Shown here: one piece after another, positions 1 to 36,762 of the stretch
Position numbering within the stretch: position 1 is the stretch's first letter
Layout of the letters: each line of letters begins with the position of its first letter
Source of the DNA: Dictyoglomus sp. NZ13-RE01
Lineage (GTDB): Bacteria; Dictyoglomota; Dictyoglomia; Dictyoglomales; Dictyoglomaceae
Assembly: GCA_002878375.1 (NCBI GenBank)
Contig: NIRF01000014.1
Span: 1-36,762 of the forward strand
DNA length: 36,762 nt
Reading direction: 5' to 3'
Notes under the pieces: model-generated
Told to the model about the DNA's origin: nothing
The model's input: only the letters and a program-made list of their open reading frames with translations
Database searches by the model: none
Program-made: the position numbers and the translations under genes

Positions 1-220
1 ATTTTTCAGTGGGTACAAGCCACAATTTTACTTCAGGACTACAGATGTAACAGGTGAGATAAAGTTACCCGAGGGAGTACAGATGGTGATGCCAGGGGAC
101 AATATAGAGATGGAAGTAAAGTTGATAAAGCCAGTTGCATTAGAGGAAGGATTAAGGTTTGCTATAAGAGAGGGAGGAAAAACTGTAGGAGCTGGCGTGG
201 TAACTAAAATTATAGAGTAG
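1..220 (+). CDS. tuf: Elongation factor Tu, C-terminal end (partial)
   Basis: The open frame enters from the left edge (codons start at base 2) and stops at TAG 218-220. It encodes about 72 residues of EF-Tu domain 3, the beta barrel that helps hold aminoacyl-tRNA. Visible family signatures are [18 protein letters not shown] near the left edge, then a VMPGDN stretch and a [15 protein letters not shown] ending typical of the EF-Tu C terminus. The GTPase domain lies outside the window. Valine codons are mostly GTA/GTG, as expected for a very highly expressed gene. The stop is 14 nt before rpsJ, the usual tuf-S10 junction. Confidence 0.97.
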
Positions 221-234
221 GGGGAAGATTTATT

Positions 235-555
235 ATGGGTAGCTATTTGGAAAAGCAAAGGATAAGAATTAAACTCAAAGCATTTGATCATAGAATATTA
301 GATCAGTCAACTAAACAGATTATTGAGACTGTAAGAGGTACAGGGGCAAAAATTTCAGGCCCCATACCTTTACCTACAAAGGTTAGCAGGTATTGGGTTT
401 TGCGTTCTCCTCATGTGAATAAAAATTCAGGGGAACATTTTGAGCTCAGGATCCATAAAAGATTAATAGATATTATTGAGCCTACAGCAAAAACTGTGGA
501 AGCTCTCATGAAGTTAGAGCTTCCAGCAGGTGTGGAAGTAGAAATTAAGACATAG
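235..555 (+). CDS. rpsJ: 30S ribosomal protein S10
   Basis: This 106-residue protein is S10, part of the head of the small subunit and also the NusE partner of NusB in antitermination. The N-terminal core [14 protein letters not shown] and the motif [12 protein letters not shown], followed by [14 protein letters not shown], are diagnostic. Compared with most S10 proteins it carries a few extra N-terminal residues. The ATG at 235 is preceded by GGGGAAG about 8 nt upstream, which supports this start. It opens the S10 cluster directly after tuf. Confidence 0.98.
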
Positions 556-569
556 AGAGGGGATAAATT

Positions 570-1229
570 ATGTCTGCACCGACTACAAAAGCAATTTTGG
601 GAAGAAAAATTGGTATGACGCAGATCTTTACTGAGAAAGGAGAAGTCCTTCCGGTAACAGTAGTAAAAGGAGGACCATGTTTGATACTATCTGTTAAAAC
701 AAAAGAAAATGATGGATATGATGCTATACAATTAGGATATGAGCAGTGTAAAGAAAGTAAGCTGAACAAGCCAATGAGAGGTTTTTTCCAAAAACTTGGT
801 CTTCCAGCTCACAAAATAATTAAGGAGATAAGAATTCTTAATCCTAATGATTACAACAAGGGACAGGAGTTAAGAGTAGATATATTTCAAGAGGGAGAAT
901 TGGTTGATGTTACTGGCAAAACTAAGGGAAGAGGTTTTACTGGACACATAAAAAGATGGGATTTTAGAAGAGGAAGGATGTCTCATGGCTCAAAGTTTCA
1001 TAGGAGACGTGCTTCAATTGGAGCAGGTGGAGTACAGCATGTTATGAAGGGACAAAAAATGGCTGGAAGATATGGTTACGAAACTGTTACTGTACAAAAT
1101 TTAGAAATTGTTAAGGTTGATAGAGAAAAAGATTTATTATTCATAAAAGGAGCTGTTCCAGGTCCTCATGGTAACTTACTTATAATTAGAAAAGCTGTTA
1201 AATCACTTAGGAAGGGGATAGAAAAATGA
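570..1229 (+). CDS. rplC: 50S ribosomal protein L3
   Basis: L3 (219 residues) is an early-assembling large-subunit protein whose extended loop reaches toward the peptidyl-transferase centre. The start ILGRKIGMTQIF is the standard L3 N terminus after a short SAPTTKA extension. The conserved central stretch GRGFTGHIKRWDFRRG and then MSHGSKFHRRRASIG forms the loop that contacts 23S rRNA. A GAGAGGGG ribosome binding site precedes the ATG. The stop codon overlaps the rplD start (ATGA), which suggests translational coupling. Confidence 0.98.
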   Translation: MSAPTTKAILGRKIGMTQIFTEKGEVLPVTVVKGGPCLILSVKTKENDGYDAIQLGYEQCKESKLNKPMRGFFQKLGLPAHKIIKEIRILNPNDYNKGQELRVDIFQEGELVDVTGKTKGRGFTGHIKRWDFRRGRMSHGSKFHRRRASIGAGGVQHVMKGQKMAGRYGYETVTVQNLEIVKVDREKDLLFIKGAVPGPHGNLLIIRKAVKSLRKGIEK

Positions 1230-1885
1230 TATTAGTTCCAGTTTATAATCAAAATGCGGAGAAAGTTGGAGAAATTGAACTTAGAGAAGAGTTATTTGGA
1301 GTAGAGACTCGTCCAGATCTATTCCATGCCTGTGTTGTTATGCATTTAGCAAATGGAAGACAAGGAACAGCATCTACGAAAAGAAGATCTGAGGTAAATA
1401 GAAGTGGAAGGAAGGTTTGGCCTCAAAAAGGAACAGGTCACGCAAGACAAGGTGATAGAAAAGCGCCTCATTGGGTTGGAGGCGGTAGACCATTTGGTCC
1501 TAAGCCAAGGGATTACTCTTACAAAATGCCTAAAAAAATGAGAAGATTGGCAATCAGATCCGCTTTATCTACAAAACTTAGAGAGAATAACTTAATAATA
1601 TTAGATAAAATTGAGCTTCCCCAACCAAAAACAAAAGAATTTATCAAAATTTTAAATAATTTTGGCTTAAATAATGTATCTGTTTTAGTAAGCACTCCTC
1701 AAAAGGATGAGAATATAAAAAGGGCAGTATCAAATATTGAGAAAGTAAAATTAATGGTTGCATCTTGCTTAAATGTTTATGATTTATTAAAATATGATTA
1801 TTTGATTTTGACAGTGGATGCAGTTAAAAAATTGGAGGAAACCTTTTTGCCTAAGGAGGATGTAAGCGAGGAGGTATTACAATAA
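1226..1885 (+). CDS. rplD: 50S ribosomal protein L4
   Basis: L4 (219 residues) lines the nascent peptide exit tunnel; in some bacteria it also represses the S10 operon. The motif KVWPQKGTGHARQGDRKAPHW, followed by GGGRPFGPKPRDYSYKMPKK, is the conserved tunnel loop. The C-terminal half has the usual L4 fold pattern (ILDKIELPQPKTKEF, then NVYDLLKYDYLIL). The ATG lies in a 4-base overlap with rplC. The next gene, rplW, starts at the base right after the stop. No S10 leader-type structure can be assessed because the operon start is outside the window. Confidence 0.98.
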   Translation: MILVPVYNQNAEKVGEIELREELFGVETRPDLFHACVVMHLANGRQGTASTKRRSEVNRSGRKVWPQKGTGHARQGDRKAPHWVGGGRPFGPKPRDYSYKMPKKMRRLAIRSALSTKLRENNLIILDKIELPQPKTKEFIKILNNFGLNNVSVLVSTPQKDENIKRAVSNIEKVKLMVASCLNVYDLLKYDYLILTVDAVKKLEETFLPKEDVSEEVLQ

Positions 1886-2173
1886 ATGAAAGATCCGTAT
1901 ACAGTTATTATTAGACCTATTATTTCAGAAAAGAGTTTGAGATTGAAAGATGAGGGGAAGTATGTTTTTGAGATAGCCAGAGATGCTAATAAGATTGATG
2001 TTAGAAGAGCTGTTGAAGAAATATTTAAGGTTGAAGTAGAGAAGGTGGCTATAATTAATGAAAAGCCTAAATTAAGAAGAATGGGGTTAACTCAAGGTTT
2101 TACTTCTAAAAGAAAGAAAGCAATAGTAACTTTAAAACCAGGATATAAGATCGAGATAATTAGTGGAGTATAG
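1886..2173 (+). CDS. rplW: 50S ribosomal protein L23
   Basis: L23 (95 residues) sits at the tunnel exit and provides the docking site for trigger factor and SRP. The family start is visible as YTVIIRPIISEKSL, followed by the VEEIFKVEVEKV helix-strand and KLRRMGLTQGFTSKRKKAIV. The length is normal. The ATG follows the rplD stop codon without any gap, so ribosomes probably pass directly from one gene to the next; GAGGAGG near 1867-1875 inside rplD could serve as its binding site. Confidence 0.97.
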   Translation: MKDPYTVIIRPIISEKSLRLKDEGKYVFEIARDANKIDVRRAVEEIFKVEVEKVAIINEKPKLRRMGLTQGFTSKRKKAIVTLKPGYKIEIISGV

Positions 2174-2185
2174 GAGGTTTAAAAT

Positions 2186-3034
2186 ATGCCACTTAAAAAA
2201 TTAAGACCAATAACGCCAGGAACAAGGCATGCTCTCCTCCCAGACTTTTCAGAGATAACCAAGGAGGAGCCAGAAAAGTCTTTAGTGGTTCCTCTTAAAA
2301 AGACGGGAGGAAGAAATAACTTTGGTCATATAACTACTCGTTTTAGAGGGGGAGGGCATAAGAGATTATATAGAATAATTGATTTTTATAGGATTGATAA
2401 GGACGGTATTCCTGCAAAAGTGGTAAGTATAGAGTATGATCCGAATAGATCCGCAAGAATAGCACTGTTATGCTATGCGGATGGAGAAAAAAGGTATATT
2501 ATTGCTCCTGAAGGTTTAAAGGTTGGAGATGAGGTTATTTCTGGAGAGAATGTTGATATAAAGGTTGGAAATAATCTTCCTTTGAAAAATATTCCTGATG
2601 GAACAATGATTCATAATTTGGAGCTCTATCCAGGAAGAGGAGGACAATTAGTAAGGGCTGCTGGCACTTTTGCTCAAATTCTTGGTAAAGAAGGGAAATT
2701 TGCATATGTACGTCTTCCTTCTGGAGAAATTAGATTATTTGATTTAAGATGTAGAGCTACTATTGGACAAGTAGGAAATGTAGATCATAAAAATGTTGTT
2801 TTAGGAAAAGCAGGAAGAAATAGATGGCTCGGTAGGAGACCTCATGTGAGAGGTTCTGCTATGAATCCTGTGGATCATCCTCACGGTGGCGGTGAGGGTA
2901 AAGCTCCTATAGGACATCCTGGACCTCTCACTCCTTGGGGTAAGCCTACCTTAGGTTATAAGACTCGTAAAAAGAGGAAACCTTCGGATAGATTTATTGT
3001 ACAGCGTGCTAATGAGAAAAAGGAAGTAAAATAA
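2186..3034 (+). CDS. rplB: 50S ribosomal protein L2
   Basis: L2 (282 residues) is one of the most conserved ribosomal proteins. It is needed for subunit joining and sits near the peptidyl-transferase centre. The [11 protein letters not shown] segment and the C-terminal motif [17 protein letters not shown], which carries the functionally important histidine, are intact, as is the following [18 protein letters not shown]. The basic tail [15 protein letters not shown] is typical. A strong TAGGAGGTT site precedes the ATG. The gap to rplW is 12 nt. Confidence 0.98.
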
Positions 3035-3047
3035 AGGGGAGGAGCTC

Positions 3048-3332
3048 ATGGGACGTTCATTAAAGAAAGGACCTTACGTAGATCCAAAACTACTTGAAAA
3101 AATAAGGAAATTAAATGAAAAGGGAGAAAAAAAGATTATCAAAACTTGGTCAAGAAGATCTGTAATAGTCCCAGAGATGGTGGGACATACAATAGCAGTA
3201 TATAATGGGAGAAAGCACATTCCCATATATATAACTGAGAACATGATAGGACATAGATTAGGAGAGTTTGCTCCTACCCGAACCTTTACAGGTCACAGAA
3301 TTCCCACAGCCCGAATTACTGCTATAAAGTAG
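3048..3332 (+). CDS. rpsS: 30S ribosomal protein S19
   Basis: S19 (94 residues) lies in the head of the small subunit next to S13 and contacts the A-site finger. The N terminus [19 protein letters not shown] and the later [27 protein letters not shown] are textbook, as is the [16 protein letters not shown] segment. The length equals the family norm. GGGGAGGAG lies just before the ATG. It sits between rplB and rplV, as in nearly all S10 clusters. Confidence 0.98.
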
Positions 3333-3345
3333 GGAGGGAAATATA

Positions 3346-3690
3346 ATGTTCGAAGTAAAAGCAGAAAGCAAGTTTATTAGAATGTCACCATACAAGGCAA
3401 GAAGAGTTATTGATTTGATAAGAGGAAAAGATGTAAATGAGGCTGAGGCAATTTTAACTGCTCTGCCTCATAAGGCTGCATACTTTATTTTAAAATGTTT
3501 GAGATCTGCAAAAGCAAATGCAGAGCACAATTTTGGGTTAAGAGCGGATAGATTGTTTGTATCTCGTGCTTTTGTTAATGAGGGACCGAGATGGAAGAGG
3601 TTAAATCCAAGGGCTCGTGGGCGTGCTGATATTATTCAAAAAAGGAATTGTCATATAGTTATCTACGTTCAAGAGAGGGAGGAAGAGTAA
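3346..3690 (+). CDS. rplV: 50S ribosomal protein L22
   Basis: L22 (114 residues) has a globular part on the ribosome surface and a long beta hairpin that narrows the exit tunnel. The sequence shows the usual [18 protein letters not shown] start, and the hairpin with [19 protein letters not shown], where macrolide-resistance changes arise in other bacteria. It ends [18 protein letters not shown] precedes the ATG at 3346. The stop lies one base before the GTG start of rpsC. Confidence 0.98.
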
Positions 3691-3691
3691 A

Positions 3692-4423
3692 GTGGGACAG
3701 AAAACACATCCCTATGGATTTAGATTAGGGATAACCAAAGATTGGAAAAGTCATTGGTTTGCCACAAAAGATTATTCTGTATTCTTACATGAAGATTGGG
3801 CAATTCGTAATTATATAAAAACAAATTATTTACAAGCTGGGGTTTCTTTAATAGAGATAGAAAGGAAAGTAGCAAATAGGGTAGATGTTAAAATACATGC
3901 TGCTCGTCCTGGAATTTTGATTGGTAGGAATGGTGCGGAAATAGAAAATATAAGGAAAAACTTGATGAAATTGACAAATAAGAATGTTTTCGTAACTGTA
4001 GTAGAGGTAAAGGTTCCCGAACTTGATGCTCAATTAGTAGCAGAGAATATAGCTTCTCAGATTGAAAGAAGGGTTAGTTATAAAAGAGCCATGAAACAGG
4101 CAATAAATAGGGCTCTTAGAAGTGGAGCAAAAGGAATTAAGGTTATGTGTTCTGGTAGATTGAATGGCGCTGAAATTGCAAGATCTGAATGGTTTAGGGA
4201 AGGAAGAGTCCCTCTGCAAACTTTAAGGGCAGATATTGATTATGGGTTTGCAGAGGCTAAAACTATATCAGGAGTCATAGGTGTAAAAGTCTGGATATAT
4301 CGTGGAGACAAACCAGAACTTGGTAAAGAAACTGTTGAAGAAGTTCCTTCAAAATCTACAAAGATCTATTTAGAGGATGAAGATTTTGAAAAGGATGAGG
4401 TGAACTACGATGTTGATGCCTAA
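3692..4423 (+). CDS. rpsC: 30S ribosomal protein S3
   Basis: S3 (243 residues) forms part of the mRNA entry channel. It starts [18 protein letters not shown] from a GTG, with GAGAGGGAGGAAGAG just upstream. A KH-type RNA-binding domain follows with the GRNG loop in [16 protein letters not shown], and the C-terminal S3 domain includes [20 protein letters not shown] and [17 protein letters not shown]. The last 30 residues form an acidic tail ([18 protein letters not shown]) that is longer than in short S3 proteins. The end overlaps rplP by 14 nt. Confidence 0.98.
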
Positions 4424-4829
4424 AAGAGTCAAATATAGAAAGCAACATCGAGGAAGAATGAAAGGTAAGGCTACAAGAGGCAATACATTGGTATTTGGTG
4501 ATTATGGCATTCAAGCATTGGCGCCTGCATGGATCACAAGTGAACAAATAGAGGCTGTAAGAAGAACTCTTACTCGTCATGCAGGTAAAAATGGGAGAGT
4601 TTGGATAAGAATTTTTCCTGACAAATCTGTCACTGCAAGACCTGCTGAGAGTAGAATGGGTGGTGGTAAAGGAGATGTTAAAGATTGGGTAGCAGTGGTC
4701 AAGCCAGGCACTATATTATTTGAGATCTCTGGTATTCCAGAAGAAGATGCAAAAGAGGCAGTTAGGATTGCTGGTACTAAACTTCCTATAAAAACACGTT
4801 TTGTAACAAGAGAATTAGGTGGTGAGTAA
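4410..4829 (+). CDS. rplP: 50S ribosomal protein L16
   Basis: L16 (139 residues) helps position A-site tRNA in the large subunit. The start [19 protein letters not shown] matches the family well, which supports the ATG at 4410 even though it lies inside the end of rpsC (14-nt overlap). The second in-frame ATG, two codons later, is a possible alternative. Further marks are [21 protein letters not shown], which contains the loop near the tRNA, and the [12 protein letters not shown] ending. Confidence 0.98.
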
Positions 4830-4830
4830 T

Positions 4831-5031
4831 ATGGTTAAGGCAAGAGATTTAAGGGAAAAGACGGATGAGGAATTAAAAGAGGAGCTTAAAAAATTAAGAA
4901 TGGAATTATTTAATTTAAGATTTCAGCTCTCTACAGGTGGATTAACAAATCCTCACAGAATTAAAATGGTAAGAAAAGATATAGCAAGGATTCTAACCAT
5001 ACTTCGAGAGCGAGAACTTAATAAATCTTAA
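4831..5031 (+). CDS. rpmC: 50S ribosomal protein L29
   Basis: L29 (66 residues) is a two-helix protein beside L23 at the tunnel exit. The pattern [20 protein letters not shown], then [20 protein letters not shown] and [16 protein letters not shown], is unmistakable. I place the start at ATG 4831, right after the rplP stop and behind GGTGGTGAG. Upstream GTG codons at 4819 and 4822 are in frame but lie inside rplP and overlap the binding site. Confidence 0.96.
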
Positions 5032-5051
5032 GACAAGGAGAGAGGAAAATT

Positions 5052-5381
5052 ATGGCTGGCAAAAGAAGAGAATTAATTGGAAAAGTTGTAAGTAATAAAA
5101 TGCAGAAAACCATTGTAGTTTTAGTGGAAAGTACCTTTTCTCATCCTCTATATAAAAAGACTGTAAAGAAGATTAAAAAATATAAAGCCCATGATGAACA
5201 TCAAGAGGCTAAAGAGGGAGATATTGTTTTAATTCAAGAGACAAGACCTTTAAGCAAGGAAAAAAGATGGAGATTGGTTAAAATATTAAAGAGAGCAGAG
5301 TTGGCACCTTCTGAAGTTGTTGTTCCTAAAGAAGAAATTGCTTTAGAGGCAGGTGAGAATAATGATTCAGCCACAAACTAG
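5052..5381 (+). CDS. rpsQ: 30S ribosomal protein S17 with extended C terminus
   Basis: S17 is a small OB-fold protein that binds 16S rRNA early in assembly. The core is clear: [19 protein letters not shown], then [19 protein letters not shown] and [20 protein letters not shown]. At 109 residues it is about 20 longer than the common 85-90. The surplus is an acidic tail (residues ~86-109) rich in Glu and Ala. The last 20 nt of the gene overlap the start of rplN, so part of the tail is read in two frames. Confidence 0.97.
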
Positions 5382-5724
5382 GTTAGTTGTTGCTGATAAT
5401 AGTGGAGCAAAAGAAATTATGTGTTTTAGAATTCTTGGGAAAAAGAAGGTGGCAAGTGTTGGAGATATTATTGTAGCAAGTGTTAAGGATGCAATTCCAA
5501 GAGCAAATATTAAAAAGGGCGATGTAGTTTATGCGGTAGTTATAAGAACAAGAAGAACTATTAAGAGAAAAGATGGGTCTTGTGTAAGATTTGATGATAA
5601 TGCAGCTGTTATCATTGATAAACAAGGAAATCCAAGAGGAACAAGAGTATTTGGACCAGTAGCAAGAGAACTAAGAGATAAGAACTTTACAAAGATTATT
5701 TCTTTAGCTGCGGAAGTAATTTAA
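5362..5724 (+). CDS. rplN: 50S ribosomal protein L14
   Basis: L14 (120 residues) forms an intersubunit bridge with 16S rRNA and is the site where silencing factor RsfS docks in many bacteria. The N terminus [20 protein letters not shown] fixes the start at ATG 5362, with AGGTGAG ideally spaced upstream. An in-frame GTG at 5353 would only add three residues and destroy that binding site. The signatures [16 protein letters not shown] and [11 protein letters not shown] are present. It overlaps the rpsQ tail by 20 nt. Confidence 0.97.
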
Positions 5725-5737
5725 GGAGGAATCACTT

Positions 5738-6061
5738 ATGGGATTTAGTATAAAAAAAGGTGATTTAGTATTAGTTATATCTGGAAAGGATAAGGGTAAA
5801 AGAGGAAAGGTTATCTCTGTTCTGCCCAAGGAGAATAAAATTATTGTTGAGGGAATTAATATTGTTAAGAAGCATACTCGTCCTACCCAGAAAAATAGAC
5901 AGGGTGGGATTATTGAGAAACCTGCTCCTCTATACAGGTGCAAGGTAATGCTTATTTGTCCTCGTTGTAATCAACCAACAAGGGTTGGTTTTACTTTCTT
6001 GGAGTCTGGTCAAAAAGTTAGAAAATGTAAAAAGTGTAACGAAATAATTGATCAGGTATAA
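5738..6061 (+). CDS. rplX: 50S ribosomal protein L24 with zinc-binding-like cysteines
   Basis: L24 (107 residues) starts 50S assembly by binding the 5' part of 23S rRNA. The KOW motif lies at residues ~5-32 ([20 protein letters not shown]), followed by [25 protein letters not shown]. The C-terminal third holds CPRC (C74, C77) and CKKC (C97, C100), a pair of CxxC knuckles that probably binds zinc. This form is seen in many but not all bacteria. TTAAGGAGG precedes the ATG. Confidence 0.97.
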
Positions 6062-6076
6062 TAGGGGGAATTATAT

Positions 6077-6616
6077 ATGGAGATTTTAAGGAAAAAATAT
6101 AAAGAGGAAATTATTCCTGCAATGATGAAAAAATTTAACTATAAAAATCCAATGGCAGTTCCAAAATTGGAAAAAATAGTAGTTAATATTGGAGTAAGCG
6201 AAGCTGTACAGAATCCTTCAGCAATAGAATCTGCTGCAAGGGATTTAGCAATAATTACAGGACAGAAACCTATAGTAAGGAAGGCAAGAAAGTCCATATC
6301 TAACTTTCATTTAAGGAAGGGCATGCCTATTGGACTAAAAGTCACATTAAGAGGAGATAGAATGTATGCCTTTTTATATAAATTAATTAATATAGCTCTA
6401 CCAAGGGTAAGAGATTTTCAGGGAGTTTCACCTAGTTCCTTTGATGGAAGAGGTAATTATACCTTAGGAATAAAAGAACAATTGATTTTCCCTGAGATAG
6501 AATATGACAAAATAGATAAAATTCGTGGTATGGATATTACTATTGTAACAACCGCAAAAACTGATGAAGAGGCAAAAGAGCTTTTGACACTTTTAGGCAT
6601 GCCTTTTAAAAAATAA
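6077..6616 (+). CDS. rplE: 50S ribosomal protein L5
   Basis: L5 (179 residues) binds 5S rRNA and forms a bridge with S13 in the small-subunit head. It shows the family start [19 protein letters not shown], the [22 protein letters not shown] helix, the [31 protein letters not shown] core and the [25 protein letters not shown] ending. The length is normal. AGGGGGAA precedes the ATG. It stands in the usual spc position between rplX and rpsZ. Confidence 0.98.
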
Positions 6617-6639
6617 TTTAAAAAGAGAGGGAGGAGCTC

Positions 6640-6825
6640 GTGGCTAAGAAATCACAAATTGTTAAATGGCTAAAACCTAAGAAATATAAAGTTAGAGAGT
6701 ATAATAGATGCAGAATTTGTGGAAGACCAAGGGGATATATAAGGAAATTTGGTCTATGTAGATTATGTTTTAGAGAATTAGCTCTAAAAGGAGAAATTCC
6801 TGGTGTCAGAAAAGCAAGTTGGTAG
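6640..6825 (+). CDS. rpsZ: 30S ribosomal protein S14, short zinc-binding type
   Basis: This 61-residue S14 is the short, zinc-binding form that sits in the small-subunit head. Two CxxC pairs are visible at C24/C27 and C40/C43 in the segment [20 protein letters not shown]. The tail [17 protein letters not shown]-like ending (here [17 protein letters not shown]) is the family ending. The start is GTG, with GAGAGGGAGGAG just upstream. A cysteine-free S14 paralogue that would replace it under zinc shortage is not in the window. Confidence 0.97.
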
Positions 6826-6836
6826 GAGGTTGTAAT

Positions 6837-7232
6837 ATGACACTTACAGATCCAATTGCAGATATGCTAACGAGAATTAATAATGCTAATCAAAGGAGAA
6901 AGCCTTTTGTAGAAGTTCCTTTTTCAAAAATAAAGTTAAGTATTGCCGAAATATTATTAAAAGAAGGATATATAGAAAATTACGAGGTACTCGGCGAGGA
7001 ACCAAAGAAAGTAATAAAGATCTGGCTGAAGTATATCAATAAAACACCAGTTATCCAAGGTTTAAAGAGAGTAAGTAAGCCAGGTAGAAGGTTATATGCA
7101 GGAAAAGAAGAACTGCCAAGAGTCTTAGGAGGGCTTGGAATAGCTATTGTATCTACATCAAAAGGAATAATGACCGATAAAGAAGCAAGAGCCTTAGGAA
7201 TCGGCGGAGAAGTTCTTTGTATGGTATGGTAG
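6837..7232 (+). CDS. rpsH: 30S ribosomal protein S8
   Basis: S8 (131 residues) binds the central domain of 16S rRNA and in E. coli represses the spc operon. The start [19 protein letters not shown] selects ATG 6837, which is preceded by TAGGAGGTTG. A GTG at 6819 is in frame but would overlap rpsZ and add residues foreign to S8. The C-terminal [34 protein letters not shown] is classic. Confidence 0.97.
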
Positions 7233-7250
7233 AAAAGGAGGAAGATGTAA

Positions 7251-7793
7251 ATGTCAAGAATAGGTAGGAAGCCAATACCAATTCCGGAAAAAGTGCAAGT
7301 AGAGTTTTTAGATGGAAATACTTTGAGGGTTAAAGGACCCTTAGGGGTATTAGAAAGAAGCTTTAATCCTATTATCTCTATAAGTGTTAAGGATAGCCAG
7401 ATAGTTGTTGAGAGACCAAATGATGAAAAGTTTACAAAAGCTCTGCATGGATTAACCAGAGCTTTAATAAATAACATGATTATTGGGGTAACTCAAGGTT
7501 TTGAAAAAAGATTAGAAATACAGGGAACTGGATACAGAGCAAGGATACAAGGAAACAAATTAGTTATGGATTTAGGTTTCTCTCATCCTGTAGAATTAGA
7601 TATTCCTGAAGGATTAAATGTCACTGTAGAGGAAAATACAAAAATTACTGTAAGAGGAATAGATAAGGAGAAAGTTGGACAATTTGCTGCATATGTCCGT
7701 AGCATTAGACCAGTTGAACCTTATAAGGGTAAAGGTATTAGATACTTAGGAGAGAAAGTACGTCAAAAAGCTGGTAAGGCTGGTAAGAAATAG
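7251..7793 (+). CDS. rplF: 50S ribosomal protein L6
   Basis: L6 (180 residues) has two similar alpha/beta domains and lies near the sarcin-ricin loop, where GTPase factors bind. The start [17 protein letters not shown], the midpoint [37 protein letters not shown] and the ending [28 protein letters not shown] are all diagnostic. The ATG at 7251 follows AAAGGAGGAAG. The spacing to rpsH is 18 nt. Confidence 0.98.
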
Positions 7794-7807
7794 GAGGTTT
7801 TGGAGAA

Positions 7808-8176
7808 ATGATTAACAAACCATCTCGAAAAGAATTAAGGAAGATTAGACATTTAAGAATTAGAAAGAAGGTATTTGGAACTCCAGAAAGACCAAGATTA
7901 TGTGTTTACAAAAGTTTGAGATATATTTATGCCCAAATAATTGATGATACAAAAGGGCATACTTTGGTTTCTGCTTCTTCTCTTGAGAAAGAACTTAGAA
8001 AACAATTGAAATCTACCGATAATATAGAAGCTGCACAATTAGTAGGAAAAACTATTGCCCAAAGAGCTTTGGAAAAAGGTATTAAAAAAGTAGTTTTTGA
8101 TAGAGCTGGATTTTTATATCATGGAAGAATAAAGGCTCTGGCAGATAGCGCAAGAGCTGAAGGTTTAGAATTTTAA
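7808..8176 (+). CDS. rplR: 50S ribosomal protein L18
   Basis: L18 (122 residues) binds 5S rRNA together with L5 and L25-type proteins. The basic N terminus ([17 protein letters not shown]) leads into the conserved [24 protein letters not shown], and the protein ends [29 protein letters not shown]-like (observed [13 protein letters not shown]). TAGGAGGTTTTGGAG precedes the ATG. It is normal in length and stands in the usual place after rplF. Confidence 0.98.
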
Positions 8177-8195
8177 ATGTTAGGAGGGAGCAGTT

Positions 8196-8723
8196 TTGGG
8201 TAAAGAATTAGAACCTATTTTTAAAGAGAGAGTTGTAGAGATAAGGAGAGTAGCCAAAGTAGTTAAGGGTGGAAAGAACCTTAGGTTTAGGGCATTAGTC
8301 GTAGTAGGAGATGAGCAAGGCACAGTAGGAGTTGGTATCGCTAAGGCTGCAGAAGTACCTGATGCTATAAGAAAGGCAACAAGAAGAGCAAAGAAAAATG
8401 CAGTTAAAGTGGCTATAAGTAAGGGGACTATTCCTCATGAGGTTGTAGGAAAGTTAGGAGCATCTAAAATTCTATTAAAGCCAGCAGCTCCAGGAACAGG
8501 CGTTATAGCTGGAGGTGCAGCACGAGCAGTTTTAGAGCTTGCAGGAATAAAGAATGTTTTAGCTAAGTCTTTGGGTTCCACAACAGCTATTAATTTAGCA
8601 CAGGCGACTTTAAATGCGTTAAAGTCTCTAAGGAGTCTCCCAGAAGTAGCAAAGGCAAGAGGAAAGAGAATAAACGAGGTTATTGGAGTAGAGCAGTCTA
8701 AAGATAAGGAGGGAGAAAATTGA
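8196..8723 (+). CDS. rpsE: 30S ribosomal protein S5
   Basis: S5 (175 residues) helps decoding accuracy and mRNA unwinding at the entry channel. It starts from a TTG at 8196 behind TAGGAGGGAG. The double-stranded RNA-binding-like domain shows [19 protein letters not shown] and [31 protein letters not shown]. The C-terminal domain has [24 protein letters not shown] and [21 protein letters not shown]. The stop overlaps the rplO start by 4 nt (TTGA), leaving no room for rpmD. Confidence 0.97.
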
Positions 8724-9166
8724 AACTATTTGAGTTAAAGCCAAAATTAGGTTCAAGAAAAGAGCCAAAGAGAATAGGGTGTGGTTACGCTGCTTCTGGA
8801 AAATATGCAGGAAGAGGAATGAGTGGTCAAAACTCTCGTACAGGTGATGGTACAAGACCAGGTTTTGAAGGGGGACAAACACCTTTAACCAGGAGATTGC
8901 CTAAGTTAGGTGGAATTCCAAATGCTCCTTATAGGAAATATACAGTAGTTAATCTGAGTGTTTTGGATAAGCATTTTAATGCAAATGATGAGGTAACTCC
9001 TGAAATATTATTGAAAAAGAGAATTATCAAAAAATTGGAATGGGGACTAAAGATTTTAGGGGATGGAGAAATAACGAAGCCTTTAGTGGTGAAAGCCCAT
9101 GCTTTTAGCTCCACGGCAAAGGAGAAGATTGAAAAAGCTGGTGGTAAAGCAGAGGTGATTGAATAG
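8720..9166 (+). CDS. rplO: 50S ribosomal protein L15
   Basis: L15 (148 residues) is a large-subunit protein with a long basic N-terminal extension that threads through 23S rRNA. It begins from a TTG overlapping the rpsE stop, preceded by AAGGAGGGAG. The glycine-rich stretch with [26 protein letters not shown] and the [13 protein letters not shown] segment identify it; the C-terminal globular half ends [24 protein letters not shown]. The stop shares its last base with the secY start. Confidence 0.97.
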
Positions 9167-10425
9167 TGTTTGATACTTTAATAAGAGCTTTTAGACTTCC
9201 TGATTTAAGAAAGAAAATTTTATTTACTTTATTTATTTTTGCAGTTTATAGATTTGGTGCTCATATTCCTGTGCCAGGAGTAGATAGGGTAGCTCTTAGT
9301 AATTTATTTAAGTCTCAAGGGCTATTAGGTTTTTTAGATCTATTTACTGGAGGAGCATTAGCAAGATTTTCAATTTTTGCTATGGGTATAACTCCTTTTA
9401 TCAATGCCTCTATTATGATGGAACTTTTAACTGTTATTTTCCCTTCTCTGGGTGCTCTTAAAAAGGAAGAGGATGGTAGACAGAAGTTAACAAGATACGC
9501 AAGAAATTTGACTGTCCTTTTAGCTGCTATAGAAGCTTTAGGGCTCACTATATTCATGCATAATTATAAAGTAATACCTCAATTGACGCCATTATATGTA
9601 TTAACTACCGTCATAACTTTAACGGCAGGCACTACATTTATTATGTGGTTGGGAGAACAAATTTCTCAATATGGAATTGGGAATGGAGTATCTTTGTTGA
9701 TTTTGGCATCTATTTTAGCAAGATTTCCTACCGACTTGGCAAGAACCTTTTTGTTATTACAAAGAGGAGAAATAGGTTTGTTTAATGTAATTCTATTTTT
9801 TATCCTTTTAATTGTAATTATTGTAGGAGTAGTTTGGGAGGAAAGTGCTGAAAGAAGAATTCCAGTGCAGTATTCCCGTAGAGTAGTTGGAAGAAGAGTC
9901 TATGGTGGTCAATCTACTTATTTACCATTGAAATTGAACCAGGCAGGTGTAATACCAATAATCTTTGCAATCACAATATTGATGATTCCTCAAACAATTG
10001 GGCAGTTTGTGAATGTTCCCACTGTAAAAAGTGCTATGAGTATTTTTTCTCCTAATTCGTTTTTGTATCCTATTTTGTATTTTCTTTTAGTTTTGGGATT
10101 CACCTATTTTTATTCCTCTATTGTATTTGATCCAAGTGAACTGGCAGAGAATTTTAAAAAGTACGGTGGATTTATTCCTGGTGTTAGACCAGGTAAACCA
10201 ACGGAAGATTACTTAGCTAACACTTTAAACAAGCTTAATTTCTTTGGAGGAATATTTTTAGGTATAATTGCATTAATTCCAACTTTCATAGAAAGATTAA
10301 CGGGAGTTACGGAATTCCAATTAGGTGGTACTAGTATATTGATTATGGTTGGTGTAATCTTAGAGACTATTAAAGCCATTGAGGCTCAAATGATAATGAA
10401 AAGTTATGAGGGGTTTTTGAAATGA
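9166..10425 (+). CDS. secY: Protein translocase channel subunit SecY
   Basis: SecY (419 residues) forms the protein-conducting channel in the cytoplasmic membrane with SecE and SecG. Ten membrane-spanning stretches can be followed from about residue 17 to 410. Family marks are the N-terminal AFRLPDLRKKILFTLFIFAVYRFGAHIPVPGVD, the TFIMWLGEQISQYGIGNGVSLLI loop and RRVYGGQSTYLPLKLNQAGVIPIIFA, followed by the basic cytosolic loop with KKYGGFIPGVRPGKPTEDYL. The GTG start shares one base with the rplO TAG. Its last bases overlap adk (ATGA). Confidence 0.98.
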   Translation: MFDTLIRAFRLPDLRKKILFTLFIFAVYRFGAHIPVPGVDRVALSNLFKSQGLLGFLDLFTGGALARFSIFAMGITPFINASIMMELLTVIFPSLGALKKEEDGRQKLTRYARNLTVLLAAIEALGLTIFMHNYKVIPQLTPLYVLTTVITLTAGTTFIMWLGEQISQYGIGNGVSLLILASILARFPTDLARTFLLLQRGEIGLFNVILFFILLIVIIVGVVWEESAERRIPVQYSRRVVGRRVYGGQSTYLPLKLNQAGVIPIIFAITILMIPQTIGQFVNVPTVKSAMSIFSPNSFLYPILYFLLVLGFTYFYSSIVFDPSELAENFKKYGGFIPGVRPGKPTEDYLANTLNKLNFFGGIFLGIIALIPTFIERLTGVTEFQLGGTSILIMVGVILETIKAIEAQMIMKSYEGFLK

Positions 10426-11078
10426 GAAGGGTAATTATATTTTTTGGACCGCCAGGTGCTGGAAAGGGTACTCATGCGAAAGAGATTAGTGAGGAGTTAA
10501 AGATTCCCCATATATCTACTGGAGATATATTTAGGGATGCAGTAAAAAATGAGACTCCTTTAGGTAAGAAGGTAAAGGAATATCTTGATTCAGGTAAGTT
10601 AGTTCCAGACGAGTTAGTTTGGGAAGTTGTAAAAGAAAGAATTACGAAAGAAGATTGCAAAGACGGATTTATATTAGATGGATATCCCAGAACCATTAAA
10701 CAAGCAGAACTTTTGGATAAGTATCTTGAAGAGGAAAATGTTGTACCTAAAATAATATATTTAAAAGCCAGTGATGAACTTGTAATTAAGAGGCTTTCAT
10801 CTCGAAGAGTATGTAGCGTATGTGGTGCAATATATAATTTAATTTCTATGCCTCCTAAAGTGGATGGAAAATGTGATATTTGTGGTGGGGCTTTATATCA
10901 GAGAAGCGATGATACTCCAGAGGTCATAAAGCAAAGATTGGAAACATATTACAAAGAGAGTAAGCCACTACTGGATTATTATAAAGCAAAGGGTCTAATC
11001 TATGAGATAGATGGAGAGAAGGAAAGGGAAGAGGTAAAGAACGAAATATTAAAGGTGGTTTTGAATGATAGAGCTTAA
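10422..11078 (+). CDS. adk: Adenylate kinase, zinc-lid type
   Basis: Adenylate kinase (218 residues) interconverts AMP, ATP and ADP in the cytoplasm. The P-loop GPPGAGKGT is at residues 9-17, STGDIFRDA and the FILDGYPRT AMP-binding segment follow, and the mobile lid spans about 125-162. The lid carries four cysteines (C131, C134, C151, C154) in CSVC and CDIC, the structural zinc site found in Gram-positive and many thermophile enzymes. It overlaps secY by 4 nt and map by 14 nt. Confidence 0.98.
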   Translation: MRRVIIFFGPPGAGKGTHAKEISEELKIPHISTGDIFRDAVKNETPLGKKVKEYLDSGKLVPDELVWEVVKERITKEDCKDGFILDGYPRTIKQAELLDKYLEEENVVPKIIYLKASDELVIKRLSSRRVCSVCGAIYNLISMPPKVDGKCDICGGALYQRSDDTPEVIKQRLETYYKESKPLLDYYKAKGLIYEIDGEKEREEVKNEILKVVLNDRA

Positions 11079-11817
11079 ATCATTAAAAGAAATGGCAATA
11101 ATTAAAGAAGGGGGACAGATATTAGCCAAAATATTTAAGGATTTGGAACCATATATTAAAGAAGGTATATCTACTTTTGATATATCAAGAATCGCAGAAG
11201 AATTGATCAATAAATATAGAGTAAAACCAGCTTTTAAGGGATATAGAGGCTATCCAGAAGTTATATGTGCCTCAATAAATGAAGAGATCGTACATGGTAT
11301 TCCAAATAGGAAGAAAATTTTAAGAAATGGTGATATAATAAGTATTGATATAGGAATAGAATATAAGGGGTATTATTTAGATTCTGCAAAAACCTATCCA
11401 ATAGGAGAGGTTTCTCCTATTGCAATTAAACTAATTAAAGTAACAGAAGAAGCTTTATGGAAAGGTATAGAGAAAGCAAAGGCAGGTAATCATTTATCAG
11501 ATATTTCTTGGGCTATTCAAGAGTATGTGGAAAGAAATGGGTTTAATGTAATAAGAGAATTTTCTGGTCATGGAATTGGTAGGCGTCTTCATGAACCGCC
11601 GAGTATTCCTAATTATGGTCCTCCAGGAAGGGGACCAATATTGGAGGAGGGAATGGCGTTAGCAATAGAACCAATGGTGTCTGCTGGAAGTTATGAAGTG
11701 ATTATATTAGAAGATGGTTGGACAGCTATTACAGCAGATAGAAGCTTGTCCGCCCATTTTGAACATACTATTATTATTACAAAAAACGGTCCTGAAGTGG
11801 TAACTTATGAAGAGTAG
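11065..11817 (+). CDS. map: Methionine aminopeptidase, type I
   Basis: This 250-residue enzyme removes the initiator methionine from new proteins. The five metal ligands are visible: D95 (SIDIG), D106 (YLDSAKT), H169 (SGHGIG), E202 (AIEPM) and E233 (HFEHT). The substrate-contacting histidine is H77 in IVHGIPN. There is no N-terminal zinc-finger extension, so it is the short bacterial form. The ATG at 11065 overlaps the adk end. The secY-adk-map-infA order is the usual one. Confidence 0.98.
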
Positions 11818-11824
11818 AAAGGAT

Positions 11825-12070
11825 ATGGATAAGAAGGATGTTATTGAGGTTATAGGAACTGTGAAAGAGGCTTTACCTAATGCTACATTTAGAGTGGAAT
11901 TGGAAAATGGTTTTGAAGTATTAGCTTATGTTTCTGGAAAAATGAGAATGAATTTTATAAGAGTTATGCCTGGAGATAAGGTTAAAGTAGAATTATCTAT
12001 ATATGACTTAACAAAAGGTAGAATAATATACCGTTTTACATCTAATAAGGAGGTCAAAAATGAAGGTTAG
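11825..12070 (+). CDS. infA: Translation initiation factor IF-1
   Basis: IF-1 (81 residues from this start) is an OB-fold protein that covers the ribosomal A site during initiation. The core [27 protein letters not shown] followed by [30 protein letters not shown] is standard, with a slightly longer tail. I choose ATG 11825 because MDKKDVIEV matches the family N terminus. ATG 11807 inside map would add six residues; the AAAGG before 11825 is rather close to it, so the start is the weak point. The end overlaps rpmJ by 11 nt. Confidence 0.94.
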
Positions 12071-12173
12071 AGCATCTGTTAAAAAAATGTGTGAGAAATG
12101 TAAAATTATAAGAAGAAAAGGAAGAGTAATGGTAATTTGTGAAAATCCAAGACATAAGCAGAAGCAAGGATAA
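12060..12173 (+). CDS. rpmJ: 50S ribosomal protein L36, zinc-binding form
   Basis: A 37-residue protein begins [19 protein letters not shown] and ends at TAA 12171-12173. It is L36, the smallest large-subunit protein, which stabilises 23S rRNA near the factor-binding region. The zinc ligands C11, C14, C27 and H32 are all present, so this is the zinc-binding type. A strong AAGGAGGT site at about 12048-12055 serves its ATG, which lies inside the end of infA. The position between infA and rpsM is canonical. Confidence 0.96.
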
Positions 12174-12187
12174 GGAGGTGAAACAAT

Positions 12188-12562
12188 ATGGCAAGAATTG
12201 CAGGTGTTGATTTACCAAGAGATAAAAAAGTTGAAATAGCATTAACTTATATTTATGGAATAGGTCGTACCACAAGTAAGAAAATTTTAGAAGTAACTAA
12301 AGTAGATCCAAATAAAAGGGTAAAAGATTTAACAGAAGAGGAGATTAGTAGATTACGTGAAGAGATTGAAAAGAATTATAAAGTTGAAGGAGATTTGAGA
12401 CAAGAGATAGCAAATAACATACGAAGATTAATAGAGATTGGATGCTATAGAGGGATAAGACATAAATTAGGATTACCTGTGAGAGGACAGAGGACTCGTT
12501 GTAATGCAAGAACAAGAAAGGGTCCTCGTAAGACTGTTGGTGCAAAGAGAAAGGAAAAATAA
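12188..12562 (+). CDS. rpsM: 30S ribosomal protein S13
   Basis: S13 (124 residues) is in the small-subunit head and contacts P-site tRNA through its basic tail. The start [26 protein letters not shown] and the later [31 protein letters not shown] are diagnostic, followed by the Lys/Arg-rich tail. A near-perfect AAGGAGGTG lies about 8 nt before the ATG, one of the strongest binding sites in the cluster. Confidence 0.98.
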
Positions 12563-12598
12563 ATAAAAAATTAAGTTTCTTAGGAGGTATTTGGATTA

Positions 12599-12991
12599 AT
12601 GGCTAAGAAGAGAAGAGCAAGAGGACCAAGAAGAGAAAAAAGGATCATTCCGGAAGGAGTTGCCCATATAAGCTCTACCTTTAATAATACTATAGTTACC
12701 ATTACTGATCCAGAAGGCAATGTTATAGCCTGGGGGAGTGGTGGTACAGCTGGTTTTAAAGGAACTAAAAAAGGTACTCCCTTTGCTGCTCAATTAGCAG
12801 CAGAGATGGCAGCTAAGAGAGCATTAGAATATGGTATGAAGAGGGTTGATGTATTGGTAAAAGGACCTGGGCCTGGAAGAGAAACAGCTATTAGGTCTCT
12901 TCAGGCAGCAGGTTTAGAAATTAATTTAATAAAAGATGTTACTCCAATTCCCCATAATGGGTGTAGACCCCCAAGAAGAAGAAGGGTTTAG
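12599..12991 (+). CDS. rpsK: 30S ribosomal protein S11
   Basis: S11 (130 residues) lines the mRNA exit platform of the small subunit. The motifs [36 protein letters not shown]-like (observed [24 protein letters not shown]) and [22 protein letters not shown] are clear, as is the ending [28 protein letters not shown] precedes the ATG. The 36-nt gap from rpsM is the largest inside the ribosomal cluster and shows no promoter or terminator. Confidence 0.98.
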
Positions 12992-13006
12992 AAAAGGAGG
13001 AGAAAT

Positions 13007-13627
13007 ATGGCAAGGTATACAGGACCAGATTGTCGTTTGTGTAGAAGAGAAGGAATTAAATTATATCTTAAAGGGACTAAATGTTATACAGATAAGTGTC
13101 CTTTTGATAGAAGGAAATCTGCACCAGGACAACATGGAAAAGTTCAGAGAAAGCTTACAGAATATGGATTAAGATTAAGAGAAAAACAAAGGGTAAAGAG
13201 AATTTACGGAGTTTTAGAGCGTCAATTTAGAAGATATTTTGAGGAAGCATCCAAAGGAAGAGGAGTAACAGGAGAAAGATTACTACAAATTTTAGAGACT
13301 CGATTGGATAATGTGGTGTATCGTTTGGGATGGGCTCTAAGTAGAGACCAGGCAAGACAGCTTGTATCTCATAGGAAAATATTAGTAAACGGTAGAAAAG
13401 TAAATATTCCCTCTTATAATGTGAAAGTAGGAGACGTAATTGAGGTTGTAGATAAAGATCTAATTCCTGTAAGAGAGGCTTTGGAAACCTTCTCTAACAG
13501 AAGTGTACCTGCATGGTTAGAGGTTGATCAGGAGAATTTAAGAGGTAAGGTATTAAGACTACCTAATAGAGATGAAATAGATGTTCCAGTACAAGAACAG
13601 TTGATTGTGGAGTTTTACTCTCGTTAA
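13007..13627 (+). CDS. rpsD: 30S ribosomal protein S4, zinc-binding form
   Basis: S4 (206 residues) starts 30S assembly and in many bacteria represses the alpha operon. The N terminus [19 protein letters not shown] carries a four-cysteine cluster (C9, C12, C26, C31), the zinc-binding form. The S4 RNA-binding domain follows at about residues 95-155 with [51 protein letters not shown] precedes the ATG. I could not identify an S4-binding leader in rpsM's short upstream region. Confidence 0.98.
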
Positions 13628-13648
13628 TGCTTTAAGGAGGTAGGGAAA

Positions 13649-14608
13649 TTGATTGAAGAATCAAGGAAGATATTTGTTGAAGAATTAAGTGATACTTATG
13701 GGAAGTTTATCATTGAGCCCTTAGAACGGGGCTATGGTTGGACTATTGGAAACTCTTTAAGAAGAATTCTTCTTTCTTCTATAGAAGGGGCTGCTGTAAC
13801 TTCTGTAAAAATTGAAGGGGTAAGGCATGAGTTGGAAGTTTACAAAGGTATGAAAGAAGATATTTTGGAAGTTCTTTTAAATCTCAAAAAGTTAGTAGTA
13901 AGAATAGAAGACGAGGAGCCACATATTCTACAATTGGAAGTAAAAGGACCAAAAGTAGTAAAAGCTGGCGATTTTAAAGCTCCAGCTAATGTTACAATAA
14001 TTAATCCTGATCTCGTCATTGCAACATTAGTAGAAGAAGTTCCTCTCTATATGGAAGTTGAGGTTAGAAAAGGAAAAGGTTATGTATCTGCGGAGGAAAA
14101 TAAGGTACCAGGTCAGCCCTTAGGAGTATTGAATTTAGATTCAGTATTTTCTCCAGTGAGGAAAGTTAGTTACGAGGTAGAGAAGACAAGAGTGGGTAGA
14201 AGAACTGATTTAGATAGGTTGGTGTTAAATATCTGGACAAATGGAGCAGTAAAGCCAGAAGAGGCCTTAAGACAAGCAGCAAAAATATTAATGGAGCATG
14301 CAAAGTTTATTTATGAACAAGAATTTTCTACTTTAGAGCCAGAAAAGAAAGAAATAACTACAACTCAAGAGGAGGAAAAGAAGGTAATTACATTGGAGGA
14401 ATTGGGGTTGTCTACGAGAGCATTTAATGCTCTAAGAATGGCAGGTATTAATACTCTTGAAGATTTATTGTCAAAGACAGAAGAGGAATTAATACATATT
14501 AAGAATTTTGGTCAAAAGTCTCTTCAAGAATTGAAAGAAAAATTACAAGAGAAGGGTTTATCTCTTTCTTCAGCTAAGAAAGGAGAGGAAACTAATGAGA
14601 CATCGTAA
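13649..14608 (+). CDS. rpoA: RNA polymerase alpha subunit
   Basis: RpoA (319 residues) dimerises to seed RNA polymerase assembly and contacts promoter UP elements and activators. The N-terminal domain (about 1-230) shows KFIIEPLERGYGWTIGNSLRRILLSS and GRRTDLDRLVLNIWTNG. After a charged linker, the C-terminal helix-hairpin-helix domain (about 250-305) reads LGLSTRAFNALRMAGINTLEDLL with IKNFGQKSLQELKEKL. It starts from TTG 13649 behind TTAAGGAGGTAGGG. It overlaps rplQ by 14 nt. Confidence 0.98.
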   Translation: MIEESRKIFVEELSDTYGKFIIEPLERGYGWTIGNSLRRILLSSIEGAAVTSVKIEGVRHELEVYKGMKEDILEVLLNLKKLVVRIEDEEPHILQLEVKGPKVVKAGDFKAPANVTIINPDLVIATLVEEVPLYMEVEVRKGKGYVSAEENKVPGQPLGVLNLDSVFSPVRKVSYEVEKTRVGRRTDLDRLVLNIWTNGAVKPEEALRQAAKILMEHAKFIYEQEFSTLEPEKKEITTTQEEEKKVITLEELGLSTRAFNALRMAGINTLEDLLSKTEEELIHIKNFGQKSLQELKEKLQEKGLSLSSAKKGEETNETS

Positions 14609-14945
14609 AGGTTATAGGAAATTAAGTAAGCCTACTCCTCAAAGAAAGGCATTATTAAAAGCCTTATTAATTTCTTTATTCAAACATGGAAAAATTAAAA
14701 CTACTTATCCAAGAGCAAAGGAAGTATCTAAGATAGCAGAGAAAGTAATAACTTTGGCAAAAGAGGACTCAATTCATAATAGGAGATTAGTACAAAGTTT
14801 AGTGCAAGACAGAGAATTAGTTAGAAAGATTTTTACAGATATAGCACCTAAATATAAAGAGAGGAATGGCGGATACTTGAGAATATTAAAGGCTGAAAAT
14901 AGAAGAGGAGATGCCGCTCTTACCGCAGTAATTGAACTCGTCTAA
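14595..14945 (+). CDS. rplQ: 50S ribosomal protein L17
   Basis: L17 (116 residues) lies on the large-subunit surface near the tunnel exit. The start MRHRKGYRKLSKPTPQRKALLKAL with ALLISLFKHGKIKTTYPRAKEVSKIAEKVI is diagnostic, as is the NGGYLRILKAENRRGDAALTAVIELV ending. The ATG sits in the last codons of rpoA, with AAAGGAGAGGAAAC just upstream. The ECF transporter genes follow without any gap. Confidence 0.98.
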   Translation: MRHRKGYRKLSKPTPQRKALLKALLISLFKHGKIKTTYPRAKEVSKIAEKVITLAKEDSIHNRRLVQSLVQDRELVRKIFTDIAPKYKERNGGYLRILKAENRRGDAALTAVIELV

Positions 14946-15764
14946 ATGATTGAAATAAAGAATGTAACCTTTGTTTATCAAGAAGGGAGCACACAGGAGA
15001 AGGTAGCTCTAAGGAATATAAATTTAGAGATACCTTCTCCTTCTTTTTGGGCTATTATAGGAGCTAATGGTTCTGGTAAATCTACATTGGCGAGGCTCAT
15101 AAATGGGCTTTTAATTCCAGCCCATGGAGATGTCATTGTTGATGGAATAAATACAAAAGAAGAGGATAAGATTTGGCAAATTAGGCAAAAAGTTGGACTT
15201 GTATTTCAAAATCCAGACAATCAAATAATAGGAATGACTGTGGAAGAAGATGTGGCTTTTGGATGTGAAAATTTAGGATTATCTCCAGAAGAAATAGAAG
15301 AAAGGATTGCATTTGCTCTTGAGGCAGTGGATATGGAAGAATATAGAAATTATCCTCCCCATCTCCTTTCAGGAGGTCAAAAGCAGAGAATAGCTATAGC
15401 TGGTGTTTTAGCTATGCTTCCTAAATATATCATTTTAGATGAGCCTACGACTATGCTTGATTTAAGAGGAAGAAAAGAGGTTCTAAATATTGTTAAAAAA
15501 TTGTATTTGGAGAAGGGAATATCTATAATTCTTATAACCCATCATATGGAAGAGGCGGTGTTAGCAGAGAAGATTGTAATTTTAAATAAGGGTGAGATAA
15601 TTGATATAGGAACACCAAGAGAAATTTTTTGTAAGGAGCAAGAGATTAAGAAATGTGGTTTGGACTTGCCTCTTGTTACTCAACTTTCTAATATCATTAA
15701 AAGTAGAGGTTTAGACATCCCTTATCCAATGTTGTCTATTGAGGAATTTGAGAGATGGCTTTAA
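14946..15764 (+). CDS. ecfA1: ECF transporter ATPase subunit A1
   Basis: This 272-residue ABC ATPase is the first of two motor subunits of an energy-coupling-factor transporter for vitamins or metals. Visible motifs are Walker A at residues 39-47 (GANGSGKST), Q-loop in VFQNPDNQI, signature LSGGQKQR at 141-148, Walker B ending with E166 (IILDEPT) and the switch histidine in LITHHMEEA. It starts at the base after the rplQ stop and overlaps ecfA2 by 10 nt. Location between rplQ and truA is typical of the shared (group II) ECF module. Confidence 0.95.
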   Translation: MIEIKNVTFVYQEGSTQEKVALRNINLEIPSPSFWAIIGANGSGKSTLARLINGLLIPAHGDVIVDGINTKEEDKIWQIRQKVGLVFQNPDNQIIGMTVEEDVAFGCENLGLSPEEIEERIAFALEAVDMEEYRNYPPHLLSGGQKQRIAIAGVLAMLPKYIILDEPTTMLDLRGRKEVLNIVKKLYLEKGISIILITHHMEEAVLAEKIVILNKGEIIDIGTPREIFCKEQEIKKCGLDLPLVTQLSNIIKSRGLDIPYPMLSIEEFERWL

Positions 15765-16615
15765 TTGCCTTGGAGAATGTTAATTTTTATTATCAAAAAG
15801 ATACCCCTTTTGAACGATTAGCCTTAAAAAACATTTCTTTGAAGATAGATAAAGGGGAAAGAATAGGCATTATTGGAGAGACAGGCTCTGGAAAATCTAC
15901 TCTTATTCAATTATTTAATGGGCTTTTAAGACCTACTGAGGGTAGAGTTCTTTTGAAAGATAGAGATATGAGAGAATATTCTTCAAAGGAAATCTGTAAG
16001 ATTATTGGTTTAGTATTTCAATATCCAGAACACCAATTATTTAATGAGACAGTTTTTGAGGAAGTAGCCTTTGGTCCTCGAAACTTAGGTTTTAAAGAGG
16101 AGGAGATGCCTAATATAGTAAGAAAAGCTTTGGAGACTGTTGGACTTAATTTTGAAGAGCTCAAGAACAGATCCCCCTTTGCTTTATCAGGGGGTGAGAA
16201 GAGAAGATTGGCTATAGCAAGTATAATAGCTATGAATCCAGAGGTATTGATTTTAGATGAGCCAACAGCAAACTTAGATCCAAGAGGTAGAAGAGAAATT
16301 TTATACTATTTGAAGAATTGGATGGGGAAGGAAAAGACTGTGATCATTGTTTCACATGATTTAGATGAGATATTACCATTAGTTGATAGAATCATAGTAT
16401 TAAATAAAGGAGAAATCATATTTGATGGTACAAAAGATTCACTTTTTAATGAGAGACATAAATTTTTGGAAATGAATTTAGAACTTCCGCAAACCCTTCA
16501 GATTGTAGAAATTTTAGAAAGAAAAGGTTATCCAATAAAAGGTTATATGACAATATATGAGATTGCAGAAGTTATTATTGCATATAAGAAGTATTTGGCA
16601 TCATGGAGACACTAA
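15755..16615 (+). CDS. ecfA2: ECF transporter ATPase subunit A2
   Basis: This 286-residue ABC ATPase is the second motor subunit. It has Walker A at 41-49 (GETGSGKST), the Q-loop in VFQYPEHQLFNETV, a signature with Glu in place of Gln (LSGGEKRRLAIAS), Walker B in VLILDEPTANLD and the switch histidine in IVSHDLDE. Differences from ecfA1 in the signature are normal for the A1/A2 pair, which work as a heterodimer. The ATG at 15755 lies inside the ecfA1 end, and the 3' end overlaps ecfT by 13 nt. Confidence 0.95.
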   Translation: MALIALENVNFYYQKDTPFERLALKNISLKIDKGERIGIIGETGSGKSTLIQLFNGLLRPTEGRVLLKDRDMREYSSKEICKIIGLVFQYPEHQLFNETVFEEVAFGPRNLGFKEEEMPNIVRKALETVGLNFEELKNRSPFALSGGEKRRLAIASIIAMNPEVLILDEPTANLDPRGRREILYYLKNWMGKEKTVIIVSHDLDEILPLVDRIIVLNKGEIIFDGTKDSLFNERHKFLEMNLELPQTLQIVEILERKGYPIKGYMTIYEIAEVIIAYKKYLASWRH

Positions 16616-17403
16616 AAAGCTTTCCATTAGGACAATATATTCCGGGAAATTCCATAATTCATAACTTAGATGCTCGATCTAAATTAATAACTACTTTTTG
16701 GTTAGTTATTCTGTTATTTCTTATTAAGCTCAATTTTTCATATCTTCTTTTTCTTGCTTTCATAATAATTCATATCTTTCTCTCTAAAATCCCCTTTAGA
16801 TACTTTCTAAGAAGTTTAAAACCTGTATATTTTCTTGTTTTGTTTACCTTTTTTATTCATCTATTTTTTGGGGAAGAGCAGGGGAGAGTATTTTTTAAAT
16901 ATGGTATTATTCACATAACGGAAAATGGAATAAAGATGGCAATTTTTATGTCATCAAGACTCATTTTTTTGGTAATGATAACATCCATTCTTACCTTAAC
17001 TACATCCATATTAGATTTGGCACATGGTTTAGAAGATCTATTAAGTCCACTGAAATACGTTAATTTTCCTGCTCATGAATTTTCTATGATGATGACTATA
17101 GCTCTAAGATTTGTACCAACACTATTAGAGGAAGCAGATAAAATAATAAAAGCACAAAAATCAAGAGGAGCAGAATTTGGTAGAGGTAATCTTATAGATC
17201 AAGCCAAAAGTCTTTTACCAATAATAATTCCTCTCTTTTTAAGTGCTTTTAGAAGAGCGGAAGAATTAGCAGAAGCTATGGAAGCAAGAGGATATAGAGG
17301 GGGAAAGGGAAGAACTCGCTATAAGAAGGTTTACTGGGGAAGAAAAGAAACTTTGTATGTGACTGCAATTATAATATATTCCATATTATTGCTCATTATT
17401 TAG
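16603..17403 (+). CDS. ecfT: ECF transporter membrane coupling subunit T
   Basis: EcfT (266 residues) links the two ATPases to a substrate-binding S-component in the cytoplasmic membrane. The start has IPGNSIIHNLDARSKLI, typical of the family, followed by four or five hydrophobic segments between about 26 and 130. The coupling helices carry the two short motifs QKSRGAEF and EARGYRGG, the sites that dock on the ATPases (the first reads SRG rather than ARG). A final membrane segment closes the protein. No S-component gene lies nearby, so substrates cannot be told. Confidence 0.93.
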   Translation: METLKSFPLGQYIPGNSIIHNLDARSKLITTFWLVILLFLIKLNFSYLLFLAFIIIHIFLSKIPFRYFLRSLKPVYFLVLFTFFIHLFFGEEQGRVFFKYGIIHITENGIKMAIFMSSRLIFLVMITSILTLTTSILDLAHGLEDLLSPLKYVNFPAHEFSMMMTIALRFVPTLLEEADKIIKAQKSRGAEFGRGNLIDQAKSLLPIIIPLFLSAFRRAEELAEAMEARGYRGGKGRTRYKKVYWGRKETLYVTAIIIYSILLLII

Positions 17404-17405
17404 TT

Positions 17406-18137
17406 ATGCCTAACTGGAAGCTGACTATATCATATTTTGGAAAAGATTTTTATGGTTTTCAAAAGCAGAAAGATAAAAGAACAGTTCAGGGGGTATTGGA
17501 GAATATTTTAAAAGATATCTTTCAGGAGGATATAAGGATAATTGGGGCTGGAAGAACCGATAGAGGGGTGCATGCAATAAATCAGGTAGTAAATTTTAAA
17601 ACAGAGAAAGATTTTCATATAGAAAAGCTTAAATACGTTTTGAACTCTTTGCTACCAAGAGATATAACATTAAAAGACTTGGAAATTGTTGGTGATGATT
17701 TTCATGCAAGATATAGTGCGAAAAACAAAACTTACATGTATATAATTTATAATTCAAAGAATATTTCTCCTTTTTTGTGGGATTTTACATGGCAAATTTC
17801 TAAGTCTTTAAATGTAGATTTACTTATGAGATCTGCAGAATTAATTCTTGGGGAGCACGATTTCATTAATTTTTGTTCCTTAGATGAGAAAAAGAATACT
17901 ATAATAAAGATAGAATCTGCATATTGGGAGAAAAAGGGAGAGTTTTTATTTTTTTTTATTACTGCTTCCCATTTTTTAAGAAAAATGGTAAGATTTCTTG
18001 TAGGAGGGATGGTAGAGGTAGGTTTAGAGAAAAAAGACATTGAAGAATGGAAGTTGTATTTGGAAAAGAAATTTGATAAAAGATTTGGAAAATGTGCTCC
18101 CTCTGAAGGATTATATCTTTTAAATGTTAAATATTGA
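17406..18137 (+). CDS. truA: tRNA pseudouridine(38-40) synthase
   Basis: TruA (243 residues) makes pseudouridine at positions 38-40 in the anticodon arm of many tRNAs. The catalytic aspartate is D52 in GAGRTDRGVHA. YFGKDFYGFQKQKDKRTVQGVLE at the start and HDFINFC with FLRKMVRFLVGGMVEVG later are family marks. It begins 2 nt after the ecfT stop, completing the common rplQ-ecf-truA string. Its TGA stop overlaps the -35 box of the next promoter, so this operon probably ends here, though no clear terminator is visible. Confidence 0.96.
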   Translation: MPNWKLTISYFGKDFYGFQKQKDKRTVQGVLENILKDIFQEDIRIIGAGRTDRGVHAINQVVNFKTEKDFHIEKLKYVLNSLLPRDITLKDLEIVGDDFHARYSAKNKTYMYIIYNSKNISPFLWDFTWQISKSLNVDLLMRSAELILGEHDFINFCSLDEKKNTIIKIESAYWEKKGEFLFFFITASHFLRKMVRFLVGGMVEVGLEKKDIEEWKLYLEKKFDKRFGKCAPSEGLYLLNVKY

Positions 18138-18162
18138 CTTTTTTTGTAAATTAATATATATT
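18134..18162 (+). promoter_or_regulatory. Promoter for the rplM operon
   Basis: TTGACT at 18134-18139 and TATATT at 18157-18162 are separated by 17 nt, the ideal spacing for a housekeeping-sigma promoter. The -35 box overlaps the truA stop codon. Expected transcription start is near 18169, leaving about 20 nt of leader with the GAAAGGAGG binding site of rplM. Read from sequence only. Confidence 0.7.
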
Positions 18163-18188
18163 TAATTTCCTGGAAAGGAGGAATATAA

Positions 18189-18617
18189 ATGTCAAGTTAC
18201 ATGGCAAAAAAAGAAGAGATAAAGAGAGAATGGTATCTGGTAGATGCAAAGGGAAAGACCCTTGGAAGGTTGGCATCAGAAATTGCTAAAATTTTAAGGG
18301 GTAAGCATAAACCTATTTATACTCCTCATGTGGATACAGGAGATTTTGTTGTAGTTATCAATGCAAAAGATGTGGTACTTACTGGGAAAAAGGAAGAAAC
18401 AAAGACATACTTTACCCATTCAGGATATCCTGGAGGACATAGAATTATACCTTTCAAAGTAATGAAGGAGAAGCATCCTGAAAGAATAATTTATCTGGCT
18501 GTAAAGGGCATGCTTCCCAAAAATGCTTTAGGGAGAAAGATGATAAAAAAGTTAAAGGTTTATGCTGGTCCTGAACATCCTCATTCAGCTCAACAACCTA
18601 AGGAATTAAAAATTTAG
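18189..18617 (+). CDS. rplM: 50S ribosomal protein L13
   Basis: L13 (142 residues) is an early large-subunit assembly protein. The start [22 protein letters not shown]-like (observed [20 protein letters not shown]) and [25 protein letters not shown] are diagnostic, with [15 protein letters not shown] and [14 protein letters not shown] near the end. GGAAAGGAGG precedes ATG 18189; the methionine five codons on (MAKKEEIK) is a less likely start because its spacing is worse. It leads the second operon and is followed by rpsI, its usual partner. Confidence 0.97.
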
Positions 18618-18626
18618 GAGGGATAA

Positions 18627-19043
18627 ATGTTGGAGTTAGGAGCTCAAGAAACTAAAATAATTCATGAGGTTGGAAGTAGAAAGACTGCAAGGGTAAAAGT
18701 TTGGCTTCGTTATCCAGGGGAAGGAAAGATCATAGTAAATGATAAGCCAATGGAAGAGTATTTTGGCGGTAGAACCTTTTTCCATGTTATTGCAAGAAAA
18801 CCTTTAGAACTTACTGGCATGAAGGATCAGGTAGATATTATTGCGGATGCAATTGGCGGAGGAGTCTCTGCACAGGCACAAGCTTTAGCTCATGGTATTT
18901 CAAAGGCTTTAACTGTGCTTAATCCAGATCTTAGAAGTATTTTGAAAAAAGAAGGATTATTAAAGAGAGATCCAAGAGAAAAAGAGAGAAAGAAGTATGG
19001 ATTAAAGAGAGCAAGAAGAGCTCCTCAATACTCAAAGCGTTAA
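18627..19043 (+). CDS. rpsI: 30S ribosomal protein S9
   Basis: S9 (138 residues) sits in the small-subunit head; its C-terminal tail reaches the P-site tRNA. The variant [20 protein letters not shown] replaces the common GRRKTAVARV start, but ITVNGKPLEEYF-like (observed [16 protein letters not shown]) and [19 protein letters not shown] fix the identity. The tail ends in RRAPQYSKR, with the required final Lys-Arg. TAGGAGGGAT precedes the ATG. Confidence 0.97.
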
Positions 19044-19044
19044 T

Positions 19045-19572
19045 ATGGATTTAAAAGAATTTATTATTTCTTTAGCTAAAAGGGCAGTTATTACTTATTT
19101 AAAGGAAGGAAGAATTATAGAGCCTCCCGAAGATCTTCCTCCTGAACTTAAAAAGAGGGGAGGCGCTTTTGTTTCCATCCATACAAAAGATGGTAGACTA
19201 AGGGGATGCATTGGAACAATTCAGCCCACATGTAAAAATTTGGCATATGAAATAATACAAAATGCTATAAGTTCTGCTACAAGAGATCCAAGATTTCCTC
19301 CAGTAACTTTGGATGAAATTGAAAATTTAGAGTTTTCAGTAGATATTCTATCTCCGTTAGAAGAAGTTAGTGATATCTCAAAGTTGGATCCTAAAAAGTA
19401 TGGAGTAGTTGTAGAAAGAGGATGGAGGAGGGGGGTTTTACTTCCTGACTTGGAAGGTGTAGATACTATTGAGGAACAATTGGAAATTGCATTGGCAAAA
19501 GCGGGTATATCTCCAGATGAAGATTATAAAATTTATAGATTTAGAGTGGATCGTTACAAAGAAAATGAATGA
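19045..19572 (+). CDS. amrA: AMMECR1-domain protein
   Basis: This 175-residue protein is a full-length AMMECR1 domain. The hallmark is [20 protein letters not shown] with RGCIG at residues 53-57; [30 protein letters not shown] is a second conserved block. Members often stand beside a radical-SAM enzyme and a Memo-family protein, a set called AmmeMemoRadiSam, and a joint role in modification or radical chemistry has been proposed. The next gene here is such a radical-SAM enzyme, with a 4-nt overlap, but no Memo gene is in the window. Biochemical function is unsettled. Confidence 0.9.
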
Positions 19573-20567
19573 AAGAAGCTTTATTCTATAGGAAATTAGA
19601 AGATAGGAAAGTTCAATGCTTGCTATGTCCTCACCATTGTGTTATAGATGTAGGTCATAGGGGAATTTGTGGAGTTCGAGAAAATATAGATGGAATCTTG
19701 TACTCCTTAAATTACAAATTAATAAGTTCTATAGCCTTAGATCCTATCGAGAAAAAACCTCTTTACCATTATCACCCTGGAAGATTAATTCTCTCTATTG
19801 GCACCGTTGGATGTAACTTTAAGTGTCCCTTTTGCCAAAATTGGACTATCTCCCAGGTTTCTCCTGAAGAAATACAAATGCAGGAGATTGATAGTAAAAA
19901 GATTGTAGAGATTGCGAAGAAGAATAAGTCCTTTGGGATTGCCTATACTTATAATGAGCCTTTTATTTGGTATGAATTTGTTTTTGAAACTTCAAAGTTG
20001 GCTAAGGAGGAAGGATTAGAAAATGTTTTAGTAACAAATGGATATGTAGAAGAAGAGCCCTTTTTGGAGCTTGCCCCATATATATCCGCAATGAATATAG
20101 ATTTGAAGGCTTTTTCTCAAAATTTTTATTCTCGTCTCTGTCAGGGCAAATTAGATAAAGTACTTAATATTATTTCCTTAGCTTATTCTAAAAGAATCCA
20201 CATAGAGATAACAACCCTTATCATTCCTTCTTGGAACGATAGTGAAGAAGAAATAGAAAAGATTGTTGATTTTATAGCAAGCATAGATAAAAATATACCT
20301 TTTCATATGTCAAGATATTTCCCAGCATATAAATTTACATTACCACCAACTCCTTATGAGACCCTTAAAAGGTTGTATTTATTAGCCAAAAAAAAGTTAA
20401 ATTATGTTTATTTGGGAAATGTTTGGGATATCGAGACAAGTACTACCTATTGTCCTAATTGTGGGAAGGAACTTATAGTTCGTGATGGATATAATATAAG
20501 GAAAAATTTAGTTACATCAGAAAGTAAGTGCCCCTTTTGCGGAGAATTAATTCCTATTATCCTATAG
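19569..20567 (+). CDS. amrS: AmmeMemoRadiSam-type radical SAM enzyme
   Basis: This 332-residue protein has the radical-SAM cluster motif at C82, C86 and C89 (CNFKCPFC), which binds a 4Fe-4S centre that cleaves S-adenosylmethionine. Ahead of it is a second cysteine group C17, C20, C24 and C34 (CLLCPHHC), as in pyruvate-formate-lyase-activase-like members, and two CxxC pairs near the C terminus (CPNC, CPFC) look like a zinc ribbon. [12 protein letters not shown] and [12 protein letters not shown] are typical of the AmrS subfamily. It overlaps the AMMECR1 gene by 4 nt. The target of the reaction is unknown. Confidence 0.9.
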
Positions 20568-20582
20568 GAGGGGAAATGGTAT

Positions 20583-20984
20583 ATGAAACTTGGCAAAGCT
20601 TTTAAGATACTTGTAGGAATTTTTATTGCAATTTTTTTAGTTTATAGTTTTTATATTTGGTGGTTAGATACTCCTTGGCGAAATAGGTGGAAGGATTTAA
20701 TGAGAAATTTAGATAATTATGTGACAAAAGATATTGAATTGAAGGGTAATGTAGTGGAACCTTACACTATTGCAGGAGTTCCTATATCTGTGTATACTTT
20801 GGAGTTTGAAAACTATAAATGTACTGTGATTAGCACTACTGGGATACCGGCGGAAGGTTCTGAAGTTATTGTGCGAGGAAAGGTTAAGAAAAACTATAAG
20901 GTAGAGACTGTTTTTCAAGGTAGGAAAATTTCAGAAAGTTTCCCCTGGGTTATTTTAGAAGAAGAAAGGAGAGAGAAAGATTGA
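20583..20984 (+). CDS. Membrane-anchored small protein with probable OB fold
   Basis: I do not recognise a named family for this 133-residue protein. Residues ~7-27 form one membrane helix (ILVGIFIAIFLVYSFYIWW), with few positive charges on the outside, so the rest is probably extracytoplasmic. From about residue 48 the pattern of strands (TKDIELKGNVVEPY, VSVYTLEF-like, YKCTVISTTG, GSEVIVRGKV) resembles a small OB-fold, as in nucleic-acid or ligand binding tRNA_anti-like domains. It has a TAGGAGGGG binding site and ends directly before glmM, so it is cotranscribed with amino-sugar genes. Confidence 0.75.
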   Translation: MKLGKAFKILVGIFIAIFLVYSFYIWWLDTPWRNRWKDLMRNLDNYVTKDIELKGNVVEPYTIAGVPISVYTLEFENYKCTVISTTGIPAEGSEVIVRGKVKKNYKVETVFQGRKISESFPWVILEEERREKD

Positions 20985-22334
20985 ATGAATAGGAAGTGGT
21001 TTGGGACTGATGGAATAAGAGGAATAGCTAACAAAGATTTAACTCCTGAATTTGTGCTAAAATTGGGTAGAGTATTAGCAGGTTACTTAAAGGAAAAGCA
21101 AATAGAAGAAGGTAGAAATAAAATTATTATTGGATATGATACAAGAATATCTAAAGATCTATTAGGATGTGCTATAAAAGCTGGAATTATGTCTGTAGGA
21201 ATTGATGTCTTAGATGTGGGAATTTTATCAACCCCCGCTCTATCCTATTTGGTTAAGGAGATTCCAGAAGTGATTTGTGGGATAATGATTTCTGCCTCTC
21301 ATAATCCATTAAAGTATAATGGAATTAAAGTTTTTAATAATGATGGTTTCAAGCTATCTGATGAGATTGAATCTGAAATAGAAGCTCTTTTAGAGAATGA
21401 GGATAAATTTGATAGACCAATAGAGGATAAATTGGGGAGAAATTATGAGTATAAAGAAGGAGTAAAAAAGTATGAGGATTATTTGAAAAGTATTATAAAT
21501 ATGGATTTAAGTAATCAAAAGATTATGATTGATTGTGCTTTTGGGGCTGTTTCTGATATTGCTCCAAGGGTTTTTAAGGCTTTAGGAGCAAAAGTTATTC
21601 CTGTAAATTTTGAATATGATGGGACAAATATAAATAAAAATTGTGGGGCAGTGTATCCTGAGAAGGGCTATGAGATTTTTAGAAATACAGAAGCGGATAT
21701 AGGATTTACCTATGATGGAGATGGGGATAGAGTTCTTGTCTTTTCAAAAGATGCTGGTATTTTAGATGGTGATAAGATTTTAGGTATTTTAGCGACCTAC
21801 TTAAAGAGCAAAAATTCATTAAAAGATGACACAGTAGTAGGAACTATAATGAGTAATCTTGGATTGGAAGAATATCTGAGAAGTTTGAATATTAATTTGG
21901 TTAGAACAAAGGTGGGAGATAGATATATATTAGAGGAGATTAGAAAGAATGGCTTTAATGTGGGAGGAGAGCCTTCTGGACATATTATTATCTTTGATTA
22001 TTTAAATACAGGGGACGGACTTCTTACTTCCCTTTTGCTTCTTAAGATTCTTAAGGAAGAGAAATGGTCTTTATCAGATCTTTCAAGAAAAATACCTCAA
22101 TATCCTCAAATTACAGAGAATTTACCTTTAGAAAGGAAGTTAAAAAATGATGAGATAGAAAAAATAGAGGAAATTGTTAAGGAGGTGATAAATGAAGAAA
22201 GATTAAGGTATATTGTTAGACAATCGGGTACAGAAAATGTATTAAGAATAACTTTAGAAGGAGACGTTCCTGAGGAGCGCCTTAAAAAGTATTTAAAGAA
22301 TATCAGAGATAAAGTTTATGAGATTTTAGATTAA
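20985..22334 (+). CDS. glmM: Phosphoglucosamine mutase
   Basis: GlmM (449 residues) converts glucosamine-6-phosphate to glucosamine-1-phosphate for peptidoglycan and other cell-wall precursors. The phosphoserine is S105 in MISASHNPLKYNGIK. The magnesium loop is D244, D246 and D248 in YDGDGDR. GGEPSGHI binds the sugar and RQSGTENVLRI the phosphate. The ATG begins at the base after the previous stop. The TAA stop (22332-22334) touches the glmS ribozyme cleavage site, so ribozyme cleavage would leave this coding region whole. Confidence 0.97.
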   Translation: MNRKWFGTDGIRGIANKDLTPEFVLKLGRVLAGYLKEKQIEEGRNKIIIGYDTRISKDLLGCAIKAGIMSVGIDVLDVGILSTPALSYLVKEIPEVICGIMISASHNPLKYNGIKVFNNDGFKLSDEIESEIEALLENEDKFDRPIEDKLGRNYEYKEGVKKYEDYLKSIINMDLSNQKIMIDCAFGAVSDIAPRVFKALGAKVIPVNFEYDGTNINKNCGAVYPEKGYEIFRNTEADIGFTYDGDGDRVLVFSKDAGILDGDKILGILATYLKSKNSLKDDTVVGTIMSNLGLEEYLRSLNINLVRTKVGDRYILEEIRKNGFNVGGEPSGHIIIFDYLNTGDGLLTSLLLLKILKEEKWSLSDLSRKIPQYPQITENLPLERKLKNDEIEKIEEIVKEVINEERLRYIVRQSGTENVLRITLEGDVPEERLKKYLKNIRDKVYEILD

Positions 22335-22499
22335 GCGCCTGGACTTACCTTCTTCAGAAGGTAAGTTGACGAGGTGGAGGTTTATCGAGGTATTCGGCGG
22401 GTGCCTCCAGGTAGTTACTACCTACCTTAAGGGAACTCACAAAACTGGCAGGTGACTGCCAGGACAAAAGGTTCCCAGTAGTAAAGGCGTAAGCAGGAA
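22335..22499 (+). ncRNA. glmS ribozyme: glmS self-cleaving ribozyme / riboswitch
   Basis: The 207-nt gap between glmM and glmS begins with GCGCCTGG preceded by A, the conserved cleavage context. The scissile bond is expected between A22334 and G22335. A perfect hairpin ACTTACCTTC/GAAGGTAAGT (P1) follows, then TTGACGAGG and GTTTATCGAGGTATTCGGCGG with closing GCCTCC, which is the conserved catalytic core. Further helices, CTGGCAG/CTGCCAG and GGGAAC/GTTCCC, fit P3-P4. Known members cleave their own mRNA when glucosamine-6-phosphate binds, lowering GlmS. The 3' boundary is approximate. Confidence 0.95.
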
Positions 22500-22536
22500 C
22501 TCTCCTTCTCATAAAAATTTATTGTGAGGAGGAGAG
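22500..22536 (+). promoter_or_regulatory. Hairpin sequestering the glmS ribosome binding site
   Basis: CTCTCCTTCTCA at 22500-22511 can pair with TGAGGAGGAGAG at 22525-22536: twelve pairs, one of them G-U, with a loop of about 13 nt that is AT-rich. The 3' arm contains the GAGGAGG ribosome binding site of glmS, which ends 5 nt before the ATG. The hairpin lies just after the ribozyme. It is not followed by a T-run, so a terminator is unlikely. Function is inferred. Confidence 0.6.
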
Positions 22537-22541
22537 AAACA

Positions 22542-24380
22542 ATGTGTGGAATAATTGGTTACATAGGGAATGATTCGTGTGTAAATTATTTAATAGAAGG
22601 ATTAAAATTGCTGGAATATAGAGGTTATGATTCTGCTGGAATTGCTATGATATCGAGTAAGGATTCAGATATTTTTATTAAAAAAGTAGTAGGTAAGGTA
22701 AGGGACTTAGAAAAAGTAGTTGGAGATGATTTAGTAGACGGTTATTTTAATGTAGGTATAGGACATACAAGATGGGCTACTCATGGAGAGCCTACAGAGA
22801 TAAATGCCCATCCTCATACCGATTGTGATGGTCGCTTTGTTGTAGTTCATAATGGTATTATTGAAAACTATAAAGAAATAAAGGATGAATTAATTAGTAA
22901 AGGACATAGATTTAGAAGTCAAACTGATACAGAGGTAATTGTTCATCTAATTGAGGAATTCTCTAAGAGCTCTACAAATATTTTAGAGGTTTTTGAAAGG
23001 GTTAGTAAGAAATTAGAAGGTTCTTTTGCTATTGTTGTATTGGATAGACAAAATCCTAATGTTTTATATGCTATTAGGAGGCAAAGTCCATTAATTGTAG
23101 GTTTAGGAGAAAAAGAAAACTTGATTGCTTCTGATATTCCCGCTTTATCTCCTTGGGTAGAAAATTTTATATTTCCTGATAATGATCAGCTTATGTTAAT
23201 AACACCAAACAAAGTGGAGATTTATGATATAAAAAAAGGTGTTGAGAAAGTTAATATACAACCTGTTAAGATACCAAGGGAGAATATAAAAATTGATAAA
23301 GGGAACTTCCCTCATTATATGCTTAAGGAGATTTTTGAACAACCTTTAATATTAAGAGAGATTTTTACTCACGCCATAAAAAAAGAGGGAGATAATTTCT
23401 ATTTTGAAGATTTTCAAGAGGATAGAGATTTATGGGAGAAGATAAACAAGATTTTTATAGTAGCTTGTGGTACCTCTTATCATGCTGGTTTGTTAGCAAA
23501 ATATTTATGGGAAGATTTGCCTTATGAGATTGAGGTAGATTATTCTTCAGAATTTAGATATCGTAATCCAAAAATAAATGAAAAGACCTTGTTTATAGCA
23601 ATAAGTCAATCAGGAGAGACTGCGGACACTATTTCCGCTTTAAGATTAGCTAAGGAAAAAGGGGCTAAAATTTTGTCAATAACTAATAATTTAAAAAGCA
23701 ATATAGCACGTGAAAGTGATTATTCCCTATTTTTAAGGTCTGGAGTAGAGATTGGTGTTGCTGCAACAAAAACCTTTACAGCCCAATTAGCATTTATTTA
23801 TCTATTAAGAGAATATATAAAGCAAAGATTATATGGTAAGATAGATATAGATTGGGAAAATTATAGGAAGATTCCTACATATGTAGAAGAGATTTTAGAA
23901 GAATCTAATATAGTAAAAGATATGGCATACAAGTTTTCTAAAAAGAAAAATTTTCTATATATTGCAAGGGGAATTAACTATCCATTGATTTTAGAAGGAG
24001 CATTAAAACTTAAGGAAATATCCTATGTGCATGCAGAAGGTGTATCTGCTGGCGAGATGAAACATGGTCCTATTGCCTTGTTAGATAAAAATACACCGGT
24101 AGTATCAATTGCTGTTCAAGATAGCACCTATAATAAGATTCTTTCAAATATAGAGGAAGTTAAAGCAAGAAAAGCTCCAATAATAATTATTGGAAATAAA
24201 GGCGATAGGAAATTAATGGAACTGACTAAATACATTATATCTATACCTAAATTTGTTCCTGAATTTTATCCTTTCCTTGTGACCATACCTCTTCAGCTTT
24301 TTGCCTATTATGTGGCAGAGAAATTGGGAAGAGAGATTGATCAACCAAGGAATTTGGCTAAATCTGTAACAGTTGAGTGA
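22542..24380 (+). CDS. glmS: Glutamine--fructose-6-phosphate aminotransferase
   Basis: GlmS (612 residues) makes glucosamine-6-phosphate from fructose-6-phosphate and glutamine, the entry step to amino sugars. The start is ATG 22542 because MCGIIGYIG must expose Cys2 as N-terminal nucleophile of the glutaminase domain; an in-frame GTG at 22524 lies within the binding site. HTRWATHGEPTEINAHPH belongs to the glutaminase half. Two SIS domains follow, with ACGTSYHAGLLAKY, AISQSGETADTISAL and EGALKLKEISYVHAEG, and the C terminus reads LAKSVTVE. Controlled by the ribozyme in its leader. Confidence 0.98.
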   Translation: MCGIIGYIGNDSCVNYLIEGLKLLEYRGYDSAGIAMISSKDSDIFIKKVVGKVRDLEKVVGDDLVDGYFNVGIGHTRWATHGEPTEINAHPHTDCDGRFVVVHNGIIENYKEIKDELISKGHRFRSQTDTEVIVHLIEEFSKSSTNILEVFERVSKKLEGSFAIVVLDRQNPNVLYAIRRQSPLIVGLGEKENLIASDIPALSPWVENFIFPDNDQLMLITPNKVEIYDIKKGVEKVNIQPVKIPRENIKIDKGNFPHYMLKEIFEQPLILREIFTHAIKKEGDNFYFEDFQEDRDLWEKINKIFIVACGTSYHAGLLAKYLWEDLPYEIEVDYSSEFRYRNPKINEKTLFIAISQSGETADTISALRLAKEKGAKILSITNNLKSNIARESDYSLFLRSGVEIGVAATKTFTAQLAFIYLLREYIKQRLYGKIDIDWENYRKIPTYVEEILEESNIVKDMAYKFSKKKNFLYIARGINYPLILEGALKLKEISYVHAEGVSAGEMKHGPIALLDKNTPVVSIAVQDSTYNKILSNIEEVKARKAPIIIIGNKGDRKLMELTKYIISIPKFVPEFYPFLVTIPLQLFAYYVAEKLGREIDQPRNLAKSVTVE

Positions 24381-24386
24381 TTGTAT

Positions 24387-24773
24387 ATGGAGGAAAATCT
24401 CAAAATTTTAGGATTAGGTTTAGATATAATTGAAATTGACAGGATAAGAGAAGCTTGTATCAAACATAAGAATTTTATAGAGAGGATTTATTCTTTAGAG
24501 GAAAGAAGACAGGTTTTAGGAAGGAAGGATATATATCCTTCCTTGGCAGTAAGATTTTCTGCTAAGGAGGCTTTTATAAAAGCATTGGGAGGAAAATACG
24601 AGGGATGGTGTTGGAGAGATGTAGAGATACTTACCGGAATAAATGGTAAGCCTGAAGTAAGATTGAAAAATAAGGCACTTGAGGAGGCTTTAAAGAGGGG
24701 TATAAAGGATATTAAACTCAGTCTTTCTCATTCAAATAAATATGCTGTTGCTGTTATGATAATCTTAGGATAA
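24387..24773 (+). CDS. acpS: Holo-[acyl-carrier-protein] synthase
   Basis: AcpS (128 residues) moves the phosphopantetheine arm from coenzyme A to acyl carrier protein for fatty-acid synthesis. Family marks are GLGLDIIEIDRI with metal-binding D13, and RFSAKEAFIKALGGKYEGW with E61. It ends in LSLSHSNKYAVAVMIIL, the usual closing strand. I use ATG 24387; an in-frame TTG at 24381 right after the glmS stop is an equal alternative, since neither has a strong binding site. Its place behind glmS ties it to the ribozyme-controlled transcript. Confidence 0.93.
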   Translation: MEENLKILGLGLDIIEIDRIREACIKHKNFIERIYSLEERRQVLGRKDIYPSLAVRFSAKEAFIKALGGKYEGWCWRDVEILTGINGKPEVRLKNKALEEALKRGIKDIKLSLSHSNKYAVAVMIILG

Positions 24774-24786
24774 GAAGGTGATAGAG

Positions 24787-25704
24787 TTGAAAGAAAGTCC
24801 TTTAGAGAAATTAAGGAAAGATCTAGAAGATATTAAAAAGATAATTGGAGAAATTATTGTACCAAACCCTAAAGATTTACAGGATAATTGTGAAAAATTT
24901 ATACATATTAGACAAGAGATTCAGGAACTGATAACAAATCTAAAAGAGTTAAATGTACCAATAGATCCTGAACTTGTAAGACTACAAGAGCTTGATTCTT
25001 TAGCAAAAAATAACTTAAAGGTACTCTATAAAGGGTTAAAAAATTCTCCTCTTTTGGAAAAAGCAAAATCATATCCTGAAGAATTTTGGTGGTGGCATAT
25101 TCCAGAGATTTATGAGAAAAAGAAAAAAGAAAATATAAGGAGATCTCTAATTGGGCTTTCAATATTTTTAATAGTTTCTGTAGTTTTAGTTCTATTCTTT
25201 ACTTTTTATAAAACGCCTGAAGAGATTTTTTTAGATAAAGTTTCTACTATAGATAAGTTGATATTTGAGAAGAATTATAAGGAAGCAGAAAATAAAGCAA
25301 TATCTCTTTGTAAAGAGTATCCAGGAAGAGCTGAGGCATGGATAAAATTAGGAATTGTACAAGAGTTGGTAGAAGATAAAAATTACTCAGAAAGTTTTAA
25401 TAGAGCAAGAAAATTAACTAAGTCGGATATAGAATTTTATTTAATGAGAGCTTCTGAGTATTTTAAATTACATTTTATAGATAAAGCGGAGAAGGATATA
25501 AAACGTATATTAAAGATTGATAGTACAAATCCTCAGGCTTTATATTTGTTAGGTTCAATATATGAAGATAAAGGTAAAATAATAGAGGCAATTGAGATAT
25601 ATAGGAAGTTAGAATCTTTAGAAGATAGAGTGGATCCACAGCTAATGGCTATGGTGAAGGTGCGGCTTGGTATTCTTTTACAAAAAGTTACAATTCCTAA
25701 ATAA
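24787..25704 (+). CDS. Unrecognised membrane protein with coiled coil and TPR-like repeats
   Basis: I do not recognise this 305-residue protein by name. Residues 1-95 are charged and helical, with heptad-like patterns (PLEKLRKDLEDIKKIIGEI and IRQEIQELITNLKEL). One membrane helix lies at about 120-141 (LIGLSIFLIVSVVLVLFFTF). The last 150 residues form helical pairs with TPR-like spacing (NYKEAENKAISLCKEYPGRAEAW, NPQALYLLGSIYEDKGKIIEAIEIYRKL). TTG 24787 is favoured because GGTGA sits 5 nt before it; a GTG at 24778 is also in frame. A scaffold or assembly role is a guess from architecture. Confidence 0.8.
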   Translation: MKESPLEKLRKDLEDIKKIIGEIIVPNPKDLQDNCEKFIHIRQEIQELITNLKELNVPIDPELVRLQELDSLAKNNLKVLYKGLKNSPLLEKAKSYPEEFWWWHIPEIYEKKKKENIRRSLIGLSIFLIVSVVLVLFFTFYKTPEEIFLDKVSTIDKLIFEKNYKEAENKAISLCKEYPGRAEAWIKLGIVQELVEDKNYSESFNRARKLTKSDIEFYLMRASEYFKLHFIDKAEKDIKRILKIDSTNPQALYLLGSIYEDKGKIIEAIEIYRKLESLEDRVDPQLMAMVKVRLGILLQKVTIPK

Positions 25705-25706
25705 AC

Positions 25707-25736
25707 TTGACATAACCTGTAATAAAGATTTATAAT
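25707..25736 (+). promoter_or_regulatory. Promoter for tRNA-Val and the thrS-pilus operon
   Basis: A consensus -35 TTGACA at 25707-25712 and a consensus -10 TATAAT at 25731-25736 are separated by 18 nt. The expected start near 25743 is only a few bases before the tRNA. It begins 3 nt after the preceding stop codon. There is no room for a second promoter between the tRNA and the T-box leader, so this is the best candidate promoter for both. Confidence 0.82.
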
Positions 25737-25746
25737 TTTACCCAAA

Positions 25747-25821
25747 GGGCGCGTAGCTCAGTGGGAGAGCACTATCTTGACGCGGTAGGGGTCGGTGGTT
25801 CAATCCCACCCGCGCCCACCA
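25747..25821 (+). tRNA. trnV: tRNA-Val, anticodon GAC
   Basis: The 75-nt sequence folds into a full cloverleaf. Acceptor GGGCGCG pairs with CGCGCCC, the D arm is GCTC/GAGC with a short 7-nt loop, the anticodon stem CTATC/GGTAG closes the loop TTGACGC with anticodon GAC at 25779-25781, and the T arm GGTGG/CCACC encloses TTCAATC. The discriminator is A and the CCA end (25819-25821) is encoded. GAC reads the valine codons GTC and GTT. The T-box leader begins about 10 nt later. Confidence 0.96.
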
Positions 25822-25829
25822 TTTGAGAA

Positions 25830-26072
25830 AAGGCAAGGAAGAGGAGAGTACCCTTATAAAGGCTTTACAGAGAGGAAGAGCATTTGCTGAGAGCTCTTCC
25901 AAGTACTATAAGGGGAAAACCACCTCGGAGCTTTCCTACAGAAATCTCCTTGAATGGAGAGAGTAAGTAGGAACGGGTAAATCCCGTTATAGATTAGGAG
26001 TGGGGATAGTATATCCCTATTAAGGTGGAACCACGGTGCTCCCGTCCTTTATGGGCGGGAGCTTTGTTTTTT
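25830..26072 (+). promoter_or_regulatory. T-box: T-box riboswitch leader, threonine type
   Basis: The conserved T-box AAGGTGGAACCACG is at 26022-26035, followed by a strong terminator. In stem I, GAGG (25841-25844) pairs with CCTC (25923-25926), AGTA at 25847-25850 is the specifier-loop motif, and CCCTT pairs with AAGGG above. The 3' side of the loop reads GAAAACCA, giving specifier ACC (Thr) at 25919-25921 followed by A. The apical stem GGAAGAGC/GCTCTTCC is perfect, and AACGGG/CCCGTT makes stem III. Uncharged tRNA-Thr should stabilise the antiterminator and allow thrS transcription. Confidence 0.93.
26038..26072 (+). terminator. Conditional terminator of the T-box leader
   Basis: GCTCCCGTCC at 26038-26047 and GGGCGGGAGC at 26053-26062 form ten pairs (one G-U) around a TTTAT loop, followed by TTTGTTTTTT. 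The hairpin begins three bases after the T-box sequence and excludes the antiterminator fold, as in other T-box leaders. This is the main premature-stop point for thrS and everything behind it. Confidence 0.93.
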
Positions 26073-26102
26073 ATTATATAAATTTTAAGGGAGGTAATAG
26101 AT

Positions 26103-27998
26103 ATGGTATGGTATATGAAATGGAAGGATAAAGTATGGGAGTGCGAAGGGAATATACTCTCTTGTGTAAAGAAATATGGCTTAGAGGATATTGCTTTAGG
26201 TGCAAAAATTGGTGAGAAAACTTATGATCTGACTATAACCCCTGCTGAAGGTTCAGAGGTATTTATATTGGACTGGGAAAGTCCAGAAGGTAAAGAGATT
26301 TTTTGGCATACCTCTTCCCATATTTTAGCTCATGCAGTAAAAGAATTGTTTCCAGAGGTTAAATTAGGCATAGGACCTGCTATTGATGAGGGTTTTTATT
26401 ATGATTTTTACAAAAAAGAGCCTTTTACAGATGAAGATTTAAAAAATATAGAAAGAAAGATGGAAGAAATAGTCAAGAGAAATATACCTTTAGAGAGAAT
26501 AGAACTATCAAAAGAAGAAGCAAGAAGATTATTGAGCGAGTTAGGAGAGAATTTTAAGCTGGAGCTATTAGAAGATATTCCAGAGAATGAGACAATATCT
26601 TTTTATAAACAGGATAACTTTATAGATTTATGTAGAGGACCCCACTTACCTTCTACAGGATACGTAAAGTATTTTAAACTGCTTAGTTCTTCTGGAGCTT
26701 ATTGGAAAGGAAGCGAAAAAAATCCTATGCTTCAAAGAATTTATGGAATTTCCTTTAGAAGTAAAGAAGCTCTTGAAGAATTTATAAAAATGAGAGAAGA
26801 GGAAATGAAGAGAGACCATAGGAAACTGGGAAAGGAATTAGGGTTATTCTATATGTTTGATGAGGCTGGTCCTGGGTTAGTATTTTATCCTCCTAAGGGA
26901 GCAATCATAAGATTGATTATAGAAGAGTTTGAGAAGAAAGAGCATTTAAAAAGAGGTTATTTACCTGTAATTACTCCCCATATAATGAAGGTAGATCTTT
27001 GGAAAATCTCGGGACATTGGGATAATTATAGAGATAACATGTACTTTTTTGAGATTGAAGAGCAGGAGTATGGTATCAAGCCCATGAATTGTCCTGGGCA
27101 TATCTTAATATATAGATCTATGGTTCATAGCTACAGAGATTTACCTGTTAGATTTTTTGAGATGGGTACCGTCTATAGATATGAAAGATCAGGAGTACTT
27201 CATGGTTTAGAAAGGGTAAGAGGATTCACCCAAGATGATGCCCATATTTTCTGTACCACTGAACAATTGGAGGACGAAATTAAAGGGGTTTTAGACTTTA
27301 CTTTTTATATGCTTAACTCTTTTGGTATGAAGGATTACCAAATTACGTTATCTACAAAGCCAGAAAAATATATAGGAAGTGATGAGGTATGGGAGAAAGC
27401 AACAAGAGCCTTAAAAAATGCTTTAGATTCAACTAATAGGGATTATATTATTGCAGAAGGTGAAGGAGCTTTTTATGGACCAAAAATTGATATAAAGTTA
27501 AAAGGCGCCTTTGGGAAAATGTGGCAGGGACCTACTATTCAAGTAGACTTTAATCTTCCAGAAAGGTTTAACCTTACTTATGACACACCTGATGGAACAA
27601 AGGAAAGACCGGTAATGATCCATAGAGCTCTCTTAGGATCCATGGAGAGATTTTTAGCAATCCTAATAGAGAATTATGCAGGTAGATTTCCTCTTTGGCT
27701 TTCCCCTACTCAGATTATTATTCTACCAATTGCGGATAGGCACCATGATTATGCTTTAGAATTAAAGAGTATCTTAGAGGATAAGGATTTCAGAGTTGAA
27801 GTAGATTTGGATCCTGCAAGTTTAAATTACAAAATAAGAGGAGCTATTTCCCAGAAAATACCCTATCTTTTCATTGTTGGAGATAAAGAGCTTACAGAAA
27901 GAAAAGTAAGTGTTAGAAAACATGATAGAGATCTTGGAAGTTTTGATATCGAAAGTATCATAAAAATACTAAAAGAGGAAGTGGAGAAAAAATTATGA
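26103..27998 (+). CDS. thrS: Threonine--tRNA ligase
   Basis: ThrS (631 residues) charges tRNA-Thr. A short TGS domain (about 1-58) is followed by the editing domain with HTSSHILAHAVKELFP and the class II catalytic core. The active-site zinc ligands are C330 (MNCPGH), H381 (DDAHIFC) and H507 (MIHRALLGSMERF), all intact; the C-terminal anticodon-binding domain starts near ADRHHDYA. GGGAGGT lies ahead of ATG 26103. The T-box upstream reads threonine codon ACC, matching the enzyme. The stop overlaps the prepilin peptidase start (ATGA). Confidence 0.98.
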   Translation: MVWYMKWKDKVWECEGNILSCVKKYGLEDIALGAKIGEKTYDLTITPAEGSEVFILDWESPEGKEIFWHTSSHILAHAVKELFPEVKLGIGPAIDEGFYYDFYKKEPFTDEDLKNIERKMEEIVKRNIPLERIELSKEEARRLLSELGENFKLELLEDIPENETISFYKQDNFIDLCRGPHLPSTGYVKYFKLLSSSGAYWKGSEKNPMLQRIYGISFRSKEALEEFIKMREEEMKRDHRKLGKELGLFYMFDEAGPGLVFYPPKGAIIRLIIEEFEKKEHLKRGYLPVITPHIMKVDLWKISGHWDNYRDNMYFFEIEEQEYGIKPMNCPGHILIYRSMVHSYRDLPVRFFEMGTVYRYERSGVLHGLERVRGFTQDDAHIFCTTEQLEDEIKGVLDFTFYMLNSFGMKDYQITLSTKPEKYIGSDEVWEKATRALKNALDSTNRDYIIAEGEGAFYGPKIDIKLKGAFGKMWQGPTIQVDFNLPERFNLTYDTPDGTKERPVMIHRALLGSMERFLAILIENYAGRFPLWLSPTQIIILPIADRHHDYALELKSILEDKDFRVEVDLDPASLNYKIRGAISQKIPYLFIVGDKELTERKVSVRKHDRDLGSFDIESIIKILKEEVEKKL

Positions 27999-28765
27999 TG
28001 GTTAAATATTTCATAACCTTTTGGATGTTTTTGTTAGGTGCAAGTATTGGAAGTTTTTTAAATGTTGTTATATATAGATTGCCTCGGGGGGAGTCTATAG
28101 TTTATCCCCCCTCTCGGTGCCCTAAATGTGGACATAAATTGGGTGCCAAAGATTTGGTTCCTGTGTTCAGTTATATTTGGCTGAGAGGTAGATGTAGATA
28201 TTGTGGTGAAAAAATATCAGCAAGATATATAATGGTAGAAACTTTATTGGGACTTTCCTTTTCAATTCTTTTCTGGTTTTTTGGTTTTTCCCTTTTCACT
28301 ATAAAGTCCGCTCTTTTTATCTCTCTTCTTATACCTATTTTTTTCATAGATTTAGATCACATGATCATCCCAGATATTATATCTATACCAGGAACCATAT
28401 TAGGTATTATGATGGCATTTTTAGGGGGAAATTTAAAGGATGGCATTTTGGGTGCTATTCTTTCTGGAATAATTCTTCTTTTAATTTATCTTTTTGCTTT
28501 AATTATCTATAAACAAGAGGGTATGGGACAAGGAGATATAAAGTTGGGATTACTTTTAGGAAGCTTTTTAGGAATAAAATTAGGGGTTTTTGCTATTTTT
28601 CTTGGATTTTTGATAGGAGGAATATTTTCAATTATTATTCTTCTTAAAAAGGAGAAAAATTTAAAAGATGCTATTCCTTTTGGACCCTTTCTCGTTGTAG
28701 GAGGGATTATATCTTATTTTTGGGGAAATCAGATAATAGACCTTTATATTAAATTCTTCTTATGA
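27995..28765 (+). CDS. pilD: Prepilin peptidase / N-methyltransferase
   Basis: This 256-residue membrane enzyme cleaves the leader of type IV prepilins and pseudopilins and methylates the new N terminus. The N-terminal loop carries a zinc-type four-cysteine set (C42, C45, C67, C70; CPKC and CRYC). The aspartyl protease residues lie in FIDLDHMIIPD (D119/D121) and GMGQGDIKLG (D181). Seven to eight membrane segments are visible. It overlaps thrS by 4 nt and the next gene by 4 nt. A second ATG at 27998 is an equally possible start. Confidence 0.95.
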   Translation: MMVKYFITFWMFLLGASIGSFLNVVIYRLPRGESIVYPPSRCPKCGHKLGAKDLVPVFSYIWLRGRCRYCGEKISARYIMVETLLGLSFSILFWFFGFSLFTIKSALFISLLIPIFFIDLDHMIIPDIISIPGTILGIMMAFLGGNLKDGILGAILSGIILLLIYLFALIIYKQEGMGQGDIKLGLLLGSFLGIKLGVFAIFLGFLIGGIFSIIILLKKEKNLKDAIPFGPFLVVGGIISYFWGNQIIDLYIKFFL

Positions 28766-29241
28766 AGAATGAGAGTGGCTATACTTTAATAGAGCTATTT
28801 ATTGTATTAATTGTTTTTTTCATTATTGTAGCCCTGTTTAATGATTATTTTTTTAATTTTCTTGATTCTATTTCCTTAGAAGAATCAGCAACTTATTTAT
28901 TGCAAAATATGAGATTATTTCAGGAAATTTCTTGCTCCAAAAATACAGATTATCCAGATATAATGGAATTTTATCCAACAATTGATTTATGTATATGGAA
29001 GGTTTATAATTTAAGCAGTAATACATATAAGATATATAAAATTTTTGATTTAAAAAAGTATAATGTGGATTTAGTATCTGTTAATTTTGGGGGTAATTCA
29101 TCATTGCACTTTTCTTCTTTTGGTGCACCATCTTCGGGAGGAACAGTGGTATTGAAAAAGGGTAATCAAATAAGGTATATTATAGTAACGCCTGCGACGG
29201 GGAGGATATGGATAAGTAATGAGCCTCCAGAAAATTGGTAA
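28762..29241 (+). CDS. Pseudopilin, GspH/FimT-like
   Basis: A 159-residue prepilin. The leader MKNESG is followed by YTLIELFIVLIVFFIIVALF: cleavage expected after G6, with the conserved glutamate at mature position 5 (E11) and then a single hydrophobic helix. The rest is a small soluble domain with beta-strand patterns (SLHFSSFGAPSSGGTVVLKKGNQIRYIIVTPATGRIWI), the typical GspH/FimT ending in which GRI/W strands close the sheet. It probably acts at the tip or in priming the pilus rather than as the main subunit. Overlaps the next gene by 23 nt. Confidence 0.85.
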   Translation: MKNESGYTLIELFIVLIVFFIIVALFNDYFFNFLDSISLEESATYLLQNMRLFQEISCSKNTDYPDIMEFYPTIDLCIWKVYNLSSNTYKIYKIFDLKKYNVDLVSVNFGGNSSLHFSSFGAPSSGGTVVLKKGNQIRYIIVTPATGRIWISNEPPENW

Positions 29242-29605
29242 GATTGATGGTTTTAACCTTATAGAGGTATTAATAGTTGGAATTATCCTAACCATTGCAA
29301 TGATTGCTGTATTCCAAATGTACTCATTCTCATTGATTCAGATCCCAATAATTTCAAATCTCATGCAAGCAAATCACCTTTTAATGAAAGAGGCGGAAAT
29401 TATTAATTCTAAAAGTTATACAGAGATAGACAGTTTTTTATCATCAAATTATCCAAAGATAGTTAAGGTTGGAGGCTCAACTTATACTATTTCCTATAGT
29501 CTTTTTTCATATACATGGTGTAAATTGATAGTTTACAGGGTTTATTGGAAGGATGGTAAAATAGAGAAAAATTTATCTTTGGAATTATTGAGGGCGAAGC
29601 CGTAA
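29219..29605 (+). CDS. Minor pseudopilin, PilV/GspI-like
   Basis: A 128-residue prepilin with leader MSLQKIGKIDG, then FNLIEVLIVGIILTIAMIAV: cleavage after G11, glutamate at mature +5 (E16). Size and position second in a minor-pilin run suggest a PilV- or GspI-like tip component, but the soluble domain gives no specific match to me. ATG 29219 lies within the end of the previous gene. Its TAA stop shares a base with the next ATG, so the minor pilins are probably made in coupled amounts. Confidence 0.8.
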   Translation: MSLQKIGKIDGFNLIEVLIVGIILTIAMIAVFQMYSFSLIQIPIISNLMQANHLLMKEAEIINSKSYTEIDSFLSSNYPKIVKVGGSTYTISYSLFSYTWCKLIVYRVYWKDGKIEKNLSLELLRAKP

Positions 29606-30159
29606 TGAGAAAGGGATTTACATTAACAGAGCTTTTAATAAGTATTGCTGTTTCTTTTATTGTAATAACCGCAATAGTTAATTTCTTGATAATTGGTTCC
29701 CAGAGTTATCAAAGGGTGAATAGAAATATTGATTTGCAAAGGAATGCTCGCTTGGTTTCTGACAGGTTAATTAGAGAGGTTAAAAGGGCTCAGATTATTG
29801 ATCCCTTATCAGATAGTGGTAGCCTAATATTTTCCTATTATATTTATACGGTTTCTTCAGGTATAATATCTTCAACTCTTTCTACGGTGAGGTATTATGT
29901 GGATAGTGCAGGTATTCTTAGAAGACAAGTAAAGCAAGGAACATTATGGGTAGGAAATAATCCATTAACTGAGAATAATATTAAAGTTTTACTGCCCCTA
30001 TTTTCTTATTTAAATTATTCAGGAAATTCTGTAGCTCCAAATAATGCTAAAGTAATAGCTGTAAGCCTAAAATTGGATGTAAATAAAGATAATCAGGCGG
30101 ATTATACTCTTACCTTTTCTATTTATTTACCAGTTACAGAAAATTACTTTTTGAGGTAA
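29605..30159 (+). CDS. Minor pseudopilin, PilW/GspJ-like
   Basis: A 184-residue prepilin with the shortest leader, MRKG, then FTLTELLISIAVSFIVITAI: cleavage after G4 and glutamate at mature +5 (E9). The soluble part (RNIDLQRNARLVSDRLIREVKRAQIID, followed by strands and ending YTLTFSIYLPV) resembles PilW/GspJ minor pilins, whose signature is an early helix with Arg-rich RLxxE/REVKRA. It starts in the TAATG junction. Third of four minor pilins in the canonical H-I-J-K-like order. Confidence 0.83.
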   Translation: MRKGFTLTELLISIAVSFIVITAIVNFLIIGSQSYQRVNRNIDLQRNARLVSDRLIREVKRAQIIDPLSDSGSLIFSYYIYTVSSGIISSTLSTVRYYVDSAGILRRQVKQGTLWVGNNPLTENNIKVLLPLFSYLNYSGNSVAPNNAKVIAVSLKLDVNKDNQADYTLTFSIYLPVTENYFLR

Positions 30160-30181
30160 AATATAAAGGAGGTGAAGAGAG

Positions 30182-31375
30182 TTGAAAGATAAGGGTCAAT
30201 TAGTAATAGTAATTAGTATAATCCTTTTTCTATTCATTTTAGGCGGAATAATTTTATCTTTAATCCCTTCTGAAAATCTAATGGTTAGAAAACAAATAGA
30301 AAGTAATCAAGCTTTTTATTTGGCTCAGGCAGGCTTGCAAAATGCAGTGTATCTTGTTAATTCTAATAAAAATCTTTTAAGTTTAAATTTATCTTCAAAA
30401 AGATTTAATTCTGGTTTGATAATAAGCTATACCATTACAGAAACATCTGGGATAAAAATTACAGATTCTTATACATTACCTATCAGTTTGGGAGAGTTTT
30501 ATGTAACTGCCTCTTATTCTATGGTATATTTACCACAAAGTAATGTTCTCTCACCTATTGATCTTATTGTTATAAAGAGTACAGGTTATGTTCCTTCTAA
30601 TACTTCCTCTGCTACAAAAAGAAGCATAGAAATTTATGGAAGGGTTGACAATATTTCTTTGGATGCTTTTAGATTTGCAGTTTATGCCAGTAGGAATGCA
30701 ACCATAGGAGGAAATTCTACTGTTCAGGGAGAACCGCTTCCAGATGGTACCTTTGATGTAGCAGTTTATGCAAGAGGAGATGTTTCTATACCGGGCCATG
30801 GAGTTATTAACAATACTTCTAATCCAATACCAGGAAGAGATTATATAGAATCTGATAGTTCTGTTCAAGTTCCTATTCTCAATGAAGCGTATCTAAGAAG
30901 TGTTTCTCAAGCTCAAGGTCTATATAGGAGTGGTAGTAGAATAAAGATTCAGGATCTGATTAGAAATGTTGTTATGAGCAATCCTAACTGGTATAATAGT
31001 GCTACAAATACTTATAATACTTGGTCCTTAGTAATATTTGTGGATGGGAATGCAGAGTTTGAAGCAAATTTAGATTTTCAAGGTATGATTATAGTAAAAG
31101 GAAGCTTTTCAATAAGTGGAACAGGAAGTAATAAAATAGCAGGAATTGTTTATGCTCAAAATTTGAATGCTGTAGATGAGAAATTAACTTTAACTATAGA
31201 TGGAAACCCAACTATTATAGGATGTTCCTTAGGTGAAGATGTAGATATTAGTGGTAGTAGTGTTGTTAAGCATAATAGTCAAAACATTAATAATATCTTG
31301 AGTACCCATGGTATAGAGAATGTGGTCCAGAAGACGAGGGGAAATTTAAAAATTTTATCATGGAGAGAGTTTTGA
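30182..31375 (+). CDS. PilX/GspK-like minor pilin with long repetitive-strand domain
   Basis: A 397-residue protein starting from TTG behind AAAGGAGGTGAAGAGAG. The N terminus MKDKGQLVIVISIILFLFILGGIILSL is prepilin-like but has valine, not glutamate, at mature +5, as in GspK-type tip subunits; FYLAQAGLQNAVYLVNS is a PilX-type segment. From about residue 155 the chain is rich in short strands with Gly and Asn (YASRNATIGGNSTVQG, VYARGDVSIPGHG, VDGNAEFEANLDFQGMIIVKGSF), which suggests a parallel beta-helix-like domain. Role at the pilus tip or surface binding is inferred. Confidence 0.82.
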   Translation: MKDKGQLVIVISIILFLFILGGIILSLIPSENLMVRKQIESNQAFYLAQAGLQNAVYLVNSNKNLLSLNLSSKRFNSGLIISYTITETSGIKITDSYTLPISLGEFYVTASYSMVYLPQSNVLSPIDLIVIKSTGYVPSNTSSATKRSIEIYGRVDNISLDAFRFAVYASRNATIGGNSTVQGEPLPDGTFDVAVYARGDVSIPGHGVINNTSNPIPGRDYIESDSSVQVPILNEAYLRSVSQAQGLYRSGSRIKIQDLIRNVVMSNPNWYNSATNTYNTWSLVIFVDGNAEFEANLDFQGMIIVKGSFSISGTGSNKIAGIVYAQNLNAVDEKLTLTIDGNPTIIGCSLGEDVDISGSSVVKHNSQNINNILSTHGIENVVQKTRGNLKILSWREF

Positions 31376-31376
31376 T

Positions 31377-32366
31377 ATGGGGATAAAAGATTTGTTTAAA
31401 CCTGAAGAACAGCTTATTTGTGTTGACTTTAATAATCCATTAAGAATCCTTTATGCAGGAAAAAAGGGAAGTAATATTCTCATCAAAAGTATTTTAGAGA
31501 AGCAGTTGCCAGATGAGATTTTTGAAGAAGGTCAGGCAATAAACTTTGAATCACTTTCTGAAGTTATTAAGAAAAGTTTTAACAATTTAAAAATTAAAAA
31601 GGCTAAAGTATTATTTGCTATTCCCTCTCAAAGTGTTGTGGTAAGATTTATAAATTTTGCCTATTTACCAGAGGAGGAGCTAAGAGAGGCTATTAGATGG
31701 GAACTTGATAGGTTTACTCCATTTCCTGCAGAAGATGTTTACTTTGATGTGCAAATATTAGATGTAGTAGAGAGAGAAGGAAATAAAGAATATGTGCTTC
31801 TTTTAGTTGCAGTTCCTTTAGAGGTTATTCAATCATATTTACAAATTTTCAATAACTTAAAATTAGATCTTCAGCTTGCTGATGTTAGTTCCTTCTCTGC
31901 TATTCGAGCTATCATTAAATCAAGAAAATCCATACCTGAGGAGACTACTTTGTTTTTGAACTCTCGTTATAAATTTATAGATTTTGTTGTTACAAAGAAT
32001 AAGAAGCCCTTTTTCTTTAGATCTTTAATAGCAAGAGAATTTTTTGAAGAGGAAGGGTTGGATGATTTAAGTAAATCTTTTGTTTTAGACAACTATTTAA
32101 AAGAAATATCGCAAGGTTTAAATTTATTCTATATGCAATATCCTGAAGAACGTATTGAAAGAGTTATATTATTAGGGGATAATGTGGTATATAAAGATTT
32201 TGTTGAAATGTTAGATGCCATGTTTGGACTTCCCATGGAAATATCTCCTCTATCTTTACAAGATATGGGTGTTCAAATAAAAAATAAAAAGATATTGGAT
32301 GAAATCCAAAATAATTTACCTAAGTGGGTAAGTGCTTTAGGTCTTTTGTTCTGGGGGGAAGTATAA
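31377..32366 (+). CDS. pilM: PilM, actin-like pilus assembly ATPase
   Basis: PilM (329 residues) is a cytoplasmic actin-fold protein that binds the N-terminal tail of PilN and links the inner-membrane platform to the motors. The segment YLPEEELREAIRWELDRFTPFPAEDVYFDVQIL is the hallmark, following an AIPSQSVVVRFI strand pair. Length is slightly below the common 340-380. It starts 1 nt after the preceding stop and pilN follows 3 nt later. Confidence 0.93.
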   Translation: MGIKDLFKPEEQLICVDFNNPLRILYAGKKGSNILIKSILEKQLPDEIFEEGQAINFESLSEVIKKSFNNLKIKKAKVLFAIPSQSVVVRFINFAYLPEEELREAIRWELDRFTPFPAEDVYFDVQILDVVEREGNKEYVLLLVAVPLEVIQSYLQIFNNLKLDLQLADVSSFSAIRAIIKSRKSIPEETTLFLNSRYKFIDFVVTKNKKPFFFRSLIAREFFEEEGLDDLSKSFVLDNYLKEISQGLNLFYMQYPEERIERVILLGDNVVYKDFVEMLDAMFGLPMEISPLSLQDMGVQIKNKKILDEIQNNLPKWVSALGLLFWGEV

Positions 32367-32369
32367 ACT

Positions 32370-32924
32370 ATGTTTAAGATAAATTTATTGCCAAGAGAGG
32401 CTAAGAGAAAAAGAGAATTAATAAGAATTCCATTTTTGGAAATTATTCTTTTGATTATAGCCTTGATAGCTCTTCTTTTTGGGATTGGTTTTTACAGGAA
32501 TCTTTATATTGAGGTGCAGAATTTGAAAGCGGAGAATACTAATTTGGAGGAACAAATTAGCTCAATAAAAGATAGATTGAGAGAGTTACAAAAAATTGAT
32601 GAATTAAAAAAACAATACAGTGAGAAACTTAAGCTTTTAGAAGAGATTTCTCAAAAAGAAATTGCTTGGTTAGATCTTTTTGAAAATTTAAATAGAAGTG
32701 TACCTAAGAATCTTTGGTTTAAAAATTTTAATATGGAAGATTCTAATTTAAATTTGGAGGGTTTTGCCCTATCCTATAATGATATAGCAGTTTTCTTAGC
32801 CCAAATGGAGACAATGGGGTATTGGCAAAATGTTAAATTAACCTTTGCTCAAAGAGTAGGCACTCCTCCTTATGAGTCCATAAACTTTCAGATATTAGCA
32901 TCTTATACAAGGGGTGAGCAATGA
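32370..32924 (+). CDS. pilN: PilN, inner-membrane pilus assembly protein
   Basis: PilN (184 residues) begins MFKINLLPREAKRK; the INLLP motif is the tail that docks in the PilM groove. One membrane helix lies at about 25-45 (FLEIILLIIALIALLFGIGFY), followed by a long coiled coil (VQNLKAENTNLEEQISSIKDRLRELQKI) and a small periplasmic ferredoxin-like domain that pairs with PilO. It overlaps pilO by 4 nt. Confidence 0.93.
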   Translation: MFKINLLPREAKRKRELIRIPFLEIILLIIALIALLFGIGFYRNLYIEVQNLKAENTNLEEQISSIKDRLRELQKIDELKKQYSEKLKLLEEISQKEIAWLDLFENLNRSVPKNLWFKNFNMEDSNLNLEGFALSYNDIAVFLAQMETMGYWQNVKLTFAQRVGTPPYESINFQILASYTRGEQ

Positions 32925-33463
32925 GAATAAATATTTGGATTATTCTTTCTGCTATTCTTCTTATTGTTTTGATAGCATCTTATGCCTTATTATATCGTCC
33001 CTTGGAAGCAGAAAAGAATACTCTGCTTGAGAACATAGAAAATAATAGGCAAACTCTTTTAAGATATCAAATGAGCTATAAAAAATTATTAGAGGAATGG
33101 GATAAGTTTAAAATGGATATACAAAGGTATTCAGAAATTCGGGAAAAATTGCCATCAAAGGAAGATCTACCAAGCTTATTAATTTTTATAGAAAAAACGG
33201 CAAAAAACTCAGATTTGAAAATAAATTCTTTTAAACCGATCTCATCAGAAAAGAAAGTAGAAGGAAAAACTCCTCCACCCTATGAAGAAATGAGTTATAG
33301 TATTGATATGGAAGGAAGTTATGGTGCATTTTTATTATTTTTGTCAAGAATAAAAACTGCTCCAAGATTAATTCTTATTAAAAATTTGAAAATAGTTCCT
33401 TCGGAAGTTAAGGCTACTACATTAAAGTTAAGTTTTATTCTATCCACTTATATTGCATATTAG
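32921..33463 (+). CDS. pilO: PilO, inner-membrane pilus assembly protein
   Basis: PilO (180 residues) has one N-terminal membrane helix (residues ~5-25), a coiled coil to about 75 (AEKNTLLENIENNRQTLLRYQMSYKKLLEEW) and a periplasmic domain with KLPSKEDLPSLLIFIEKTAKNSDLKINSFKP, the usual PilO core. YSIDMEGSYGAFLLFLSRIKTAPRLILIKNL is the second half of the fold. It forms heterodimers with PilN in known systems. ATGA overlap with pilN. Confidence 0.93.
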   Translation: MRINIWIILSAILLIVLIASYALLYRPLEAEKNTLLENIENNRQTLLRYQMSYKKLLEEWDKFKMDIQRYSEIREKLPSKEDLPSLLIFIEKTAKNSDLKINSFKPISSEKKVEGKTPPPYEEMSYSIDMEGSYGAFLLFLSRIKTAPRLILIKNLKIVPSEVKATTLKLSFILSTYIAY

Positions 33464-33473
33464 GGGGAAGGTT

Positions 33474-34088
33474 ATGGATATATCAAGTTTATTTAAAGAT
33501 TCTAAATTTAGACTATTATTGCTGATTTTAGGTGTTGTAGTAGTTGTAGGAGGTATTGGGTATTATTATTATGCCAATGTTCTTTCGGTCCCTGTATCCC
33601 AAGAAGTTCCAAAACGGTCTACGGCCCCACCACTTCCTTCTTTTTCTGATACAATTACTCAAATATTAAGTACTTTAACCTTTAAAGAAACTGTATACAC
33701 TTATGTTAATATTCCTCTTGGTAGGAGTAATCCTTTTATCCCTGTGATAACTATTCCAGAAAGAGGTTCTACAAGTATTTCCATTTCAACATCCCAAGAA
33801 TCACAGTCCCAGGCTTCTATAAAGAAAGAGATATCTACACCGATAAAGACAGTACCTAAAAGTTCCTTTGCATCAAACTTTAAAGTAACTGGAATTATAA
33901 AATATGGAAATGCATATTATGCTACTATTGAAGAGAATGATAGGGGGTATGTTGTTAAATATATTCCTGGAGCTAAGAAAGATGTAATTAAGGGGGATAT
34001 TTATGTAGAGAATATTGATTTTGATAAAAAAATAGTTACGTTAAGAAAAGGTCAAGAGGTTGCTAATTTAAAATTAGGAGGTGAATAA
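33474..34088 (+). CDS. pilP: PilP/GspC-like periplasmic connector
   Basis: A 204-residue protein with one membrane helix at about 13-33 (LLLLILGVVVVVGGIGYYYY), a Pro/Ser-rich linker, the segment GRSNPFIPV at 83-91 that recalls the RDPF motif of PilP/GspC proteins, a second Ser/Thr-rich linker, and a small C-terminal beta domain (FKVTGIIKYGNAYYATIEE, then KGDIYVENIDFDKKIVTLRKGQE). Such domains bind the secretin N0 domain. I use ATG 33474 with GGGGGAAGG upstream rather than the TTG at 33453. The PilP name rests on layout more than on sequence identity. Confidence 0.78.
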   Translation: MDISSLFKDSKFRLLLLILGVVVVVGGIGYYYYANVLSVPVSQEVPKRSTAPPLPSFSDTITQILSTLTFKETVYTYVNIPLGRSNPFIPVITIPERGSTSISISTSQESQSQASIKKEISTPIKTVPKSSFASNFKVTGIIKYGNAYYATIEENDRGYVVKYIPGAKKDVIKGDIYVENIDFDKKIVTLRKGQEVANLKLGGE

Positions 34089-34089
34089 T

Positions 34090-36762
34090 TTGACCCTTAA
34101 AAAGAGCTCAATAATTTTAACCATTTTTTTATTTATATTAATGGTATCTTTTTCTGCAATAACATCTTTGGTTAATGTTCAGGTAAAAGAAGTAGTCCCA
34201 GGTTCAATGGATATCATACTTTTATTTTCTTCTCCTACTATTCCTAAATACACACTCTCATTAAAAGGAGACAAGCTTTATATTAATTTAGAAAAGGTTA
34301 GTAATAGTCTAAAAAGTAAATCTGTTGATATAAATAAGGGTTATTTAACAAAGATAGATATTTTGGAAGATAAGAAAAAGGAGGTAACAACTTTAGTTAT
34401 AAATTTTGTTGGATCTATACCTAAATATGTTGTTTCTCCAAAATTGGGAAGTTTAACTTTGTCTTTTAATCCTACCACAGCTCAAACCCAGGTTCAGGAG
34501 AAGCCTATTTCTGAGACAAAGGAAGTAGTAAATTTAATTGGGGTTAGTTTGGATAAGAATTATAAACCACCTTTAATAGTTTTAAAGACAGAAAATAACA
34601 TAATACCAACTTATAAAACATTATTGTTAAAAAATCCTCTAAGGTTTGTAGTTGATTTAGAAAATACTGTTGATAAAACTACAATGAAGAAATTAGATAT
34701 AAATGTCAGCCCCTTTATTGCTCTTCGTATATCTCAATTTTCAAAGGAACCTTTAGTAACTCGTCTCGTTTTTGACTTGAAAGTCTCCTATCCTCCTGTG
34801 AATGTGAAAATATCTGATAGAGGATTAGTAGTTGGAACAGAAGAGGTGCTTGCAAAGATTCCATCAAAACAGCTAGCAGTAGTCACTAAAGTTACTACCG
34901 AAACCACTGTTGAAAAGCCTAAGGTATCTACAGAAGCTCCTGTGGTTTCTACTCCTACATTAGTAACCCCTCAGGTAGTTCAAAAGAAAGAAGAAACAGT
35001 ACAGGATAAGTTCTTACAGAAAGTAACTTTAAGCTTTGATAGGGCGGAGATTAGAGATGTTTTAAAGGCAATGGGACAGTTAGTTGGAATGAATATTATA
35101 ACCGATATTAGCGTACAGGGAAGAATTAGTGTTTATCTAAAAGATGTAACCTTTAGAGATGCTTTTTATTCCTTACTTTCCGCCAGTGATTTAGGTTATA
35201 TTCAACATGGGGATGTATTGATAGTAAGCACTCTTGATAAAATGCAAAAATTACAAAGTAAAGATATTACAACAAAAATATTTACCTTTGAGTATTTTGA
35301 TGTCAATAAAGCAAAAGAAATAGTTAGTAATATAAATAAGAATCTTATTGTTGTTACTGAGGAAAATAGAAAGTGGCTAATTGTTTCTGGTCCTTCTTCT
35401 GAGCTTGCAAAAATAGAAAGTTTTATTAAATCTTTAGACGTCCCAGCTCCTCAAATTATTACTGAAGCACCATTGCCAACAGATAAGTTTATTATAGAAA
35501 AGGTTGATGGTAAGGTTTATCTCTCTACGAATCTTAAAGGTGAAGATATAAAGGATGTTTTACAGGAGATTGCAAGAAAGACAGGTAAAAGCATATTTAT
35601 TGATAAAGAAGTAACTGGAAATGTCTATGTTACTTTAAATAGAGTTCCTTTAGATAGAGCAATAGACTTGATTATTCGTGGAAGTGGACTTAGCTATCAG
35701 ATAAAAGAGGGTGGAGAGCTTGTTGTAACTAGAAAAAGAGAGGATTCAGCTCTTATAACCTCTACCATAGAATTATTGAAAGCGGAAGTTATAAATAATA
35801 AGATATACATCTCTGGAGATTTAAGAAAAGTTGATATAAGAGATGTTTTAAAAGAGTTAAGCACAAAAACTGGTTTAAATTTCGTTATAGATCCAAAAGT
35901 TTCAGGAGAGGTAGAATTTTATGTAAATCAAGTTCCAATTGATGAGCTTTTATCACTACTTGGGAAAATTACTGGTTTTACCATAGAGAAAGTTGGAGAT
36001 ATAAATTATATAAAACCTGAAGAAAAGATACAAATTTCTACAGAAGTAGCGAAGACGAAGCTTTACACATTAAGGTACATAACATTGAGTGACCTGCAGA
36101 GGGTAGGAGGACAAATAGTAAAAGGCATAACCTTCAGCTTTGATGAGAAGACAGGTTTATTAGTAGCGACAGGAAAAGAAGAAGACCTAAAGGTATTAGA
36201 GGATCTAATAAGCAAAGTAGATGTACCGAAGAAAGAGGAAGTAGTAAGCAGGGAGCTACTCACGATAGAGAAAGAAGGGGATAGATACTTAGTGAGCGGA
36301 GAGCTAAAAGGGGTAGACATAAAAGACATCATAAGGGAGATAGGAAGGAAGACAGGCATCAACTTTGTAATAGATCCGAGAGTAAGCGGACAAGTAGAGC
36401 TATACCTAAACAAAGTAGACTTAAAAGAAGTAATGAAGATACTAAGCGATGTAGGAGGTATAAGCATAGAGGAGAGCGACAAAGTAACCTATGTAAAGCC
36501 GAAGACAGAAGAGAAGGTAGCGGTGCCAGGTGAAATAGCGAAGACGAAGCTTTACACATTAAGGTACATAACATTGAGTGATTTGCAGAGGGTAGGAGGA
36601 CAAATAGTAAAAGGCATAACCTTCAGCTTTGATGAGAAGACAGGTTTATTAGTAGCGACAGGAAAAGAAGAAGACCTAAAGGTATTAGAGGATCTAATAA
36701 GCAAAGTAGATGTACCGAAGAAAGAGGAAGTAGTAAGCAGGGAGCTACTCACGATAGAGAAA
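34090..36762 (+). CDS. pilQ: PilQ-like secretin, N-terminal repeat region (3' end outside window)
   Basis: One uninterrupted frame of 891 codons runs from TTG 34090, behind GGAGGTG, to the window edge. After a signal-like helix (8-27) come two AMIN-like domains (~28-126, ~148-247) that in relatives bind peptidoglycan, a Thr/Val/Pro-rich linker (~264-307), an N0/STN domain (~313-381) and an N1 domain (~395-453). Then the pattern becomes unusual: STN-like units at ~468-550 and ~560-643, N1-like ~656-713, STN-like ~722-804, N1-like ~819-876 and the start of another. The outer-membrane pore domain is not yet reached. Confidence 0.88.
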   Translation, partial: MTLKKSSIILTIFLFILMVSFSAITSLVNVQVKEVVPGSMDIILLFSSPTIPKYTLSLKGDKLYINLEKVSNSLKSKSVDINKGYLTKIDILEDKKKEVTTLVINFVGSIPKYVVSPKLGSLTLSFNPTTAQTQVQEKPISETKEVVNLIGVSLDKNYKPPLIVLKTENNIIPTYKTLLLKNPLRFVVDLENTVDKTTMKKLDINVSPFIALRISQFSKEPLVTRLVFDLKVSYPPVNVKISDRGLVVGTEEVLAKIPSKQLAVVTKVTTETTVEKPKVSTEAPVVSTPTLVTPQVVQKKEETVQDKFLQKVTLSFDRAEIRDVLKAMGQLVGMNIITDISVQGRISVYLKDVTFRDAFYSLLSASDLGYIQHGDVLIVSTLDKMQKLQSKDITTKIFTFEYFDVNKAKEIVSNINKNLIVVTEENRKWLIVSGPSSELAKIESFIKSLDVPAPQIITEAPLPTDKFIIEKVDGKVYLSTNLKGEDIKDVLQEIARKTGKSIFIDKEVTGNVYVTLNRVPLDRAIDLIIRGSGLSYQIKEGGELVVTRKREDSALITSTIELLKAEVINNKIYISGDLRKVDIRDVLKELSTKTGLNFVIDPKVSGEVEFYVNQVPIDELLSLLGKITGFTIEKVGDINYIKPEEKIQISTEVAKTKLYTLRYITLSDLQRVGGQIVKGITFSFDEKTGLLVATGKEEDLKVLEDLISKVDVPKKEEVVSRELLTIEKEGDRYLVSGELKGVDIKDIIREIGRKTGINFVIDPRVSGQVELYLNKVDLKEVMKILSDVGGISIEESDKVTYVKPKTEEKVAVPGEIAKTKLYTLRYITLSDLQRVGGQIVKGITFSFDEKTGLLVATGKEEDLKVLEDLISKVDVPKKEEVVSRELLTIEK
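36049..36273 (+). repeat. Repeat copy A within the secretin gene
   Basis: This 225-nt stretch recurs 489 nt downstream (exactly 163 codons). The two copies differ at two positions only, GACCTG here against GATTTG in the second copy, both silent. It encodes an N1-like domain (LYTLRYITLSDLQRV to VDVPKKEE) and the first strand of an STN-like domain. The full unit is N1 plus STN, 489 nt. Confidence 0.95.
36538..36762 (+). repeat. Repeat copy B within the secretin gene, cut by window edge
   Basis: Second copy of the 489-nt unit; 225 nt are visible and identity with copy A holds to the last base, so the repeat continues beyond the window. It begins after GCG AAG ACG as copy A does. The number of further copies cannot be seen. 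Confidence 0.95.

Follow-up and report, generated by a model that had tools for sequence, protein, structure and literature searches.

The window analyzed here is a stretch of 36,762 nucleotides from Dictyoglomus sp. NZ13-RE01 (NZ13) that ends where its contig, C14, ends; C14 is one of the 34 contigs of a 1,927,013-base genome. The published assembly (1,927,012 bp, 34 contigs) was obtained from a MiSeq metagenome with IDBA-UD (PMC5854780). The last part of the window carries a pilM-pilN-pilO-pilQ operon, in which the position of pilP is filled by a protein without family match. The features are the following.

31377-32366, plus strand: pilM (PF11104, E=4.2e-24)
32370-32924, plus strand: pilN (PF05137, E=1.9e-14)
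32921-33463, plus strand: pilO (PF04350, E=6.2e-15)
33453-34088, plus strand: small protein at the place of pilP, hydrophobic stretch at its N-terminus (no match in Pfam or NCBIfam)
34081-36762, plus strand: 5' part of pilQ, 894 aa, open to the last base at the contig end (TIGR02515 PilQ, E=1.3e-47)
34606-34833, plus strand: AMIN domain, presumed to bind peptidoglycan; of two such stretches this is the better (PF11741, E=2.5e-10, best at aa 176-251)
35011-35226, plus strand: STN domain 1 (N0 type), aa 311-382 (iterated profiles)
35272-35445, plus strand: N1 domain 1, aa 398-455 (iterated profiles)
35494-35712, plus strand: STN domain 2, aa 472-544 (iterated profiles, Pfam)
35785-36012, plus strand: STN domain 3, aa 569-644 (iterated profiles)
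36043-36273, plus strand: direct repeat copy 1, 231 nt (99% identity to copy 2)
36055-36228, plus strand: N1 domain 2, homogenised unit copy A, aa 659-716 (iterated profiles, repeat identity)
36265-36495, plus strand: STN domain 4, homogenised unit copy A, aa 729-805 (iterated profiles, Pfam)
36532-36762, plus strand: direct repeat copy 2, 231 nt (spacing 489 nt, i.e., 163 codons)
36544-36717, plus strand: N1 domain 3, homogenised unit copy B, aa 822-879 (99% DNA identity to N1 domain 2)
36754-36762, plus strand: fifth STN, of which only the first residues precede the contig end (in phase, +163 aa)
Contig C12 end (L002:8650-10356), minus strand: 3' part of pilQ, a 569-aa open frame to the stop

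The protein encoded at 33453-34088 is probably a divergent PilP. NZ13 has a single secretin, and ATPases of the T2SSE family (PilB/PilT type) are encoded elsewhere in the genome, away from pilMNO-pilQ. The pilQ frame starts with a GTG codon at 34081, and not at 35488, where an earlier note made from the DNA letters had placed the start of the feature.

A Pfam search of pilQ finds AMIN, STN/N0 and Secretin_N domains, in agreement with the iterated profiles, which give the order STN-N1-STN-STN-N1-STN-N1 in the window, followed in phase by the fifth STN. The profiles and the 489-nt repeat thus match the initial count of at least four STN and three N1 domains, with a 163-residue unit in phase and an array still running at the window end. 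An antisense open frame of 139 codons (36063-36482, minus strand) lies over the repeat. It is unlikely to be a gene, and would rather be a by-product of the T-poor third positions; in the relatives, antisense frames do not consistently keep to the same frame.

The full D. turgidum protein scores 380.3 with the PilQ model TIGR02515, above the cut-off of 284.35, and 246 with the GspD equivalog model TIGR02517, whose cut-off is 351. The two pieces of NZ13 PilQ, taken separately, score 163 and 199 with TIGR02515. The AMIN, N0 (STN) and N1 domains all precede the pore, and the product of pilQ is predicted to be the outer-membrane secretin of a type IV pilus machine.

In an AlphaFold model of N1-STN-N1 (alignment of 13 rows, mean pLDDT 77), N1 folds as beta-alpha-beta-beta-alpha and STN adopts the N0 fold; the model is a monomer and carries no information on rings. 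Its best Foldseek matches are the N0-N1 parts of XcpQ, PilQ and GspD, and a profile search of the PDB agrees. The model of the whole stalk (four rows, pLDDT 41) is too poor and was not used.

Continuation on a second contig and in relatives

The pilQ frame leaves contig C14 within the 489-nt tandem repeat, and the one further occurrence of this repeat in the NZ13 genome is at the end of contig C12. The frame on C12 starts in the middle of an STN domain and continues with N1, N1, STN, N1, the Secretin pore (PF00263, E=1.9e-45) and a stop. Followed past 36762, the frame therefore does reach a pore, and the reading of the locus as a PilQ secretin with an expanded STN/N1 chain holds. Downstream of pilQ on C12, the translations, examined by eye, correspond to an X-Pro aminopeptidase, EF-P and acetyl-CoA carboxylase subunits. 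C14 and C12 can be joined because the order pilM-pilN-pilO-x-pilQ-pepP-efp-accB-accC is unbroken in those relatives in which both flanks are covered.

The two contig ends are not a simple overlap: the N1 copy on C12 is identical to neither of the homogenised N1 copies on C14, and two base differences distinguish the STN tails beside the break, so that three N1 copies and two STN tails carry distinct base differences. Since C14 ends inside an STN and C12 continues with N1-N1, which is not the same stretch, NZ13 PilQ has at least six STN and six N1 domains. Its length is about 1,508 aa (894 + 45 missing + 569), plus 163 for any further unit.

Similar arrays are found in the relatives. The PilQ of D. 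thermophilum H-6-12 (finished genome of 1,959,987 bases) is a complete frame of 1,262 residues with five STN and four N1 (nine domains). That of a 1,855,560-base single-contig genome, which we take to be D. turgidum DSM 6724, is a complete frame of 1,427 residues with six STN and five N1 (11 domains), and the difference between the two is one N1-STN unit. The idea that the number of units varies thus holds between species; the earlier note had put it at the level of strains. Two further species of the NZ13 genus have five STN and five N1, one of them with a short run of N in the repeat; unit counts from short-read genomes are possibly collapsed. All complete proteins of the Dictyoglomus PilQ family have at least nine STN/N1 domains.

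It is very improbable that the repeat is a false loop of short-read assembly. NZ13 is indeed a MiSeq metagenome assembly broken inside the repeat (PMC5854780), and other draft genomes also break there, but the copies at the NZ13 break carry their own base differences and the same array is present in the two single-contig genomes. In one of these, D. thermophilum, every repeated region was verified by PCR across the repeat (PMC3931368). An artefact is therefore contradicted for the family. The repeat region is a break point in three draft genomes of the family (L030, L031 and L032; contigs C12/C14 of NZ13), and because of these breaks pilQ is probably entered as two partial genes in several public records.

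Concerted evolution and third-position composition

The pilQ units evolve in concert. Their DNA identity within a gene is 90-100%, whereas the same units are mostly 65-90% identical between species; the non-repeated PilQ domains show the ordinary orthologue pattern. N1 domains 2 and 3 of NZ13 are 99% identical, N1 3/4 and STN 4/5 of D. turgidum 100%, and the near-identical tract of D. turgidum pilQ covers 817 nt at a lag of 486. Unequal recombination would make the middle of the array grow and shrink by whole N1-STN units of about 163 residues, and would also keep these units nearly identical.

The homogenised units have an unusual composition at third codon positions. Compared with the remainder of the gene, after matching for amino acids, G3 is 0.25-0.34 instead of the expected 0.13-0.17, and GC3 is 0.38-0.42 instead of 0.19-0.24 (z of 4.4 to 6.9), while T3 is lowered, to about 0.1 in the NZ13 genus. 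The edges of this shift fall within about one 30-codon bin of the ends of the homogenised tract. Raised G3 and GC3 and lowered T3, with sharp boundaries, are seen in the pilQ of six genomes (window 36040-36762; L026-L030).

Some other duplicated segments behave in a similar way. In 1.2 Mb of D. turgidum (L074-L133), a filter for long duplicated segments (identity of at least 95%) retained seven genes, and in all of them GC3 reaches or exceeds the 97th percentile of the 990 remaining genes; the seven are two beta-glucosidase-like genes, two binding-protein-like genes, two pilin genes and the coiled-coil tether described below, whose repeats have raised G3 and lowered T3 in four species. The two pilin-like genes are adjacent (G003:C1 at about 905468-906490, L119), 97% identical and high in GC3, and are apparently also under gene conversion.

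GC-biased gene conversion has been proposed for bacteria (PMC4450053) and is a possible cause of the raised G3 and GC3 of the homogenised units. It does not account for the T-to-A part of the shift (valine GTT to GTA). Horizontal transfer is unlikely to explain the odd codon usage, since both genera show the pattern and only in the homogenised tract. Translational selection was also discarded, as elongation factor G, taken as highly expressed, lacks the pattern. The pilQ arrays make it possible to test, within single genes, the debated idea that gene conversion is GC-biased in bacteria.

A proposed periplasm-spanning role

The outer membrane of Dictyoglomus is reportedly held off the murein and inner membrane by pegs of about 80 nm (Hoppert 2012, as cited in PMC7203096). 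A candidate for these pegs is an SLH-coiled coil-beta barrel protein that six of the seven genomes encode (SLH domain, E=2.5e-9; L161 in NZ13, L162, L163, L164, L165 and L167:584-2701). Its coil of 350-592 aa has a predicted length of 52-88 nm; it is shortest in D. thermophilum (52 nm), followed by D. turgidum (60 nm), two other species of the NZ13 genus (68 and 81 nm) and NZ13 itself (88 nm). The coil contains homogenised internal repeats in four of the five species.

Each STN/N1 domain would, by homology, form one ring of the PilQ oligomer, and the stacked array would be a long tube from the murein/inner-membrane platform (AMIN, PilM, PilN, PilO) to the outer-membrane pore. AMIN domains serve for attachment to peptidoglycan, and those at the N-terminus of PilQ would keep the far end of the tube at the murein. 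PilN and PilO are ordinary in size, so the reach would have to be provided by PilQ. Assuming a gain of 3-4 nm per extra ring, which is our own estimate, nine to 12 domains would make, very roughly, 45-60 nm. N0 domains are often absent or disordered in solved secretins (PMC5745081), which makes the stacking of repeated N0 domains uncertain. We nevertheless consider it likely that a PilQ with nine to at least 12 N0/N1 domains, lengthened by recombination, lets the pilus channel reach across the very wide Dictyoglomus periplasm, with rings that would stack, cross the gap and be anchored as just described.

The proposal of the earlier note that a long stalk bridges an unusually wide envelope is thus consistent with the gap of about 80 nm reported for the host group (PMC7203096); the comparison with tether length is positive over five species and falls short of significance. 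D. turgidum exceeds D. thermophilum in both coil length and PilQ domains and NZ13 is highest in both, but over the five species the two quantities are not significantly correlated (Spearman 0.67, p=0.22), and a rise of one with the other is suggestive only.

The lack of a significant correlation is one of the points in favor of a rival explanation, in which the array is a by-product of recombination that expands and contracts neutrally, the extra domains adding flexibility or nothing, and no reach. The pilQ units are homogenised, and so are other duplicated segments of the genome, which also speaks for this explanation. We find it rather improbable, because the frame and both folds are retained in all copies, every complete protein of the family has at least nine domains, each copy entails the cost of a further ring made of at least a dozen chains, and the outer-membrane tether is also long in the Dictyoglomus lineage.

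Less probable still is that the extra N0/N1 domains act not as spacers but as additional gates or as docking sites, in which case the docked partner would be the pilP-position protein, PilN/PilO or DNA-uptake proteins. N0 is a known docking surface in type II and III secretins (established knowledge, and titles of PDB entries), and a second gate lies near N0/N1 in Thermus PilQ (PMC5745081), but near-identical tandem copies suit a spacer better than specific docking, and the operon has only one copy each of the partner genes pilM, pilN and pilO, none of them unusual in size.

An extension of the spanning role, which we put forward only tentatively, is that the PilQ stalk acts as an evolvable molecular ruler, whole two-domain units being added or removed by recombination. 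Selection would fit the stalk to the gap between outer membrane and murein, whose width would depend on the coiled-coil tether, itself varying in length by homogenised internal repeats, and the same recombination would leave a codon mark consistent with biased gene conversion. The number of rings of a secretin is normally taken as fixed, and related species whose PilQ differ by whole near-identical units are a natural series in which to test how a trans-envelope machine is matched to the width of its envelope.

Comparison with known secretins and tethers

The N1-STN profile has matches in 276 of 386 genomes, and among the matches listed, several full units in one frame occur in Dictyoglomaceae only. 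The profiles are tuned to the Dictyoglomus PilQ family, and the absence of multi-unit arrays elsewhere is a strong but not exhaustive negative (rare arrays are possible). The follow-up of 17 other loci gave at most two STN per protein, and other long secretins (frames of 2,229, 1,647 and 1,347 aa) have several N1-type domains or extra modules, with at most one weak STN or N0 match. A contig search of the genomes with one pore sequence gave no match, and with an alignment as query it returned only the Dictyoglomus PilQ family and one distant secretin. No account of the long Dictyoglomus PilQ was found in a literature search. The predicted N0/N1 array of Dictyoglomus PilQ is the longest found in this survey.

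The closest parallel is the PilQ of Thermus thermophilus (757 aa, rings N0-N5), likewise a secretin of type IV pili whose stack of rings is extended, from a thermophile with a wide periplasm; Thermus has rotund bodies. Thermus PilQ is described as exceptionally long, with six rings (PMC5745081), which the baseline of one N0 and one or two N1 assumed at the outset for a typical PilQ leaves out. Its channel measures about 35 nm in length, and the periplasm about 70 nm (PMC4463427). It is about half the length of the Dictyoglomus protein and has one N0 followed by N1-type folds. This pattern is not the one found in Dictyoglomus, where N0 (STN) and N1 domains, nine to at least 12 of them, are interspersed in an array with near-identical tandem units.

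Dictyoglomus PilQ shares AMIN domains, N0, N1, the pore and the pilMNO operon with the PilQ of Neisseria and Pseudomonas (TIGR02515). In the latter, N0 and N1 occur once each. GspD/XcpQ of type II secretion also have N-domains and a pore, and provide the solved folds closest to the repeat unit; unlike them, the Dictyoglomus secretin adjoins pilMNO, lies outside any gsp operon, has a repeated N0 and scores below the GspD cut-off. Finally, SlpA, OmpM and Omp-alpha are outer-membrane tethers; the SLH-coiled coil-barrel protein of Dictyoglomus, whose coil is also lengthened by internal repeats, has the plan of SlpA/OmpM. In Deinococcus SlpA, a coil of 28 nm in the model agrees with the 30 nm measured between outer membrane and peptidoglycan (PMC9388160). 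These tethers are coiled coils with an SLH domain and not secretins, but like PilQ, for which this is predicted, they span the periplasm.
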